DNA of 64,000 bases from Candidatus Desulfovibrio intestinipullorum (lineage in GTDB: Bacteria > Desulfobacterota > Desulfovibrionia > Desulfovibrionales > Desulfovibrionaceae). A program made the translations under genes and the position numbers. The notes beneath the pieces are model-generated. The model saw nothing but the letters and a program-made list of their open reading frames with translations, was not told where the DNA came from and made no database searches. Every line of letters begins with the position of its first letter. Positions within the stretch are counted from its first letter, which is position 1. The stretch lies in contig DXHV01000060.1 in NCBI GenBank assembly GCA_019113165.1, positions 1-64,000 of the forward strand. Direction: 5' to 3'. Shown piece by piece: positions 1 to 64,000 of the stretch.

Positions 1-79
1 ATTCCGAACTCGGCAGTTAAGCTCCTGTTCGCCGATGATACTGCATATCTTCATGTGGGAAAGTAGGTCGTTGCCAAGA
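1..79 (+). rRNA. rrf: 5S ribosomal RNA, 3' part
   Basis: The first bases read as the 3' two thirds of a 5S rRNA: CCGAACTCGGCAGTTAAGC (loop B/helix III region), then GATGATACTGC and TGGGAAAGTAGGTCGTTGCCAAG. The 5' end lies outside the window. A factor-independent terminator follows directly, so this is the end of an rRNA operon. Confidence 0.93.
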
Positions 80-87
80 TTTTTTTG

Positions 88-127
88 AAAAGCCCCGTCG
101 AGCTCCAGTCAGCTCCGGGGCTTTTTT
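88..127 (+). terminator. rRNA operon terminator
   Basis: Stem AAGCCCCG (90-97) pairs with CGGGGCTT (116-123), followed by a run of T. It lies 10 nt after the 5S rRNA. Confidence 0.85.
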
Positions 128-274
128 CGTGCTCTTTGGCCTTCTTGCCACCCCGCGGGATCCTGGGGTAGCAGAAAGGGACGGGGCAGGAAGAACGGGA
201 GCTGCCGGTCCCTGCCAGCAGCCCGCGACACGTGACGCAACGGAAAACACCACTTTGTCACGTTCTGCTCAACT

Positions 275-302
275 TTGTTATCTGTTTGTCATGTGATTGT
301 CA
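275..302 (+). promoter_or_regulatory. Pho-box-like tandem repeat upstream of ppk
   Basis: Three direct hexamers, TTGTTA (275), TTGTCA (286) and TTGTCA (297), sit at an exact 11-bp period. A further TTGTCA is at 255. A PhoB box consists of CTGTCA-type 7-mers repeated with 11-bp spacing, so both sequence and period fit. A GTAAC-type weak -10 follows about 15 bp downstream. The site lies upstream of the polyphosphate genes, which is a classical Pho-regulon context. The regulator itself is not in this window. Confidence 0.6.
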
Positions 303-390
303 CATTCAAAGCATGTGCCTGTAACCCCCCGGGACTAGTTTGCGACAATACGTTTTGTACCTGCAGCCCTTTTACCCTGGGGAGAACACT

Positions 391-591
391 ATGCTTCACA
401 CTGCCCTTTCTCGTTGTCTGGGATTAGTTCTTTTTGCGTTGAAGGCTGCCCGAAAAATTATGCAATCCATGCAAGCAAGACATGAAAAAAAGCTTTTTCA
501 TATTCTTGATCTTGCTTATACAGTAGCGACAACAAAAGAAGGACGCGTGCGTCTCTTCTCCATGTATGCACTGTCGAGGGAACTTTCATGA
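391..591 (+). CDS. small hypothetical protein upstream of ppk
   Basis: A 66-residue ORF (MLHTALSRCLGLVL...) with a GGGGAG ribosome site about 8 nt before ATG 391. I do not recognise a family. It is basic, with a short hydrophobic N-terminal stretch followed by KAARKIMQSMQARHEKK. Its TGA overlaps the first possible ATG of ppk (ATGA at 588), which would allow translational coupling. Codon use is much more AT-rich at third positions than in ppk. It could therefore be only a leader or a chance ORF between the Pho-box promoter and ppk. The ORF track extends it upstream to 340 without a ribosome site. Confidence 0.35.
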   Translation: MLHTALSRCLGLVLFALKAARKIMQSMQARHEKKLFHILDLAYTVATTKEGRVRLFSMYALSRELS

Positions 592-2954
592 ATACTGAGG
601 GTCTTTCCATGGCAGATTCGCCTGAATCAGAAACGAATTCTGCTACCATTACGTCCTATGAGGAGAATTTCTCCATGAGTGACAAGAACGGCCAGGCCAA
701 GGACAGCAAATCCGCCAAGGCAAAAGAGGGAACTTCTGCTGCCGATCAGGAGCTGAAGGACGCCGATCAGGCTGACAAGAGAAAAGAAGACAAGTCTGCC
801 GGCACCTGCAGTGTGGAAATTCCTGAACTGGAATCCTGCTCTGAAGCGGATCTCAAGGACCTGGACTGTCCGGGCCTCTACATCAACAGGGAAATCAACT
901 GGCTGGAATTCAACTCCAGAGTGCTTGAATGTGCCCTGGACAAGTCCGCTCCCCTGCTGGAACAGTTCAAATTCCTGTGCATCTTCTGCAACAACCTTGA
1001 TGAATTCTTCATGGTGCGCGTGGCCAACGTCTTCAGGCAGTACCGCAGCGGCACGGCTCCCACGGGACCGGACCGCATGAGTCCTGCCCGGCAGCTGGCC
1101 GACATCCGTCGCCGCGTCATGACCATGACCAGCATCTGTCAGGATCACTGGCGCAAGAAGCTCGTCCATCAGCTGGCCGAAAGAGGCCTGCGCTTTGTGC
1201 GCTATGCCGATCTTTCGGAAAAGCAGCGCCGTTTCCTGTCGGACTACTTCACCAATGAAATCTATCCGGTCCTGACGCCCCAGGCCATTGACCCGACCCA
1301 TCCCTTCCCCACCATCTCCAATGTGAGCCTGAACTTCCTCGTGCAGCTGCGCGACAAGCAGGGCAACAGGCACTTTGCCCGTGTGCGCTGCCCGGGCAAC
1401 ATGTCTCGCCTCATCTTTGTGCCGCGCAGCAAGGAAGGAAAATCCTACGCACAGCTTGGCCTTGTTTCCAACATGCGCGACACGGACATCCTCCTTCTGG
1501 AAGACATGGTGCAGGAATACCTCTCCACGCTCTTCCCGGGCTACGAAGTGGTTTCTTCGGGCTGCTTCCGCATCACCCGCAACACGGACGTGGAAATCGA
1601 AGAGGACGAGGCCGACGATCTGCTCGAGGCCGTGAAGGATCTGGTCGATCAGCGCCGCTTCGGCGATGTGGTCCGTCTGGAGACAGCCCACGGCATGCCC
1701 GCCGACCTGCGCGAGTTCCTCATCAAGAAGCTGCGCCTGAAGCCCTTCCAGGTCTACACCGTGCGCGGCCCCATGGCCTTTGCGGATCTCATGCCCCTGT
1801 ACGGCGTGGACCGTCCGGCCCTGAAGATCCCCGGACAGCCCGGACACGCCCTGCAGCTGCACAGCGACATCTTCAGCCGTCTGCGCGAAGGTGACGTTCT
1901 GCTGCACCACCCCTACGACAGCTTCACCACGGTGCTGGACTTCATCAAGACCGCTTCCACGGATCCTGCCGTCATTGCCATCAAGCAGACCCTGTACAGG
2001 GTGGGCAACAACTCCCCCATCGTGGCTTCCCTTGTGGACGCCAGACGCCGTGGCAAGCAGGTGACGGCCGTCGTGGAACTCAAGGCCCGCTTTGACGAGG
2101 AACGCAACATCACCTGGGCCGAGGAACTGGAAGCCGCTGGTGTCAATGTCGTCTACGGTCTGGTTGGCATGAAGATCCACGCCAAGCTCTGCCTGGTTGT
2201 GCGCCGCGAGGAAAAGGGTGTCATGCGCTACGTGCACATCGGCACCGGCAACTACAATGCCTCCACGGCCAAGATCTACACGGACATGGGGCTTCTGACC
2301 TGCAACCAGGACATCTGTTCCGACGTGACGGATCTCTTCAACGTGATGACCGGCTACGCCGTGCGCAATCAGTACCGCAGGCTCCTGGTCTCTCCGGTCA
2401 CCATTCGTCCCGGCCTGCTGGAACTCATTCGTCAGGAAATTGCTACCCACAAGGAATACGGCAACGGCGAGATCGTCCTCAAGTGCAACCAGCTTGTGGA
2501 TGCCCGTCTCATCCGTGCCCTGTACAGGGCGTCCCAGGCCGGTGTGAAGGTGCGTCTCATCATCCGCGGCATTTGCTGCCTGAGACCCGGCCTGCCCGGC
2601 ATCAGCGAAAACATCACCGTGACCTCCATTGTGGGCCGCTTCCTGGAACACGTGCGCGCCTACTGGTTCCATGCCAATGGGGCCAACCTCCTCTACATAG
2701 GCAGTGCGGACCTCATGCCCAGAAACCTGGATCACCGCATCGAGGTGCTGGTGCCGATTCTGGACGAGGACAAGAAGGCCTATATCCGCGAGCACGTCCT
2801 TGGCTGGCAGCTGGATGACAACCAGCAGGCCTGGAGGGAGTTGCCTGACGGTTCCTACGTCAAGGTGGAGCCTGAAAAGGGTGCCCCCCTGATCAATGCC
2901 CAGGAAATGCTTCTCAAGGAAGCAACGTCCAAGAAGGACGACGATCTTGGCTAA
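588..2954 (+). CDS. ppk: polyphosphate kinase PPK1
   Basis: Reversibly polymerises the gamma phosphate of ATP into inorganic polyphosphate. The core begins at about residue 95 with the N-domain motif INREINWLEFNSRVL. The C-terminal PLD-like halves carry the autophosphorylated histidine in GMKIHAKLCLV (about residue 530), HIGTGNYN, and the second site NLDHRIEVLVPI. The 788-residue length exceeds the usual 690 or so because of a charged, low-complexity N-terminal extension rich in Lys, Asp, Ser and Ala. Two starts are possible: ATG 588 (GAGGG 7 nt upstream, ATGA overlap with the small ORF) and ATG 675 (GAGGAG 9 nt upstream). The first gene of a ppk, HD, ppx operon; it overlaps the next gene. 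Confidence 0.96.
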   Translation: MNTEGLSMADSPESETNSATITSYEENFSMSDKNGQAKDSKSAKAKEGTSAADQELKDADQADKRKEDKSAGTCSVEIPELESCSEADLKDLDCPGLYINREINWLEFNSRVLECALDKSAPLLEQFKFLCIFCNNLDEFFMVRVANVFRQYRSGTAPTGPDRMSPARQLADIRRRVMTMTSICQDHWRKKLVHQLAERGLRFVRYADLSEKQRRFLSDYFTNEIYPVLTPQAIDPTHPFPTISNVSLNFLVQLRDKQGNRHFARVRCPGNMSRLIFVPRSKEGKSYAQLGLVSNMRDTDILLLEDMVQEYLSTLFPGYEVVSSGCFRITRNTDVEIEEDEADDLLEAVKDLVDQRRFGDVVRLETAHGMPADLREFLIKKLRLKPFQVYTVRGPMAFADLMPLYGVDRPALKIPGQPGHALQLHSDIFSRLREGDVLLHHPYDSFTTVLDFIKTASTDPAVIAIKQTLYRVGNNSPIVASLVDARRRGKQVTAVVELKARFDEERNITWAEELEAAGVNVVYGLVGMKIHAKLCLVVRREEKGVMRYVHIGTGNYNASTAKIYTDMGLLTCNQDICSDVTDLFNVMTGYAVRNQYRRLLVSPVTIRPGLLELIRQEIATHKEYGNGEIVLKCNQLVDARLIRALYRASQAGVKVRLIIRGICCLRPGLPGISENITVTSIVGRFLEHVRAYWFHANGANLLYIGSADLMPRNLDHRIEVLVPILDEDKKAYIREHVLGWQLDDNQQAWRELPDGSYVKVEPEKGAPLINAQEMLLKEATSKKDDDLG

Positions 2955-3810
2955 GGATGCTTCCGGGCAAGCGGACGTTTTTTCTGGACACGCAGGTGTG
3001 GATGGGCTGCAGACGGAAAACTTTCCGGCTGCAGCCGAAGACAGGCCGGATCTGTCTGCATCCAGCCTGCGTGTCTGTTTGGCTGATCTGACAGGCAGGG
3101 TGGCTTCCCTTGTCCAGGGGAGCGGCTGGAAACAGCATGCCTGGCAGCAGGGCAGGGTGGTGCTTCTCCCTGAAGCCGCAAACTCTGCTGATGCTGTCGA
3201 TGGCTCCGTGGCCGCCATTCTCCATGATGCCCTGCGGCACGGCCGCCATGTTTCCACTCTTGCCCTGGAACTTTTTGATGGTCTGAAAGCCCTGCACGGC
3301 CTCTCCGATATCTGGCGCAGTCGTCTTGGCATGGCTGCGCTTCTTCACGATATCGGGCAGATATACGGAGAACGGGCGCACCACAAGAATTCTCAGGCGC
3401 TCATTCTGGGAGAGAAGGCAGCCTGCGATGACCTGGGGACCGTGGCAAAGGCCGTCCGTGTGCTTCTGGAGGTCGTGCCTTCACAGGAGCGCACCTGTGT
3501 GGCACAGCTGGCCCGCTACCACCGCAAGGCCTGGCCAAGCATGACACATGAACTCTTTGCCGGGCTGTCCCTCATGGATCGCCAGGCTCTCCTCATCACC
3601 GCCTCCATCCTACGTATCGCCGACGGGCTTGATGTGCAGCATGAAGGCACCATTCATCATGTCTGCGTGCAGACACAGAGAGGCGCAGTCCTTGTTGGGG
3701 TTCAGGGAAGCCCGGAGCAGGACTGTGTTGTCTGCATGCAGCGCGCCGGGATCAAGGGTGAATTGTTCTCGGAGCTTTTTGCAAGGAATCTTTTATGGCA
3801 GCAATTTTGA
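2947..3810 (+). CDS. HD-domain protein, Ppx C-domain-like
   Basis: The protein carries an HD-type metal phosphohydrolase signature: RHGRHVSTLALELFDGL, then AALLHDIGQIYG (HD at about residue 131), AHHKNSQALIL, and RIADGLDV. The HD plus HHKNS arrangement is that of the helical C-terminal domain of Ppx/GppA proteins. The next gene (ppx) has its own copy, so this looks like a free-standing relative of that domain. The N-terminal 45 residues show no domain. Starts are uncertain: TTG 2947 overlaps the ppk stop and follows a purine-rich GAAGGA, while the ORF-track ATG 2896 lies well inside ppk. The 3' end overlaps ppx by 16 nt, indicating one operon. Substrate unknown; a role in polyphosphate or nucleotide turnover is inferred from context only. 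Confidence 0.8.
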   Translation: MAKDASGQADVFSGHAGVDGLQTENFPAAAEDRPDLSASSLRVCLADLTGRVASLVQGSGWKQHAWQQGRVVLLPEAANSADAVDGSVAAILHDALRHGRHVSTLALELFDGLKALHGLSDIWRSRLGMAALLHDIGQIYGERAHHKNSQALILGEKAACDDLGTVAKAVRVLLEVVPSQERTCVAQLARYHRKAWPSMTHELFAGLSLMDRQALLITASILRIADGLDVQHEGTIHHVCVQTQRGAVLVGVQGSPEQDCVVCMQRAGIKGELFSELFARNLLWQQF

Positions 3811-5423
3811 CTCCGCCGCGAGGCACGGGCCGTGTGATCGCCTTTATCGATCTCGGGAGCAACTCCCTGCGCCTGCTGGTTGCCCGCATCAACATTCAGG
3901 GAGTTGTGAAGGTGCTCAACGAGGCCAAGCAGATGGTTCGTCTCGGAGAGGGTGCCTTTATTCATCATCACCTCCAGCCCGAGGCCATGGAACGAACGCT
4001 GGAGACGCTGCGTTCCTTTGCGGACATGTGCCAGGGCTACGGCGTGGAGGAATATATTGCCGTGGCCACGGCGGCCACGCGTGATGCTGTCAATGGCGAA
4101 GAGTTCCTGGCTGAGATCCGCAGGGAGACGGGCATAGACTTTACCGTCATCTCCGGCAAGGAAGAGGCCAGGCTTATCTGGAGAGGTGTTGCCTCCGGCT
4201 TCGAGAAGAGCGACACGCTGCGCCTCTACCTGGACATTGGCGGCGGTTCCACCGAGATAGCCGCAGCGTCCACGGACGCCTACCAGGTTCTCGATTCCCT
4301 GAAGATAGGCTGCGTGCGTCTGGCCAACATCTTCCCCTGCGGCGAAAAGTCCGTGAGCGCCAAGCAGTACGAGGCCATGCAGATGTATGTGCGCAACGAG
4401 GGCGTGCATGCCTTCCGCCGTCTGGCCGATCTGAACATCCCGCAGATTGTGGCAAGCTCGGGTACGGCCCAGAACCTGGCCCAGATTACCGAGCTGATGA
4501 ACAGGAACAGCGGCTCCAACGCTCCCGACACTGCTCAGACCCTGACCTACAGGGGCCTGTGCCGCTGCGTGAAGGAACTCTGTTCGCGCACGCGCCAGGA
4601 ACGGGCCGAAATGCCCGGTCTGAACATCAAGCGCCTTGATGTCATCATCCCCGGCGCCGCCATCCTGCAGACTGTCCTGGAAGAACTCAATTTCGATACG
4701 GTGTCCATCACCTCCCGCGGCCTGCGCGATGGCATGGTGACCGAATACGTGGAACGCAGCTGTCCCGGAGCCCTGCTTGCCCCGGATGCCAGCATTCGAG
4801 AAAAGAGCGTGCTCGGCCTCGGCCGTTCCTGCCGCTTCGAGGAAGGCCATTCCCGGCACGTGGCGGAACTGACCCTGTCCCTCTTTGATTCGGCCAGGGA
4901 AGTCGGTCTGCACGACTTTTCCATGGAAGTGCGCGAACTGCTGCGCTATGCCGCCCTGCTGCATGATGTGGGCATCTTCATTACCTTCAGCAACCACAAC
5001 GTGCACAGTCACTATCTTATCAGCAATTCGGAACTGCTGGGCTTTACGGACAGGGAAGTGCGCTTCATAGCGGCACTGGCCTTCTTCCACAGGGCCAAGC
5101 CCTCCAAAAAGCACCGCATCTTCAATGAACTGGAGCCCTCGGCCCGGGAAGTCGTGAAGGTGGTCTCCGTCTTCCTGACCGTGGCCGAGGCCCTGGACAA
5201 GAGCCACATGTCGGCCGTGGCCTCGGCTCGCTTTGCCCGTCAGAAGAAAAAGTGCGTGCTCGAAGTCCTCTGCAAGATGGCCGCCCCTCTGGAACGCGGA
5301 CGGCTCATGCGCTGCGAGGACAGGCTGAAGAAGCTTTGTGGCAACGACATGCAGATTGTCTTCGAGGAACCGCCGGCACGGCATTTCATTGCCGGCACGG
5401 GCGAGATGCCCGCAGCCGAATAG
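3795..5423 (+). CDS. ppx: exopolyphosphatase, Ppx/GppA family
   Basis: Member of the ASKHA superfamily that removes terminal phosphate from polyphosphate (Ppx) or from pppGpp (GppA). Visible motifs: phosphate-1 IDLGSNSLRLL near residue 17, the phosphate-2 loop LDIGGGSTEI near residue 145, SSGTAQNL, the adenosine-type loop IIPGAAIL, and SRGLRDGM. A C-terminal HD region follows with ALLHDVGIFI (about residue 388), FSNHNVHSHYLI and FFHRAKPSKKH. The 542-residue length is that of two-domain Ppx enzymes. Its position in the ppk operon favours exopolyphosphatase over GppA. The start ATG 3795 lies inside the preceding HD gene. Confidence 0.93.
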   Translation: MAAILTPPRGTGRVIAFIDLGSNSLRLLVARINIQGVVKVLNEAKQMVRLGEGAFIHHHLQPEAMERTLETLRSFADMCQGYGVEEYIAVATAATRDAVNGEEFLAEIRRETGIDFTVISGKEEARLIWRGVASGFEKSDTLRLYLDIGGGSTEIAAASTDAYQVLDSLKIGCVRLANIFPCGEKSVSAKQYEAMQMYVRNEGVHAFRRLADLNIPQIVASSGTAQNLAQITELMNRNSGSNAPDTAQTLTYRGLCRCVKELCSRTRQERAEMPGLNIKRLDVIIPGAAILQTVLEELNFDTVSITSRGLRDGMVTEYVERSCPGALLAPDASIREKSVLGLGRSCRFEEGHSRHVAELTLSLFDSAREVGLHDFSMEVRELLRYAALLHDVGIFITFSNHNVHSHYLISNSELLGFTDREVRFIAALAFFHRAKPSKKHRIFNELEPSAREVVKVVSVFLTVAEALDKSHMSAVASARFARQKKKCVLEVLCKMAAPLERGRLMRCEDRLKKLCGNDMQIVFEEPPARHFIAGTGEMPAAE

Positions 5424-5455
5424 CCTGAGCACGCGTCCGGAATAGCGATTTGTCC

Positions 5456-5495
5456 TGCAAGCCGGGAGGGAGAAGTTCTCCCTTCCGGCTTGCTG
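5456..5495 (+). terminator. hairpin after ppx
   Basis: GCAAGCCGG (5457-5465) pairs with CCGGCTTGC (5485-5493), and the inner part pairs as GAGGGAGAA/TTCTCCCTTC. There is no clean T-run, so it may be a Rho-assisted or weak terminator at the end of the ppk-ppx operon. Confidence 0.5.
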
Positions 5496-5710
5496 CGTTC
5501 CTGTGCAGGGCAAAGGCGCCTGACACGGCAGCCCCGGCAGGGGCAGCAGAAATTAGCAAAAATTTTCGATCTGGCCTCTGGACGAAGGCGCACAATGTCT
5601 TACCTTATGGACAAGCAAAAGATGTCCCAGAACAGCTGGCCTTCAGTGCAAGGCCATACATCTGAAGCTTTTATAATGATGAAGTTCTTGCTGAGGAGGC
5701 TCTAAATATT

Positions 5711-7612
5711 ATGTCCAAGATTATTGGTATCGACCTCGGAACGACCAACTCATGTGTCTACGTGATGGAAGGCACGGAAGCCAAATGCATCACCAACTCT
5801 GAAGGCGGACGCACCACGCCCTCCATCGTGGCCTTCACTGACAAGGAACGCCTGGTGGGTGAAATCGCCAAGCGTCAGGCCGTGACCAACCCCACTCGTA
5901 CCATTTTCGCCATCAAGCGTCTCATGGGACGCAAGTACAATTCTCCTGAAGTGGATCGCTGGAAGGAAAGTTCTCCTTACGCCATCAAGGAAGGCGCCAA
6001 CGGCGATGCCGGCGTGGAAGTGGACGGCCGCGTCTACAGCGCCCCGGAAATTTCGGCCATGATTCTGGCCAAGCTGAAGGCTGATGCCGAAGCCTACCTG
6101 GGCGAGAAGGTGACGGAAGCCGTCATTACCGTGCCCGCCTACTTCAACGATGCCCAGCGTCAGGCCACCAAGGACGCCGGTCGCATTGCCGGCCTGGAAG
6201 TGAAGCGTATCATCAACGAACCCACCGCCGCTTCCCTGGCCTACGGTGCCGACAAGAAGAACAACGAGAAAATCGCTGTGTTCGACCTTGGCGGCGGCAC
6301 CTTCGATATCTCCATCCTGGAAGTGGGCGACAACATCGTTGAAGTCCGCGCCACCAACGGCGACACCTTCCTGGGCGGCGAAGACTTTGACCAGCGCATC
6401 ATCAACTGGATGGTGGACGAATTCCGCAAGACCAACGGCATCGACCTGACCAAGGACAGCATGGCCCTGCAGCGTCTGAAGGAAGCTGCCGAAAAGGCCA
6501 AGAAGGACCTGTCCACCTCCATGGAAGCCGACATCAATCTGCCCTTCATCACGGCAGACCAGAACGGCCCCAAGCACCTGGTCATGAAGCTGTCCCGCGC
6601 CAACTTCGAGTCCATGGTGGCCGACCTTGTGGAACGCACCAAGGAACCCTGCCGCAAGGCCCTGTCCGACGCCGGCTTCGGTCCCCGCGACATTGACGAA
6701 GTCATTCTGGTCGGCGGCATGACCCGTATGCCTCTGGTGCAGAAGATGGTTGGCGAGTACTTCGGCAAGGAACCCAACCGTTCCGTGAACCCCGACGAAG
6801 TGGTGGCCATGGGCGCTGCCATTCAGGGCGGCATCCTTACCGGCGACGTGAAGGACGTGCTCCTTCTCGACGTGACCCCCCTGAGCCTTGGCATCGAGAC
6901 CATGGGCGGCGTGTTCACACGCCTCATCGACCGCAACACCACCATTCCCACCAAGAAGAGCCAGGTCTTCACCACGGCTTCCGACAACCAGCCGGCCGTG
7001 TCCATCCACGTCCTGCAGGGCGAACGTCCCATGGCTGCCGACAACATGACCCTGGCCCGCTTCGACCTGACCGGCATTCCTCCGGCACCCCGTGGCGTGC
7101 CGCAGATTGAAGTGACCTTCGACATCGACGCCAACGGCATTGTCAATGTGTCCGCCAAGGATATGGGTACGGGCAAGGAACAGTCCATCAAGATCACCGC
7201 TTCCTCCGGCCTGTCCGAGGAAGAGATCCAGCGTCTGGTGAAGGAAGCCGAAGCCCATGCCAGCGACGACAAGAAGAAGCAGGAACTCATCGAGGCCAGA
7301 AACAAGGCTGACAGCCTGATTTACGGCACCGAAAAGTCCCTGAAGGATCTTGGCGACAAGGTGGCCAGCGACACCAAGAGCGAAGTGGAAGCCCGCATTG
7401 CCGACCTGAAGAAGGCCATGGAAGGCGAAGACATCACTGCCATCAACAATGCCGTTGAAGCGCTGTCCACAGCTTCCCACAAGCTGGCCGAACAGCTCTA
7501 TCAGCAGCAGGGTGCCGCAGGCGCAGCCGGTGCCGCCGGTCAGCCTGGTGGCCAGCAGAACAAGGGTGACGACGACGTCGTGGACGCCGACTTTACCGAA
7601 GTGAAGAAGTAA
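5711..7612 (+). CDS. dnaK: chaperone DnaK (Hsp70)
   Basis: ATP-driven protein-folding chaperone of the cytoplasm. The 633-residue protein begins [15 protein letters not shown] (phosphate-1) and contains [10 protein letters not shown], the phosphate-2 loop [21 protein letters not shown], the [17 protein letters not shown] linker to the beta-sandwich substrate domain, and the conserved acidic end [13 protein letters not shown]. The tail has the usual Gly/Ala/Gln-rich spacer. A GAGGAGG ribosome site lies 12 nt before ATG 5711. The leader contains a small dyad GGCCTT/AAGGCC (5638-5655) of unknown role. I see neither a CIRCE element nor a clear sigma-32 promoter, and grpE and dnaJ are not adjacent. 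Transcribed alone, with a terminator on each side. Confidence 0.98.
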
Positions 7613-7654
7613 GCCCCAAGGCAGGCCTGGTCCTGCCGTGAAAGCACTACACAA

Positions 7655-7697
7655 GTCCAGGGAGAGCACAGTCTGCTTTCCCTGGACTTCTTTTTTG
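7655..7697 (+). terminator. dnaK terminator
   Basis: Perfect stem GTCCAGGGA (7655-7663) / TCCCTGGAC (7679-7687), followed by TTCTTTTTT. Confidence 0.88.
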
Positions 7698-8011
7698 CCT
7701 GATGTGGCAAATGACATCATCCTGTCGGAAGACGGAAAAACTTTGGCGGCAGCAGGGCCTGTCCTTGCGTGCCAACAACGTCTATACTACAAAGGGCTTA
7801 CGATCAGAGTGGCGGTCAGTCCCGACCGTCCCGTTCGCCTGTAGTTTCCGGCAGTCCGGCCCTTGAGGCCTTCAAGATTCATCTGCTGGTCCCTGTCCCG
7901 GCCCGAGCTCCGAGTCCCCGAACAGGCGCCAGCGTCTTTTCCGGGAGTCAGCTGCGCGTGAGCGTGCGTGCCGCAGACTGAAAGGGTTCCCGGTACATGG
8001 GGAGTTGCACC
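7698..8011 (+). other. gap between dnaK and lipoprotein gene
   Basis: No coding region is supported here. A TATACT hexamer at 7783 could be a -10 for the lipoprotein gene, but no acceptable -35 lies 16-18 bp upstream. The remaining ORFs are short shadows. Confidence 0.4.
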
Positions 8012-9379
8012 GTGCCCAGTTATCGAACAGTTTTTCGAAGCGCCCTCGTCCTGTCGCTCATCCTGTCTCTGGCTCTTCTTGCCGGCTGCGCCATGCCGGG
8101 CTTTCTGAAACCGCAGAAGCCGGAGAAGCCGGCACAGCCCAGGGGCACGACCGTGGCTCTGGTGGTTCCCTCGGGCAAGGTGGCCAGCATTGTCACTGCC
8201 CTGACGTCCGGCGCCAGGCTGGCGGCCCAGCAGCAGGCCGGTACCGGGCCCGTGACCGTGCGGGTCATTGCCACCCAAGGCAACTGGCTGCAGGAACTGG
8301 CGGCCCTGCCGGAGAACACGGTCATTGGCGGACCGCTCTCCGAGGCCAGCTACAAGAAGATGAAGGCTGCGGGCATCATGGACAAGAAGGTGGTCTTTGC
8401 CTTCCTGGGCAAGCTTGATGCCGGTGACGAAGGCACTGTGGCCTGGCGCTTCTATCCGAGCCTGGAAGACCAGATAGACGCCGTGGTCAAGCTCAGCGTG
8501 GACCGCCTGGACATCCGCACCATGGCCTCCTTCGGACCTGCGGACAATTTCTCCGTGGCTGCCACCAACCTGCTGGAACAGAAGCTTGCTGCCCAGAACA
8601 TCATCCTGCAGCGCATCAGTGCGGGCAGCAATCCCGCGACCTGGGGCGAACAGCTCAAGCCCTACATCAATACCCAGACAGACGAGGCCACAGGGGCTCT
8701 CATTCCCCAGACGCCCTTCGAGGCCGTCTTCCTGCCCGACTCCTGGCGCCGTCTCGGCTCCGTGCACACGGCCTTTGCAAGCAATGGCGAAGACCGTCTG
8801 GTGATGCTGGGCACCATGCTCTGGGACGGCTTCAATACACGGGGCACCCAGAACGCCTCCCAGTACACGCTGGTGGCCTATCCCAGCGCCTTTGTGCGCT
8901 CCACGGCTCCGGCCTCCCTTGCCAAGACGAACTTCGCAACCTTCTGGGGTGCCCTTGGCTACGACTTTGTACGCTTTGCCAGCCGCCTGAACGTGCAGGG
9001 CCGTCCGGCCTCGCCCAGGGTGAGTGCGGCAGCAAGGCAGGCAGCGCTTATGGACTTTGCCATGGCCCCCATCTCCTATGACGCCGGCGGCAAGGCCTCG
9101 CAGAAGCTTGTCATGGTGCAGCCCGGTCTGGCCGGTCCCGTGCCCGTGGACCTCAACACCATGCGCGCTGCCAGGGCGGCAGCCCAGCAGAGAGTGGAGG
9201 ACAGGCGCCTGCAGGCCACGGAGGCTGAAGCGGCCCAGGCAGCCCAGCCTGTCCAGCCCGTCCAGGGTACCATGGCACCCGTGCAGGCTCCCGGCCTGCC
9301 CGGACCGGACACAGGCAAGCCCATCATGCGCACAACACCGCATTCTTCCTACAAGCTGAGCCTGCCCGGAACCCGCTAG
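8012..9379 (+). CDS. periplasmic-binding-fold lipoprotein
   Basis: The N-terminus is a lipoprotein signal: a basic start, a hydrophobic core LVLSLILSLALLAGC and lipobox LAGC, then a Pro/Lys-rich linker. The mature part resembles the leucine-binding / LppC type fold (Peripla_BP_6-like): TVALVVPSGKVASIV, TVIGGPLSEASYKKMKAAG, MASFGPADNFSVAATNLLEQ and AVFLPDSWRRLGSVH. The C-terminus is an Ala/Gln/Pro-rich tail. It is probably an envelope binding lipoprotein; the ligand is unknown. No ABC transporter genes are adjacent, so a structural or regulatory role, as in penicillin-binding-protein activators, is as likely as transport. Start: GTG 8012 has GGGGAG 7 nt upstream. The ORF-track ATG 7997 is the alternative. 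Confidence 0.75.
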   Translation: MPSYRTVFRSALVLSLILSLALLAGCAMPGFLKPQKPEKPAQPRGTTVALVVPSGKVASIVTALTSGARLAAQQQAGTGPVTVRVIATQGNWLQELAALPENTVIGGPLSEASYKKMKAAGIMDKKVVFAFLGKLDAGDEGTVAWRFYPSLEDQIDAVVKLSVDRLDIRTMASFGPADNFSVAATNLLEQKLAAQNIILQRISAGSNPATWGEQLKPYINTQTDEATGALIPQTPFEAVFLPDSWRRLGSVHTAFASNGEDRLVMLGTMLWDGFNTRGTQNASQYTLVAYPSAFVRSTAPASLAKTNFATFWGALGYDFVRFASRLNVQGRPASPRVSAAARQAALMDFAMAPISYDAGGKASQKLVMVQPGLAGPVPVDLNTMRAARAAAQQRVEDRRLQATEAEAAQAAQPVQPVQGTMAPVQAPGLPGPDTGKPIMRTTPHSSYKLSLPGTR

Positions 9380-9456
9380 GGACAGGGCATCAATCGTACA
9401 GAAAACACTGGTCCGGGCCTTCCCCCTTTTTGGATGGTCCGGACTGACCCTTTAGC

Positions 9457-9481
9457 CTGGCACCGGCAGGTGCCAGTTTTC
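9457..9481 (+). terminator. terminator between lipoprotein gene and gatC
   Basis: Stem CTGGCACC (9457-9464) and GGTGCCAG (9469-9476) with a 4-nt loop, followed by TTTTC. It lies just 11 nt before the gatC ATG, so it might also act on gatC expression. Confidence 0.7.
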
Positions 9482-9491
9482 AGGAACAAGA

Positions 9492-9791
9492 ATGGTCCAA
9501 GATATACCGGCAATTTCCCGTGAGGATGTGCTGCACATGGCACAGCTGGCCCGTCTGACCGTGGACGAGGCCGATGTGGATCGTTTTGCCAGGCAGATGA
9601 GCGACATTGTCGCCTACATGGATGTGCTCAACTCTGTGGACACAAGCGACGTCGCTCCCCTGTATTCCCCGGCAGGGCATGACATTCAGTACCGGACCGA
9701 CACGGCCGCGCATGTGCGCACCCGCGAGCAGGTCCTGGCCAATGCCCCGGACAGGAACGAGAACTACTTTATCGTTCCGAGAATCGTGTAG
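9492..9791 (+). CDS. gatC: Asp/Glu-tRNA amidotransferase subunit C
   Basis: Small subunit of the GatCAB amidotransferase, which converts misacylated Glu-tRNA(Gln) and Asp-tRNA(Asn) to the correct amides. The 99-residue sequence shows the family pattern: [22 protein letters not shown], a helix with [16 protein letters not shown], and the C-terminal arm [24 protein letters not shown]. The gene precedes gatA by 28 nt. gatB is not in the window. Confidence 0.95.
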
Positions 9792-9819
9792 CCTGCCGCA
9801 GGAAGAAGGAGAACGACAG

Positions 9820-11289
9820 ATGGATGACCTCACTCAACTTTCCCTGACCGAGGTTGCCGGAGCGCTCAAAGACGGTCAGGTCAAGGCGGTGGAAGCAACG
9901 GCTGCCTGTCTTGATCGCATTCAGGCAACGGAAGACCAGCTCGGAGCCCTGCTCTACGTGGACGCCGAAGGGGCCATAGAGCTGGCCGAAAAGATGGACA
10001 GCGAAGGCCCTGATCCGGAAAAGCCTCTGTGGGGCGTGCCCGTGACCGTGAAGGATGCCCTGGTGACCAGGGACATGCCCACCACGGCAGCCTCGCGCTT
10101 CCTGCAGGACTTTCGTCCCATGTACGATGCCTTCGTGGTCGACCGCCTGCGCAAGGCCGGAGCCATCATTCTGGGCAAGAACAACATGGACGAATTTGCC
10201 ATGGGCTCCACCACGGAAAATTCGGCCTATCAGACAACGCACAATCCCTGGGATGTGACCAGAGTGCCCGGCGGCTCCTCCGGCGGTTCTGCCTGCAGCG
10301 TGGCTGCCAGACAGTGCTACGCCTCTCTTGGATCCGACACCGGCGGATCCATCCGTCAGCCTGCGGCCTTCTGCGGCTGCGTGGGCATCAAGCCCACCTA
10401 CGGCAGGGTATCCAGATACGGCCTCATTGCCTACGGTTCCTCCCTGGATCAGGTTGGTCCCCTGACCAGGACGGTGGAGGACTGTGCCCGTGTGCTGTCC
10501 GTCATTGCCGGCTGGGACGAACGGGACATGACCTGCTCGCCCAGGGACGTGGACGACTATGTGGCAGCCATGAAGCCGGAAAACCTGGAAGGCCGGGTCA
10601 TTGGCCTGCCCAGCGAGTATTTTGGCGAGGGCCTCTCCGACGAGGTGCGCGAGGGCCGGGATCGGGCCGTGGCAGCCCTGCACGAGCTTGGCGCCACTAC
10701 TGTGGAGGTGAGCCTGCCCAGTACCGAAGCAGCCATTGCCACCTACTACATCATAGCCATGGCCGAAGCGAGCTCCAACCTGGCCCGCTATGACGGCGTG
10801 CGCTACGGCCACCGCTGCGAGGCGCCAAAGGACCTGCAGGAAATGTACACTCTGTCCCGCAAGGAAGGCTTTGGCGATGAAGTGAAGCGCCGCATCATGC
10901 TGGGCACCTTCGTGCTCTCCTCCGGCTATTACGACGCCTACTACAAGAAAGCCGCCCAGGTCCGGCGTCTCATCAGAGACGAATTTGTGGCCGCCCTCTC
11001 CAAGTGCGACTGCCTGCTGGCCCCGGTGTCGCCCATCGTGGCCTGGCCCCTGGGCGCCCATGCCCAGGATCCCCTGCAGGCCTTCCTCATGGACGCCTAT
11101 ACCTGCCCGGTCAACCTTGCCGGCCTGCCCAGCCTATCTTTGCCTGTGTGCCTGGGCTCTTCCGGTCTGCCCGTGGGCATGCAGCTCATAGGCAGGGCCT
11201 TTGACGAAACAACCCTCTTCTCAGTAGGCAGTGCCCTGGAAAGGAGCCTGCCTTCCATAGGATCACCCGCAGCTGTCGACGCAGAGTAA
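9820..11289 (+). CDS. gatA: Asp/Glu-tRNA amidotransferase subunit A
   Basis: Amidase-signature subunit that hydrolyses glutamine and channels ammonia to the tRNA-bound residue. The Ser-cisSer-Lys triad is visible: Lys in [10 protein letters not shown] (about residue 75), cis-Ser and its loop in [13 protein letters not shown] (about 150), and the nucleophile loop [16 protein letters not shown] (about 172). The 489-residue length matches the family. The true start is ATG 9820 with GAAGGAGA upstream. The ORF track begins at 9607 inside gatC in another frame. Cotranscribed with gatC. Confidence 0.97.
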
Positions 11290-11332
11290 GGGAAGGCTGG
11301 CTGCAAAGCGGTGTCTGCCTTGTTCCCTTCAC

Positions 11333-11386
11333 AAAGGCCTGGTCTCTTTTGCTATGTCTGCGGCAACAGGGGGCCAGGCCTTTTTT
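11333..11386 (+). terminator. gatCA terminator
   Basis: AAGGCCTGG (11334-11342) pairs with CCAGGCCTT (11374-11382), followed by a T-run. Confidence 0.8.
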
Positions 11387-11474
11387 GCCGACACGGGCGG
11401 AAGCATGCCGCACGCTCTCTGTTTTTTTTTTTGAAATGCAGCCTCTGCGCAACGGACTCTCTTGGGAGGACAAT

Positions 11475-12482
11475 ATGGCATCAACACTGCACTTGGGCGC
11501 CCTGAAGGAAGAAGACATATGGGCCGCCTGCGACAGCCTGGTCAGCAGGGGCAGGAAGCCGACGCAGGCTGCCGTGCGCGAGTTTCTGGGCAAGGGCTCC
11601 TATTCCACCATAGGTCCGGCCCTGCGATCCTGGCAGGAACATCAGCTCTTTATCCTGCGGACGCCCAGGGATCAGGCCGCCAAGGCCGTGCACGACATGG
11701 CCCAGGAATTTTGCCGCAACCTGATGGACAGGCTGACGGTCTGGCAGAAGGAGCAGGAGGTCTTCGAGAAGCAGTGCGATCTCGGGCGGCAGGTGGCGGA
11801 GGAACTGCATGAAACGTCTGCTGCCAGGGCGGAAACACTGGAGCGCAACCTGCAGAAGCTGGAAGCGGATCTGGCCCGCATGGAACAGGAGCGCAACCAG
11901 GCCCTGGAGCGCTGTGCCGTGCTGCTTGATCAGCTCAGGCAGCTGCAGCAGGAGCGCGACAGCCTTGTGCAGCGCCTGGAAGAGCAGGACGGCCCGCTGC
12001 CTGCGGAGCAGTCGGCAGCCCGGCAGGAGGCACAGGCCAGGGACCCCATGGAGGAGGCGGCAGACCGGGAGCAGACGCAGGAAGGCACAGACGAGGTGCC
12101 GGGCCAGGGAGCTTTTGAACCTGAGCCTGCCCGCGAAGACGAAGAAGAGGCAGAGCAGTCGGCCGAATCCGTCCCCTGCGGGGACGACGGCTCTGCGCCT
12201 GAAGGATCGGGTACAGAATTTGCAGCGGCTGAAGAGGCTTGTGCAGATGAGGCAGCGGCTCTTGCAGATGGTGCGGACGCCGGGCCTGTGCTCTCTCTGC
12301 CCTATCTGAATGACAAGGATCGTGCCCTGCGCCCCATGGCACTTGCCCAGCTGCGCAAGTGGCCGGACGGCAAGAAGCTGACGGCCAACAAGCTGCTCAA
12401 GGCCATGGACATGAAGTCCAACGAAAACAATGTGACCCTGGCCAGATACTGGTGCGATCATGCCGACGAGCTGCGCGACTGA
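11475..12482 (+). CDS. KfrA_N-like DNA-binding coiled-coil protein
   Basis: 335 residues. The N-terminal 70 residues resemble the KfrA_N DNA-binding domain, with EEDIWAACDSLVSRGRKPTQAAVREFLGKGSYSTI and a following RSWQEHQ. A long coiled coil follows (about 75-185), rich in Glu, Gln, Leu and Arg (LERNLQKLEADLARMEQERNQAL). Next come an acidic Glu/Ala/Pro-rich segment and a conserved-looking C-terminal block (RPMALAQLRKWPDGKKLTANKLLKAM). KfrA proteins are plasmid-encoded DNA-binding, filament-forming proteins. Here the gene sits alone in a housekeeping region, so a chromosomal role in nucleoid organisation or regulation is only inferred. Start ATG 11475 has GGGAGGA upstream; the ORF track adds 42 unsupported residues. 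Confidence 0.72.
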   Translation: MASTLHLGALKEEDIWAACDSLVSRGRKPTQAAVREFLGKGSYSTIGPALRSWQEHQLFILRTPRDQAAKAVHDMAQEFCRNLMDRLTVWQKEQEVFEKQCDLGRQVAEELHETSAARAETLERNLQKLEADLARMEQERNQALERCAVLLDQLRQLQQERDSLVQRLEEQDGPLPAEQSAARQEAQARDPMEEAADREQTQEGTDEVPGQGAFEPEPAREDEEEAEQSAESVPCGDDGSAPEGSGTEFAAAEEACADEAAALADGADAGPVLSLPYLNDKDRALRPMALAQLRKWPDGKKLTANKLLKAMDMKSNENNVTLARYWCDHADELRD

Positions 12483-12860
12483 AAGAGAGCTTCCCTGTGC
12501 GTCCCATGAGGAAAGGCTTCCGAAGGACGTCTGCGGTTTTTTGCCCGACGGATCTCTTTGCATCCGGCCCTCATTTTGCTACGGTGAAGAGGTAGCAAAA
12601 CAGAAAATCGCGACGCTTTCATCCGAAGGCGAGGGCATGTCTGCCAGACTGTCGTTTCGCCTGTCCATGCCAGTATCAGCGGCGCAAGGACGTGCAGCGC
12701 CTCGTGGTGGTCCATGGTGGTGCCCTTGAGCAGGCTTTTTCGCGCAACGCTGTGAATATGCCCATACCGATCCGGGGGCAGAACAAACCGGCCTCCGGAA
12801 TGTCGTAAACAAAAGGGAAGACTCCCGCATCGAACTGCGGGGGCATTCATGGAGGACAAC
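12483..12860 (+). other. gap with 5' hairpin before the GlcG-like gene
   Basis: No gene is supported. Just before the downstream ribosome site lies a small hairpin, CCCGCA TCGAAC TGCGGG (about 12825-12842), which may be a leader structure. Nothing else recognisable. Confidence 0.4.
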
Positions 12861-13379
12861 ATGATTCGTTCTTTTGTTGCTGCGCTTGTTCTGAGCCTTT
12901 TTGTGGCAGGCAGTGCTTCTGCTGCCAAGGTGGATGTTTCCAAATTGCAGCTGGCTGGTGACATCACCCAGGCCCAGGCCGAGATTGTGCTGAAGGGTGC
13001 CCTGGCCAAAGCCGTGGATCAGGGTGTGCCCATGAACATCGCCGTTGTTGACGCCGGTGGCAATCTCAAGGCCTTCCTGCGCATGGACGGCGCCTTCCTG
13101 GGCAGCATCGACGTTTCCATCGGCAAGGCCGAGACAGCTCGCCGCTTCAACATGTCCACTGCGGCCCTGGGCGCTGCAGCCCAGCCCGGCGGTGAACTTT
13201 TCGGCATTGAAGTGACCAACGGCAGACTGGTCATCTTTGGTGGCGGCGAACTGCTTCGTGACGCAAACGGCGTGATCATCGGTGCCATTGGCGTGAGCGG
13301 CGGTTCTGTGGCCGAAGACACCAATGTGGCCAAGGCCGGTGTGGCTGCCCTGGAAAAGGCTGTGAAGGCCAAGAAGTAG
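12861..13379 (+). CDS. exported GlcG/HbpS-family protein
   Basis: 172 residues with a cleavable signal peptide (MIRSFVAALVLSLFVAGSASA-A) followed by a single GlcG/HbpS domain (formerly DUF336). Diagnostic pieces are MNIAVVDAGGNLKAFLRMDGAFLGSIDVSIGKAETA, GIEVTNGRLVIFGGGELL, and the C-terminal GVIIGAIGVSGGSVAEDTNVAKAGV. The family includes the haem-binding sensor component HbpS and GlcG of glycolate loci, but the biochemical role of most members is unknown. Export suggests a periplasmic ligand-binding or oxidative-stress role. Start ATG 12861 follows GGAGG. The gene appears monocistronic, with a strong terminator 30 nt downstream. Confidence 0.85.
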   Translation: MIRSFVAALVLSLFVAGSASAAKVDVSKLQLAGDITQAQAEIVLKGALAKAVDQGVPMNIAVVDAGGNLKAFLRMDGAFLGSIDVSIGKAETARRFNMSTAALGAAAQPGGELFGIEVTNGRLVIFGGGELLRDANGVIIGAIGVSGGSVAEDTNVAKAGVAALEKAVKAKK

Positions 13380-13410
13380 TCCGCACAAAGACAGATTAAG
13401 GCATTTTTGC

Positions 13411-13463
13411 AGGGGCCTGTCCGCCCGGTACTGACGTACCGGGGAGGGACGGGCCCCTTTTTC
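13411..13463 (+). terminator. terminator after GlcG-like gene
   Basis: Long stem: GGGGCCTGTCCGCCCGGTAC pairs with GTACCGGGGAGGGACGGGCCCC (one internal mismatch region), then TTTTTCG. Confidence 0.87.
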
Positions 13464-13595
13464 GTGCCTCCAGCCAGGGGCCTGTGACTGCAGCCTCTTG
13501 GCAAAACAGGACATTTGCTGTATGCATTCCTCTCCAATGGCTCACTATTTCGCAAAGAGATACAGGCTGGGCATTGTGTTTCTGGAGGATATTCT

Positions 13596-15026
13596 ATGTC
13601 TGGAGTGTGGTATTTCTGGGGAAGCCTTGCGCTGCTTGTGGGCGGCTATTTTGTCTACGGCTCCCTGGTGGAAAGGATCTTTGGTGCCGACTACAGGAGG
13701 CCCACTCCCTTGCAGACCAAGGGAGATGGCGTTGATTATGTTGCCCTGCCCAAATACAAGATATTTCTCATTCAGTTTCTGAACATAGCAGGACTTGGTC
13801 CTGTGCTTGGTCCCATTCTGGGCGCCCTGTACGGCCCGTCCGCCCTCCTGTGGGTGGTCTTTGGCTCCATCTTTGCCGGAGCCGTGCACGATTACTGCTC
13901 GGGCATGATGAGCCTGCGCCTTGGCGGTGCCTCCTATCCCGAAATCATAGGCCACAGCTTCGGCATGAAGATGCGCCGCTTCATGGAGATCTTCACCGTC
14001 TGCTTCATGATCATGGTGGGCGCCGTCTTTGTGCTCGGACCTGCCGCCCTGCTGGCCAGCATGACGCCCTTTGGCATCGTGTTCTGGTCCTGCATCATCT
14101 TCCTCTATTACTTCCTGGCCACCATCATGCCCATTGACGTCATTATCGGGCGCATCTATCCCTTTTTCGGACTGCTGCTCCTGGTCATGGCCTTTGGCCT
14201 GGTGGGCGCCCTACTGCTGGGCGACAGGCCCGTGCTGCCCAATACGGACTTTTTTGTCAATACGGATCCCAGTGGCCTGCCCCGCTGGCCTCTGCTCTTT
14301 GTGACCATAGCCTGCGGCGCCATCAGCGGCTTCCATGCCACGCAGTCGCCGCTCATGGCCCGCTGCATGAGCAGCGAGAAGGATGGCCGTCTGCTCTTCT
14401 ACGGCCCCATGATTGCCGAGGGCATCATTGGCCTCATCTGGGTGACACTGGGCCTTTCCTTCTACGAGTCCCCCGAAGCCCTGCAGGCCGTCATTGCCAA
14501 GGGCTCGCCCACCCTGGTGGTCAAGGAAATCTCCATGGAGCTGCTGGGCGGCTTTGGCGGCTTCCTGGCCATACTGGGTGTCATTGTCCTGCCTGTCACC
14601 ACGGGCGACACGGCCTTCCGCGGCGCCCGTCTGCTGGTGGCCGATGCCCTGCACATCGATCAGAGCCGGATCAGCAGCAGGCTCATGCTGACCGTGCCCC
14701 TCTTTGCCGCGGGCATTGTGCTCACCATGGTGGATTTTGACGTCATCTGGCGCTACTTCGGCTGGGCCAACCAGACCATGGCCTGCGTGACGCTCTGGGC
14801 CGTGGCCATCTACCTTGTGCGCGAGCACCGTCTGCACTGGATTGCCACCCTGCCGGCCGTGTTCATGACAGCCGTCTGCGTGAGCTATCTGTGCAATGCC
14901 AAAATAGGCTTTGGTCTGAGCCTGCAGGTCTCCAGCGTCATCGCCGTCCTGGTCAGCCTGCTCTGCCTTGCCGCCTTCCTGCGCATGGCGCCCCGCGGGC
15001 AGCAGGCCGTCATGCAGACCAGCTGA
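13596..15026 (+). CDS. cstA: carbon starvation protein CstA
   Basis: Polytopic inner-membrane transporter of the CstA family, implicated in peptide and pyruvate uptake. The 476-residue protein is the short form common outside enterobacteria. Conserved parts are DGVDYVALPKYKIFLIQFLNIAGLGPVLGPILGALYG, GSIFAGAVHDYCSGMMSLRLGGASYPEIIG, CGAISGFHATQSPLMARC and VTTGDTAFRGARLL. At least ten hydrophobic segments are visible. Start ATG 13596 is preceded by TGGAGGA; the ORF-track start adds 27 residues without a ribosome site. It stands alone between two terminators. In a sulfate reducer, pyruvate or peptide import would feed the same oxidation pathways as the lactate genes at 32 kb (inference). Confidence 0.95.
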   Translation: MSGVWYFWGSLALLVGGYFVYGSLVERIFGADYRRPTPLQTKGDGVDYVALPKYKIFLIQFLNIAGLGPVLGPILGALYGPSALLWVVFGSIFAGAVHDYCSGMMSLRLGGASYPEIIGHSFGMKMRRFMEIFTVCFMIMVGAVFVLGPAALLASMTPFGIVFWSCIIFLYYFLATIMPIDVIIGRIYPFFGLLLLVMAFGLVGALLLGDRPVLPNTDFFVNTDPSGLPRWPLLFVTIACGAISGFHATQSPLMARCMSSEKDGRLLFYGPMIAEGIIGLIWVTLGLSFYESPEALQAVIAKGSPTLVVKEISMELLGGFGGFLAILGVIVLPVTTGDTAFRGARLLVADALHIDQSRISSRLMLTVPLFAAGIVLTMVDFDVIWRYFGWANQTMACVTLWAVAIYLVREHRLHWIATLPAVFMTAVCVSYLCNAKIGFGLSLQVSSVIAVLVSLLCLAAFLRMAPRGQQAVMQTS

Positions 15027-15061
15027 TGCCCGCCAGACGATGCAGGCTTGCCGTGCCGCGG

Positions 15062-15110
15062 CCCTGACGCACGGACGCCCCTGACGAACGGTCGCCCTGA
15101 CGCGAAGTCG
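15062..15110. repeat. three short direct repeats CCCTGACG
   Basis: CCCTGACG occurs at about 15062, 15079 and 15095 (period 16-17), each followed by a related ACGG(A/T)CGC-type stretch. The repeats lie between the cstA stop and its terminator. No function is evident. Confidence 0.5.
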
Positions 15111-15142
15111 CGCCGAGGGGCCTGCCTGACAACACAAGCAGA

Positions 15143-15183
15143 AAAGCCGCCGGAAACAGAGAGTGGTTTCCGGCGGCTTTCTT
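15143..15183. terminator. bidirectional terminator between cstA and recR
   Basis: Perfect stem AAAGCCGCCGGAAAC / GTTTCCGGCGGCTTT with flanking A and T runs. It can serve cstA (plus) and recR (minus). Confidence 0.88.
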
Positions 15184-15222
15184 ATTGGTGTCTGGCTGAT
15201 GTGTCTGGGTGTTGGATCGCTG

Positions 15223-15834
15223 CTATTGCAGGGCCTGGCGGTATTTGAGCGACTGGCGCAGGGTTTCGGCATCCATGTGCTTGACCTCGCTGCCAAGGGG
15301 AATGCCCTGGGCCAGACGGGTGATGCGGATGGCAGGAAAGTCTGCCTGCATGAAGGCCTGGATGAAGGAGGCCGTGTTTTCGGCCTCAAGGGTGGCGCCA
15401 AGGGCCAGGATGAGCTCCTGCACCTCGCCTTCGGCAAGGCGGCTGGTCAGTCTGTCCAGATCCATCCTGTCCTGGCCGCTCTTGTCCAGGGGATTGAGCA
15501 GGCCGCCCAGGATGAGGTACTGGCCGCGGTAGAAACCGCCGCGCTCCAGGGTCAGCTCGCTGTCCCAGTCCGTGACCAGACAGAGGGTTTCCCTGCTGCG
15601 GGAGGGATCGGCGCAGATAGGGCAGACGGGAGCCGCGGAAAGGCCTCCGCAGCGGCTGCACAGATGGAGCTTGTCGCGCAGGGTGGCAATGCTCTGGCCA
15701 AGTTCCCTGGTCTGGGCCTCGGGCCAGCTCAAGAGGGTCATGGCCACACGCAGGGCCGACTTGGGCCCCATGCCCGGCAGACGGCCGAGCCTGGTCACCA
15801 GATCCTGCAGCGGGGCCGGCAGTTCGCAGGACAT
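15223..15834 (-). CDS. recR: recombination protein RecR
   Basis: RecFOR-pathway DNA repair factor that loads RecA on gapped DNA. The 203-residue protein shows an N-terminal helix-hairpin-helix (LGRLPGMGPKSALRVA), the C4 zinc site CSRCGG...CPIC, a Toprim domain (LCLVTDWDSEL...YLILGG), and a C-terminal Walker-B-like region (ELILALGATLEAENTASFI). Start ATG at 15834, one base after the ybaB stop, as in the widespread dnaX-ybaB-recR operon. Confidence 0.97.
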   Translation of the reverse strand: MSCELPAPLQDLVTRLGRLPGMGPKSALRVAMTLLSWPEAQTRELGQSIATLRDKLHLCSRCGGLSAAPVCPICADPSRSRETLCLVTDWDSELTLERGGFYRGQYLILGGLLNPLDKSGQDRMDLDRLTSRLAEGEVQELILALGATLEAENTASFIQAFMQADFPAIRITRLAQGIPLGSEVKHMDAETLRQSLKYRQALQ

Positions 15835-15835
15835 G

Positions 15836-16147
15836 CTAGAACAGGCCGGGCAGGCGGATGCCGCCGGACAGGTTGGTCATCTCGCGTTCCAGGCTTTCCC
15901 TGGAGATGCGGTTGGCCTCGTTGACGGCAGAGATGATCAGATCCTGCAGCATTTCGGCGTCGCAGTCCTTCAGGGCGCTGGGCTCAATGGTCAGGCTCTG
16001 GATGACCTGCTTGCCATTGACCGTGACCTTGACCATGCCGCCGCCACTGGAGGCTTCGAAGGTGCTGGCTTCGGCTTCCTGCTGCAGTTTGCTGAGCTTG
16101 TTTTGCATAATCTGTGCCTGACGCACGATTTCATTCATGTTGCGCAT
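15836..16147 (-). CDS. ybaB: nucleoid-associated protein YbaB/EbfC
   Basis: 103-residue DNA-binding protein of the YbaB/EbfC family, which forms tweezer-like dimers. Typical stretches are MNEIVRQAQIMQNKLSKLQQE, ASSGGGMVKVTVNGKQVIQSLTIEP and DLIISAVNEANRIS. The start chosen (16147, MRNMNEIV) has GTGAGG 6-8 nt upstream; the ORF track begins four codons earlier. Middle gene of dnaX-ybaB-recR. Confidence 0.95.
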   Translation of the reverse strand: MRNMNEIVRQAQIMQNKLSKLQQEAEASTFEASSGGGMVKVTVNGKQVIQSLTIEPSALKDCDAEMLQDLIISAVNEANRISRESLEREMTNLSGGIRLPGLF

Positions 16148-16207
16148 GAAAATCCTCACAGGGAAAAAGAGTAGGAGAGAAAAAGGAAAAACAGGCCGTC
16201 AGGCCTG

Positions 16208-18262
16208 TCATCGTCTCTGGACGTGATCCACATGAGCCTTGAGCAATTCAAAGCAGTGCTTGAGCTCCGGTCTGTCCAGCACAATCGGGGTGCTCTGGGC
16301 CTGCGCATGCGTGCGGCCCCTTTCGGACAGGGAGAGCTCGACCTGTACCGCAGTCTTCAGGAACTGGGACAGGGAAGATTCCAGGGAGGGCAGTGCCCGC
16401 TTAAGCGAGGCAAGCTGGCTGGCATTGTCGGCTTCAAGGACCAGGGTGTTCTCGCGCCTGGCAATGCAGCGCACGCCGTTCAGAAGATAGGGGGCAGGGG
16501 ATCCGGGCGTCTGCTGGGCAAAGGCCCGGTAGGCTGCCCAGTCCGGCAGGGCCGAGGCCATGCGCACCTGGCCCAGGGGCGCATCGCCCATGACCTCCTC
16601 GAAGTCGTCCTCGTCCTGCCCCTCGTCGCTGTCCGCACTGCTGCCGAAGCTGGTCGCCGGCCGGACAGGGGGCTGGTAGGTAGAGAGGTCCTGGGCCGGT
16701 TCTGCTGTCCTGGCGCTGTCAGCCGCAGCAGTATCGGGGGCAGCAGGCATCGCCCTGTCGGCTGCTGCCAGTTCGGGAGCCGTCTTGTCCGTCCCCTGAG
16801 TCTGGGCAGAAGGCTGACCCTGGGCAGGTTCCCGGGACTGCGCGGGCCTGTGCGAAAGAGGCGCACTGTTTCCGGCCGGGGGCGTTGCCTGTGCCTGCGT
16901 TGCCTGTGCCGGCTGTTGTGTCGATCTGGCGGCCTGCGCTGCGGCAGCCTTGTGGTCCTGCCAGGAGGGGCGGCCTGTGCCGGCTGTGCCAGACGCGGAA
17001 GAAGCGGACGGAGCGGGGCTCCGGGACGGGGCGGCCTGTGCCGACGGCGCTGTGCTCTGCTGAACGGGTCGTGTGGTCTGTGCCGGAGGCTGGGCTCCGG
17101 CTGGCCTAGGGCGCGGTGCGGCTCCCTCCTCTGCAGAGCCCTGATCGGCAACAAGGGAAGAGGGAAGCAGGCGCGGCAGCAGGGCCAGGTTGACCAGCAG
17201 GAGTTCCAGGGCTGCGGCAGGCTCCTGGCTGATGGTGACGGAGCGCTGGGCATTGAGGATCATCTGCCAGGCCGCATGGAGGTAGGAGGGCGTGAAGCGC
17301 GGCGCAATGCTTTCCAGAAAATCCAGCTCTCCGGCAGGCACACCCAGTCGGGTCACGGCGTCCCTGTCGCACTGGCGCAGCAGGAAGAGCGAGCGGAAAT
17401 AGTCGGTGAGCTCGCGCAAAAAGAAGCCTATGTCCACTTCCTTGGAAACCAGTTCCCTGGTGAAGAGGGCCGTGCCCACGCAGTCTGCCCTGGCCAGGGC
17501 ATCAAAGAGGCTTGAAAGGGCATCCATGCCGGCAAGGCCCAGGACCATGCGCACGGTCTCGGCGGTGAGCTCCTCACGGCCATAGGCCAGAATCTGATCG
17601 AGCAGGGACATGCTGTCCCTGGCAGAGCCTGCGGCACGGCGGGCTATGAGGCGCAGGGCGGCCTCTTCGCAGGGCACGTTTTCCTTCTGCAGGATGCCGG
17701 CAAGGTGCGCGGCAATGGTGTCTTCGCTGAGATGGCGGAAGGAAAAGACCTGGCAGCGGCTCAGGATGGTGGCCGGAAAGCGGAAGAGCTCCGTGGTGGC
17801 AAAGATGAAGACCACATGCTGCGGCGGTTCTTCCAGGGTCTTGAGCAGCGCGTTGAAGGCGTTGCGGGTCAGCATGTGCGCTTCGTCGATGATGAAAATC
17901 TTGTAGCGTCCTTCCATGGGCGCAAAGCCCACGGTCTCGCGCAGGGCGCGGGCATCGTCGACGGTATTGTTGGAGGCACCGTCGAGCTCGATCACGTCGG
18001 GGTGCGTGCCCTGGGTGATGCGGCGGCACTGCTCGCAGGTATTGCAGGGCTCGGCGCAGGGGGCGTGTGCGCAGTTGAGCGCCTCGGCGAAGATGCGGGC
18101 AATGGTGGTCTTGCCGACACCGCGTGTGCCGCTGAGCAGATAGCCGGAGGCCACGCGATCCTCGGCCGAGGCCCTGGAGAGGACGGCCTTGATGAGATCC
18201 TGGCCTGCGACTTCGGAAAAGCGCTGCGGACGATAGCGGGTGGCAAGGGAAAGATGCTTCAT
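16208..18262 (-). CDS. dnaX: DNA polymerase III subunits gamma/tau
   Basis: Clamp-loader ATPase of the replicase. Visible: LATRYRPQRFSEVAGQ, Walker A SGTRGVGKTT (about 45-52), the zinc cysteines CAEPCNTCEQC, Walker B IFIIDEAHML, and the sensor FATTELFRFPATILSRCQ. After the AAA+ and lid domains (to about residue 365) comes a long Pro/Ala/Gln/Ser-rich linker, then a C-terminal domain resembling tau domain V (LPDWAAYRAFAQQT...VLEADNASQLASLKRA). 684 residues from ATG 18262 (MKHLSLATRYRP). The longer track start is unsupported by family alignment. No A-run slippery frameshift site for gamma production is visible. An inverted repeat covers its 5' leader. Confidence 0.96.
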   Translation of the reverse strand: MKHLSLATRYRPQRFSEVAGQDLIKAVLSRASAEDRVASGYLLSGTRGVGKTTIARIFAEALNCAHAPCAEPCNTCEQCRRITQGTHPDVIELDGASNNTVDDARALRETVGFAPMEGRYKIFIIDEAHMLTRNAFNALLKTLEEPPQHVVFIFATTELFRFPATILSRCQVFSFRHLSEDTIAAHLAGILQKENVPCEEAALRLIARRAAGSARDSMSLLDQILAYGREELTAETVRMVLGLAGMDALSSLFDALARADCVGTALFTRELVSKEVDIGFFLRELTDYFRSLFLLRQCDRDAVTRLGVPAGELDFLESIAPRFTPSYLHAAWQMILNAQRSVTISQEPAAALELLLVNLALLPRLLPSSLVADQGSAEEGAAPRPRPAGAQPPAQTTRPVQQSTAPSAQAAPSRSPAPSASSASGTAGTGRPSWQDHKAAAAQAARSTQQPAQATQAQATPPAGNSAPLSHRPAQSREPAQGQPSAQTQGTDKTAPELAAADRAMPAAPDTAAADSARTAEPAQDLSTYQPPVRPATSFGSSADSDEGQDEDDFEEVMGDAPLGQVRMASALPDWAAYRAFAQQTPGSPAPYLLNGVRCIARRENTLVLEADNASQLASLKRALPSLESSLSQFLKTAVQVELSLSERGRTHAQAQSTPIVLDRPELKHCFELLKAHVDHVQRR

Positions 18263-18275
18263 GGCGGTGCATGCG

Positions 18276-18355
18276 GACGAGGTTCGCACGGCATTGTGGC
18301 AGGGCTTTTGTGCGGCTGCGTGGGGCAGGCGCACGGGATGCGTGCGAACCTCGTC
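18276..18355. repeat. 15-bp inverted repeat in the dnaX leader
   Basis: GACGAGGTTCGCACG (18276-18290) and CGTGCGAACCTCGTC (18341-18355) are perfectly complementary across a 50-bp spacer. The inner arm lies 14 bp upstream of the dnaX start codon. It could form a leader hairpin or a pair of operator half sites. Purpose unknown. Confidence 0.75.
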
Positions 18356-18370
18356 AGGAGGGATTTTTGT

Positions 18371-18409
18371 GCCGGCACCTGGGGACCTGTGCAGTCCTCA
18401 GGTGCCGGC
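18371..18409 (-). terminator. hairpin between ilvE and dnaX
   Basis: Perfect 11-bp stem GCCGGCACCTG (18371-18381) / CAGGTGCCGGC (18399-18409), 58 nt after the ilvE stop. No T-run follows on either strand, so an intrinsic-terminator role is uncertain. Confidence 0.45.
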
Positions 18410-18466
18410 AGGAAATCGAAAAGGGCTCAAAAAGGCGGTCAGCCCATCAGCTCGGCAACTGGTCGA

Positions 18467-19390
18467 CTAGTCGACGGTGTAGGGAGCGAGCCATTCCTTG
18501 TACTTGGGATTCTCGCCCCTGGCGACCTTGAAGAATTCCTGCTGCAGATGCTTGGTCACGGGACCGGCACAGCCGGCGCCGATGACGCGGTGATCCATTT
18601 CGCGGATGGGGGTGATTTCGGCAGCAGTGCCGCAGAAGAAGGCTTCGTCGGCAATGTAGATTTCGTCACGGGAGAGCGGAGCTTCCTCGACGGTGTAGCC
18701 GAGATCCCTGGCCAGCACGATAAGGGAGGAGCGAGTGATGCCACCCAGGGTGTTGGTCAGCTGGGGCGTCTTGATGGTGCCGTTGGTGACGATGAAGATG
18801 TTTTCACCGGTGGCTTCGGAGACAACGCCTGCAGGATCCAGCATGACGGCTTCGTCATAGCCGTCGGCCACGGCCTCGATCTTGGCCAGAATGGAGTTGA
18901 CGTAGTTGCCGGCAGCCTTGGCCTTGGACATGAGGGTGTTGGGATGGATGCGGGTGAAGGAGCTTGTGCGGATACGGATGCCCTTTTCCAGAGCCTCGGG
19001 TCCTAAATAGGCGCCCCAGGGCCAGCAGGCAATGATGGTCTGCACGGGGTTGTGGCCGGGATTGACGCCCATTTCGCCATAGCCCACAAAGGTCAGCGGA
19101 CGGATGTAGCCGGCTTTCAGCTTGTTGGCACGCAGCGTTTCAATGGTGGCGTCGAAGATCTGCTCGGCGGTGTAGGGCATGTTCATGCCCAGGATCTTGG
19201 CAGAGTTGATGAGGCGCTGGGAGTGTTCCTTGAGACGAAACACGGAAGAACCGGCGGCACCGCAGTCATAGGCACGAATGCCTTCAAAGACTGCATCACC
19301 ATAATGAAGAGCATGGGTGAGCACATGCACCTTGGCATCAGCCCAGGGCACCAGTTTGCCGTCAAACCAGATGAATTCGGTAGTTTCCAT
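18467..19390 (-). CDS. ilvE: branched-chain amino acid aminotransferase
   Basis: PLP-dependent fold-type IV transaminase for the last step of Val, Leu and Ile synthesis. The 307-residue protein starts [16 protein letters not shown] and carries [19 protein letters not shown], the PLP-lysine region [35 protein letters not shown], and the C-terminal [14 protein letters not shown]. Start ATG 19390 has AAGGA 7 nt upstream; the track adds 17 residues. It is the first minus-strand gene before dnaX, with a hairpin in between. Confidence 0.95.
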
Positions 19391-19841
19391 AGCTATATCC
19401 TTGCAACTAATTCTTCGTCGTGCTTTTTCGGAGCATGGCAAAGGCAGTCTCGCGAAAGGCTTCAGGGCACGTCCCCTGCGGAGGTACAGTGAAGCCGGCC
19501 CCTCCGGTCTCCGTGCAAGGGGGCCGTCCCTGAAGAGAAGGGAGCGTCACACAGAAGGGCAGGGGCAGTGTGCTGCACGGTCTCCCGGGGGAAGGAACAC
19601 GGGGCAGCGGGCCTTCTTTTGTACTGAAAGTCGCCTGCCTGTGCAAGATGCACAAGAGCAGGAAAGGCAGGGATAAGGCCTGCATGCAGGGCTATTGCAG
19701 TCGTTTGTCCTGCCCTTTTGCAAGCCCTGTGCGCATGGGCATGGCCCTTGCGGGGACCTGGGGCAAGAAGAGTGTCTGCAAAGCCTGCATGCCGGGGGCA
19801 GGAGCTTCTGGCAGGAGCAGTCCCGGGCTTTTGTCCGCTGC

Positions 19842-19870
19842 TTGACAGGGCAGGTGGAAAGGTCTAGGTC
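19842..19870 (+). promoter_or_regulatory. promoter of the FMN riboswitch transcript
   Basis: TTGACA (19842-19847), exactly 17 bp, then TAGGTC (19865-19870). This would start transcription about 10 nt before the riboswitch core. Confidence 0.65.
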
Positions 19871-19885
19871 TGAAGCAACATCGGT

Positions 19886-20050
19886 AAATTCTCAGGGCAG
19901 GGTGCAATTCCCGACCGGCGGTAAGTATGAGGCATGAACCACAAAGAAAGGTTGCTGCCATGTGCAAGCCCGCGAGCCTGTTTCAGGTGAAACAGTGCAG
20001 ATCTGGTGCAAGGCCAGGGCCGACGGTTAGAGTCCGGATGGAAGAGGATG
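19886..20050 (+). ncRNA. FMN riboswitch (RFN element)
   Basis: Near-consensus RFN blocks appear in order: CTCAGGGCAGGGTGCAATTC, CCGACCGGCGGTAAGTATGA, AGCCCGCGAGC, GATCTGGTGCAAGGCCAG, GGCCGACGGTTAGAGTCCGG and ATGGAAGAGGAT. The P1 closing strands CTC/GAG are present. The variable P3 region is somewhat extended. The 3' P1 strand contains GAAGAGG, which could serve as a ribosome site for an ATG at 20057, so translational control is possible. No clear terminator with a T-run follows. The aptamer senses flavin mononucleotide and represses flavin synthesis or uptake genes; ribBA lies 3.9 kb downstream on the same strand. Confidence 0.93.
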
Positions 20051-20623
20051 GATGAGATGTACTCCGTACTGGTGATCCCTCGTGCAGAGCTCTGCGCAGT
20101 GATCTCCCCTGGCAGCGATCCCTTCTCGCGGCGATCGCTTCCTGGACGTGCATTGATGCCATTTTTGCTGCCCTAAATTCTTGGACAAGATTCGGAGACC
20201 AGGCATGCGCCAAGAGATTTTGGGTTCAGAACAGCAGAAGCAGACGAGCCAGACGAAGCAGAAGAGGCTGACGAAGACGGGAGACAACGTCTTCTTCCGC
20301 TGAAGACAGAACTTCAGGCAGAGCGTCCCTGAGAGGCAGAACCTTATGTTTCTGCCAGTGCAGGGCGTCTCCTTTTCGCGTGCCCTGATGCCGTTTCAGG
20401 CAAAAGGCAGTGCCGGCAGGAGAGGCCCCTTTGGACGAGCTGCTCTTGACGCCTGCCCGCCTGCTCCCCATATAGTACCGGGGCGCAGTCTGGCTGTGTC
20501 AGGAAAGCAGGGCCTTTTCCCTGAAGAGCGAACTGTTTTGAGAATGGCAGCACGACAGGCTGCCCTGCCTGCGGAGCATAACCACCCTTTTTCTTTTCTT
20601 CTCTCTTGTGCAGGAGTCTTGCA
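20051..20623 (+). other. long leader after the FMN riboswitch
   Basis: A 573-nt stretch without a recognisable gene. It contains two mini-ORFs. One is 20057-20176 (39 codons, MYSVLVIPRAEL...), placed as a riboswitch-controlled start. The other is 20205-20303 (32 codons, MRQEILGSEQQKQ...), with GGAGA 7 nt before its ATG. There is also a purine-rich repeat (about 20228-20280) and a GGCAGAA/TTCTGCC hairpin near 20335. A possible second promoter, TTGACG (20446) and TATAGT (20471) with a long 19-bp spacer, would serve the hydantoinase gene independently of FMN. Confidence 0.5.
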
Positions 20624-22366
20624 GTGAACGAACATGCTGTAGTTCTGGGCATTGATTGCGGTGGTACGCATACGGATGCCGTTGTCTGCGCGGGCAGACA
20701 TCTTCTTGCCAGTGCCAAGGTCGTCACGGATCACGACAATCTGCCGGGCTGCATAGCAAAGGTCCTGCAGGAGCTCGTGCAGGAGACGGATCGGGACATC
20801 CTGCAGAAGGTGGAGCGCATCACCCTGGGAACGACCCTGCTTGTCAATGCCTGCGTGCAGGGCCGGCTGGACAGGGTCGGACTTGCCCTGAGCGCAGGCC
20901 CGGGCCTGGCCCCGGACCGCTTTGCCCTGGGGCAGGACGTGTGCATTGTGCCAGGCGGCCTGGACCACCGCGGCGTGGAAGTGACGCCGCTGGAGACGGG
21001 TGTCCTGCAGAAGCAGGTGCGGGCCTGGCAGGAGGAGGGCGTGCAGGCCTTTGCCTGCGTGGGCAAATTCTCCCCGCGCAATCCCGCTCACGAGGAGCGC
21101 ATGGGTGCGGTTGTCACGGATCTCTGTGCGCAGCCTGCCCTGACCCTTGGCCATCATCTGAGCGGCGCACTCAATTTTCCCCGCCGCATTGCCACGGCCT
21201 ATTACAACAGCGCCAGCCTGCGCCTGCACAATGCCTTTGTGGACGCCGTGACGGCCGTCCTGGCAGATCTCGGCTGCAGGGCGCCGGTCTTTTTGCTGCG
21301 GGCCGACGGCGGCTCCATCCCCCTGCAGCGCTCGCGCCCCTATCCCGTGCACTCCCTGCTTTCCGGTCCGGCAGCAAGCGTCATGGGCGCCCTGGCCCTG
21401 ACACAGGATTTGGGATCGTGCAGCCTGCTTATGGACATAGGCGGCACCACGACCGACCTGGCCCTCTTTGTGGCAGGTTCCCCTGTCCTTGATCGCGAGG
21501 GCATGACCGTGCAGGGACGGCGCACCCTGGTACGGGCCCTGGCCACCCGCTCCATAGGCATAGGCGGCGACTCTCTCGTCAGCCTGCAGGAGGACGGGTG
21601 CGTGTGCACGGGGCCGCAGCGAATCGGACCTGCCATGGCCTTTGGCGGCACGCAGCCGACCCTGCTGGATGCCCTCAATGTGCTTAATGCCGAGGGATCG
21701 GAGCTGGGATCAGGGGATGTCTGCGCAGGCCGGACGGAACGCTCCCTTGCAGGTCTCACGGAACTGGGTGTCAGGTCCGGCAACACGGCACAGGAGCTCG
21801 CCCTGGCAGCCTGGCTTGATGCGGCCCTGAAGATTTCCCGGGCCATGCAGGACCTTGTGGACGAAATCAATGCCCGCCCGGTCTATACCCTGCGGGAACT
21901 CCTGGGCCACATGGACGTGCGGCCGCAGGGCATTCTCCTGGTCGGAGGTCCTGTGCACTGCCTGCACAGGCGGCTGCAGAGCTTTGTGCAGCTGCCCGTG
22001 GACCCCCTGCCAAGGGCCGATGTGGCCAATGCCATAGGAGCTGCCCTGACCAGACCTTCTGCCCAGCTGGAGGTCTACGCGGACACGGGCCGCAGGACAC
22101 TGCTTGCTCCGGCCCTGGATCTTCAGGAGGCACTGCCAAGGACGGCCACCCTGGACTACGTGAAGGAGCGGGCCCTGGCCCTGCTTGAAAGTCAGCTGGC
22201 AGAGGAGGGCATTGTCGATCTCCCTCTGGAAGTGGCCCAGGCCGACCTCTTTGCCACCCTGTCCGAGTCCGGTGCAGGGGCCAGGGACATGCGCGTGGCC
22301 TGCCAGGTTGTGCCGGGTCTTGTGCACGGCCTTGATCTCGGACCTGACCACGGCTCCGAAGCCTGA
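20624..22366 (+). CDS. hydantoinase/oxoprolinase family protein
   Basis: 580-residue ASKHA-fold protein of the hydantoinase A / 5-oxoprolinase N-terminal family, whose members use ATP to open cyclic amides. Motifs: phosphate-1 GIDCGGTHTDAVV, the phosphate-2 loop LMDIGGTTTDLALF, GLALSAGPGLAP, NFPRRIATAYYNSAS, SLLSGPAASVMGAL and IGIGGDS. No B subunit (HyuB) follows, so the substrate is unclear and the protein may act alone. Start: GTG 20624 with CAGGAG 7 nt upstream; TTG 20606 is the track start. It heads a plus-strand set with trmL, an EamA transporter and ribBA (gaps 42, 60 and 89 nt) behind the FMN riboswitch. A link to flavin metabolism is not known for this family. Confidence 0.85.
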   Translation: MNEHAVVLGIDCGGTHTDAVVCAGRHLLASAKVVTDHDNLPGCIAKVLQELVQETDRDILQKVERITLGTTLLVNACVQGRLDRVGLALSAGPGLAPDRFALGQDVCIVPGGLDHRGVEVTPLETGVLQKQVRAWQEEGVQAFACVGKFSPRNPAHEERMGAVVTDLCAQPALTLGHHLSGALNFPRRIATAYYNSASLRLHNAFVDAVTAVLADLGCRAPVFLLRADGGSIPLQRSRPYPVHSLLSGPAASVMGALALTQDLGSCSLLMDIGGTTTDLALFVAGSPVLDREGMTVQGRRTLVRALATRSIGIGGDSLVSLQEDGCVCTGPQRIGPAMAFGGTQPTLLDALNVLNAEGSELGSGDVCAGRTERSLAGLTELGVRSGNTAQELALAAWLDAALKISRAMQDLVDEINARPVYTLRELLGHMDVRPQGILLVGGPVHCLHRRLQSFVQLPVDPLPRADVANAIGAALTRPSAQLEVYADTGRRTLLAPALDLQEALPRTATLDYVKERALALLESQLAEEGIVDLPLEVAQADLFATLSESGAGARDMRVACQVVPGLVHGLDLGPDHGSEA

Positions 22367-22408
22367 CTGCTCCTGCCCGTACGCTCGAAATTTCCATAAG
22401 GATCGTAC

Positions 22409-22891
22409 ATGGAAGTTGTTCTTTATGAGCCGGAAATCCCGCCCAATACCGGCAATATTGCCCGTCTGTGCGCCGTGACCGGCACAACGCTGCACCTCAT
22501 AGAGCCACTGGGCTTCAAACTGGAGGATCGCTATCTCAAGCGGGCAGGCCTTGACTACTGGCCCCACGTCAGCCTGCACGTCTGGCCGGACATGGCTCAT
22601 TTCCTTGCGGACCGTCAGGCCACACGTCCCGGCGCAAGGCTTGTCATCACCTCCTCGAAGAAGGGCGGTCAGCCCTGCCACCGCTTTCCCTTCCAAAGGG
22701 ATGACATCCTGATTTTCGGCAAGGAGACGGCCGGCCTGCCGGACGAGGTCCGCGATCTCTCGTCCCTGCATGTGCGCATCCCCATGCTGGCAGGACATGG
22801 CCGCTGCCTCAACCTGTCCACAAGCTGCGGCATCGTGCTCTACTTGGCCCTGTCCGCAAGCGGCATGCTGGACGGAGAGGACTGGCTCTAG
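22409..22891 (+). CDS. trmL: tRNA (cytidine34-2'-O)-methyltransferase TrmL
   Basis: SPOUT-class methyltransferase that 2'-O-methylates the wobble base of leucine tRNAs. The 160-residue single-domain protein contains EPEIPPNTGNIARLCAVTG (motif 1), ILIFGKETAGLPDEV (motif 2) and MLAGHGRCLNLSTSCGIVLYLAL (motif 3, knot). Length and motifs match the family well. It lies 42 nt after the hydantoinase-like gene and 60 nt before the transporter gene. Confidence 0.95.
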   Translation: MEVVLYEPEIPPNTGNIARLCAVTGTTLHLIEPLGFKLEDRYLKRAGLDYWPHVSLHVWPDMAHFLADRQATRPGARLVITSSKKGGQPCHRFPFQRDDILIFGKETAGLPDEVRDLSSLHVRIPMLAGHGRCLNLSTSCGIVLYLALSASGMLDGEDWL

Positions 22892-22951
22892 CCCCGGAAG
22901 ACCCTGCAGGGGAAAGCCTCCTGCCAGGGACCCGTTTACAGGAACGTCTTC

Positions 22952-23839
22952 ATGTACCTTGCCTTGCTCACCATATTCTGCCTGACCGTCTTTGCCGGCA
23001 ATTCCATCTTCTGCCGTGCAGCCCTGGTTACCTGCGACATGGGGCCCATGCTCTACACGGGCGTGCGCGCCCTGTCGGCAGCCCTCATCCTGGCAGCCCT
23101 GTGCTGCCTCCACATCATCAAGCCCCTTGCTCGTGAGCACACGCAGGGGGCGGTGTGGCGGGATGCCTGGCAGCAGAGTTCCTGGACCGGAGCCCTGGGA
23201 CTCTTTGCCTACATGCTCTGCTTCTCTCTTGGCTACGTGGCCATGCCCTCGGCCCCGGGCACCCTCATCATCAACATGAGCGTGCAGGTCAGCATGATTG
23301 GCTGGGGCATGCTGCACGGCCTGTATCCGAACAAAAAACAGTATCTGGGCTTTGCCATTGCCACGGCAGGCCTCATTATCCTGCTCTCTCCGGGCCTCAC
23401 GGCGCCGCCCCTCCTCCATTCCCTGCTTATGGGCGGATCGGGCTTTGCCTGGGGCGTGTTTACCGTGGCCGGCAGGGATGCCCGCTCCGCGGCCCTGGCC
23501 ACGGCGGGCAGCTTCTGGCGGGCCGCCCTTCCGGGTGCTGTCTGCCTTGCGGCAGGCCTGCTCCTTGAGCCGGGGCCCGCGCCCATGGCCTGGATCTTTG
23601 TCCTGGCCGGAGGCCTTGCCTCCTCCCTGGGCTACATTCTGTGGTACTCCATTGTCCCGCGCTATTCGCTGGTCAATGTGTCCATCATTCAGCTGGCCGT
23701 GCCTGTCATCACGGCCATACAGGGGGCGCTCTTCCTTGGGGAGGGCATTACCCTGCGCTTTGTGGTCGCAACCATCCTCATTCTTGGCGGCATCTGTCTG
23801 GCTCTCAGGGCCGGGGCAGCCCGTGCCGCCGGAAAGTAA
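22952..23839 (+). CDS. EamA/DMT transporter, possible riboflavin importer
   Basis: 295 residues with ten predicted hydrophobic helices in two EamA repeats (drug/metabolite transporter superfamily). The first is YLALLTIFCLTVFAGNSIFCRAAL...GPMLYTGVRALSAALIL, and the second ends VSIIQLAVPVITAIQGALFLGEGITLRFVVATILILGGICLAL. Some EamA proteins (RibN, described in alphaproteobacteria and Vibrio) import riboflavin and are controlled by FMN riboswitches. Here the gene lies between an FMN riboswitch and ribBA, so riboflavin is the best guess for substrate, on context alone. The alternative is an unrelated metabolite exporter. Confidence 0.85.
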   Translation: MYLALLTIFCLTVFAGNSIFCRAALVTCDMGPMLYTGVRALSAALILAALCCLHIIKPLAREHTQGAVWRDAWQQSSWTGALGLFAYMLCFSLGYVAMPSAPGTLIINMSVQVSMIGWGMLHGLYPNKKQYLGFAIATAGLIILLSPGLTAPPLLHSLLMGGSGFAWGVFTVAGRDARSAALATAGSFWRAALPGAVCLAAGLLLEPGPAPMAWIFVLAGGLASSLGYILWYSIVPRYSLVNVSIIQLAVPVITAIQGALFLGEGITLRFVVATILILGGICLALRAGAARAAGK

Positions 23840-23928
23840 GGGTGCATGCAGTCTCTCAAGCTTTTGCCAGGGGCCGTTCCTGCGCCTGCAGGACTGGTTC
23901 CTGAATTCGATATGTAAGGAGTGTTCCT

Positions 23929-25143
23929 ATGCCTCTGTGCAGCGTTGAAGAAGCCATTGCCGAAATCAAGAAAGGGAAGATGATCATTCTTGTGGACGAT
24001 GACGACAGGGAAAACGAAGGCGATCTCACCATGGCCGCCGAGTTTGTCACCCCTGAGGCCATCAATTTCATGGCTCATCACGGGTGTGGTCTCATCTGCC
24101 TGCCCCTGGCCCCGGAATTGTGCAACAAGCTGAATCTTCCGCCCATGACAGAGCGCAACACCTCGCTCTATCACACCAACTTCACCGTCTCCATCGAGGC
24201 CAGGGAAGGGGTGACCACCGGCATTTCCGCTGCGGACCGTGCCACCACCATTCTGGCTGCCGTGGCCGATGACGCCCGCCCCGAGAGCCTGGTGACGCCC
24301 GGCCACATCTTCCCCCTGCGTGCCCGTCCCGGCGGCGTGCTCGAGCGCACCGGCCAGACCGAAGGCTCCGTGGATCTTGCCCGGCTCGCCGGCCTCAAGC
24401 CTGCGGCTGTCATCTGCGAGGTCATGAAGGAAGACGGCACCATGGCCCGCCTCCCCGATCTGGAAGTCTTTGCCGAAAAGTACGACCTCAAGATTGCCTC
24501 GGTGCGCGACATCATTCGCTACCGTCTCGACCATGGCCAGGTGTCCGTGCGCTGCGACGCCAAGGCCCACCTGCCCACCATCTACGGCGACTTCACGGTC
24601 TATGCCTACGAGAGCAATACCGAGCGCGGCACCCATCTGGCCCTGGTCAAGGGCGATCTCTCCGGGCCCGAGCCCGTGCTTGTGCGCGTACACAGCCAGT
24701 GCCTCACCGGTGACGCCCTGGGCTCCCTGCGCTGCGACTGCGGCGGCCAGCTCGGCGCTGCCCTGCGCCAGATCGAGCGCGAAGGACGAGGCTGCCTTGT
24801 GTACATGCGCCAGGAAGGACGCGGCATAGGCCTTGCCAACAAGATTCGCGCCTATGCCCTGCAGGACAAGGGCTATGATACCGTGGAAGCCAACAAGATG
24901 CTGGGCTTCCCGGCCGATCTGCGCGACTATGGCACAGGCGCCCAGATTCTTGTGGACCTTGGTATCCACAAGATCCGTCTGCTCACCAACAATCCCAAGA
25001 AGATTGTGGGCCTGGCCGGCTACGGCCTGGAAATCGTGGAGCGCGTGCCCATTGAAATGGAAGCCTGCACGGACAACCTCCATTATCTGGAAGTCAAGAA
25101 GGAGAAGATGGGACATATCCTGACCGGCATCCGCTGCCACTAG
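23929..25143 (+). CDS. ribBA: bifunctional DHBP synthase / GTP cyclohydrolase II
   Basis: Supplies both precursors of riboflavin: the 4-carbon unit from ribulose 5-phosphate and the pyrimidine from GTP. The N-terminal DHBP synthase domain (1-200) shows [18 protein letters not shown] and [14 protein letters not shown]. The C-terminal GTP cyclohydrolase II domain (about 205-404) shows [26 protein letters not shown], with its zinc cysteines, and [15 protein letters not shown]. 404 residues, normal length. TAAGGAG lies about 9 nt before ATG 23929. It is the last gene of the FMN-riboswitch set. Its TAG stop lies within the CTAG that bounds a palindromic element. Confidence 0.97.
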
Positions 25144-25238
25144 TGTCTAATTACAAAAATCCATCATGCTACATGCGTCTGAAAATACAGTGATTTTCAA
25201 TCGATAGCAGTATGTGGACTAATAAAATTAAACACTAG
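25140..25238. mobile_element. 99-bp CTAG-bounded palindromic element (MITE-like)
   Basis: An AT-rich segment in GC-rich surroundings that folds end to end as an imperfect hairpin. CTAGTGTCTAATT at the left pairs with AATTAAACACTAG at the right (12 of 13), a TCCA/TGGA block follows inside, and the centre is GAAAAT-ACAGTG-ATTTTC. The outer CTAG on each side could be a target-site duplication, leaving inverted ends TGTYTAATT. The left CTAG supplies the ribBA stop codon TAG. There is no coding capacity. It could instead be merely a 3' hairpin. Confidence 0.55.
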
Positions 25239-25264
25239 ACGCTGCAGAACCGGAATATTGTTGA

Positions 25265-25349
25265 GGGGGGGGAAGGAGCTTCCCCCCGAGGAGCAGGGCG
25301 GGCGAAGAAAAGACTTGAGACACAGGTTTTTTGTTCACCCGCCCTTTTG
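25265..25349 (+). terminator. two hairpins before lplA
   Basis: First hairpin GGGGGGAAG-GAG-CTTCCCCCC (about 25266-25287). The second has stem AGGGCGGG (25295-25302) / CCCGCCCT (25338-25345) followed by TTTG. The second ends only 15 nt before the lplA ATG. It may terminate ribBA transcription or regulate lplA. Confidence 0.6.
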
Positions 25350-25360
25350 TGATCAATGCT

Positions 25361-26350
25361 ATGCAGTACCTACATCTCGATTCAACGGATCCTGCCACCA
25401 ATCTGGCCTTGGAAGAAGCGCTGCTCCATGTCCTGCACGAAGGGGCACCTGGCTATTTTCTGCTCTGGCGCAATGCCCCGAGCATCATCCTTGGCAGAAA
25501 CCAGAACGCGCTTGAGGAAATCAACAGAAACGAGGTGGAACGGCGCAATCTGGCCGTGGTGCGGCGTTCCACCGGCGGTGGCGCCGTCTACCATGATCTC
25601 GGCAACCTCAATTTCTCCTTTCTGGAATGCAAGAAGGAAGCGCGCTCCGTCGACTTTGCCCGCTATCTGGCGCCGGTGCAGCGGGCCCTGCACAGGGCCG
25701 GCGTGGAGGCCACCCTGTCCGGACGCAATGATCTGGAGGTGGGCGGCCGCAAGATTTCCGGCTCGGCCCAGCGTCTGGCCCAGGACAGGGTGCTGCACCA
25801 CGGGACCCTGCTGGTGAATGCCGACTTCGAGGCCATGACCAGGGCCCTGCAGCCCGATCCGGACAAGTTCCTCTCCCATGGCGTGGCCTCGGTCCGGGCC
25901 AGGGTGGCCAATGTAAGCGAGTTCTGGGCCGAGGGCATGACCCTTGACAGGCTGTGCACACTGCTGTGCGAGGAAGTGGGCGCAGAGCCCGGGCATATTG
26001 ATGCATCCACCCTTGCCCAGGCGCAGCGCATACGCCGGGAACGCTACGGCTCCTGGGAGTGGAACATAGGCAGTTCGCCCAGGTTCACGGCCCGCATGGC
26101 CCGGCGCTTTCCCTGGGGCAGGGTGCAGATCTGCGTGCAGGTCCGAAAGGGGCGCATCGCGGAGTGCCGCATCTACGGCGATTTCTTTGCGAAGGACGAT
26201 GTGCGTAGGCTGGAACAGCTGCTCGTGGGCGCGCCCCTGCGCAGGGAAGAGCTTGGACGCAGGCTTTGCGGGGTGAACTTCTCCTCGTTCTTTGTGGGCT
26301 GCACGGAAGAGATGGACAGCGAAATACGCGACTTCTTCCTGTCGCTGTAG
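25361..26350 (+). CDS. lplA: lipoate-protein ligase A
   Basis: Activates lipoate with ATP and attaches it to lipoyl domains. The 329-residue protein shows LALEEALL, WRNAPSIILGRNQNALEEIN, the lipoate loop VVRRSTGGGAVYHDLGNLNFSF, and DLEVGGRKISGSAQR with the catalytic lysine. The C-terminal part carries an accessory domain (GSWEWNIGSSPRFTARMARRF...RIYGDFF). Start ATG 25361 (MQYLHLDSTD) fits the family. The TTG at 25331 in the track lies within the terminator stem. The ribosome site is weak. It precedes gcvT, gcvH, gcvPA and gcvPB, so GcvH is its likely substrate. Confidence 0.94.
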   Translation: MQYLHLDSTDPATNLALEEALLHVLHEGAPGYFLLWRNAPSIILGRNQNALEEINRNEVERRNLAVVRRSTGGGAVYHDLGNLNFSFLECKKEARSVDFARYLAPVQRALHRAGVEATLSGRNDLEVGGRKISGSAQRLAQDRVLHHGTLLVNADFEAMTRALQPDPDKFLSHGVASVRARVANVSEFWAEGMTLDRLCTLLCEEVGAEPGHIDASTLAQAQRIRRERYGSWEWNIGSSPRFTARMARRFPWGRVQICVQVRKGRIAECRIYGDFFAKDDVRRLEQLLVGAPLRREELGRRLCGVNFSSFFVGCTEEMDSEIRDFFLSL

Positions 26351-26626
26351 GATTCTCGTGTCTGCACTGCCCTTGGCGACATCCCGCAGGAAGACGTGCA
26401 GACGGGCGATATCAGGGTCTGTTTTTCTTGTTTTCGCTCTTTCTCTGTAGTAGGGTCCGCAGAAACAGTGAAGAACGGGACGTGTTCGGGGATCCCGCAT
26501 AGTCCCGGTCCCGTGTCTCGCACTTGCCGGCCGGGAGCCTGAACGCGTGACAGGTCTCAGGCGATCCGAACCGGTCGGGTTTCCCGAATCATCAGAAATT
26601 TCCGAAACCATTCGAAGGAGTGGGAA

Positions 26627-27715
26627 ATGGCAGATTTGCTGAAAACACCGCTGACTGCCTGGCATGAAAGCCACGGAGCCAAGATGGCCCCCTTTGCCGG
26701 CTGGAACATGCCCATTCAGTATGAAGGCATTCTGGCCGAGCACAAGCACACCCGCGAAAGTGCCTCGGTCTTCGATATATGCCACATGGGCGAATTCCTT
26801 GTTCATGGTGCCGGCGCCAGGGAAGCGCTCATGAAGGCCGTGAGCCACAGTCTGGCCGAGCTCGCCGAGGGCCGCTGCCGCTACGGCTTCATTCTCAACG
26901 ACAAGGGTGGCGTGCTGGACGACTGCATCATCTATCACCTGGGCCCGGATTCCTACATGGTCGTTGTCAATGCCGCCTGCAGCGCCACGGACTTTGCCGT
27001 GCTGAGCGAGCGCCTGCCCGGCCTTACTTGCGAGGACGTGTCGGACACCACGGCCAAGATAGACCTGCAGGGCCCCAGGGCCGTGGAAATTCTGGAAGAC
27101 TTCCTTGGCGAGGATCTGCACAATCTCGGCTACTTTGCCTTCAGGTACACCACCTGGCAGGGCAAAAAGCTCCTGGTCAGCCGCACGGGCTACACCGGCG
27201 AACTGGGCTATGAACTCTACATCGACGCCGGTTCTGCCCTGGATCTGTGGGAAGGCCTGCTCAAGGACGAGCGCGTCAGGCCCGCAGGACTTGGTGCCAG
27301 GGACACCCTGCGCATGGAAGCAGGCCTTGCTCTGTACGGCCACGAGCTGGACACGGAACACACCCCAGTGGAAGCCGGCCTTGGCATCATGATGAAGAGC
27401 CAGGCCGACTACGTGGGCAAGGAAGGCCTTGCCACGGTGCGCGAAAAGCTTCTGCCCCTGGAACTGGACGGCCGGCGTGCCCCGCGCCACGGCGACGCTG
27501 TCGCCCTGGGCGACGAGGAAGTGGGCCGGGTCACTTCCGGCACCTTTGCCCCCTCGCTCAACAAGGCCATTGCCTTCGCCTGGGTCCGGGCGGACAAGGC
27601 CGAGGCCACGGAGTACACCATCGTGACCCCGCGTGCCAGGCTTGCGGCCAGGGTCGTTTCCCTGCCCTTCTACAAGCAGGGCACGGCCAGGACCAAGCTG
27701 ACTCCCAGGGGCTGA
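26627..27715 (+). CDS. gcvT: glycine cleavage T protein (aminomethyltransferase)
   Basis: Transfers the methylene group from aminomethyl-lipoyl-GcvH to tetrahydrofolate, releasing ammonia. 362 residues: KTPLTAWHESHGAKMAPFAGWNMPIQY, ASVFDICHMGEFLVHGAGA, CRYGFILNDKGGVLDDCIIYHL, SRTGYTGELGYELYI and the C-terminal barrel GRVTSGTFAPSLNKAIAFAWV. The conserved catalytic Asp of this family falls in the GGVLDDCI region. GAAGGAGTGGGAA precedes ATG 26627. No glycine riboswitch is evident in the 276-nt gap upstream. Confidence 0.97.
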   Translation: MADLLKTPLTAWHESHGAKMAPFAGWNMPIQYEGILAEHKHTRESASVFDICHMGEFLVHGAGAREALMKAVSHSLAELAEGRCRYGFILNDKGGVLDDCIIYHLGPDSYMVVVNAACSATDFAVLSERLPGLTCEDVSDTTAKIDLQGPRAVEILEDFLGEDLHNLGYFAFRYTTWQGKKLLVSRTGYTGELGYELYIDAGSALDLWEGLLKDERVRPAGLGARDTLRMEAGLALYGHELDTEHTPVEAGLGIMMKSQADYVGKEGLATVREKLLPLELDGRRAPRHGDAVALGDEEVGRVTSGTFAPSLNKAIAFAWVRADKAEATEYTIVTPRARLAARVVSLPFYKQGTARTKLTPRG

Positions 27716-27800
27716 TCGCAAAAAAAACTGCGGTATTCCTGTGGTATTATCACTGTTTTCTGCCCTTTTTCATCTGCCATTCTTTGTGAGGAGGCACACC

Positions 27801-28184
27801 ATGTCCAATCCTGCAGATCTCAAATATTCCAAGAGCCATGAATGGGTCCGCGTCGAAGGCGGCGAGGCTGTTGTCGGTATCACCACCTTTGCCCAGGAAG
27901 CCCTGGGCGACATTACCTACGTGGAAGCTCCCGCCGTGGACGACGAAGTGGAAGCCGGCGCCGAATGCGGTTCCATCGAATCCGTGAAGGCAGCAAGCGA
28001 CCTCATCTCCCCAGTGTCCGGCAAGGTTGTTGCCGTCAACAGCGAGCTTGAGAGCGCTCCCGAAATCATCAACCAGGATCCCTATGGCAAGGGCTGGATC
28101 TACCGCGTGGCCACGGACGCCCTGCCGGACGATCTGCTTGATGCCGCAGCCTACGAAGCCGTGTGTGCACAGGAAAGCCACTAG
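27801..28184 (+). CDS. gcvH: glycine cleavage H protein
   Basis: 127-residue lipoyl carrier that shuttles the aminomethyl group between P and T and is reoxidised by dihydrolipoyl dehydrogenase. It has LKYSKSHEWVRVEGGEAVVGITTFAQEALGDITYVEAP, the lipoylated lysine in GSIESVKAASDL, and NQDPYGKGWIYRV. Start ATG 27801 has GAGGAGG upstream; the track adds 20 residues. It lies 85 nt after gcvT and 12 nt before gcvPA. Confidence 0.97.
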   Translation: MSNPADLKYSKSHEWVRVEGGEAVVGITTFAQEALGDITYVEAPAVDDEVEAGAECGSIESVKAASDLISPVSGKVVAVNSELESAPEIINQDPYGKGWIYRVATDALPDDLLDAAAYEAVCAQESH

Positions 28185-28196
28185 GCTGGAGGAACA

Positions 28197-29564
28197 ATGC
28201 CCTATATTCCTCATACCCAGGCTGAGCTCGACCACATGCTCGCAACGGTGGGCGTGAAGAGCCTGGATGATCTCTTTGCGGACATTGCACCGGATATGCG
28301 TCCCCGCAGCTTCCTGGCCAGGCGCGGTCTGCCCGAGCAGGAAGTGATCGCCCTGTGCGAGGAACTGGCCAACCGCAACCAGTCCGTGCTCTCCTTCCTG
28401 GGTGCCGGCTACTATGATCACGGCATTCCCGCGGCAGTGGACGCCCTGGCCGGCCAGAGCGCCTTCCTGACCGCCTACACGCCCTATCAGGCTGAGTGCT
28501 CCCAGGGCACGCTGCAGGCCATCTTTGAGTTCCAGACGGCCGTGGCCCGGCTCATGGAGCTGGACTGCGCCAATGCCTCCCTCTATGACTGCGGCACGGC
28601 GCTTTTTGAAGCCAGCACCATGTGCGTGCGCGCTGCCAAGAAAAGGAAGATCGTCCTGGACGAGGGCGTCAATCCCATCTGGCGGAACATGCTGCACACC
28701 TATGCCGAAAACCTGCCCATGGAATTTGTCCTGGTGCCCCATCGGGACGGCAGGCCGGACAAGGAGGCTCTGATCGCGGCCATTGACAAGGACACGGCCG
28801 GCGTTGTGGTGCAGAACCCCAACTTTTTCGGCGTGGTCTGCGACTACGCGGACGTTTTTGCCGCCGCCAAGGCCGTCAAGGCCGTCAGCGTCGTGGCCGT
28901 GAACCCCGTGCTGCAGGCTGTGCTGAAAACGCCCGGCGCCATGGGTGCCGACATTGCCGTGGCCGAGGGCCAGTCCCTGGGCCTGCCCCTCAACTTCGGC
29001 GGTCCCTACCTGGGCCTCATGGCCTGCACCAAGACCCTGATCCGGCAGATGCCCGGACGCCTGGTGGGCCGGACCCACGACAAGGAAGGCCGGACCGGCT
29101 ACGTGCTGACCCTGCAGGCCAGGGAACAGCACATCCGCCGCTCCAAGGCGACCTCCAACATCTGCTCGAACCAGAATGCCTGCGCCCTGCGCAGCCTTAT
29201 CTACCTCTCCCTGATGGGCCCCCAGGGCCTGCAGGACGTGGCGGAAAACAGCATGGAAATGGCCCATTACGCGGCCAGGACCCTGACTGCGGGCATTGAG
29301 GGCGCCGAGCTCCTCAACGACGCGCCCTTTGGCAACGAAGTGGCCCTGACCCTGCCCGTGTCCGCCGACCTCGTGGTGCAGCGCTGCCTTGCCAAGCACA
29401 AGGTCGTGCCCGGCTACCCCGTGGGCAGAACCTATCCGGGCATGGACAAGGTCCTGCTCGTGGCCTGCACGGAAAAGAACACCGTCGGACAGGTGGGCAT
29501 CCTGCTCGATGCCATGCAGGATGTCATTGCCGACATCCGGCAGGAAGAAGCACTGCGTGGCTAG
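28197..29564 (+). CDS. gcvPA: glycine dehydrogenase (decarboxylating) subunit 1
   Basis: N-terminal-half subunit of the two-subunit P protein, which decarboxylates glycine with PLP. 455 residues with the family opening YIPHTQAELDHMLATVGVKSLDDLF, FLGAGYYDHGIPAAVDAL, TAYTPYQAECSQGTLQAIFEFQTAVARLMELDCANASLYD, and FGGPYLGLMACTKTLIRQMPGRLVGRT. It partners with gcvPB, which begins within 15 nt. Confidence 0.97.
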   Translation: MPYIPHTQAELDHMLATVGVKSLDDLFADIAPDMRPRSFLARRGLPEQEVIALCEELANRNQSVLSFLGAGYYDHGIPAAVDALAGQSAFLTAYTPYQAECSQGTLQAIFEFQTAVARLMELDCANASLYDCGTALFEASTMCVRAAKKRKIVLDEGVNPIWRNMLHTYAENLPMEFVLVPHRDGRPDKEALIAAIDKDTAGVVVQNPNFFGVVCDYADVFAAAKAVKAVSVVAVNPVLQAVLKTPGAMGADIAVAEGQSLGLPLNFGGPYLGLMACTKTLIRQMPGRLVGRTHDKEGRTGYVLTLQAREQHIRRSKATSNICSNQNACALRSLIYLSLMGPQGLQDVAENSMEMAHYAARTLTAGIEGAELLNDAPFGNEVALTLPVSADLVVQRCLAKHKVVPGYPVGRTYPGMDKVLLVACTEKNTVGQVGILLDAMQDVIADIRQEEALRG

Positions 29565-29576
29565 GGGGGAATGAAG

Positions 29577-31022
29577 ATGCAGACCATATTTGAAAAATCC
29601 GTTCCCGGACGCCGTACCACGGGGCTTGCTCCCGAGGCTGCCCTGCATCGTGCGAACGAGCTTGTGCCGGGCGAACTCACCCGTGCCCAGGCCGTGCGCC
29701 TGCCCGAATGCTCGGAACTTGATGTCGTCCGTCACTTCACGCAGCTTGCCAAGCTCAACTACAGCGTGGACGCCAACTTCTATCCCCTGGGATCGTGCAC
29801 AATGAAGTACAATCCCAAGGTCACCGAAGTGGTGGCTGCCCTGCCGGGCTTCAACAAGGTGCATCCGCTTCTGGCCCGCATAGGCAACGGCCAGGGCTGC
29901 CAGGGCTCCATGCACTGCCTCTATGTGCTGGAGCGCAGCCTGTGTGCCATTACCGGCATGGAGGCCTTCACCCTGCAGCCCATGGCAGGCGCCAACGGCG
30001 AGTTCACCGGCGTCTCCATCATTGCCGCCTACCACCGTTCCAAGGGCCGTGACCGCCGCATCATGCTCATTCCCGATGCCGCCCACGGCACCAATCCGGC
30101 CTCTGCCGCCATGGCAGGGTTCACGGTCGTGGAACTGCCCTCCAGGGACGGCATGGTGGATCCCGAGGCCGTGAAGGCAGCCATGGACAAATACGGCGAG
30201 AATATTGCCGGCCTCATGATGACCTGCCCCAACACCCTGGGCCTCATGGAAGTGCACCTCAGAGAAGTGGCAGCTCTGCTGCACAGCATCGATGCCCTGG
30301 TCTACTACGATGGCGCCAACATGAACGCCATCCTGGGCAAGATGCGCGTGGGCGACGTGGGCTTTGACGTTGTGCACCTGAACCTGCACAAGACCTTTGC
30401 CACGCCTCATGGTGGAGGCGGTCCCGGCGCCGGTCCGGTGGGTGTGTGCGAGCGCCTCATCCCCTTCCTGCCCTCGCCGCGCATTACTCGCAAGGCGGAC
30501 GGCAGCTACGAGTTCCTGCCCGACAATCCCGAGAGCATCGGCCATGTGGGGCCCTTCTACGGCAGCTACGGCGTGCTCATGAAGGCTCTGGCCTATATCC
30601 TGCGCCTGGGTGGCGAAGGCCTGGAACGCGTGGCCGAGTACGCCGTGCTCAATGCCAACTACCTGCGTGCAAAGCTCAAGGACGTTCTGGACGAACCCTA
30701 TGACCGCATCTGCATGCATGAGTTCGTGGCCTCCGCTCCGGCCGGCCTGAAGGCCCTGGACATTGCCAAGGGCCTGCTGGAACTGGGCTTCCACGCGCCG
30801 ACCATGTACTTCCCCCTGCTTGTGCACGAATGCCTCATGCCCGAGCCCACGGAAACGGAAAGCATGCAGACCCTGGATGCCTTCTGTGATGCCGTGCACG
30901 CCATCGTGGCCCGTGCCAAGGAAGATCCGGAGTATCTGGCCGAAGCACCCCGCGGCCTGCCGGTCTCCCGTCTCGACGAGACCGAAGCGGCCAGGAAGAT
31001 GCATCTGACCGAAGACATGTAG
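29577..31022 (+). CDS. gcvPB: glycine dehydrogenase (decarboxylating) subunit 2
   Basis: PLP-binding subunit of the split P protein. Motifs: IFEKSVPGRRTTG, NYSVDANFYPLGSCTMKYNPKV, PAAHGTNPASAAMAGF, and the PLP-lysine block VHLNLHKTFATPHGGGGPGAGPVGV, ending EAPRGLPVSRLDETEAARKMHLTED. 481 residues from ATG 29577, which has the better spacing from GGGGGG; ATG 29571 is the track alternative. Last gene of the gcv operon. Dihydrolipoyl dehydrogenase (L protein) is not encoded in the window. Confidence 0.97.
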   Translation: MQTIFEKSVPGRRTTGLAPEAALHRANELVPGELTRAQAVRLPECSELDVVRHFTQLAKLNYSVDANFYPLGSCTMKYNPKVTEVVAALPGFNKVHPLLARIGNGQGCQGSMHCLYVLERSLCAITGMEAFTLQPMAGANGEFTGVSIIAAYHRSKGRDRRIMLIPDAAHGTNPASAAMAGFTVVELPSRDGMVDPEAVKAAMDKYGENIAGLMMTCPNTLGLMEVHLREVAALLHSIDALVYYDGANMNAILGKMRVGDVGFDVVHLNLHKTFATPHGGGGPGAGPVGVCERLIPFLPSPRITRKADGSYEFLPDNPESIGHVGPFYGSYGVLMKALAYILRLGGEGLERVAEYAVLNANYLRAKLKDVLDEPYDRICMHEFVASAPAGLKALDIAKGLLELGFHAPTMYFPLLVHECLMPEPTETESMQTLDAFCDAVHAIVARAKEDPEYLAEAPRGLPVSRLDETEAARKMHLTEDM

Positions 31023-31078
31023 CAAGAGGCCGGGAGAACGTGTCCGTTTGCTTCTCCCTGCAGTTGACCTGATTTTGA

Positions 31079-31132
31079 AAAGCACAGAGGTGTGTTGCGT
31101 TCCACGCGACTCCTCTGTGCTTCTTCCTTTTT
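31079..31132 (+). terminator. gcv operon terminator
   Basis: Perfect 11-bp stem AAGCACAGAGG (31080-31090) / CCTCTGTGCTT (31112-31122), followed by CTTCCTTTTT. Confidence 0.88.
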
Positions 31133-31487
31133 CCGGCTTTTTTTTTGCCCTGTGCCCGGTCTTTGCGCCAGGACATGGCGTCCCGGGCAGCCGTCAGGAA
31201 TGGCAGTGTCGGGCTGCGGTGAGATGGTCTTTTTTTGCCGTGAATGGAATGGACAAAAGAAAGTCCGTACACTGGAGGATGCCTGCCAGGCAGGATTTTC
31301 CTGCAGAATGCGATGTGCGCAGAGGAGAGGTCTTGTTATTCCACTACAAAAAAACAGGCAGGACGAACCCAGTGACCTGTGAAACTGTGCATGGAAAGTA
31401 CATTGCAGAAAAAGAGAAGAAGCTTTTCATTTTGTGAATGAGAAATGAGCACTTTATTTCTGTTTCTGAACAAATGGTGATAATTAC

Positions 31488-31516
31488 TTGACAATACTAA
31501 AAAGTTGGTGTAACTA
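31488..31516 (+). promoter_or_regulatory. distal promoter of the lut operon
   Basis: TTGACA (31488-31493), 17 bp, TAACTA (31511-31516), in an AT-rich stretch. It would give a leader of about 220 nt before lutC. Confidence 0.65.
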
Positions 31517-31744
31517 AGTCTAGATAGCTTTCAAGTCTTTGTACAGGGCTCTCCCGCAAAAAGAAGACTCTTTTCTGCGCTGATGAGTCTTTTTGCAGAG
31601 GGAAAGCCGCTTGATAATCACTCGCATTCTGCATGTTTTTGATGGTAACTGCTGTGTGGATAGGCAGTTTGTGAATATTTCCACTTTTGTGCTTTGGCCC
31701 TATTGTATACAAAATTGGTCTTATAATGGACGCAGGAGACCTTT
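31517..31744 (+). other. AT-rich lutC leader with hairpin and operator-like dyads
   Basis: Together with 31133-31487 this is a 700-nt gap without a supported gene. Seen here: a stem GCAAAAAGAAGACTC (31556-31570) / GAGTCTTTTTGC (31585-31596). TTGTGAATATTTCCACTT (31669-31686) has one perfect and one poor half of a Rex-type TTGTGAA-N4-TTCACAA site. A perfect palindrome TTGTATACAA lies at 31703-31712. A TATAAT at 31722-31727 lies close to the gene, with a poor -35. The dyads could bind a redox or lactate regulator; none is identified. Confidence 0.45.
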
Positions 31745-32380
31745 ATGTCCAACATCAACCCGGAACTTGTAGAAAAATTTACTGCGATGGCGCAAGCTGT
31801 CGCTGCTACAGTCGCTGAAGTTCCTTCCAAGGAAGAAGCCTTCAAATACGTCGTGGATCTGTGCCTTTCCAAGGATCCCTGTGAACTGCTCGCCGACGAG
31901 CCGGGCACAGAAAAAGGCCCCCTTGGTCCGAACCGCGTGCCGACCCGTGTGCAGCGCGTGCTTGCTGCTCCCTCTCTGAATGACGAGGACTTTGCCCTGC
32001 TTGATAAGCTCTGCCAGGAAAAGGGCATCCTCTGCCTGCGCGACAAGGTGCGTCAGTATGCTGCCGGTATCGACATCGGCATCAACGAGGCTGTGGCTGC
32101 CGTGGCCGCAAGCGGCACCTGTCTTTGCCCCACCACGGACGAAGACGTGCGTCTGGCCGGCATGATCAGCGAAATCAGCGTCGTGCTGCTGAAGAAATCG
32201 GACATCTATCCCGACCTTCCTTCCGTGGCTGGCATAATGCGCGAAGCAATCGGCAACGGCCCCGAAGGAAGCTTCACCACCCTGATCACTGGTCCGAGCC
32301 GTACCGCCGATATCGAATGTGTTGGCGCTGTCGGCGTCCATGGTCCGCTCATGATGCATGTTCTTCTCCTGGAGGCCTAA
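31745..32380 (+). CDS. lutC: LUD-domain lactate utilization protein LutC
   Basis: 211 residues of the LutC/YkgG family, the small subunit of the iron-sulfur lactate dehydrogenase complex. It shows the LUD core: GIDIGINEAVAAVAASGTCLC, RLAGMISEISVVLLKKSDIYPDLP, and the end GPSRTADIECVGAVGVHGPLMMHVLL. The N-terminal 40 residues are helical. GCAGGAGA precedes ATG 31745. It lies 3 nt before lutBA and is therefore cotranscribed. Lactate is a main electron donor of Desulfovibrio-type bacteria, which fits the long regulated leader. Confidence 0.93.
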   Translation: MSNINPELVEKFTAMAQAVAATVAEVPSKEEAFKYVVDLCLSKDPCELLADEPGTEKGPLGPNRVPTRVQRVLAAPSLNDEDFALLDKLCQEKGILCLRDKVRQYAAGIDIGINEAVAAVAASGTCLCPTTDEDVRLAGMISEISVVLLKKSDIYPDLPSVAGIMREAIGNGPEGSFTTLITGPSRTADIECVGAVGVHGPLMMHVLLLEA

Positions 32381-32383
32381 GCA

Positions 32384-34543
32384 ATGCAACAAGCACCCAA
32401 GACATACGGCGAGTACAGCAAAGAAATTGATGAAGCTCTGAACGATCCGCAGCTTCGCAAGACTCTGGACAAGTACTCCATTACCTATCGCACCAACCGC
32501 GCCGTTGTGATGCGTGACATTGATGAGGCGACTCTGATCCACGAAATCGCCGAATTCAAGGACGATGCCGCCGCCCACATGGAAGAGCTGTACCAGCAGT
32601 TCAAGGCCGAGGCCGAAAAGCGCGGCGTGCATGTCTACCGTGCCGCCACGGCCGCCGAAGCCAATCAGCTCATTTCCGACATCGCCAGGAAGGAAGGCGT
32701 CAAGCGCATCGTCAAGTCCAAGTCCATGACTTCGGAAGAGACGCAGCTCAACCACAAGCTCATCGCCGACGGCTACATTGTGGACGAAACCGACCTTGGC
32801 GAATGGATTCTCCAGCTGCGCCACGAGACCCCCTCGCACATGGTCATGCCCGCTATTCACCTGAGCCGCTATCAGGTGGCCGAAGACTTCTCCAAGGTCA
32901 CCCAGGTGAAGCAGGATCCCGACATTGATCGCCTGGTCAAGGTGGCCCGCGTGCAGCTGCGCCGCAAGTTCATTGCCGGCGACATGGGCATCACGGGCTG
33001 CAACTTCGCCATTGCCGAATGCGGCGCCATCACCACGGTCACCAACGAAGGCAACGCCCGCATGGTCGAGACCATGCCCCGCGTGCACACCGTGCTGGTG
33101 GGCCTGGACAAGCTCGTGCGCTCCATTGACGATGTCATGATCGCCCTGCAGATTCTGCCCCGCAATGCCACGGCCCAGCGCATCACCTCCTACGTGTCCT
33201 GGGTCTGCGGTCCCACCAAGTGGAAGGGCTCCGCGGACGGCCAGAAGAGCATGCACATTGTCTTCCTGGACAATGGCCGTACCAGGGTTGCCAAGGATCC
33301 CATCTTCAAGCAGGTCTTCCGCTGCGTGCGCTGCGGTGCCTGTACCAACGTCTGCCCCGTCTTCCGTCTCATTGGCGGTCACAAGATGGGCTACATCTAC
33401 ATGGGCGCCATCGGTCTCATCCTGACCTACCTCTACCACGGCGAAGACAAGGCCAAGATTCTCAGCCAGAACTGCATCGGCTGCGAAGCCTGCCACCATG
33501 TCTGCTCCGGCGGCATTGACCTGCCCATGCTGAACCGCGAAGTGCGCAATCGTCTTGTGGACGACGGCGATGGCAATGCCATGGGTTCCCTCATGAAGAT
33601 TGTCATGACGAACCGCAAGATGTTCCACAACCTGCTGCGCTTTGCCAGCAAGGCCCAGCGCCCCTTCACCGCCGGTACCCAGTTCCAGCGCCACCTGCCC
33701 ATGATCTTCCTGAAGAAGCACGACTTCAAGGCCCTGCCCGCCATTGCCGACAAGGCCTTCCGTGATCAGTGGGGCGATATTGCACCCAAGGTGAGCAATC
33801 CCAAGTACCGTGTGGCCCTCTTTGCCGGCTGCGCCGAAGACTTCATCTATCCCGAACAGCTTGTGGCTGCCGTGAAGATCCTGGCTGCCTGCAACGTGGC
33901 CGTGGACTTCCCCATGGATCAGACCTGCTGCGGTCTGCCCCTGGGCATGATGGGCCAGCGCAAGGCCGTGCAGACAGTGGCCCGCCAGAACGTGCGCGCC
34001 TTTGCCGACGGCAATTACGACTACATTATTACCCTGTGCGCCAGCTGCGGTTCCACCCTCAAGAAGCAGTACGGAAACTACCTGGCCAATGATCCCGACA
34101 TCTCCTACGGTGTCGTGTCCCGCTTCCAGGACAAGATCATTGACCTGAGCTCCTTCCTGCGCGATGTGCTGGATCTGAAGCCCGAAGACTTTGTCAACAC
34201 CCATGAGAAGGTCACCTTCCATGCCTCCTGCCATCAGTGCCGTGCCCTGAAGGCTGCCGACAAGTCCCGCGATCTCATCAAGGATGTGGCCGACTACGTG
34301 CCCTGCTTCGAAGAAGAAGTGTGCTGCGGCTTTGGCGGCACCTATTCCGTGAAGTTCCCCATCATCTCCAAGGAAATCATCGAGAGGAAGGTGAAGAGCA
34401 TCGCCGAGACCAAGGCCGAGCGCGTGGTCATGGACTGCCCCGGCTGCGTCCTGCAGATCCGTGGCGCCGTGGAAAAGGAAAAGCTCAACGTCAAGGTCAC
34501 ACACCTCTCCGAACTGCTGGCTGACAAGATTCAGCCCAAGTAG
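32384..34543 (+). CDS. LutB-LutA fusion, lactate-oxidising iron-sulfur protein
   Basis: 719 residues that join what are LutB and LutA in Bacillus. An N-terminal LUD domain (about 60-290) shows RIVKSKSMTSEETQLNHKL and GDMGITGCNFAIAECGAITT. Two [4Fe-4S] motifs follow: CVRCGACTNVCP (about 313) and CIGCEACHHVC (about 363). Two cysteine-rich CCG domains come next: FAGCAED...CCGLP...CASCGS (about 480-555) and HASCHQC...VCCGFGG...CPGC (about 614-687). CCG domains bind the unusual clusters seen in heterodisulfide-reductase-like and lactate/glycolate oxidase subunits. Such fused forms occur in Desulfovibrio organic-acid oxidation loci. Together with LutC it should oxidise lactate to pyruvate and pass electrons to the menaquinone pool; D or L specificity cannot be read. 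Confidence 0.92.
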   Translation: MQQAPKTYGEYSKEIDEALNDPQLRKTLDKYSITYRTNRAVVMRDIDEATLIHEIAEFKDDAAAHMEELYQQFKAEAEKRGVHVYRAATAAEANQLISDIARKEGVKRIVKSKSMTSEETQLNHKLIADGYIVDETDLGEWILQLRHETPSHMVMPAIHLSRYQVAEDFSKVTQVKQDPDIDRLVKVARVQLRRKFIAGDMGITGCNFAIAECGAITTVTNEGNARMVETMPRVHTVLVGLDKLVRSIDDVMIALQILPRNATAQRITSYVSWVCGPTKWKGSADGQKSMHIVFLDNGRTRVAKDPIFKQVFRCVRCGACTNVCPVFRLIGGHKMGYIYMGAIGLILTYLYHGEDKAKILSQNCIGCEACHHVCSGGIDLPMLNREVRNRLVDDGDGNAMGSLMKIVMTNRKMFHNLLRFASKAQRPFTAGTQFQRHLPMIFLKKHDFKALPAIADKAFRDQWGDIAPKVSNPKYRVALFAGCAEDFIYPEQLVAAVKILAACNVAVDFPMDQTCCGLPLGMMGQRKAVQTVARQNVRAFADGNYDYIITLCASCGSTLKKQYGNYLANDPDISYGVVSRFQDKIIDLSSFLRDVLDLKPEDFVNTHEKVTFHASCHQCRALKAADKSRDLIKDVADYVPCFEEEVCCGFGGTYSVKFPIISKEIIERKVKSIAETKAERVVMDCPGCVLQIRGAVEKEKLNVKVTHLSELLADKIQPK

Positions 34544-34601
34544 CAGGATTCGAAGAAACGTGCCGGCTCTTTGAACGAGGAGCCTGACGCCCGAATGTGA
34601 A

Positions 34602-34641
34602 GAGGGGCCGGAAACAGGACGTGTCCTGTTTCCGGCCCCTC
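34602..34641. terminator. 19-bp perfect hairpin between lutBA and the HAD gene
   Basis: GAGGGGCCGGAAACAGGAC and its exact complement are separated by 2 nt (34602-34620 / 34623-34641). It sits between convergent genes. There is no T-run, but stability alone may stop transcription or protect both 3' ends. Confidence 0.65.
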
Positions 34642-34701
34642 ATTGCGTCTGAGGCCACGAAGAAGTCGAGACATGAGGCTTGCGCCTCTGGCTCTGTGTC
34701 C

Positions 34702-35508
34702 CTACGGCAGCACAGAGCCTAGTGTCTCGGCAATGACCGTGGGTTTGCGTTGCTCCAGCAGGGCTTCTTCCAGGGTGGCCTCGCCGCTCAGGACCAGGAT
34801 GAAGTCAATGCCTGCGTTTTCCGCCAGGCGCTTGTCCGTGCTCAGACGATCGCCTGCCATGACCAGGGCCGACGGAGGGTAGAGCCTGAAGAGCGGTTCC
34901 AGAACTTCGGTATTGGGCTTGCCGAAGATCTTTTCCGGACGCCGGCCCGTGGCAATTTCGTAGAGGCCGAGAAAGCTGCCCACATCAGGAAGCGGACCTT
35001 CCGGCGAAGGACAGACAAGATCCGGGTGGGTGGCAAAGAAGCGGACTTTGGGCTTTTGCAGGAGCAGGGCCGAACGGGCCAGCTTTTCGTAGGTGAGCTC
35101 GGTGTCGTAGGCCAGGATGACGCACTGTGCTTCTTCCTCTGTCTGGACAAGTTCTGGCATGCGCCGGGCAAGGTCGGCCCTGAAGGCCGTATTGCCCACG
35201 ACATAGGCGCGCTTTATGCCTTCCTCCACAAGAAAGTCCACAAGCGGAGTTGTGGGGGCCAGAAACTGTTCCAGCCTGGCCGGAATGCCCATGCGGTTCA
35301 GCTTGTCCACATAGGTGGCCGGCGAGTGGGAGGTGTTGTTGCTCAGAAAGCGGAAGTCAAAGCGCTCCCAGTTGCGCAGGATGCCGGCAACGGCCGGGGC
35401 AATGGGAATGGATCCAAGATAGACGGTGCCGTCCAGATCCAGAACAACGCAGCGCTTTTCTGACCAGTCAATGGCGGACGTGTTGTCCGGGGAAGCGTTG
35501 GTCTGCAT
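34702..35508 (-). CDS. NagD-like HAD phosphatase (HAD-IIA)
   Basis: 268-residue HAD-superfamily subclass IIA hydrolase. Motif I is CVVLDLDGTVYLGSIPI, motif II RFLSNNTS, the cap contains FLVEEGIKRAYVVGN, the motif III region is KIFGKPN, and motif IV is LVMAGDRLSTDKRLAENAGIDFILVLSG. Family members dephosphorylate small substrates such as nucleotides, p-nitrophenyl phosphate, phosphoglycolate or glycerol 3-phosphate. Divergent position to glpAB makes glycerol 3-phosphate an attractive but unproven substrate. Start ATG 35508 (MQTNASPDNTSA); the longer track start has no ribosome site. Confidence 0.88.
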   Translation of the reverse strand: MQTNASPDNTSAIDWSEKRCVVLDLDGTVYLGSIPIAPAVAGILRNWERFDFRFLSNNTSHSPATYVDKLNRMGIPARLEQFLAPTTPLVDFLVEEGIKRAYVVGNTAFRADLARRMPELVQTEEEAQCVILAYDTELTYEKLARSALLLQKPKVRFFATHPDLVCPSPEGPLPDVGSFLGLYEIATGRRPEKIFGKPNTEVLEPLFRLYPPSALVMAGDRLSTDKRLAENAGIDFILVLSGEATLEEALLEQRKPTVIAETLGSVLP

Positions 35509-35950
35509 GGCAATCTTCTTTGGTACGGGATTCAGGAGAAAGTGAAGGGATGCGGAGAGGGGACAGATTCCTGTCTGCAGGGACAATAGATGAATTTGGA
35601 GCCTTGGGCCAGACACAGGAGAATGGCCGCCAGGGCAGGAAAATACGCACAGACAGAATATTTGTAGTAAATGTAGTATAATGTATCAGTCTGTTCTGCG
35701 GACGGACGTCAACGCAGCCCGATTTGTTCTTCCCCTGGACAGACAGGGAAGCAGGACGGGAAAGAACGATAAAAACAGATTGTTTCAAGTGGTTATAGTG
35801 TACAAAACCATGAAGAGTTGACGGTAGATAGTAGTAATGTTACAAAATCATGTCAATTTTTCGTTCTTTGCATAAAATTATGCAGCATCCATGGTGGATC
35901 TTCCCCCGGGCACGAAAAGTGTACGACCCGCAGGGAAAGGGTGGATTGTG
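35509..35950. other. divergent regulatory region, HAD gene / glpAB
   Basis: 442 bp without a gene, partly AT-rich. It holds a perfect dyad TGCATAA-AA-TTATGCA (35869-35884) 67 bp before the glpAB start, a candidate operator. TTGACG (35818) with TTACAA (35840) forms a plausible plus promoter. TATAAT at 35677 lies among TGTAGTA repeats. A foldable GTTCTTCCCC / GGGAAAGAAC pair lies at about 35720-35768. No GlpR-type regulator gene is in the window. Confidence 0.5.
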
Positions 35951-38872
35951 ATGGAAACGACGGTTGTTATCATAGGCGGTGGTGCCACGGGTACCGGCAT
36001 ACTGCGTGACCTCTCCATGCGCGGCATTCCGGCCATATTGTTCGAGCAGGGCGGCCTGTGTCACGGGACAAGCTCCCGCTTTCACGGGCTTTTGCACAGT
36101 GGCGGCCGCTATGCCGTGAGCGACAGTGAGGCTGCGGCCGAGTGCATCCGGGAAAACACCATACTGCGCTCCATAGGCAGGCAGTGCATCCATGAGACCG
36201 GAGGCCTCTTTGTCCTGACCGAAGATGACGATCCGGCCTATGTTGATCAGTGGGTGAAAGGCTGTGCTGCTGCCGGCATCAGTGCCAGGGAACTGGATCC
36301 TGCAGAGGCCCTGCGCCTGGAGCCTGCCCTGAATCCACATCTCAAACGCGTCTTTCATGTACCGGATGCGGCCGTGGACGGCTTTCGCCTGGTCCTGCAC
36401 AATGCCATGAGCGCACAGCGCTATGGCGGACAGTTTTGCACCTACCACGAGGTGTTGGGCATTGCCACGGCCAATGGCCGGGTCACGGGCGTGGATGTGG
36501 TGGACCAGCAGACCGGCCAGGCCAGACGGGTCCATTGCCGGATCGTCATCAATGCCGCAGGTTCCTGGAGCGGCCGGGTAGCAGCCCTGGCAGGCCTGCA
36601 TGTGCCGGTGACGCCGGACAAGGGCACGCTCATTGTCTTCAACCACCGCTGCACCTCCCATGTGGTGAACAGGCTGCACAAGAGTTCGGACGGCGACATC
36701 TTCGTGCCCAACGGATCCGTGACCATCCTGGGCACAACCTCGCAGACCGTGGACGATCCCGGCGACTTTCATGCCACTACCGGGGAGGCCCTGCGCCTGC
36801 TCGATCTGGGACGCCCCCTCTTTCCCCGGATTGACCGCTTCCGCATTCTGCGTGTCTTTGCCGGCACACGCCCCCTGTACACGCCGGGTACTGCCGCAGG
36901 CCGTTCGGCCTCCAGGGGCTTTCACATCAGCGATCATGCCGAAGAGGGGCTGGAAGGCCTGTACACCATTTTCGGCGGCAAGCTGACCACCTACAGGCTC
37001 ATGGCCGAAAAGATGGCAGACATGGTGGCCGAGCGGCTTAACGTTACTGTCCCCTGCCGCACGGCCGAGGAAGCGCTCATCCACGAAGTGTCACAGGAGC
37101 TCCGCGAACAGGCGGCCCGCATCTTTGCCGTGCAGGGCCTGGACCTTGTGGCCGACCGTCTTGGCGACGACTTTGCCTCCTGCGTTGCCGACAATGCCGG
37201 CCGCAAGCGGGCCGCCAATCCCCTGCTGTGCGAATGCGAAATGGTGTCTGCGGCCGAGCTGCTCCATGTGGCCAGACAGCCGTCCACCCATTCGCTCAAT
37301 GATTTGCGCCTGCGCACCCGTCTTGGCATGGGCACCTGCCAGGGCACCTTCTGTGCCCTGCGGGCGGCCTCCTTCCTGGTGGAGCAGGGCATATGCCTTG
37401 GCAAGGATCCCTTAAGCGACATGCGCAACTTTGTGCAGGAGCGCTGGAAGGGCACACGGCCCGTCTTCTGGGGGCAGCTTGCCAGGGAAATGGAATTTGC
37501 CCGCAACCTTTATGCCGGCACCCTGGGCACGGAGCCCGGTACGGTGTCCGTGCCCGAGGTCCGGGTGGAGACCAGGGCCCGCCAGAACTCGCAGACAGGC
37601 AGGGTCCGGACGAGCAGGGTGGCGGATCTGGTTGTCGTGGGCGCGGGCCTGAGTGGTCTGTGGGCTGCCTGTGTGGCCGCCCGGGCAGGCCGCAGGGTCT
37701 GTGTGCTGACCAGGGGCGCAGGAAGCCTGCACATAGGCTCGGCCACCATTGATGTGCTGGGCATGACGGGTGCAGGCCAGGTCTTGGGGGATCCTCTGGC
37801 GCATATTGCCAGGCTGCCTGCACGGCACCCCTATGTCCTGCTGGGACGCAGGAAGGTTGGCGCAGCCCTGGCGTCCTTTGCCAGCTTCTGTACCAGGGCG
37901 GGCTTTCCCCTGTACGGAGCAGGGGAGGAGGACGTCCTGCACAACAGCCTGCTGCCCACAGCCCTGGGCACGAGCAAGATTTCCTGTCTCTATCCGGAAA
38001 GCCTCAATCCGGCCCCCCTGACCAGGGCACGGCGCATTGTGGTCTGCGGCATAGAGGGCCTGCGCGACTGCATGCCCGGCATGGCCGTCTACAATCTGCG
38101 CAGGCGACCGGAGTTTGCCGACAGGATGATTACAGCCAGCTGGCTGCCCAGTCCTTGGCCTGGCGGTACCCGCACTCAGACAGCCCTGGATGTGGCCCGT
38201 ACCCTGGAGAGTGCGCCCTGCCGGGAGTTTTATACAGCCCTGGGACGCGTGGCCACCGGTGCCGAAGTAGTCCTTGTGCCGCCCATTGCCGGCACAAGGC
38301 CGGACAGCACGGTCCTGCACAGACTGAGCAAGGCTGCAGGCTGTCCGGTGGTGGAAATGACGGGTCTTCCTCCGGGCGTGACCGGCATGCGCCTGGGCAG
38401 GCTCCTGCTGGACGAGCTGCGCAGGGCAGGCGTCCCGGTCCTTGAAAATGCCACGGTGACAGGGTGCGAGATAGAGGGCCAGCGCCTGCAGGCCGTGCGG
38501 ACAAGCCATGAGGATGGCGAGCGCCGCTATGTGGCGGATCACTTCATCATTGCCACGGGCGGCATGGTGAGCGGCGGGCTTGTGCTGCAGCCGGGCGTGG
38601 CCAGGGAACCCATCCTGGGCCTTGAATGTGCCACTCCGGGAGAGACAGAGACCTGGACTGCGGCCAATCCCTTTGCCTCGCAGCCTGTGGCCTACCTGGG
38701 CGTGCCGGTTCTGCCTACTCTGGAACCGAGTCTTGACGGAGAAGAGCCCCTGTTGCGCAATGTGCGCTATGCAGGCCGCATGCTCGCAGGCTGTGACACG
38801 GCCTTCGAGCGCAGCGGCAATGGCCTGGCGCTGGCAACAGCCTCGGCCGCGGCGCTGGAGCCGTGGCTTTAG
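35951..38872 (+). CDS. GlpA-GlpB fusion, anaerobic glycerol-3-P dehydrogenase
   Basis: 973 residues joining two normally separate subunits. Residues 1 to about 540 are GlpA-like: FAD loop VVIIGGGATGTGILRDLSMRG, SSRFHGLLHSGGRYAV, GLYTIFGGKLTTYRLMAEKM, and a BFD-type [2Fe-2S] segment with CECE (about 426) and TCQGTFC (about 461-466). Residues from about 557 are GlpB-like, beginning VADLVVVGAGLSGLWAACVAARAGRRV and ending CDTAFERSGNGLALATASAAALEPWL. The complex oxidises glycerol 3-phosphate to dihydroxyacetone phosphate with electrons going to menaquinone through GlpC. Start ATG 35951 (METTVVII) begins exactly at the FAD motif; the track adds 20 residues. glpC follows after 11 nt. No glpK or glpF is nearby. 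Confidence 0.9.
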   Translation: METTVVIIGGGATGTGILRDLSMRGIPAILFEQGGLCHGTSSRFHGLLHSGGRYAVSDSEAAAECIRENTILRSIGRQCIHETGGLFVLTEDDDPAYVDQWVKGCAAAGISARELDPAEALRLEPALNPHLKRVFHVPDAAVDGFRLVLHNAMSAQRYGGQFCTYHEVLGIATANGRVTGVDVVDQQTGQARRVHCRIVINAAGSWSGRVAALAGLHVPVTPDKGTLIVFNHRCTSHVVNRLHKSSDGDIFVPNGSVTILGTTSQTVDDPGDFHATTGEALRLLDLGRPLFPRIDRFRILRVFAGTRPLYTPGTAAGRSASRGFHISDHAEEGLEGLYTIFGGKLTTYRLMAEKMADMVAERLNVTVPCRTAEEALIHEVSQELREQAARIFAVQGLDLVADRLGDDFASCVADNAGRKRAANPLLCECEMVSAAELLHVARQPSTHSLNDLRLRTRLGMGTCQGTFCALRAASFLVEQGICLGKDPLSDMRNFVQERWKGTRPVFWGQLAREMEFARNLYAGTLGTEPGTVSVPEVRVETRARQNSQTGRVRTSRVADLVVVGAGLSGLWAACVAARAGRRVCVLTRGAGSLHIGSATIDVLGMTGAGQVLGDPLAHIARLPARHPYVLLGRRKVGAALASFASFCTRAGFPLYGAGEEDVLHNSLLPTALGTSKISCLYPESLNPAPLTRARRIVVCGIEGLRDCMPGMAVYNLRRRPEFADRMITASWLPSPWPGGTRTQTALDVARTLESAPCREFYTALGRVATGAEVVLVPPIAGTRPDSTVLHRLSKAAGCPVVEMTGLPPGVTGMRLGRLLLDELRRAGVPVLENATVTGCEIEGQRLQAVRTSHEDGERRYVADHFIIATGGMVSGGLVLQPGVAREPILGLECATPGETETWTAANPFASQPVAYLGVPVLPTLEPSLDGEEPLLRNVRYAGRMLAGCDTAFERSGNGLALATASAAALEPWL

Positions 38873-38883
38873 GGAGAACAATC

Positions 38884-40077
38884 ATGCAGCAAGTTCATGT
38901 CGATCCTGATGCCTGTATCGCCTGTACGACGTGCACGGTTTTCTGCCCTGTGGCCGCGGCAACGGGAGAGTTTGCCGGCCCCAAGATGACTGGCCCGGCC
39001 TACGAGCGCTTCCGTTTGAGCGGCCTGAGCGAGGATACTTCCTTAAGCTATTGCGCAAACTGCAAGAACTGCGACATTTCCTGTCCGCAGGGCGTCCCCA
39101 TTGCGGCCATCAACATGGTGGCCAGGGCTCGCCAGTGCGAGAAGGAGCATCCCCACTTTCTGCGGGACTGGATTGTGAGCCACTCCGAGACGCTGGGTCA
39201 CCTTATAGGTCCTGTGCCGGCCAGCCTCAAGAATGCCTCCCTGCGCAATCCCTTGATCCGTGACGTCCTGGACCGGATAGGCATTGCCCGCGAGGCCACC
39301 ATGCCCTCCTATGCCAAAAGGCGCTTTCGCAGTCAGCTGGCCAGGCTGAAGCAGCCTGCCACAGGCAAAAAGGTGGCCTTCTTCCCTGGCTGCTACATTG
39401 ATCTCTACGAACCCGAGGCTGGCCTTGACATGGTCTGGGCCCTGAACCGGGCAGGCTACGAGGTGGTCAGTCCGTCCGCGTTCTGCTGCTGCGGCGTGCC
39501 CATGATAGCCAGCGGCTTCATGAAGGACGCAGAAAGGAATGCCCGCAAGAATGTGGCTGTCATGCGCTCCCTTGCCGAAGAAGGCCTGCCCGTGCTCACG
39601 GGCTGCCCCTCTTGCGAGCTCATGTTCAGGGAGGAGATGCCCCTCTTCTTCCCGGATCTTGCAGCTGAAGGCCTGCCGCGCATTACCGACGCCCAGGAAT
39701 TTCTGCTCAACTGCGCCCAGGAGGGTACGCTCAGGCTGGAAGAGGCTGTGAGCAGGCGGCCCATTCTCTACCATGCACCCTGCCATCTGCGCGCCCTGGG
39801 CATAGGCCTGCCGGGTCTTGAGCTTCTGCAGGCCCTGGGCCTTGAGGTCCAGCCGGCCAATGCCGGCTGCTGCGGCATTTCCGGCAGCTACGGCTTCAAG
39901 AAGGAAAAGCACGCCATTGCCATGAAGGTGGGGGCCGAGCTCTTCCGCGTGGTCCGGGAAAGCGGTGCCAAAGTCGTGGCTACGGAATGCGGCACCTGCA
40001 GGCTGCAGATACAGTCTGCCACAGGCGTGCCCTGCAGGCACCCGGTCAGCCTGCTCAAGCAGCTTGCCAGGGACTAG
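38884..40077 (+). CDS. glpC: anaerobic glycerol-3-P dehydrogenase subunit C
   Basis: 397-residue membrane-associated electron-transfer subunit. Two N-terminal [4Fe-4S] motifs are CIACTTCTVFCP and CANCKNCDISCP. Two CCG cysteine-rich domains follow: FFPGCYIDLYEPEAG...CCCGVP...GCPSC and HAPCHLRALG...NAGCCGISGSYG...ECGTCRLQI. It couples GlpAB to the quinone pool. Start ATG 38884 (MQQVHVDPDAC) follows AGGGAGAA. The ORF-track start lies inside glpAB. Confidence 0.95.
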   Translation: MQQVHVDPDACIACTTCTVFCPVAAATGEFAGPKMTGPAYERFRLSGLSEDTSLSYCANCKNCDISCPQGVPIAAINMVARARQCEKEHPHFLRDWIVSHSETLGHLIGPVPASLKNASLRNPLIRDVLDRIGIAREATMPSYAKRRFRSQLARLKQPATGKKVAFFPGCYIDLYEPEAGLDMVWALNRAGYEVVSPSAFCCCGVPMIASGFMKDAERNARKNVAVMRSLAEEGLPVLTGCPSCELMFREEMPLFFPDLAAEGLPRITDAQEFLLNCAQEGTLRLEEAVSRRPILYHAPCHLRALGIGLPGLELLQALGLEVQPANAGCCGISGSYGFKKEKHAIAMKVGAELFRVVRESGAKVVATECGTCRLQIQSATGVPCRHPVSLLKQLARD

Positions 40078-40183
40078 CCTGCCTTTCCCCCAATTTGTTT
40101 GTTTCCAGTCGTTCTGCTTCCCAGCTTGAACGCCAAGGGATTTGTGCCTGAGAACAAAAGGCATGAATCCCTTTTTGCTGCCC

Positions 40184-40226
40184 AAAGAAAAGAGGATCAC
40201 CCGCACAAAGGGGTGATCCTCCTTGG
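40184..40226 (-). terminator. TRAP operon terminator
   Basis: Stem GAGGATCACCC (40192-40202) / GGGTGATCCTC (40211-40221). On the minus strand it is followed by TTTTCTTT, so it mainly ends dctM transcription. It can also stall glpC transcription from the other side. Confidence 0.75.
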
Positions 40227-40297
40227 AAGATCTTCTGGGCGCTGTCAGGAGCAGGAAACGGATCCTGCCCTGTCTGCTCTGCCTGAAACACCGTCTC

Positions 40298-41578
40298 CTA
40301 CATAAGCCACTTCAGGGGGACAAGAGAGAGGTCGGGGAAGAAGAGCAGGAGGAAGAGCATGCCGATTTCCACCAGCATGAAGGGCATCAGCTTCTGTACC
40401 AGATAGGAAAACTTTATTTCGCCAATGCCGCTGACCACGTAGAGCACGGTACCGACGGGCGGTGTGATGACGCCTATGCCCAGGTTGAGGATGAAGAGCA
40501 GGCCAAAGTAGTAGGGATCAATGCCTGCCTGCGTGATCAGGGGATAGAACACTGGGGCAAAGATGAGGATGTTGGGCGTGAGATCCATGACCATGCCCAT
40601 GAAGAGCATGAAGACCATGATGGCGCACAGAAGGAGCTTGGGCGAATCGATGAGGGGATGGAAGAATTCCACCACCTGCTGCGGTATCTGGGCCACGGTG
40701 ATGAAGAAGCCCACGGCCGAGGCCGTGGCAACGATGAACATGACCACGGCAGTGGTGCGGGCCGCGCTGGCACTCACGCGGATGAGTTCGCGCAGGGAGA
40801 GTTCCCGGTAATAGCCCATGCAGACCACGATGGCATAGATGGCCGCAAAGGCGCCGCCCTCGGTGGGGGTGAAGATGCCGAAGCGGATGCCGCCAAGCAG
40901 CAGGACGGGCATCATGAAGGCCGGCGTGGAATCCAGAATGATGCGGACAACTTCCTTTCTGGTGAAGGTCTTGGTGTCATTGTAGTTGTCCTTGCGGACA
41001 ATGAACCACCAGACGACCATGAGGGATAGGCCGATGAGGATGCCGGGGATCAGACCGATCATGAAGAGCTTGGTGATGGAAAGACCGGAAACTGTGGCAC
41101 CCAGGATGATGAAGTTGGTGCTCGGGGGGATGATGGGACCAAGAATGGCGCCTGAGGCAATGACGGCGCCGGCCCGGCCCTTGTCATAGCCCACCTGCTT
41201 CATCATGGGGAGCAGCAGGCCGCCCAGGGCTGCTGCCTCGCCCACCGACGATCCCATGAGGCCTGCAAAGATGATGGAGGCCACAATGGCTGCGTAGCCA
41301 AGACCGCCGCGGATGCGGCCCACCATGAGCTGGGCCAGGGCCACAACACGCTTGGAGAGGCCGCCGGCAGCCATGATTTCGCCGGCAAAGACGAAGAAGG
41401 GGATGGCCATGAGCGGATAGTTGTTGGCGCCGTCCAGCATGGAGGTGGGGATGATCATGGTATCCCACATGCCGGAATGGCCCATGAGCACAATGGCGCA
41501 GATGACAAGCACCAGAGCCAGGGGAATACCCAGACTCATGAACAGGAAGAGCGTGCCGAGAAAAAGCAGTAATTCCAT
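40298..41578 (-). CDS. dctM: TRAP transporter large permease (DctM)
   Basis: 426-residue polytopic protein of the TRAP large subunit family, an Na+-coupled elevator-type carrier. Conserved stretches are LGIPLALVLVICAIVLMG, MAIPFFVFAGEIMAAGGLSKR, GGLGYAAIVASIIFAGLMGSSVGEAAALG, ASGAILGPIIPPSTNFIILG and GIGVITPPVGTVLYVV. About twelve hydrophobic segments. Last gene of dctP-dctQ-dctM, 9 nt after dctQ. Confidence 0.96.
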   Translation of the reverse strand: MELLLFLGTLFLFMSLGIPLALVLVICAIVLMGHSGMWDTMIIPTSMLDGANNYPLMAIPFFVFAGEIMAAGGLSKRVVALAQLMVGRIRGGLGYAAIVASIIFAGLMGSSVGEAAALGGLLLPMMKQVGYDKGRAGAVIASGAILGPIIPPSTNFIILGATVSGLSITKLFMIGLIPGILIGLSLMVVWWFIVRKDNYNDTKTFTRKEVVRIILDSTPAFMMPVLLLGGIRFGIFTPTEGGAFAAIYAIVVCMGYYRELSLRELIRVSASAARTTAVVMFIVATASAVGFFITVAQIPQQVVEFFHPLIDSPKLLLCAIMVFMLFMGMVMDLTPNILIFAPVFYPLITQAGIDPYYFGLLFILNLGIGVITPPVGTVLYVVSGIGEIKFSYLVQKLMPFMLVEIGMLFLLLFFPDLSLVPLKWLM

Positions 41579-41587
41579 ACCAGTCTC

Positions 41588-42172
41588 CTACATGTTGTCC
41601 TTCATGAACTCGGCAATCTTTTCTTCCTTGCTCTTGACGGGATTGACCTGGCTGGCCGGCGTGCGCAGAAGCTTCCAGAGATCCTTGAGGAAGAAGACGA
41701 GCGCAACGGCGGCACAGATGGGCAGGGAGCTGTTGATGATGCTCATGTTGATGTTGGTGGAGACCGAATAGGTGTCAATGGTCTGCCGGACGTATTCTAT
41801 GCCGCCCACAAGGAGCAGGCCCATGGCACCGATGGAGCAGAGCAGGGCAATGATGTCCACGGCTTTGCGTGTGGCACCGTGCAGCTTGTCCGTCACCAGA
41901 TCCACGGCAATGTGCCTGTGGTGGTAGAAGGCTTCTATGGCACCGAAGAAGGTCACGTAGATAAAGAGAAAGCGTGCCCACTCTTCACTGGGCGGAAAGC
42001 TCGAACGGAAGGCATAGCGAAGAAAGGCATTGTACGTCACAAGGCCGATCATCCCCAGAAAGATGACGGCACAGAAAATTTCAAAGAGAAAGCGGCCCGG
42101 AGAGGTCTTCTCCTGTGCCGGCTGGGCTGCGGAAGGCGTGCTGCCTGCAGATTGTTCCTGGTCACTGGCCAT
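41588..42172 (-). CDS. dctQ: TRAP transporter small permease (DctQ)
   Basis: 194 residues with four hydrophobic helices and the DctQ-type helix containing LVTYNAFLRYAFRSSFPPSEEWARFLFIYVTFFGAIEAFYHHRHIAVDLV. It begins with a polar, Gln/Ser/Ala-rich cytoplasmic tail. Start ATG 42172 (MASDQEQSAG) has AAGGAG about 8 nt upstream. The ORF-track start extends 38 residues without support. Confidence 0.94.
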   Translation of the reverse strand: MASDQEQSAGSTPSAAQPAQEKTSPGRFLFEIFCAVIFLGMIGLVTYNAFLRYAFRSSFPPSEEWARFLFIYVTFFGAIEAFYHHRHIAVDLVTDKLHGATRKAVDIIALLCSIGAMGLLLVGGIEYVRQTIDTYSVSTNINMSIINSSLPICAAVALVFFLKDLWKLLRTPASQVNPVKSKEEKIAEFMKDNM

Positions 42173-42336
42173 AATGGCTCCTTGGGCAAAGGCTTGCGGG
42201 AAGGGGCTGCCCCTTGTGCTGCAGACCGGATGGTACTGCATGAACAGGGAGGCGTGCGGCAGGATGGGGCAGCCCCGAAAAAGCAAAGGTCCGCCTTCGC
42301 CGGATGTTCGGGAAAGCGGACCAGATGGCAGGAACG

Positions 42337-43356
42337 TTACTTCGCGGTGCGGTAGCTTGCAGCGCTGTCAAGAATTTCCTGAGCGTTGGGGACGTAGTTG
42401 TTGGACTTGGGGTCCAGGAAGAGCTGCCAGCTGCGCTTGCCGGCCTCGACCATGTACTGATGCAGCTCGGGCGAAGGTTCGGCCACGGAACCGCCATGGC
42501 TGGTGATTTCCTTGATGGCGTGTTCGTCCACCTTGGTGGCATTGGCCCAGGTTTCCTCGGCGCACAGGCGTGCGGCCTCGTCAAACCAGGCACGGTCTTC
42601 AGCGGGCAGGCTCTGATAGAACTTCTCGTTGATGTAGAGGGCATGGATGACGAGGATGTGCCTTGTCTGGGTGATCATGGGGCACTTCTCGTACATCTTG
42701 TCGGCAATGATGTCGGACAGGGGGCTGTCGCCGCCGTCAATGACACCCTGGTCCAGGGCTGCCGGAACCTCGGCAAAGGGCATGGGCTGGCCGCTGATGC
42801 CGCATTCCTTGGCAAAGTTGGTGTACAGGGGGATGTTGGGCACGCGCATGCGCAGACCCTTGATGTCATTGATGCTCTTCACGGCATGCTTGGTGTAGAA
42901 GTTTCTGAAGCCGAGAGGGAAGGCATTGAGCATGCGCAGGCCGGACTTTTCCGGGAAGCCCTTGTTGATGAGTTCAAAGGTCTTGCCGGTCATGGCGCGG
43001 TGGGCGTGCTCATAGTCGTCGAAGAGCATGGGTGTTTCCAGCATGCCCATGGAAGGCTGCAGGGAAGAGGTCTGCGTGCCGGTGGCACACATCTGAATGA
43101 TGCCCTTGCGGGTATTGGCAATATAGGCATCTTCCTTGCCGAGCATGCTGTTCGGGAAGACCTGCACCTCGTACTTGCCCTTGGACAGGGTCTCAAGATG
43201 CTTGCCGAAGCTGTGCATGGCAACAGTTTCGGGCTCGCCCTCGGGTTTCATGCCGGCAATCTTGATCTTGATGGCGCACTGCGCAGGATCAGCGTGCAGG
43301 ACGGCAAAGCCCAGAGTCAGGGCGCAGATAAGAAGCAGTACGTGGAGACGTTTCAT
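42337..43356 (-). CDS. dctP: TRAP transporter substrate-binding protein (DctP)
   Basis: 339-residue periplasmic receptor with an Sec signal peptide (MKRLHVLLLICALTLGFAVLHADPAQCA). DctP family features: FGKHLETLSKGKYEVQVFPNSMLGKE, LRMLNAFPLGFRNFYTKHAVKSINDIKGLRMRVPNIPLY (with the substrate-carboxylate arginine in KGLRMRVP), and EVPAALDQGVIDGGDSPLSDI. The ligand is probably a carboxylate, identity unknown. GGAGGGAAACA precedes ATG 43356. It is separated from dctQ by 164 nt with no clear terminator. Confidence 0.93.
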   Translation of the reverse strand: MKRLHVLLLICALTLGFAVLHADPAQCAIKIKIAGMKPEGEPETVAMHSFGKHLETLSKGKYEVQVFPNSMLGKEDAYIANTRKGIIQMCATGTQTSSLQPSMGMLETPMLFDDYEHAHRAMTGKTFELINKGFPEKSGLRMLNAFPLGFRNFYTKHAVKSINDIKGLRMRVPNIPLYTNFAKECGISGQPMPFAEVPAALDQGVIDGGDSPLSDIIADKMYEKCPMITQTRHILVIHALYINEKFYQSLPAEDRAWFDEAARLCAEETWANATKVDEHAIKEITSHGGSVAEPSPELHQYMVEAGKRSWQLFLDPKSNNYVPNAQEILDSAASYRTAK

Positions 43357-43973
43357 TGTTTCCCTCCAATGTGGGTTGTACTGAAATGGGGAGTCTTTTC
43401 TGATATGGTCTGTTCCGGAAGACAGTCTGCTGTGCACAGGGGCTGACAGGGTGACTGAAACAGGGACATGGGGAGCGCCTGCCTGCGCACGACAGGGAGC
43501 AAGCCTGAAACGCAGCCCCTGGCAGGCCGAACGTCCCGCAGACGGACTGTACCGGCACAAGGCAGAGCTCCTTTGCAGGGGGATGCCGGACGCAACGGCA
43601 GGCATACGGGCTGTTTCCTTTCCGGGAGCTTGGACATCAGGCTCCATATGTTTCTTATTTGTAACCTAAATGCTATCAAAAAGTCACATGGAGATCCAGA
43701 CTCCCATCCTTCAGGCACGGCAAGTGATCCGGCTTGCAGGTCAGCCAGAGCAGGATTTTTGTGGTCTGCCTCAACAGGCTGGCAGAAACCTCGGTGGTTG
43801 CAGTCTGACCTCTTGTCTGTCTGTATCTGATTCGTATAATGATTCCAAAAAAAATGTAAACAATCGGATTGCAGGAGATACCCCTGCACTGACAGGGAAT
43901 TGCAGACATTTTTGTGAAAGGGAATCTTCAGAAAGATTATTCAGGAAGCAAATTACAGCAGAAGGAAACAGCC
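43357..43973. other. divergent region between dctP and mutM
   Basis: 617 bp with no supported gene. On the plus strand, TTGTCT (43813-43818), 16 bp, TATAAT (43835-43840) forms a good promoter for mutM, with a leader of about 125 nt. No clear promoter for dctP was found on the minus strand. The listed ORFs here are antisense or frame shadows. Confidence 0.55.
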
Positions 43974-44972
43974 ATGCCCGAACTTCCAGAAGTGGAAACC
44001 GTTGTGCGCACCCTCAGGCCCCATGTTGCAGGCAGGAAAATCGTGTGCCTGAAAGAAGTGCAAAAGCCTTGTTTTGTTGAGAAAAGCCTGCCCTGTACCA
44101 GGGCTCGGGGCCTTTTTGTGCACAAGGTTGTGCGCAGGGGCAAGTTCATTGTCTGCCGGCTTGGGGCAGCTGTGTGTCCCTGCGCAAGCCTGACCCTGGA
44201 CGCAGAGCATGCCGGCAATCAGGCAGCAGCGCTTTTTGAGGGGGCGGCCGAAGACGATTTGTACTGGGTGACCCATCTGCGCATGACAGGATCCTTCATG
44301 GCGTATGAAGTGGCCACATCCGCGCACGAGTCCTCATCTGCAGACGCGTCCTGCGACACGCAGCCTGGCAGGTACACAAGGGCCCGGGCCAGGCTTGCCG
44401 GACCCGGGGCCGACCCTGGACTGGTTGGAGCCGGACAAGACGGGACGGGCCAGGAAGGCTGCGTGCTGCTCTTCAATGACGTGCGCACCTTTGGCCGCAT
44501 GTTTCTGGGCACACGGGCCATGCTGGAGGCCTGGCCTGCCTGGACAAGGCTTGGCCCCGAACCTCTGACCATGGGCGCAGAGGCCTTTGCTCAGGCCATA
44601 CGGGGCAAAAGATCCATCAAGACCGTGATCATGGATCAGCACGTGCTGGCGGGCATCGGCAATATCTATGCCGACGAGTCTCTCTTTGCCGCCCGTCTGG
44701 ATCCGCACACGCCCGCGGACAGCCTCTCCCTGTCACAAAAGCTCGAACTCCATGCCCAGATGGTGCGCCTCTTGCGCAAGTCCATAGCCGAGTGCGGCAG
44801 TTCCATTCGCAACTATCAGGATGCCGACGGCAATGTGGGTGCCTTTCAGAACAGCTTTGCCGTCTACGGCCGGGCGGGCAGTCCCTGTCCCGTATGCGGC
44901 ACAATCTTGCAAAAATGCGTTCTCAATGGCCGGGGCACAACTTTCTGCCCCGTCTGCCAGAAGAGGCCGTGA
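43974..44972 (+). CDS. mutM: formamidopyrimidine-DNA glycosylase
   Basis: Base-excision glycosylase/AP lyase for 8-oxoguanine. It begins with the catalytic PELPEVETVVRTL and has the lysine loop RRGKFIVC, WVTHLRMTGSF, RTFGRMFL, the helix-two-turn-helix DQHVLAGIGNIYADESLF, QNSFAVYGRAGSPCPVCG and zinc finger CPVCGTILQKC...TTFCPVCQK. At 332 residues it is about 60 longer than usual. The extra sequence lies in two low-complexity insertions flanking LRMTGSF (about 70-95 and 112-155, rich in Ala, Gly, Asp, Ser). All catalytic parts are intact. GAAGGAAACA precedes ATG 43974. Confidence 0.95.
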   Translation: MPELPEVETVVRTLRPHVAGRKIVCLKEVQKPCFVEKSLPCTRARGLFVHKVVRRGKFIVCRLGAAVCPCASLTLDAEHAGNQAAALFEGAAEDDLYWVTHLRMTGSFMAYEVATSAHESSSADASCDTQPGRYTRARARLAGPGADPGLVGAGQDGTGQEGCVLLFNDVRTFGRMFLGTRAMLEAWPAWTRLGPEPLTMGAEAFAQAIRGKRSIKTVIMDQHVLAGIGNIYADESLFAARLDPHTPADSLSLSQKLELHAQMVRLLRKSIAECGSSIRNYQDADGNVGAFQNSFAVYGRAGSPCPVCGTILQKCVLNGRGTTFCPVCQKRP

Positions 44973-45095
44973 GCCTTGTGCGAGGAACAGGAGCAGGAAA
45001 CGAAGGTAGTGCAGACAACAGAGACAGAAATCACTCCTTGTTGCAGGGAATACATGTGTGTGGCAATTGTGCAGTCTGGAACTTGTTTTTCAGGA

Positions 45096-45124
45096 TTGAC
45101 AGACTAATGGATAACGCCTACTAT
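45096..45124 (+). promoter_or_regulatory. promoter of the Fur/PerR-type gene
   Basis: TTGACA (45096-45101), 17 bp, TACTAT (45119-45124). The ATG lies 47 nt downstream of the -10. No clear PerR box (TTATAAT-N-ATTATAA) was seen. Confidence 0.7.
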
Positions 45125-45170
45125 TTGCAGCACTAAAATACACGTTTCTCTCATGAGCATGGAGTGACCC

Positions 45171-45626
45171 ATGTCCGATCTTCATCATCCCCAGACGCGC
45201 ATGACACAGCAGCGTTCGGTGATCCTCGAAGAGTTACGCAAACTCAATACCCATCCGACTGCTGATGAACTGTATCAGATAGTGCGTCTCAGGCTGCCCA
45301 GGATAAGCCTTGGCACAGTGTACCGCAATCTTGTCTTCCTCACCGAGAGCGGCCAGATCATGCGCCTTGAAAGCGCAGGCAATACCAATCGCTTTGATGC
45401 CAACATGCAGCCGCACCAGCATGTGCGCTGTATCTGCTGCGGAGCCATTGCCGATATCTTTCCTCCGGTGCTTGCTCCCGAGACAGACAACATTCATGTA
45501 CCGGGCTTTGCCCGCATTCTGCAAAGCCGCATCGAATACGACGGTCTGTGCGAGAAGTGTGCAGCCCAGGCGGACGAAACCGGCCACAAGGCCGTCCTCT
45601 ATCACGGTTCGCTGAGCGACAACTGA
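45171..45626 (+). CDS. Fur-family regulator, PerR-like
   Basis: 151 residues. The winged helix is MTQQRSVILEELRKLNTHPTADELYQIVRLRLPRISLGTVYRNLVFLTESGQI. The dimerisation domain follows with NRFDANMQPHQHVRCICCGAIADI and a second cysteine pair CEKC, giving a structural Cys4 zinc site typical of PerR. The His/Asp set expected for the regulatory Fe/Mn site is plausible (His in NTHPT, RFDAN, HQHV). It probably represses peroxide-defence genes with H2O2 sensing by iron-catalysed histidine oxidation. Fur or Zur function cannot be excluded. The gene is monocistronic between a strong promoter and terminator. No rubrerythrin or catalase gene is adjacent. Confidence 0.9.
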   Translation: MSDLHHPQTRMTQQRSVILEELRKLNTHPTADELYQIVRLRLPRISLGTVYRNLVFLTESGQIMRLESAGNTNRFDANMQPHQHVRCICCGAIADIFPPVLAPETDNIHVPGFARILQSRIEYDGLCEKCAAQADETGHKAVLYHGSLSDN

Positions 45627-45649
45627 TCAGCAGGACATCTCTCAAAGGC

Positions 45650-45689
45650 AAAAAGCCCCTGACTTCGGGAAACAAGTCAGGGGCTTTTT
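45650..45689. terminator. bidirectional terminator, perR-like / ybaK
   Basis: Perfect 16-bp stem AAAAAGCCCCTGACTT / AAGTCAGGGGCTTTTT, with A and T runs on both sides for convergent genes. Confidence 0.93.
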
Positions 45690-45730
45690 GCGATCAGGGG
45701 CTCTGTCACTGTCACTCGAAAAAGTCAGGC

Positions 45731-46243
45731 TTAGTAGGGGGCCATGGTTTCCGGATTGCGGGCAATGGGGGCGTACTGAGCTTCTGCGGCACGCAGGAGA
45801 TCATCGGGGGCAAGTTCCAGCTGCACACCGCGCTGCCCGGCACTCACAAAGATGGTCTCGTGCAGCATGGCGGTCTCGTCCACAAAGACCGGGTACTTCT
45901 TCTTGCCGGCCAGGGGCGAACAGCCGCCGCGCACATAGCCTGTGAGGGGAAAGACTTCCTTCAGATGGACCATGGCGACCTGCTTGTTGCCGCTGGCCCT
46001 GGCCAGGGCCTTCAGATCGAGTTCCGCGTCCGCAGGAATGCAGGCCATGAGAATGCTGTTCCTGTCGCTCCTTGTCACCAGCGTCTTGAACACCCTGGCC
46101 TTGTCTTCGCCAAGCTTTGCCGCCATGCTCACTGCCGACAGATCGTCCAGATCCACCTCTGCCTCGTGCATGCTGTAGCTGATACCAAGCTCGTCCAGAA
46201 GTCGTGCCGCATTGGTCTTGGATGTTTTCTTGTCGTGGCTCAT
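45731..46243 (-). CDS. ybaK: Cys-tRNA(Pro) deacylase YbaK/EbsC
   Basis: 170-residue trans-editing hydrolase that clears Cys from tRNA(Pro). Features: AARLLDELGISYSMHEAEVD, AAKLGEDKARVFKTLVTRSD, the KQVAMVHLKEVFPLTGYVRGGCSPLAGKKKYPVFVDE block and the C-terminal QRGVQLELAPDDLLRA. Start ATG 46243 overlaps the stop of the upstream fusion gene as ATGA, which implies coupled translation. The longer track start lies inside that gene. Confidence 0.93.
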   Translation of the reverse strand: MSHDKKTSKTNAARLLDELGISYSMHEAEVDLDDLSAVSMAAKLGEDKARVFKTLVTRSDRNSILMACIPADAELDLKALARASGNKQVAMVHLKEVFPLTGYVRGGCSPLAGKKKYPVFVDETAMLHETIFVSAGQRGVQLELAPDDLLRAAEAQYAPIARNPETMAPY

Positions 46244-47973
46244 GCCTTGTGCCTCTCGTCCCTGTCCGTTCCCGCGTCCTGCCACAGCCCGTGAAAGAAG
46301 GTCGTGATCCTGGTTGCACGCTCCCTTCTTCTGCGCTCAAGCTCGGGCAGGATCTCTTCTTCAAGCCTGTGCTCGAGTTTTTCCCTGTTGCCTGTGTTGT
46401 CGAGCACAAGGTCACAGGCTGAGAGTTTCTTCTCCTCGTCCCACTGCCAGTGTTCTATGGTCGCGATTTTTTCGTTCGACCAGTTCCTGGTGGCCGCAAG
46501 CCTGGTCTTTCTGGTGGCAAGAGGGGCCCTGACCCCAAGTGTCAGGGGAGCGGGCACAAAGCGCCCCTTGTGCCAGCCGCACTCGAAATAGAGCGGAATT
46601 TCGGCAACGGCCAGTTCCCGCCGTTCCTGCTGGCAGCTGGCAAAGAAGTCGCGGATGTCGCCAAGGACCAGCCTGTGACACAATTCCTCCACTTCCCTGC
46701 GCACATCGGGAGAGCGGGCGAAGACCGCCATGAGTCCTGTGCGATCCACGCTGCCCGCCTCGTCCAGGATGTCGCTGCCAAATCGCTGGCAGAGCCACTG
46801 GGCGACCTCGCCTCCGGCCTGGTAGTAGCCCTTCACCAGCTCGTCCGCACTGATGGCGGGAATGCCCTGCCTGACCATCATCCTGAGGACAAGACTCTTG
46901 CCGCTGCCGGGATTGCCGGTGACAACCAGAGTCTGGGTCGCGAAGGCCTGCCGGACAAGACAGTCCAGAAAGTCTTTTGGCGGAGGCAGGGTCAGGGAAA
47001 GCTCCCGGTCTCCTGCCGGATGGGGCACTGTCAGGGAAAAGGCGTGCAGCATGACCCTCGGGGCAAGGCCTGCGATGAGGGACGGCGCGTAGGTGGCGTC
47101 CCCCAGAAGCGGGTGCCCCAGGTGCGCCATGTGCACGCGTATCTGGTGGGTGCGGCCCGTGTGGATGTGCACGCGCACAAGGGAGGCGCTCTCGTCCCCT
47201 GCCACCCACAGGCGCTCGAAGGTCGTTCTGGCCTCCCGTCCCCCCTGGGAGACGGGCACGCAGGCCATGCGCGTCTTGTGCACGGGATCCCTGCCAATGC
47301 TCATGGTGCAGGATCCGCTCTCCGGAGCCTTGCCCGCCACAATGGCCAGGTAGATCTTGCGCACTCTGCGCTCGGCAAAGGCCCTGGTGAGGAAGAGTCG
47401 TGCCTTTTCGTTCCTGGCGACAATCAGAAGGCCACTTGTTTCCTTGTCGAGACGGTGCACGATGCCTGGTCGCAGGCCGCCCATGGCGCCCAGTTCCGGG
47501 TAATGAAACAGGAGGCGCTGGATGAGCGTATTGGCCGGACAGGACGGGCAGGGATGCACGGTCAGACCCGCCTCCTTGGCGCAGACCAGGACGTCCGCGT
47601 CCTCGTGGAGCACAGTGACCGCTCCCTCTTCGGGCACAAGGCCGCTGTCCTCTCCGGCCAGCTCAAGCTCGACGCTGTCGCCCATTTTAAGCTTTTGCGC
47701 AGCCTGGGTGCAGGCTGTGCCGTTCACAAGGCACAGGCCCCGGGCAATGAGCTTCTTTATGCCTTCCCGGGAAATGCCGGCACTGTCTGCCCTGTCCCTG
47801 GACTCGTCGCAGCACAGGTCTTCGTCCCCGGGGTCTTCCAGGGCGTTGCCCATGGCATTTTCCAGGGTGTTTCCAGACTCGGTGCCGGCTGTTTCCAGAT
47901 TCTGGCACAAAAACTTGTCCAGCCGGATTTTGCCGGTCTCCCGGGGAACCGTCAGGCGCAGAGTGCGGGCCAT
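46240..47973 (-). CDS. RluD-type pseudouridine synthase / dephospho-CoA kinase fusion
   Basis: 577 residues with two unrelated enzymes. Residues 1-100 form an S4 RNA-binding domain interrupted by an acidic insert (about 28-66) before GISREGIKKLIARGLCLVNG. Residues about 115-335 are an RluA-family pseudouridine synthase with the catalytic Asp176 in GIVHRLDKETSGLLIVARN, and VHIHTGRTHQIRVHMAHLGHPLLGD. From about 345 a dephospho-CoA kinase domain follows: P-loop VTGNPGSGKS (353-360), ISADELVKGYY, DRTGLMAVFARSP, and AEIPLYFECGW, a variant of the usual PLLFE. The first part modifies rRNA or tRNA uridines. The second phosphorylates dephospho-CoA, the last step of CoA synthesis. Nothing suggests they are functionally linked. 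ATGA overlap with ybaK. Confidence 0.9.
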   Translation of the reverse strand: MARTLRLTVPRETGKIRLDKFLCQNLETAGTESGNTLENAMGNALEDPGDEDLCCDESRDRADSAGISREGIKKLIARGLCLVNGTACTQAAQKLKMGDSVELELAGEDSGLVPEEGAVTVLHEDADVLVCAKEAGLTVHPCPSCPANTLIQRLLFHYPELGAMGGLRPGIVHRLDKETSGLLIVARNEKARLFLTRAFAERRVRKIYLAIVAGKAPESGSCTMSIGRDPVHKTRMACVPVSQGGREARTTFERLWVAGDESASLVRVHIHTGRTHQIRVHMAHLGHPLLGDATYAPSLIAGLAPRVMLHAFSLTVPHPAGDRELSLTLPPPKDFLDCLVRQAFATQTLVVTGNPGSGKSLVLRMMVRQGIPAISADELVKGYYQAGGEVAQWLCQRFGSDILDEAGSVDRTGLMAVFARSPDVRREVEELCHRLVLGDIRDFFASCQQERRELAVAEIPLYFECGWHKGRFVPAPLTLGVRAPLATRKTRLAATRNWSNEKIATIEHWQWDEEKKLSACDLVLDNTGNREKLEHRLEEEILPELERRRRERATRITTFFHGLWQDAGTDRDERHKA

Positions 47974-47983
47974 TTGCGTCCCC

Positions 47984-49312
47984 CTAGCGTGGCGTTCCGC
48001 CCAGCACCGTCAGGGTGTGGAAGCGGTCGCCAATGGTTGTGTTGTTGGTCAGATTGGGCAGTTCCTTGCCCGGGGTGAGGCTCGAGACAATGACCTTGCC
48101 CACAATGAGCCTGTTGTCCTCGCCAGCCGGTTCATCAACGCGGATGCCCCAGAGATCGTGCAGGATGACCGGGCGCCCCTTGTAAGTACCTACATAGAGC
48201 ACCACATGGCCCTTCAGGGTGACCAAGGAGGCAAAGGGCACGCCCTGGCGTACAATGGTGCGCTCGCGTTCGCGCACGCTCATGTTCTTGAGAGAGATGC
48301 GCTCGCCGGCCCGTGCCTGGGCCTGGGAGTTTCTGGGCAGCCAGATACCGAAGGGCGCCATGAGATCGCGGGTCATGGCCGAGCAGTCACGCAAATCCAG
48401 CATGCCGCCCCAGCCGTACTTCTGGCCCACCATGGCATTGCCGAGGCGCGCCACATTGGCTTCCGTCATGGGCAGGGGCATGGCTTCCACGGCACCCGGG
48501 GCCACATTGGCACGCATGGCAACGGCCAGGCCGCTCTTGTCCTTCACAGGCACCATGACGGCATTGACGCCAGCCGCAGGCAGAATCACGCCTATGTCTG
48601 CCACGCGGCCCGTAGCGCCGAGCACGGTATGCTCCTGCACAATGGCTGCCAGGGGGCTTGCCTCCCAGCTCTCCATGAAGGTTTGGGTGACAGGAGCCAC
48701 ATCCTTTGCGTCCACCCAGCCGCAGGCAATGGAGGTTTCCACATAGTACCAGCGCTTGTCCGCGCTTCTGTGGCACAGGAGCACGGGCAGGCCCACAGGC
48801 AGGCGCGAGTACTGGAAGTAGTCAAAGGGATTTTCCTCGGGATCCGGGGTCGGCTCAGTGAAGCGGGGCAGGTGGGTGGGCATCTCCCGCAGGTCTGTGG
48901 AGGTCACCACAATGCCGGGACGGTTGATATTGGGATAGGTCTGCATGCGCGCATTGCTGCGCATGGCCTTCCATTCCCTGTCCTGCCAGCGGACCGATCC
49001 GTTCTTCCAGCCCCTGGCCTTGCGGTTGAGCATGAGGGAGGCATCCCTTCTGCTGATGGAGGGCTTTTTCATGTGCCAGGCGCCAAAGAGAGTGTTGCGG
49101 AACTTTTCCAGGGCTGCGCTCTGCTCGGCAGGGCTCAGTATGGGGCTTGCGGCATCCTTCTTGACATAGGCTGTCAGATCCTGGGGGAAGAGGCGCAGGT
49201 CGGCGATGTCGCACCTGCCGGTATAGACAGGGGGCTGGGCCGGCCTGCCGGCACAGCCTGCCAGGACAAGGCACAGGACAAGGCAGGCAAGACGAGTGTA
49301 AGGCTGAGCCAT
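47984..49312 (-). CDS. NlpC/P60 peptidoglycan endopeptidase lipoprotein
   Basis: 442 residues with a lipoprotein signal (MAQPYTRLACLVLCLVLAGC). Domain order: an N-terminal helical lid (N_NLPC_P60-like, DLTAYVKKDAASPILSP), two bacterial SH3 segments (about 110-260, including PRFTEPTPDPEENPFDYFQYSRLPVGLPVLLCHRSADKRWYYVETSIACGWVDAKDV), then an NlpC/P60 domain. The catalytic set is Cys in LDLRDCSAMTRDL, His in LKGHVVLYVG and a third polar residue in VILHDLWG. It probably cleaves D-Glu to diamino-acid links in stem peptides at the outer membrane. Start ATG 49312 with the signal peptide; the track adds 49 residues. Confidence 0.92.
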   Translation of the reverse strand: MAQPYTRLACLVLCLVLAGCAGRPAQPPVYTGRCDIADLRLFPQDLTAYVKKDAASPILSPAEQSAALEKFRNTLFGAWHMKKPSISRRDASLMLNRKARGWKNGSVRWQDREWKAMRSNARMQTYPNINRPGIVVTSTDLREMPTHLPRFTEPTPDPEENPFDYFQYSRLPVGLPVLLCHRSADKRWYYVETSIACGWVDAKDVAPVTQTFMESWEASPLAAIVQEHTVLGATGRVADIGVILPAAGVNAVMVPVKDKSGLAVAMRANVAPGAVEAMPLPMTEANVARLGNAMVGQKYGWGGMLDLRDCSAMTRDLMAPFGIWLPRNSQAQARAGERISLKNMSVRERERTIVRQGVPFASLVTLKGHVVLYVGTYKGRPVILHDLWGIRVDEPAGEDNRLIVGKVIVSSLTPGKELPNLTNNTTIGDRFHTLTVLGGTPR

Positions 49313-49353
49313 GAAAACTCCTTGGACAGGACAGGGCCGGAAATGGCAGGAAA

Positions 49354-50232
49354 TCAGCCCAGTGTGACTGTGAACTTGTGCAGGAAGCCGGCCGGATGAT
49401 AGCTCTCCTTGGCCAGACGCAATCCTTCCTCGTCGAGATCCTGGGCCCTGTTGATCCACTGCACATCCGTGCAGGCATTCTTGCAGAAAACGTTGTTGAT
49501 GGTTTGATAGACACCGCGGATGTCGTTGAGACCCTTTTCATAGTGCACGCCCATGGTCTGTTCGTCCAGGCGTTCGCCAATGGAAAAGGCCACAATGTCC
49601 TTCCCTATGTAGAGGGAGCCTCCGCAGAGATTGTGGAACGTGTTGTAGTGGGAGAGGACGCGGTTGATGGCGTCGTTTTCGGCCGTCAGGGACGGCGAGT
49701 GGTCACAATCATGCCACTGGCACCATGTGTCCTGCAAGGCCAGACAGTCCTCTGCCATCCTGTCGTCCAGGGGATGGTAGTCCGGTTCGCCGTAGGTGCG
49801 GATGAAGCCGGAGACGTGATTCTTCTTCTTGTGGAAGCGGTTGCCGGGCAGGCGGACAAGGTCACTCTGGGCATAGAGGTATTCCCACTGTCCGCGGGCC
49901 GGTGCGGACGAGATGCGGCCGGGCAGCTGCTCCTGCCAGAGCGCTTCCAGCGCTTCGGGAACGCGGATGAAGGAGATGGGGCCATCGGCAAGGCAGGCCG
50001 CCCAGTCCACGGCATGCCAGTCGCCCACCGGGGCCCAGTAGGCCGTAAAGCAGGGCCAGGTCTGGCGTATCCAGCACAGATGCTCGGTAAAGCACCATTC
50101 CAGACCATAGTGCTGCTGCCATCCCCAGAGATTGACCAGACTGTAATCTATGGAACGCTGCGGCGTTTTCTGCCAGTAGGAGTAAAAGCGTTCGGCCTCT
50201 TCAAGCGTGACGGGAGAAAAGTGCAGATCCAT
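49354..50232 (-). CDS. DUF2156 / LPG-synthetase-C-like acyltransferase-fold protein
   Basis: 292 residues resembling the DUF2156 family, which has a double GNAT-like fold related to the C-terminal domain of aminoacyl-phosphatidylglycerol synthases. Typical pieces are FYSYWQKTPQRSIDYSLVNLWGWQQHYGLEW, YLYAQSDLVRLPGNRFHKKKNHVSGFIRTYGEPDYHPL and AFSIGERLDEQTMGVHYEKGLNDIRGVYQTINNVF, ending WINRAQDLDEEGLRLAKESYHPAGFLHKF. No membrane domain is attached. The function of free-standing members is unknown; transfer of an aminoacyl group is only an inference. Start ATG 50232 (MDLHFSPVTLEEAERF). Confidence 0.8.
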   Translation of the reverse strand: MDLHFSPVTLEEAERFYSYWQKTPQRSIDYSLVNLWGWQQHYGLEWCFTEHLCWIRQTWPCFTAYWAPVGDWHAVDWAACLADGPISFIRVPEALEALWQEQLPGRISSAPARGQWEYLYAQSDLVRLPGNRFHKKKNHVSGFIRTYGEPDYHPLDDRMAEDCLALQDTWCQWHDCDHSPSLTAENDAINRVLSHYNTFHNLCGGSLYIGKDIVAFSIGERLDEQTMGVHYEKGLNDIRGVYQTINNVFCKNACTDVQWINRAQDLDEEGLRLAKESYHPAGFLHKFTVTLG

Positions 50233-50418
50233 GCTAGCAAGTCCCGGGCCCGGCTGGGCCCGATGCCTCCTTGAAAGAGAAAAATAGAGGGAGCCGCAGG
50301 CCCCGGGCACAAGGTCAGGCAGGCGGCTGTCAGAATGGCAAGATAAGTCCTTGTCCGTCGTTGTCAGCAGTCCGGTCGGGCAGGGACGGGACAGGGCGGG
50401 CAAAGTCAGCCGCTTTGT

Positions 50419-51852
50419 TCAGCTTTTTTTTGCAATGGCTTTCGAATCGTTCGTAGCCCTTGTCCCTGCCGCCTCCGCCGTCCTCTTGTGATGAATGTGG
50501 GAGCGCATGGCACAGGCGGTCCAGCGTCCGCGGAAGAAGACACAGAGCATGCACAGCGTCTGCACAACCTGGGAGATGAGCATGGCCAGGAAGACGCCTC
50601 CTGCCGTGCCCCACAGGACGTGTCCGAGCAGATAGCCCAGGGGGATGCGCAGGCCCCAGAAGCTGCTGCCAAAGACCATGAGATTGTAGTGAGTGGCCCC
50701 TGCGCCGACCATGACGCCGCCAAGAACAGTGGAGGCAATGGAGAAGGGCGTGGAGATCAGGTTGTAGAAGAGGTAGTCCACAATGTAGTGCCTGGTCGTG
50801 GGATCCATGGAGAGCAGGGCGGCCAGTTCGGCCCGGAAGGGCCAGATGAAGACGGCGGCAATGCTCATGAGTACCACAGCCGTGCGCAGCAGGGAGAAGG
50901 ATACGCTGCGTGCCTCGGTATCCCGTCCGGCGCCAAGACAGTTGCCCACCAGGACGGAGGCCGACATGTTGAAGGCCATGGCCGGCATGAAGAGAAAGGC
51001 CTCTATGCGCAGGCCGGCGGTGAGGCCAGCCAGGGCAGCCACGCTGTCCGTGGGCACGGAGGCGACCAGAATGAAGAGGACCAGGTAGCCGGACTGCCAG
51101 ACCAGGGAGGAGAAGCCGGCCGGAATGGCCACGCGGATGAGGTAGGGCAGGCCTACCTTAAGCCAGGCAAGGCCTGGCAGGTATCTGTGGCTCAGGTAGC
51201 CGTCCCTGATGAGAATGGAGCAGTTGAGCAGGGCGCCGAAGCAGGAGGCAGCTACGCTGGCCCAGGCTATGCCGAGATAGCCCCACTGGGGCAGGCCGAA
51301 GAGGCCGAAGCTCGTTCCGAAGCAGAACAGGGCATGCAGGACGGTGACCAGGGAGGCAACGATGAGGGGCGGAATGACCCTGCGCGTGGCCCTGAAGATG
51401 ACCCCGGAGGAGGCATAGACGTACTGGAAGGGCAGGCCGATCATGAAGATCTGCCAGATGTCCCGGGCCACGGGCTGGATTTCGGCAGGGATCTGCAAAA
51501 GCTGCAAAATGTCTGCGGCCAGCAGGTAGCCTGCGGCGCCCATGAGGATGCCGAGCAGCAGGGTGAGGATCAGGGTGGTTGAGATGTAGAGATTGGCCCT
51601 GCGCACCCGCAGGGCTCCCAGGGACTGACTCACTGCGGCTGTGGCGCCCGAGGACACGGCCAGACAGATCACCGAGAGAAAGAGCGAGCACTGATTGGCC
51701 ATGCCCAGGGCTGCCTGGACATCGGCCCCCAGGCGTCCTGCCGTCCAGACCGGCGTGAGCGTCATGAAGAACATGACGTACATCATGAGGAGCTGCGGCC
51801 AGGTCAGGCGCCATATGGCCCTGGGAGAAGTGGAAAGATCCGGTGTCTGCAT
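50419..51852 (-). CDS. MATE-family efflux transporter
   Basis: 477 residues with twelve hydrophobic helices in two homologous halves, as in multidrug and toxic compound extrusion carriers. The N-terminal half has IWRLTWPQLLMMYVMFFMTLTPVWTAGRLGADVQAALGMANQ. The second half has VAIPAGFSSLVWQSGYLVLFILVASVPTDSVAALAGLTAGLRIEAFLFMPAMAFNMSASVLVGNCLGAGR. Substrate unknown. Start ATG 51852 (MQTPDLSTSPRAI) begins just before helix 1, with a weak ribosome site; the track's 102 extra residues look non-coding. Confidence 0.9.
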   Translation of the reverse strand: MQTPDLSTSPRAIWRLTWPQLLMMYVMFFMTLTPVWTAGRLGADVQAALGMANQCSLFLSVICLAVSSGATAAVSQSLGALRVRRANLYISTTLILTLLLGILMGAAGYLLAADILQLLQIPAEIQPVARDIWQIFMIGLPFQYVYASSGVIFRATRRVIPPLIVASLVTVLHALFCFGTSFGLFGLPQWGYLGIAWASVAASCFGALLNCSILIRDGYLSHRYLPGLAWLKVGLPYLIRVAIPAGFSSLVWQSGYLVLFILVASVPTDSVAALAGLTAGLRIEAFLFMPAMAFNMSASVLVGNCLGAGRDTEARSVSFSLLRTAVVLMSIAAVFIWPFRAELAALLSMDPTTRHYIVDYLFYNLISTPFSIASTVLGGVMVGAGATHYNLMVFGSSFWGLRIPLGYLLGHVLWGTAGGVFLAMLISQVVQTLCMLCVFFRGRWTACAMRSHIHHKRTAEAAGTRATNDSKAIAKKS

Positions 51853-52002
51853 GGTTTGGTCTGAATCTGCCTTGCGGCAGGGAAGGAAGCGCGGAAAAGA
51901 TCGCTGGGGGACGAGTGACGGGACAGGTAACGCTTTCACGCGCAGGAGACGGGTCTCTGTCTCCTGCCCCTGGTGTCCTGCATCGTTGTCAGGAGCGGCA
52001 AG

Positions 52003-52042
52003 CAAAAAAATCCTCTTTTTGCGAGAGCGACAAAAAGAGGAC
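52003..52042 (-). terminator. lysA terminator
   Basis: Stem TCCTCTTTTTG (52011-52021) / CAAAAAGAGGA (52031-52041). On the minus strand it is followed by seven Ts. It lies 173 nt beyond the lysA stop, with the CTAG-bounded element in between. Confidence 0.88.
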
Positions 52043-52105
52043 AGCCTCCTGTGCCTGTCACGATCTGGGGACAGACACAGGGAATGAAGGAAAAGACGGA
52101 AACGC

Positions 52106-52218
52106 CTAGTATTTTGTTTTTGAAGTTCGTTAACAAGTCTGGATTGGGAAAAATCCATTTTCTACCATATTGTAGGAATTTCTTTGCCTATTAACGAACT
52201 TAGAGAACGCTATACTAG
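52106..52218. mobile_element. 113-bp CTAG-bounded inverted-repeat element
   Basis: An AT-rich segment with nested inverted ends: CTAGTAT (52106-52112) / ATACTAG (52212-52218), and inside them AAGTTCGTTAA (52123-52133) / TTAACGAACTT (52191-52201). About 24 of the outer 32 positions match. The right CTAG (52215-52218) contains the lysA stop codon TAG on the minus strand. The arrangement parallels the element at 25140, although the ends share only CTAGT. No ORF. The remainder of the MATE-lysA gap (51853-52214) holds only the lysA terminator. Confidence 0.5.
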
Positions 52219-53480
52219 ATGGTGGTTGCCGTGAGGTCGTCCAGCGTCTGGCGGCGGCGGATGAGGCGTGCCTCGCCCGCTTCCGTGATCAGAACTTCCG
52301 CAGGCAGGGGCCTTGTATTGTAGTTAGAGGCCATGGAGAAGCCGTAGGCGCCGGCATCCAGCACACCCACGAAATCGTTCTCATGGATTTCGGGCCAGAG
52401 GCGATCCTTGGCCATGATGTCGCCGCTCTCGCAGATATTGCCCACCAGGGTCTGTTCCATGACCGGGCGCTCGCCCTCTGCGTCGCCGTAGATTTCCACA
52501 TCGTGGAAGGATCCGTACATGGCCGGGCGCACCAGCACGTTGAAGCCCAGATCCGTGCCCACGTAGCGGCGCGGTCCGTTGTTCTTCACGGCTTCCACGC
52601 TGCCCAGGAGCAGGCCGCATTCGGCCACCACATAGCGGCCGGGTTCCACCAGGAAGCGGCCCTCGTAGCCGTGCTGTGCCTTCCAGGCAATGAAGAGCTT
52701 GTCCAGTTGTGCGCCGAGGTCGGCCAGATCCAGACGGGGCTCGTTCTCGTACTTGTGGTAGGGGATACCGAAGCCGCCGCCAAAGTCAATGACCTCGATC
52801 TGACTGCGCAGGGAGGCCGGGAAACCGGCAATGAGGTGCAGAAGGACGTCGGCGGCCGCCACATAGCCGTCAGGCTGCATGAAGAGGGAGCCTATGTGCT
52901 GGTTCACGCCGGCCAGGGTGAGATGGTGCTTTTCCAGAATACGGAAGGCCTCCTCCTGATCCTCTGGGCAGACGCCGAACTTGGTTTCCTTGCCGGCTGT
53001 GACGACCTTCTTGTGGTGGCCTGCGCCAATGCCGGGATTGAAGCGGATCATGACCCTGCCGCCGGGATTGAAGCTGCCGTACATGTCGAGCTGGGAGAGG
53101 GAGTCCACGCTCACCAGCACCTTGTGGGCAATGGCATTCTTCATTTCCGCAGGAGAAATGTTGTTGGAAATGTAGAAGACGTGATCGGTGTCGTAGCCTG
53201 CCAGCAGATCCATGTGCAGTTCGCCGGGGCTCATGGCATCAACAGTCAGCCCTTCCTCGCGCACAATCTGCAGGATGGTCTTGTTGGTATTGGCCTTGGC
53301 AGAATAGTTGACGACAAAGCCGGGCACTTTGCACATGCTGACGAGTTCCCGGCAGCGCTGGCGCAGGATGACTTCATTGTAGACATAGAGCGGAGTGCCG
53401 AATTCTTCGGCCAGGGAAGCAGGTGTGCGGGCGCCAAAGAAGGAGGTGCCGTCTGTATATGCGGAGCGGATGTTGGCCAT
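52215..53480 (-). CDS. lysA: diaminopimelate decarboxylase
   Basis: PLP enzyme for the last step of lysine synthesis. 421 residues: TPLYVYNEVILRQRC, the PLP lysine in VNYSAKANTNKTIL, FNPGIGAGHHKKVVTAGKETKFGV, HIGSLF, IDFGGGFGIPYHKYE, EPGRYVVAECG, and the substrate-binding ICESGDIMAKDR. The C-terminus DAGAYGFSMASNYNTRPLPAEVLI is typical. AAGGATATTTCCC lies before ATG 53480. It appears monocistronic. Its stop codon forms one end of the inverted-repeat element at 52106-52218. Confidence 0.97.
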   Translation of the reverse strand: MANIRSAYTDGTSFFGARTPASLAEEFGTPLYVYNEVILRQRCRELVSMCKVPGFVVNYSAKANTNKTILQIVREEGLTVDAMSPGELHMDLLAGYDTDHVFYISNNISPAEMKNAIAHKVLVSVDSLSQLDMYGSFNPGGRVMIRFNPGIGAGHHKKVVTAGKETKFGVCPEDQEEAFRILEKHHLTLAGVNQHIGSLFMQPDGYVAAADVLLHLIAGFPASLRSQIEVIDFGGGFGIPYHKYENEPRLDLADLGAQLDKLFIAWKAQHGYEGRFLVEPGRYVVAECGLLLGSVEAVKNNGPRRYVGTDLGFNVLVRPAMYGSFHDVEIYGDAEGERPVMEQTLVGNICESGDIMAKDRLWPEIHENDFVGVLDAGAYGFSMASNYNTRPLPAEVLITEAGEARLIRRRQTLDDLTATTI

Positions 53481-53902
53481 GGGAAATATCCTTGAGAGAG
53501 TAGAAAAAATCAGGAAAAACGCAAACTAAGCGTTGAAGAGGCGGGCACGATAGCGCCCGCGAACAAAATTTGTCAATACATGCTTTCAGCTTTGCACGTG
53601 ACGGAATGGTGACACGGCAGCCTCAGGGGGTTCCCGGATGCCCGGGCTGCTTTCTTCCAGGCCGCAGGGCCTGGTCGGGCCCAAAGGGGGAGTGCTTTCC
53701 CTGTCCGTCAGGGACAGGGCAGGGGAGCCTTGCAAAAAAAATCATGTACTATCAAGCGCTAAGCTTTTTTGCGCGGTTGCTGCTGCTCTTGTCGAAACAG
53801 GCTTTTTAGGATAGGTACAATTCTTTGCTATCAATTTGATGCCAGGGCTGAAGCGCCCCGCACGCAGGGGCCGCCCCGATTTTCGCATGATGGAGGACAG
53901 GC
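53481..53902. other. divergent region between lysA and the SlyD-like gene
   Basis: 422 bp without a gene. Seen: a CCCTGTCC-GTCA-GGGACAGGG hairpin (about 53699-53720), and a possible plus promoter TTGTCG (53789) with a 17-bp spacer and TAGGTA (53812). Nothing else recognisable. Confidence 0.4.
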
Positions 53903-54331
53903 ATGGGCATAGAAAACGGTGATACTGTCAAGGTGCACTACACAGGCACATTCCCTGACGGCAGGGAGTTTGATTCGTCCCGCAATTCGGGCCGCGAGCC
54001 GCTGGAATTTACGGTTGGACAGGGACGGATGATTCCCGGATTCGAGGAAGCCGTCCTCGGACATGAAGTCGGAGATCGCTTTGTGGTCACTCTGCCCTGT
54101 GAAAAGGCCTACGGAGCCGTGGATCCCAAGCTCTTCTTCACGGTGGCCAGAGAGCAGGTGCCTCCGTCCATTCCCCAGGAAGTCGGTACCAAGATAGAAC
54201 TGTCCAATGAACATGGCACCATGTATGCCGTGATTTCGGAAGTGACGGACACGGAAATCACGCTGGATGCCAATCACGAGCTGGCTGGCAAGGACCTGTG
54301 CTTTGACATCGAGATTGTGCAGGTGAGCTAG
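53903..54331 (+). CDS. FKBP-type peptidyl-prolyl isomerase, SlyD-like
   Basis: 142 residues. The FKBP part is VKVHYTGTFPDGREFDSSRNSGREPLEFTVGQGRMIPGFEEAVLGHEVGDRFVVTLPCEKAYGAVDP. It is interrupted by an insert-in-flap domain (about 72-125) with DANHELAGKDLCFDIEIVQV, as in SlyD and archaeal FKBPs. It lacks the His/Cys-rich metal-binding tail of E. coli SlyD, so a metallochaperone role is less likely. Cytoplasmic folding catalyst and chaperone. It starts 100 nt before the glutamine synthetase gene. Confidence 0.93.
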   Translation: MGIENGDTVKVHYTGTFPDGREFDSSRNSGREPLEFTVGQGRMIPGFEEAVLGHEVGDRFVVTLPCEKAYGAVDPKLFFTVAREQVPPSIPQEVGTKIELSNEHGTMYAVISEVTDTEITLDANHELAGKDLCFDIEIVQVS

Positions 54332-54430
54332 CAGCGTGCAGGCAACGCCCTTTCTCGCAACAAGGAGCGGCAGGGGTTTTCTCGAGGTGAACGAACATTG
54401 GTGCCCATTCCCCGGTGCCCGGAGATTTTC

Positions 54431-56623
54431 ATGAGCAAGACAAGTGCCCGGCAAAGTGCCATTCAGGCCATTACGACCTACAATCCCGAATCGGACGGCT
54501 TCAATTTCCGTGACGTCAAGCCCACGGAGCTCTTTGGCTGCAATGTCTTCAACGACAAGGTCATGCGGGAACGCCTGCCCAAGTCGGTCTACCGCTCCCT
54601 GACCAAGACCATACGCTACGGCGAGGCCCTGGATCCCGCCATTGCCGACACCGTTGCCGCCGTGATGAAGGACTGGGCCATAGAGCACGGAGCCACCCAC
54701 TATACCCACATTTTCTATCCCCTCACCGGCCAGACCGCAGAAAAGCACGACAGCTTCCTCATGCCCGACGGCAATGGCGGCGTCATTGCCGAGTTCTCCG
54801 GTTCCATGCTCATCCGCGGTGAGGCGGACGGCTCCTCCTTCCCGTCCGGCGGCCTGCGCTCCACCTTCGAGGCTCGCGGCTACACGGCCTGGGACGTGAC
54901 CAGTCCCGCCTACCTGCAGGAAAATCCCAACTGCATTGTCCTGTGCATTCCCACCATGTTCCTTTCCTGGACAGGTGTTGTCCTGGACAAGAAGACGCCC
55001 ATGCTGCGTTCCGGCCAGGCCCTGAACCGCGAGGCCAAACGGCTGCTCGAACTCTTCGACATCAAGAGCGACCTGCCCATTGTCTGCTTTGCGGGCCTTG
55101 AGCAGGAATACTTCCTCATAGACAACAACTACAATTTTGCCCGTCAGGATCTGCTCATTGCCGGTCGCACCCTCTTCGGGGCCAGACCTGCCAAGGGCCA
55201 GGAGTTCAGTGATCAGTACTTTGGCGTCATTCCCCAGCGCGTGCTGTCCTTCATGATGGAAGTGGAGCGCGAGCTCTACAAGCTCGGCGTGCCCGTGCGC
55301 ACGCGCCACAACGAGGTGGCTCCGAGCCAGTACGAAATTGCGCCCATCTTCGAGCAGGCCAACGTGGCCGTGGATCACAACCACATGATCATGTCCACGC
55401 TCAGAAACGTGGCCAAGCATCACGGTCTCAAGTGTCTGCTCCATGAAAAGCCCTTCAGCTGCATCAACGGGTCCGGCAAGCATCTGAACTATTCCGTGGG
55501 CAGCGCCGAACTGGGCTCGCTCTTCGATCCCGGCGACACGCCCCATGCCAATGCCAAGTTCCTGGTCTTCTGCTGCGCCCTCATCCGCGCCGTGCACAAG
55601 TACGGCGGCCTGCTGCGTGCCACCGTGGCCAGTGCCAGCAATGATCACCGCCTTGGCGCCAACGAGGCTCCGCCGGCCATCATGTCCATCTTCCTTGGCG
55701 ACGAGCTCACCCAGGTGCTGGAAGCCTTCCGCTCCGGGCATCTGGAACAGGCCGAGTCCGGCAAGAAGTCCGGCATCATGGACGTGGGTGTGGATACGCT
55801 GCCCCCGCTGCCTAGGGATCCCGGCGACCGCAACCGCACAAGCCCCATTGCCTTTGTGGGCAACCGCTTCGAGTTCAGGGCCCTGGGGTCGAGCCAGTCT
55901 GCCGCCGACTCCGTCACGGCCCTCAATGCCATGATGGCCGATTCCCTGGGCTATGCCGCCGACTGGCTGGAAAAGGAGCTTGCTTCCGGCATGAGCTTCA
56001 ACGAAGCCGTGCAGAGCTTCATCACCCATGTCATGGAAGAGCACAGCGCCGTGATCTTCAACGGCGACGGCTATTCCGACATCTGGCACAAGGAAGCAGA
56101 GCGCAGAGGCCTGCCCAATCTGCACAACACGCCCGAGGCCCTGCCCGTGCTGCAGGCTCCCGAAGTCGTCGAGCTCTACGAGCGCCTGGGCATCATGCGG
56201 GCTGCCGAAATCAGGGCCAGGACCGAGATCTATCTGGAACAGTACTGCAAGACCCTGCGCAGCGAGTCCATCCTGACCGTGCGCATGGCCAGGACCAGCA
56301 TTTTCCCGGCCGCCCTGGGCTACCAGAAGATGCTGGCCGAGACCTGCGCCGCCATCAAGGCCATGGGCCGGGAATTCAGGACCACAACCTTCGATGCCGT
56401 GACCGAGGGTCTGCGCGGCTTGCAGGACAGGGTCAACGAACTTGAGACCCTCATGGCGTCCGTGGAAGCCGAACAGGAACTGCAGAAGCGGGCCGACCGC
56501 TACTGCAACGAGGTCCTGCCGGCCATGGAGGCCGTCAGAAGCGTGGCCGACGAGCTCGAATGCCTGATTCCCGAGGATATGTGGAGCCTGCCCACCTATC
56601 AGGAAATGCTCTTCAACAAGTAA
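54431..56623 (+). CDS. glnN: glutamine synthetase type III
   Basis: Large dodecameric glutamine synthetase form. 730 residues: the family opening [143 protein letters not shown] and [25 protein letters not shown]. Assimilates ammonia, for example that released by glycine cleavage or amino-acid fermentation. Start ATG 54431 ([10 protein letters not shown]) with CGGAG upstream; the track start is 11 codons earlier. No GlnB-type regulator is adjacent. Confidence 0.96.
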
Positions 56624-56712
56624 CGAACGTTCCAGGCTGACGGGGAAGGGATGCCGCAGGGCATGCCTTTCCCGTCTTGCCTGTTTGTCTTCCCGTCAAG
56701 GAGAAACCCTAC

Positions 56713-57420
56713 ATGCCTCGTGTTGAGAACAAGCCCCTGTCTGCCGATCCCGGCCTGATGGGCAACATACAGTCCGAAGTGGCCGTGGAAAACCGGCCTC
56801 TGCTGGACTTTATCATCAGCAAATCCAAATTCCTGGTTGGCATCGTCGTCCTCCTCGTTGTCGCCCTGCTCGGCACAGCCGTCTACCGCTATGTGGAAGG
56901 CAGCCAGCGCGAGACAACCCTGGAAGAGCTGGCCAGGATCATGCAGCGTCCGGCCGATGCCAGACAGATTGCCGACATTGAAGCCCTGGGCAGGGACTGC
57001 CCGTCCAGCATGCGCACCGCCGTCTCCGTGGCCCTTGTGCAGAGTGCCCTGACTCAGGGCCTGCGGGACAAGGCCGAAGAGGGCTATGCCCAGGTGGCCA
57101 GCGCCGACTTTGACTCGCCCACCGGGCTTGCTGCCGCCCTGAACCAGGCCGGCATGCTCATGGGCAGCGGCAAGTATGCCGAAGGCGTGCGCATTGTGCA
57201 GAGCCTGCTGCCCCGTCTGGGCCAGCAGAGCGGAGTCCAGGCACGGATGATGCTGGCCGAGGGCGCCTTCCGCGCCGGCCAGTACGATCTGGCCGCGTCC
57301 ACCTTCGAGGAGCTGGCAGGCACGGTTCCCGTACAGCTTGACAAGGACTACTGCGCCGCACGGGCCGGGGAAATCCGGGCCATTGCCAAGGCCGAACAGG
57401 CTGAAAAATCTGAACAATAG
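56713..57420 (+). CDS. YfgM-like single-TM TPR protein
   Basis: 235 residues with a short cytoplasmic N-terminus, one membrane segment (about 35-55, KFLVGIVVLLVVALLGTAVYRYV) and a periplasmic helical repeat region of the TPR_21/YfgM type (SSMRTAVSVALVQSALTQGLRDKAEEGYAQVASADF, AALNQAGMLMGSGKYAEGVRIVQSLLPRLGQQSGVQARMMLAEGAFRAGQYDLAASTFEELAG). YfgM proteins work with periplasmic chaperones at the Sec translocon, but here there is no bamB or der neighbour. AAGGAGAAACCCTAC precedes ATG 56713; the track adds 12 residues. Confidence 0.82.
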   Translation: MPRVENKPLSADPGLMGNIQSEVAVENRPLLDFIISKSKFLVGIVVLLVVALLGTAVYRYVEGSQRETTLEELARIMQRPADARQIADIEALGRDCPSSMRTAVSVALVQSALTQGLRDKAEEGYAQVASADFDSPTGLAAALNQAGMLMGSGKYAEGVRIVQSLLPRLGQQSGVQARMMLAEGAFRAGQYDLAASTFEELAGTVPVQLDKDYCAARAGEIRAIAKAEQAEKSEQ

Positions 57421-57424
57421 AAGA

Positions 57425-57462
57425 CAGACCCGCGCAAGGCCCTGGGGCCTTGCGCGGGTCTG
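57425..57462 (+). terminator. strong hairpin after the YfgM-like gene
   Basis: CAGACCCGCGCAAGGCC pairs with GGCCTTGCGCGGGTCTG over 17 bp with a tiny loop, 4 nt after the stop codon. No T-run. Confidence 0.65.
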
Positions 57463-57560
57463 CCTGCAACAATTGTCCTATGGACGACAGCACGGGGGAG
57501 GCCGCACACGTCCTTGCCAGCGCGCAACACGCCCTCTTGCTGTCATTTGGGGGTTTATAG

Positions 57561-59414
57561 ATGAGTAATCCTTTGCTTGAAGGGAAGGCGGACGAGTGCC
57601 ACCTGCTGCTTGGCAATGAAGCCATAGTGCGCGGTGCACTGGAAGCAGGCGTACACATTGTGACCTGTTATCCCGGAACGCCTTCCTCCGAGGTGCCGGA
57701 CACCTTCCGGCGCATCGGCGGAACGGGCCGGCAGTACCTGATGCAGTATTCGGTCAACGAGAAGGTGGCTATGGAAGTGGCCTGCGGCGCCTCCCTGGCC
57801 GGTGCCAAGGCTCTGGTGACCATGAAGCACGTGGGCCTCAACGTGGCAGCCGACCCGCTGTTCACGGCGACCTATACCGGTCTGCCCGGTGGCCTCGTCA
57901 TTCTCTCTGCCGATGATCCGGGTTTCCATTCCTCCCAGAACGAGCAGGACAACCGCAATTATGCACGCGCAGCCTCCCTGCCCTGTTTCGAGCCCTGTTC
58001 TGCCCAGGAAGCCAAGGACATGACGAAGGAAGCCTTCAGGGTGGCCAGGCTTCTGCAGCAGCCCGTGCTGCTGCGTACGACCACCCGCGTCAACCACATG
58101 CGTGGTGCTGTGCGCTTTGGTGCCCTTCCCGAGGAAAAGGATCCCCTGGTTGCCTTCGAGCGCAATCCCATGCGCTTTGTGCCTGTGCCGGCCGTGGCCA
58201 GGCTGCGCCATATGGCCCTGGAAGAGAACATGGCCAAGGCAAAGGCTCTGGCCGAGGAAAGCTTCTTCACGAAGGAACATGTCCCTGCCAGCGCACCGAA
58301 GGCCGGCATCATTGTCTCCGGCGTGTCCCGCAACTACGTGAGCGACGCCCTGCTGACCGGACAGTGGGAAGACAGGGTCCGCGTGCTCGAACTGGGCATG
58401 ACCTGGCCTTTGCCCGAACAGCGCATCGTGTCCTTCCTCAACTCCTGTGACAAGGTGCTCATTGTGGAGGAAAACGATCCCCTGCTTGAGAAGGATGTGC
58501 GTGCCATGGCCCAGAAGACTGGCTGCACCACGGCCATTTCCGGCAAAGGCGGCGTGCTGACCATACAGGGCGAATACTCCACGCCGTTGCTCATGCAGGC
58601 CATTGCCGACTTCCTGGGTGAGCCCCTTGAAAAGTCCCAGGTGCAGGCTCCGGCCCAGCTGCCCAAGCGTCCCCCGAACCTGTGCGCCGGCTGCTCCCAC
58701 AGGGCCGTCTACTATGCCGCACGCCAGATCTTCGGCGACGAGGCCGTCTATTCCAGCGATATCGGCTGCTACACCCTGGGCATGCTGCCGCCCCTGCGCT
58801 GTGCCGATTTCCTCTTCTGCATGGGCTCCTCCATCTCTGCCGGTTCCGGCTTTGCCATGCTGGCCAAACGCCAGGTGGTGGGCTTCATCGGCGACTCCAC
58901 CTTCTTCCATTCCGGCATGACGGGCCTGGCCAATGCCCTGTTCAACCGCATGGACATCATCGTGGTCGTCCTGGACAACGGCACAACGGCCATGACCGGC
59001 CATCAGCCCAATCCCGGCATGCTGCAGGATCAGCTGGGCGAGCTCTGCCAGCATCTGGACATCGAGGCCATCGTGCGCGGCATCGGCGTGACCCAGGTCA
59101 AGAAGGTGGCTGCCTTCAACCTCAAGGCCGTGGAACGGGCCCTGAAGGAATTCAAGGACATGCAGGGTGTGCGCGTGCTCATTGCCGAGGAACCCTGTGC
59201 CCTTTATGCCAGACGTTCCCTGCACAAGGGCGGCAGCCGCGTGGCTGTGGTCGTGGACCAGGGCGAGGCAACAAAGCGCTGCATTGACAGCTTTGCCTGT
59301 CCGGCCTTCTGCCGCAAGGACGGTGCCTATGCTGTGGATCCCACGCTGTGCACGGGCTGCGGCCTGTGTCTGCAGGTGGCACCGACGGGCTTCAAACTGG
59401 TGAAGCGTGCCTAG
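57561..59414 (+). CDS. iorA: indolepyruvate:ferredoxin oxidoreductase, alpha subunit
   Basis: 617 residues. It oxidatively decarboxylates aryl pyruvates from aromatic amino-acid transamination to acyl-CoA, reducing ferredoxin. The N-terminal pyrimidine-type domain has GNEAIVRGALEAGVHIVTCYPGTPSSEV and MKHVGLNVAADPLFT. The TPP-binding domain has CAGCSHRAVYYAARQIFGDEAVYSSDIGCYTLGM and GDSTFFHSGMTGLANALFNRMDIIVVVLDNGTTAMTGHQPNPG. The C-terminal ferredoxin domain shows CPAFC and CTGCGLCLQVAP. The cysteine that normally follows three residues after CxxCxxC is Ala (gca). Paired with iorB, 10 nt downstream. Confidence 0.95.
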   Translation: MSNPLLEGKADECHLLLGNEAIVRGALEAGVHIVTCYPGTPSSEVPDTFRRIGGTGRQYLMQYSVNEKVAMEVACGASLAGAKALVTMKHVGLNVAADPLFTATYTGLPGGLVILSADDPGFHSSQNEQDNRNYARAASLPCFEPCSAQEAKDMTKEAFRVARLLQQPVLLRTTTRVNHMRGAVRFGALPEEKDPLVAFERNPMRFVPVPAVARLRHMALEENMAKAKALAEESFFTKEHVPASAPKAGIIVSGVSRNYVSDALLTGQWEDRVRVLELGMTWPLPEQRIVSFLNSCDKVLIVEENDPLLEKDVRAMAQKTGCTTAISGKGGVLTIQGEYSTPLLMQAIADFLGEPLEKSQVQAPAQLPKRPPNLCAGCSHRAVYYAARQIFGDEAVYSSDIGCYTLGMLPPLRCADFLFCMGSSISAGSGFAMLAKRQVVGFIGDSTFFHSGMTGLANALFNRMDIIVVVLDNGTTAMTGHQPNPGMLQDQLGELCQHLDIEAIVRGIGVTQVKKVAAFNLKAVERALKEFKDMQGVRVLIAEEPCALYARRSLHKGGSRVAVVVDQGEATKRCIDSFACPAFCRKDGAYAVDPTLCTGCGLCLQVAPTGFKLVKRA

Positions 59415-59424
59415 GAGGGAAGCA

Positions 59425-60021
59425 ATGGACGCACAGAAGAAACTTCGCATCTATTTTACCGGTGTCGGTGGTCAGGGCTCCCTGACAGCCACAGCTCTTC
59501 TGGCCAGAACGGCACTCTTTGCCGGAGTGGACGTCGTGGCCGGTGAAGTGCACGGCATGGCCCAGCGCGGCGGCGTGGTGGAATCCGTGCTGCTGCTCGG
59601 CGGCTGGCGCTCCCCCAAGCTCGAATACGGCGAGGCCGACGTGATCCTGGGCTTCGAGCCCCTGGAGACCCTGCGCGGTCTGCCCTATTTGCGCAAGGGT
59701 GGCGTGGTCTTCTCGAGCTCCGATGCCATGCCTCCCGTGGGGGTGGCCCTGGGACTGGAACGCTATCCCGACATGGACGAGATCAAGGCCAGGATTGCCG
59801 AAGTGGCCAGCGAGAGCCATTTTCTGCCCTGCCGCGAGCTCGGTGCCAAGGCTGGCGCCGTGCAGGCCGGCAACACGGTGCTGCTCGCCGCAGTCTGTGC
59901 CTCCGGCATCCTGCCCTTTGGCGTGGATGTCTTCGAGGAGGCCCTGAAGCGCTTCCTGCCGGCCAAGCTTCAGCCTGCCAACCTGCAGGCCCTGGAATAC
60001 GGCCGCAGCTACTTTGCCTAA
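59425..60021 (+). CDS. iorB: indolepyruvate:ferredoxin oxidoreductase, beta subunit
   Basis: 198-residue gamma-type (POR_N-like) subunit of the 2-oxoacid:ferredoxin oxidoreductase family: RIYFTGVGGQGSLTATALLARTALFAG, VVAGEVHGMAQRGGVVESVLLLGG, ADVILGFEPLETLRGLPYLRKGG and the C-terminal AGNTVLLAAVCASGILPFGVDVFEEALKRFLP. Start ATG 59425 has GGAGGG 8 nt upstream. It completes IorAB. In anaerobes the enzyme is used in aromatic amino-acid fermentation or, in reverse, biosynthesis from aryl acetates. Confidence 0.96.
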   Translation: MDAQKKLRIYFTGVGGQGSLTATALLARTALFAGVDVVAGEVHGMAQRGGVVESVLLLGGWRSPKLEYGEADVILGFEPLETLRGLPYLRKGGVVFSSSDAMPPVGVALGLERYPDMDEIKARIAEVASESHFLPCRELGAKAGAVQAGNTVLLAAVCASGILPFGVDVFEEALKRFLPAKLQPANLQALEYGRSYFA

Positions 60022-60095
60022 GTGTCCGATCGTTGCAGCGGCTGGCCTGACAGGGCGCTGCGTGCTGCACTGACAGCAAAAAAGCATTCTGCAAA

Positions 60096-60151
60096 CAAAA
60101 AAGACCCGTCCAGAGAGGAAGACCTTCCCCCTCCCGGACCGGGTCTTTTTT
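60096..60151 (+). terminator. iorAB terminator
   Basis: AAAAAAGACCCG (60097-60108) pairs with CGGGTCTTTTTT (60140-60151), with further pairing GTCC/GGAC inside. Confidence 0.88.
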
Positions 60152-60290
60152 CATGCCGGACGAACGGAAATCTGGCTCTGAAACGCAGGAAAAACTGCCC
60201 CCCAGGGGCAGAGCCTGGCTCCGGTACCGGAGTTTGCTCTTGCTCCGGGGTGAAGGGCCTGTCCTTGTGCCAGACCAAAAGCCCGGATCA

Positions 60291-60337
60291 AAAAAGAGGA
60301 CAGGCGGGCCAGTGCTGGCCCCTTGCCTGTCCTCTTT
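60291..60337 (-). terminator. terminator of the HAD phosphatase gene
   Basis: AAAGAGGACAGGC (60293-60305) pairs with GCCTGTCCTCTTT (60325-60337). On the minus strand the T-run extends to TTTTTTT. It works for the minus gene ending at 60376. The 60022-60375 gap holds only this and the iorAB terminator. Confidence 0.88.
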
Positions 60338-60375
60338 ATGCTGACCGGTGTTGGGGGGGACTTGTTGGAAGGGGC

Positions 60376-61800
60376 TTAGCGGGTCTTGTAGCCTTCGAAG
60401 GTCTTGAGCTTGCCGGTGAGTTCGGGAGCCTTGTTCACCAGCTGGGCAGGTGTGGTGCCTTCGTTGAGCATCTTGAGCCAGCCTTCGGCCTTGGCGCTCA
60501 GCAGTTCGGGGCTCTTCTTGCCCAGAGCCTGCACTTCAGGCCTGGCCCAGAGCTTGCCGCCGTTTTCATTGCGGCCCTGCAGCACGTAGCGGATGTCGCC
60601 GCTCTTCATGGTGTCGGCCAGGGTCAGCTTCTTCTGGTTCTGGTAGACGGCAATGGCGGCCAGGATGCCGGCATCGTCCTTGCGAGCACGGTTCAGGCCA
60701 AGGCCGGTGACAGTGTCCTTGTACACGGTGCAGAAGTTGAAGTCGCCCTGGGAGTCAAAGGCCACGAGCACGGGACCCTGATTGCGGTAGAGGGGACGCA
60801 CCACCTTGTCGATGCTTTCGGCCTTGCCGGGGCCCTGGGTCTGGGCATGGAAATCGTAATCGTATTCGTTGGTGTAGACGCCGTTGACCTTCTTGTTGGT
60901 CATGGCCACAACGCCGTCCACGCCGGGAATATTGAAGGCCTTCACGGCTGCATTGATGACATCCACATAGGAAGCGGAGCAGATCCAGGCATCAATGCCG
61001 TTGGCTTCAAGGGCAGCAAAGAGTTCCAGCAGTTCGGGAGAAACAGTGATGCCCTGGTTGTAGGAGACGGAGAGGGAGCCGGCCACGGAGCCGGGATAGG
61101 AGGCGGGGCTTGTCCACTTGCACTTCTTCCAGAAGTCGGCCTTTTCGCTCTTCTTGGCGTAGTCCGTGAAGGCGGTGTAGGCCAGAGTATAGACTTCCTT
61201 GGGGCTCATGCCGGTGAACCAGTAGGTGATCCAGGGATAGGAGACGGACACGTCCATGGTGTCGCCAATGGCGCTGTAGAGCCAGCGGGCCTTGGTGGCA
61301 AATTCCTTCCAGTCGTCGCTGGCAAGCCATTCCTTCTGCCTGGCCTGCCTGCTCGTATCGGCGGCCACGTAGCCCTTGTCATACAGGCGCTTGTAGGCAG
61401 CGGCAGCGTCCCTGGCCACCTTGGCCACGGTGAGGTTGCCGTAGTCCTTGCCCAGATCCATGTTCACATCCGGAATGCCGGTGGTGAGCACCTCGTACAT
61501 CTTGTCGGGCTTGATGGCGAAACGCAGATGTTCGAGCTGATAGATGGCCAGCTGTTCTTCCACGTCGAGAATGGACACCGTATTGTCAAAGTCGAAGACC
61601 GCGTAGGGACGGATGGACGGATCGTAGTCCCTGGCCGTGTGACCAAAGCGGGTCATGGTGTCATTGAGGGTGGCCTTGACTATTGGGTCCCAGTTTTTGC
61701 TGGTGAGCAGGGTCACCTTGTCCTGGGCCTGGGCCAGACCGGCAACTGTGAAGACAGCCAGCAGGATGCCTGCACAGAACATGGATTTGAAAAGACGCAT
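60376..61800 (-). CDS. exported HAD-superfamily phosphatase
   Basis: 474 residues with a cleavable signal peptide (MRLFKSMFCAGILLAVFTVAGLAQA-Q). The mature part has HAD motif I AVFDFDNTVSILDVEEQLAIYQLEHLRF, a large helical cap, motif II in DAWICSASYVDVINAAVKAF, and a late motif III/IV region PVLVAFDSQGDFNFCTVY. The size and pattern resemble phosphoserine-phosphatase-like (PF12710-type) secreted enzymes such as phosphorylcholine phosphatase of Pseudomonas, but the substrate cannot be read. Start ATG 61800 follows CGGAGG; the track's 90 extra residues include no ribosome site. A periplasmic role in releasing phosphate from organic esters is inferred. Confidence 0.82.
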   Translation of the reverse strand: MRLFKSMFCAGILLAVFTVAGLAQAQDKVTLLTSKNWDPIVKATLNDTMTRFGHTARDYDPSIRPYAVFDFDNTVSILDVEEQLAIYQLEHLRFAIKPDKMYEVLTTGIPDVNMDLGKDYGNLTVAKVARDAAAAYKRLYDKGYVAADTSRQARQKEWLASDDWKEFATKARWLYSAIGDTMDVSVSYPWITYWFTGMSPKEVYTLAYTAFTDYAKKSEKADFWKKCKWTSPASYPGSVAGSLSVSYNQGITVSPELLELFAALEANGIDAWICSASYVDVINAAVKAFNIPGVDGVVAMTNKKVNGVYTNEYDYDFHAQTQGPGKAESIDKVVRPLYRNQGPVLVAFDSQGDFNFCTVYKDTVTGLGLNRARKDDAGILAAIAVYQNQKKLTLADTMKSGDIRYVLQGRNENGGKLWARPEVQALGKKSPELLSAKAEGWLKMLNEGTTPAQLVNKAPELTGKLKTFEGYKTR

Positions 61801-62162
61801 ACAACCTCCGCGCCAAATGTGTCTGTCCGAAAAGGCTGCTGTGGGCTCTGGCATCACTGCCTGCGCAGCCTGTTCCGGGCCGTTCGCTCTGCCTTGTGTA
61901 GCAACAGGGGACGCGTGCCTGGGCATGCCCTGTCGTGCTGTGCGTGCAAAAGGCCCGATCCGCGGGCGGCAGAAGTTTTGCGGTGTGTAGCTTCCCAACT
62001 TCACGCCAGGTACTGTTCGTGCCGGCCTTGCGGATCGGACCGCTTGAACCATGCGACGACAGCGTGGCAATTTGGTGAAAATGAGACGAAGGTTTTACTA
62101 AATTTTTTTGCGAAAGGAGCCATGCCCCGCTGGTTCTTCGGATGCTATGGCCTGCAAATGCA
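61801..62162. other. gap upstream of the HAD phosphatase gene
   Basis: No gene supported. The plus-strand ORF across this region (60022-62316) is the antisense shadow of the HAD gene. AT-rich stretch near 62090-62110; no convincing promoter identified. Confidence 0.4.
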
Positions 62163-62199
62163 GAAAGGGCATGCAGATGGCTTGTCTGCATGCCCTTTC
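62163..62199 (-). terminator. hairpin after cpoB-like gene
   Basis: Perfect 15-bp stem GAAAGGGCATGCAGA (62163-62177) / TCTGCATGCCCTTTC (62185-62199), 100 nt beyond the cpoB-like stop. T-richness after it on the minus strand is limited. A 12-bp tandem repeat (GTTGATCCGTCA twice, about 62250-62273) lies between. Confidence 0.65.
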
Positions 62200-62299
62200 C
62201 TTCAGGGTGTCCCGTTGCGCACTGGCAAAGGGATCCCTGTCTGTCATCAGTTGATCCGTCAGTTGATCCGTCAGTCAGCCGGCTGTTCAGCCGAACGTC

Positions 62300-63202
62300 T
62301 TACTTGTTGGTCTTGAGGAAGCTCCTGGCCCTGGCCGCCTCGGGGCTCTGGGGATACTTCTTGATGAGCTCGTTCATGCGGGCCCTAGCCGCCTTGTTCT
62401 GCTTGAGCTTGCTGAAGCAGATGCCCTGCTTCAGATAGGCTCCGGGCGCCTTGCTGGACTTGGGGTACTTGGTGATGACCGTGTCGTAGGCCAGGGCGGC
62501 GTCGGAGAACTGGTTCTTCTGGAAGTAGCATTCGGCCAGATAGTACTGGGCATCGGGTGCCTTGGGATCGGAGCCGAAGTTTTGCAGGAAGTCGCTGAAG
62601 GAGCGCTGGGCATCGTTGTACTGGCGGGCCTTGAAGGCGTTGACGCCGGCTTCGTACAGGGCCACGGTCATGTCCTTCTGGGCAGTGGGCTGCTTGGGCT
62701 TGGGCGTGGCCTGGCCCCAGGTGCTGCCGCTGGGCGCTGCCGTGGCGGCAGCGGCGCCGGCTGCGGCTGTGGCCGCAATGCCGCCGTAGGTGGGAGCAGC
62801 CTGGGCAGACTGGGCCGTCGCCTGGGTCAGGGAGGCCTGGGGCACTCCGGCCGCAGCGTCCAGTCCGCCCGCAGGAGCGGCAATGGGATCGCCCAGGTCA
62901 AACTTGAGGGCCATGGAGGTCTCTATCTGACGCAGGGCCTGATCATGGCGGTTCAGCTTGTCCACAAGCACTGCGGAGCCACCGATGCGGCGCAGATCGG
63001 CCAGCTGGCCGCGCAGGTCACTGACTTCGTCACGCAGGGCCTGCACCTGATTCCAGGCATCGGCCTGCACGGGCTGCATCTGCCGTATCTGTGCATCATG
63101 CTGCATGAGCTGGGCTTCCATCTCGTCATTTCTGTTGGCGCATCCAGAAAGCCCTGCAAGGAGAAGAGCAAGGAGAAGGAGAGAGAAAAGCGTATTTTTC
63201 AA
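62300..63202 (-). CDS. CpoB/YbgF-like TPR lipoprotein
   Basis: 300 residues: lipoprotein signal MKNTLFSLLLLALLLAGLSGC, a coiled coil (about 25-95, MEAQLMQHDAQIRQMQ...LRDEVSDLRGQLADLRR), an Ala/Thr/Pro-rich linker, then three TPR units (ALYEAGVNAFKARQYNDAQRSFSDFLQNF, APDAQYYLAECYFQKNQFSDAALAYDTVITKYP, APGAYLKQGICFSKLKQNKAARARMNELIKKYP). This is the architecture of CpoB (YbgF), which coordinates peptidoglycan synthesis with Tol-Pal constriction. Family members are usually soluble periplasmic; this one carries a lipobox Cys. No tol or pal gene is in the window. AAGGAGAGCTTATG belongs to the next gene upstream. Confidence 0.88.
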   Translation of the reverse strand: MKNTLFSLLLLALLLAGLSGCANRNDEMEAQLMQHDAQIRQMQPVQADAWNQVQALRDEVSDLRGQLADLRRIGGSAVLVDKLNRHDQALRQIETSMALKFDLGDPIAAPAGGLDAAAGVPQASLTQATAQSAQAAPTYGGIAATAAAGAAAATAAPSGSTWGQATPKPKQPTAQKDMTVALYEAGVNAFKARQYNDAQRSFSDFLQNFGSDPKAPDAQYYLAECYFQKNQFSDAALAYDTVITKYPKSSKAPGAYLKQGICFSKLKQNKAARARMNELIKKYPQSPEAARARSFLKTNK

Positions 63203-63238
63203 GGAAAACTCCGCAGGAAAAGGGAAGAGTGGGCGTTA

Positions 63239-63451
63239 TCAGGATCTGACTATTTTGGCACCGGCCTGAGGGCGTCCGGCAAAGAGGTACACAAGACCGC
63301 CGATGACAGGCACGAAGACACAGAGCATGAGCCAGAGAACCTTTTTTTGCAGATTGTCGTTGAAGTCATGCCGCCAGATGTGCCACACGCCCCAGAGATT
63401 GGGAATGATGGGCACAATGGCGAGCAGGACATGCCACCAGGCAAAGGTCAT
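63239..63451 (-). CDS. small membrane protein, PLDc_N domain
   Basis: 70 residues with two membrane helices ([22 protein letters not shown] and [22 protein letters not shown]) joined by a polar [10 protein letters not shown] loop. This is the pattern of the phospholipase D nuclease N-terminal (PLDc_N) family, whose free-standing members have no assigned function. AAGGAG 5 nt before ATG 63451. The start overlaps the end of lspA by 4 nt, so the two are probably translated together. Confidence 0.8.
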
Positions 63452-63957
63452 AAGCTCTCCTTTTGAGAGGAGGGAAGGTCACGTCTGTCGTGACCAAGGA
63501 GAATGGCAAGGCCCGCCAGACCGGCGCCGACACAGATGGCTATGTCGGCCACATTGAAGGCCGGCCAGTGGGCATTCTGCCAGTAGAAATCCAGAAAGTC
63601 CGTCACTGCCCGCTCGCGCAGGCGATCGATGAGATTGCCCAGGGCACCGCCCATGACCAGGCTGAAGCCTGTCCACAGGAGCGGCGCCCGGCCGCTCCTG
63701 TGAATGAGCACCACAATGATCCAGCAGGCAATGATGGTGGCTCCCAGAAAGAGCCACATCTGCCAGTCTATGTCAGAGCGGTTCAGAAAGCCGAAGGCAG
63801 CACCTCTGTTGCGTATGTTCACAAGGTTGAAGAACCCGGGAAGGACGGGCACGGAACCATCCAGGGGAATGGTTCTGTTGACAAGCCACTTGCTCAGCTG
63901 ATCGAGCACAATGACCATGGGTACCGTCGCCAGAAGTATGCGCCAGCGGGTACGCAT
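63448..63957 (-). CDS. lspA: lipoprotein signal peptidase (signal peptidase II)
   Basis: 169-residue, four-helix aspartyl protease that removes signal peptides from prolipoproteins after diacylglyceryl transfer. Catalytic aspartates are in [23 protein letters not shown] and [13 protein letters not shown]. The N-terminus has [12 protein letters not shown] and the middle [15 protein letters not shown]. Several lipoproteins in this window (8.0, 49 and 63 kb) would be substrates. It starts 2 nt after the stop of the upstream gene. Confidence 0.97.
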
Positions 63958-63959
63958 GC

Positions 63960-64000
63960 CTATTCCCCGTGTGTGCCTTCAATCTCGTGCATGACCTGGG
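63960..64000 (-). CDS. 3' end of an upstream gene, probably ileS (partial)
   Basis: Only the last 12 codons plus the stop are inside the window (...[12 protein letters not shown], stop TAG at 63962-63960). The sequence itself is too short to identify. In Desulfovibrio and many bacteria ileS precedes lspA directly, and the 2-nt gap fits that arrangement, so isoleucyl-tRNA synthetase is the contextual guess. Confidence 0.4.

Follow-up and report, generated by a model that had tools for sequence, protein, structure and literature searches.

The 113-bp block lying on the stop codon of lysA is, in our view, a non-autonomous miniature inverted-repeat transposable element (MITE) of the IS630/Tc1-mariner type that is mobilised in trans, a reading to which we would give a probability of about 0.85. 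The lysA element, the type of what we call family A, is a multicopy repeat with exact ends and terminal repeats, it occupies a defined target, and the corresponding site is empty in a relative. Together with a second family, B, found in the same window (the whole 64-kb stretch of DNA analysed here), it represents a new family of a kind already known; both are ordinary in kind and unusually clear. Their importance is that both families are well defined and have clean empty sites, in a group of bacteria on which the open-access literature searched gave no report of MITEs of such kind, that they offer a simple and testable account of why such elements occupy stop codons, and that the presence/absence sites could act as strain markers.

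The block had been delimited in the first-pass annotation as an AT-rich 113-bp sequence at 52106-52218, with nested repeats CTAGTAT/ATACTAG and AAGTTCGTTAA/TTAACGAACTT and with the TAG stop of lysA (minus strand, 52215-52217) inside its right-hand CTAG. We recover all of this, and the nested repeats turn out to lie inside longer arms of 28 nt each (52106-52133 and 52191-52218) that are 79% complementary. The AT content of the block is 66%, in a window of 61% GC, and it is non-coding, without a transposase. Folded as RNA, it reaches -32.5 kcal/mol (z = -5.0 versus shuffles), and this z-score, taken with the recurrence of the 113 bp nine times in the genome, places it beyond chance. The features discussed below are the following.

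52106..52218, 113 bp: family A MITE including both flanking CTAG; nine same-ended copies, and an empty site in a relative (G199)
52109..52215, 107 bp, first base G, last base C: mobile unit proper if the target duplication is TA, as suggested by IS630-class TA duplication (PMC2170065) and by the An276 copy, which ends CTAG...CTAA
52109..52133, plus strand: left terminal inverted repeat of the lysA copy of family A, GTATTTTGTTTTTGAAGTTCGTTAA
52191..52215, minus strand: right terminal inverted repeat of the same copy, GTATAGCGTTCTCTAAGTTCGTTAA in minus-strand reading
52107..52108: TA copy 1 of the putative target duplication of the lysA element
52216..52217: TA copy 2 of that duplication, bases common to the lysA stop
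52215..53480, minus strand: lysA (diaminopimelate decarboxylase; Pfam PF02784, PF00278)
50419..51851, minus strand: MATE-like transporter (MATE by sequence inspection), the next gene downstream of lysA
25140..25238, 99 bp: family B MITE including both CTAG, at the stop codon of the gene in the ribBA region (23929-25143, plus strand); one of 16 copies
GTATAGCGTTCTNNAAGTTCGTTAA: end sequence of family A, also the form expected on an autonomous parent

The start of the MATE-like gene was set at the ATG near 51851, outside the element; its longest open reading frame starts at 52158, inside it.

Family A has nine copies in the Desulfovibrio-group genome from which the window comes (2.77 Mb, 87 contigs), with 96-99% identity; each of the nine is exactly 113 bp long, both CTAG included, and departs from the consensus at 0-3 positions. 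The first-pass annotation had paired the lysA block with another at ribBA. The latter is indeed a CTAG-bounded repeat on a stop codon, but it does not belong to the family of the lysA block: it is a copy of the unrelated family B, of which 15 of 16 copies have CTAG at both ends. Six of the 16 show no difference from the consensus, one carries one additional base, and in one the left CTAG is replaced by CCAG. One A and one B copy stand head to tail on contig C18, with a common CTAG between them, and in the window itself the lysA and ribBA blocks are the only pairs of CTAG not more than 200 bp apart among 22 CTAGs. A lack of further examples, which had been named as the outcome damaging to the idea of a mobile element, is therefore not what the genome shows. 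Family A is short, multicopy and non-coding and has terminal inverted repeats, as a MITE should.

MITEs should also differ in presence at orthologous sites, with a target duplication where they are present. The closest carrier that we found is the draft genome of the uncultured Desulfovibrio BRZ_CV__bin86 (G199, the same genome as G257), in which the corresponding site at lysA lacks the element and shows one CTAG (...GGAACGC-CTAG-AGGGTAG...); in the window the site is filled and has two (...GGAAACGC-CTAG[element]CTAG-ATGGTGG...). About seven more A and B sites are empty with one CTAG in that genome. At B_C43 the flanks of the single CTAG are identical across 124 bp; a single CTAG is also seen at A_C46, B_C44b, B_C47b, B_C29 and B_C33, and at B_C65 and B_C67 on the one flank that can be aligned. 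The element is absent as well at A_C87, A_C56, A_C31, B_C74, B_C39 and B_C18b, where the exact CTAG is unaligned or altered. The copies A_C5 and A_C35 are common to both genomes. The strain comparison called for in the first-pass annotation thus reveals presence/absence polymorphism at lysA and several other loci, and the combination of a multicopy repeat with an empty orthologous lysA site supports its mobile-element reading. BRZ_CV__bin86 and Desulfovibrio sp. An276 contain diverged relatives of family A, and in a search of 288 genomes from the taxonomic family the ends of family A are found only in these two and in the window's own genome.

Family B is probably a MITE of the IS630/Tc1-mariner class with a preference for CTAG, an assignment with good support, since related species have IS630 transposase elements whose ends match the terminal repeat of family B. 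The 13-nt repeat CTAGTGTYTAATT is present in 21 of the 288 family genomes, versus about nine single matches for a reversed-pattern control. Immediately next to it in G146 and G222 lies sequence whose translation is the C-terminus of an IS630-type transposase. The full-length copy in G146 matches NF033545 (IS630 family transposase) with E = 7e-68; its own ends are partly decayed. Family B thus shares a terminal repeat with an autonomous element (the IS630 of G146 and G222), and none was found that does so for family A. The IS630 class of the latter is suggested by its architecture, its target, the TA-only junction of the An276 copy and a similarity over 12 terminal bp to one IS630. This last element is an intact IS630 in G230 (NF033545, E = 1.5e-59), whose ends, CTAGTGTAGCGTCTC, resemble CTAGTATAGCGTTCT of family A; the likeness is limited to the outer 12 nt (CTAGTGTAGCGT versus CTAGTATAGCGT).

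The main rival to this assignment is that family A is an IS5-family MITE, in which case the whole CTAG would be a 4-bp duplication and the mobile unit would start from TAT. Such elements do exist, since MITEPsy1, 100 nt long with 18-nt terminal repeats, duplicates CTAG or YTAA (PMC3189936); the CTAG at both ends of family A fits a 4-bp duplication, and a further CTAG-bounded repeat with CTAGGKCGTGTTGACAAA ends and many copies in G257, family C, looks IS5-like by its ends. The first-pass annotation had likewise taken CTAG as the target, and both ends of the block do read CTAG, but the actual duplication is probably the internal TA, with the element supplying the outer C or G. Nearly all copies lie at CTAG, and those copies cannot separate a TA from a 4-bp CTAG duplication. 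The family A copy of An276, however, is bounded by CTAG at one end and by CTAA at the opposite end, its target being the TTAG at the stop of a gene; this is as expected when TA alone is duplicated and the element gives G and C, whereas a 4-bp duplication would need a mutation in addition. The outer base varies likewise in IS630 elements of the genus (TTAG/CTAG, ATAG/CTAG), one of which the ends of family A (TAGTRTAGCGT) resemble. On this evidence we regard an IS5 origin as unlikely.

That the block is a host element, a terminator or a 3' untranslated hairpin fixed at lysA and not mobile, would agree with the strong hairpin (-32.5 kcal/mol, z = -5.0) right after the lysA stop. It is nevertheless very improbable, considering that nine near-identical copies lie at unrelated loci, that the block is absent at lysA in BRZ_CV__bin86, that a separate hairpin (52011-52041) lies downstream of the element and is conserved in that genome, and that no Rfam family was matched at a meaningful score. 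The empty site in itself already largely refutes the host-element reading, and a side role in mRNA stability is possible. We find it scarcely credible that the elements are moved by a single-strand transposase of the IS200/IS605 type, as REP or PATE elements would be. This idea draws on a CTAG-bounded 774-bp unit of G257 (G257:C1:43596-44369; L169 297-1070), which has an IS200-like transposase (Y1_Tnp, E = 2.9e-34) between family-B-like ends and is located at the CTAG that holds the B copy B_C47a in the window's own genome. Elements of the IS200/IS605 type are not known to have terminal inverted repeats or a target duplication, though, and families A and B have both; a simpler account of the 774-bp unit is that an IS200 has entered a short B-like element.

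For an IS630/Tc1-mariner-type MITE, the mechanism that we infer is a cut-and-paste one, in which a transposase of this type would act in trans on the family A unit, probably binding the inner repeat AAGTTCGTTAA. The unit would be cut out and pasted at the TA within a CTAG, with duplication of TA rather than of CTAG, and as it starts with G and ends with C, CTAG would then read at each end. At a CTAG stop codon the stop would remain intact and the 3' untranslated region would merely become longer. IS630-class elements are known to insert into TA and to duplicate it (PMC2170065), and a passage of PMC6811581, citing Tenzen and Ohtsubo 1991, gives 5'-CTAG-3' as the insertion site of IS630.

The parent of family A, which we suppose to be of the IS630 class, is missing from our data. 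Searches of 288 family genomes, 348 class genomes, 84,980 species genomes and viral contigs recovered no autonomous element with family A terminal repeats, and plasmid and phage collections also gave nothing; the comparison genomes are drafts, from which multicopy autonomous elements may be absent. A known parent is not required for MITE status, and what this gap weakens is just the case for one particular parent of family A. The window's own genome has a single IS630-like gene (G000:C18:13193-14392; L051 2694-3893), which is diverged (80.8 bits, versus an NCBIfam cut-off of 100 bits). We rejected it as the parent, given that it is without bracketing terminal repeats and is absent from both other A-bearing genomes. 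It is situated about 260 bp upstream of the tandem A and B copies. Single matches to the A-end pattern outside Desulfovibrio look like chance or ordinary coding matches, and a class-wide match with 3 mismatches in G080, also rejected, looks like a short repeat bounded by CTAG whose ends are similar. G080, from another genus of the family, has a short AT-rich repeat (L258, about 1501-1612) with A-like ends, CTAGTGTCGCGTTC and ATAGTGTGGCGTTC, beside an sppA-like gene.

Among known systems, the repeat unit of pneumococcus (RUP), whose ends are IS630-Spn1-like, resembles family A in its length of about 107 bp, its AT-richness relative to the host, its terminal inverted repeats and its target duplication, and an IS630 transposase has been proposed to mobilise it in trans (PMC3049150). 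It differs in sequence and host, in copy number (about 110 versus 9) and in having a named IS630 parent. IS630 of Shigella and ISY100 of Synechocystis, of the IS630/Tc1-mariner group, show the TA target duplication proposed here, with a CTAG preference for IS630 (PMC2170065, PMC6811581); both are autonomous and carry a transposase gene, whereas the A and B units have no coding capacity. MITEPsy1, from Pseudomonas syringae, is, like family A, a MITE of similar size (100 nt) with short terminal repeats that inserts at CTAG or YTAA (PMC3189936), but it is placed in the IS5 family and duplicates 4 bp, and its terminal sequence is unrelated. Finally, the IS630 elements of G146 and G222, with TAGTGTCTAATTGCAAAA ends, have the terminal repeat of family B (matching, on inspection, at 20 of the first 22 nt); they carry a transposase, and their terminal sequence is unlike that of family A.

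The first-pass annotation had also suggested that an element targeting CTAG would land at gene ends with little harm. With genes called by a codon-model gene finder with seeded training, which is a simple model, the 24 independent A and B insertion sites comprise 17 on a predicted TAG stop, 7 intergenic and none inside a predicted gene, versus 15 stops, 13 intergenic and 7 inside genes for the 35 unoccupied CTAGs of the window and flanks. The excess on stop codons is modest (Fisher p = 0.06, on the small number of 24 sites) and the deficit within genes mild (p = 0.03). Landing at gene ends is common, but a separate preference for them is not apparent: the bias is mostly CTAG's own distribution, plus selection (some purging from coding sequence). 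CTAG is rare in the window, with 22 occurrences in 64 kb versus about 75 expected from trinucleotide counts. Since the lysA stop is unchanged by the insertion, the likely effect, judging from the sequence, is only a longer 3' end. It is conceivable, if on balance doubtful, that CTAG, avoided and yet often placed on TAG stops, provides built-in harmless landing sites for CTAG-targeting IS630-class elements, and that unrelated MITE families (A, B and the relative's CTAG-bounded C) share these stops as a safe harbour and compete for them. TAG ends 23 of the 43 genes predicted in the window, which is unusual at 61% GC.

Other CTAG-bounded repeats were encountered. Family C, the third of them, has at least about 25 matches in G257 (L167, L171, L173) and also occurs in the left flank of A_C35 in the window's own genome; two of its copies in G257 are on the CTAG at, or adjacent to, positions where the window's own genome has family B (B_C34, B_C30). 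In G166 (L066, L071) there are a 30-bp near-palindrome, CTAGTGTTTACTTTTGCGAGTAAACACTAG, and a CTAG-bounded MITE of about 154 bp with B-like ends, which suggests the existence of very small units of the same type.
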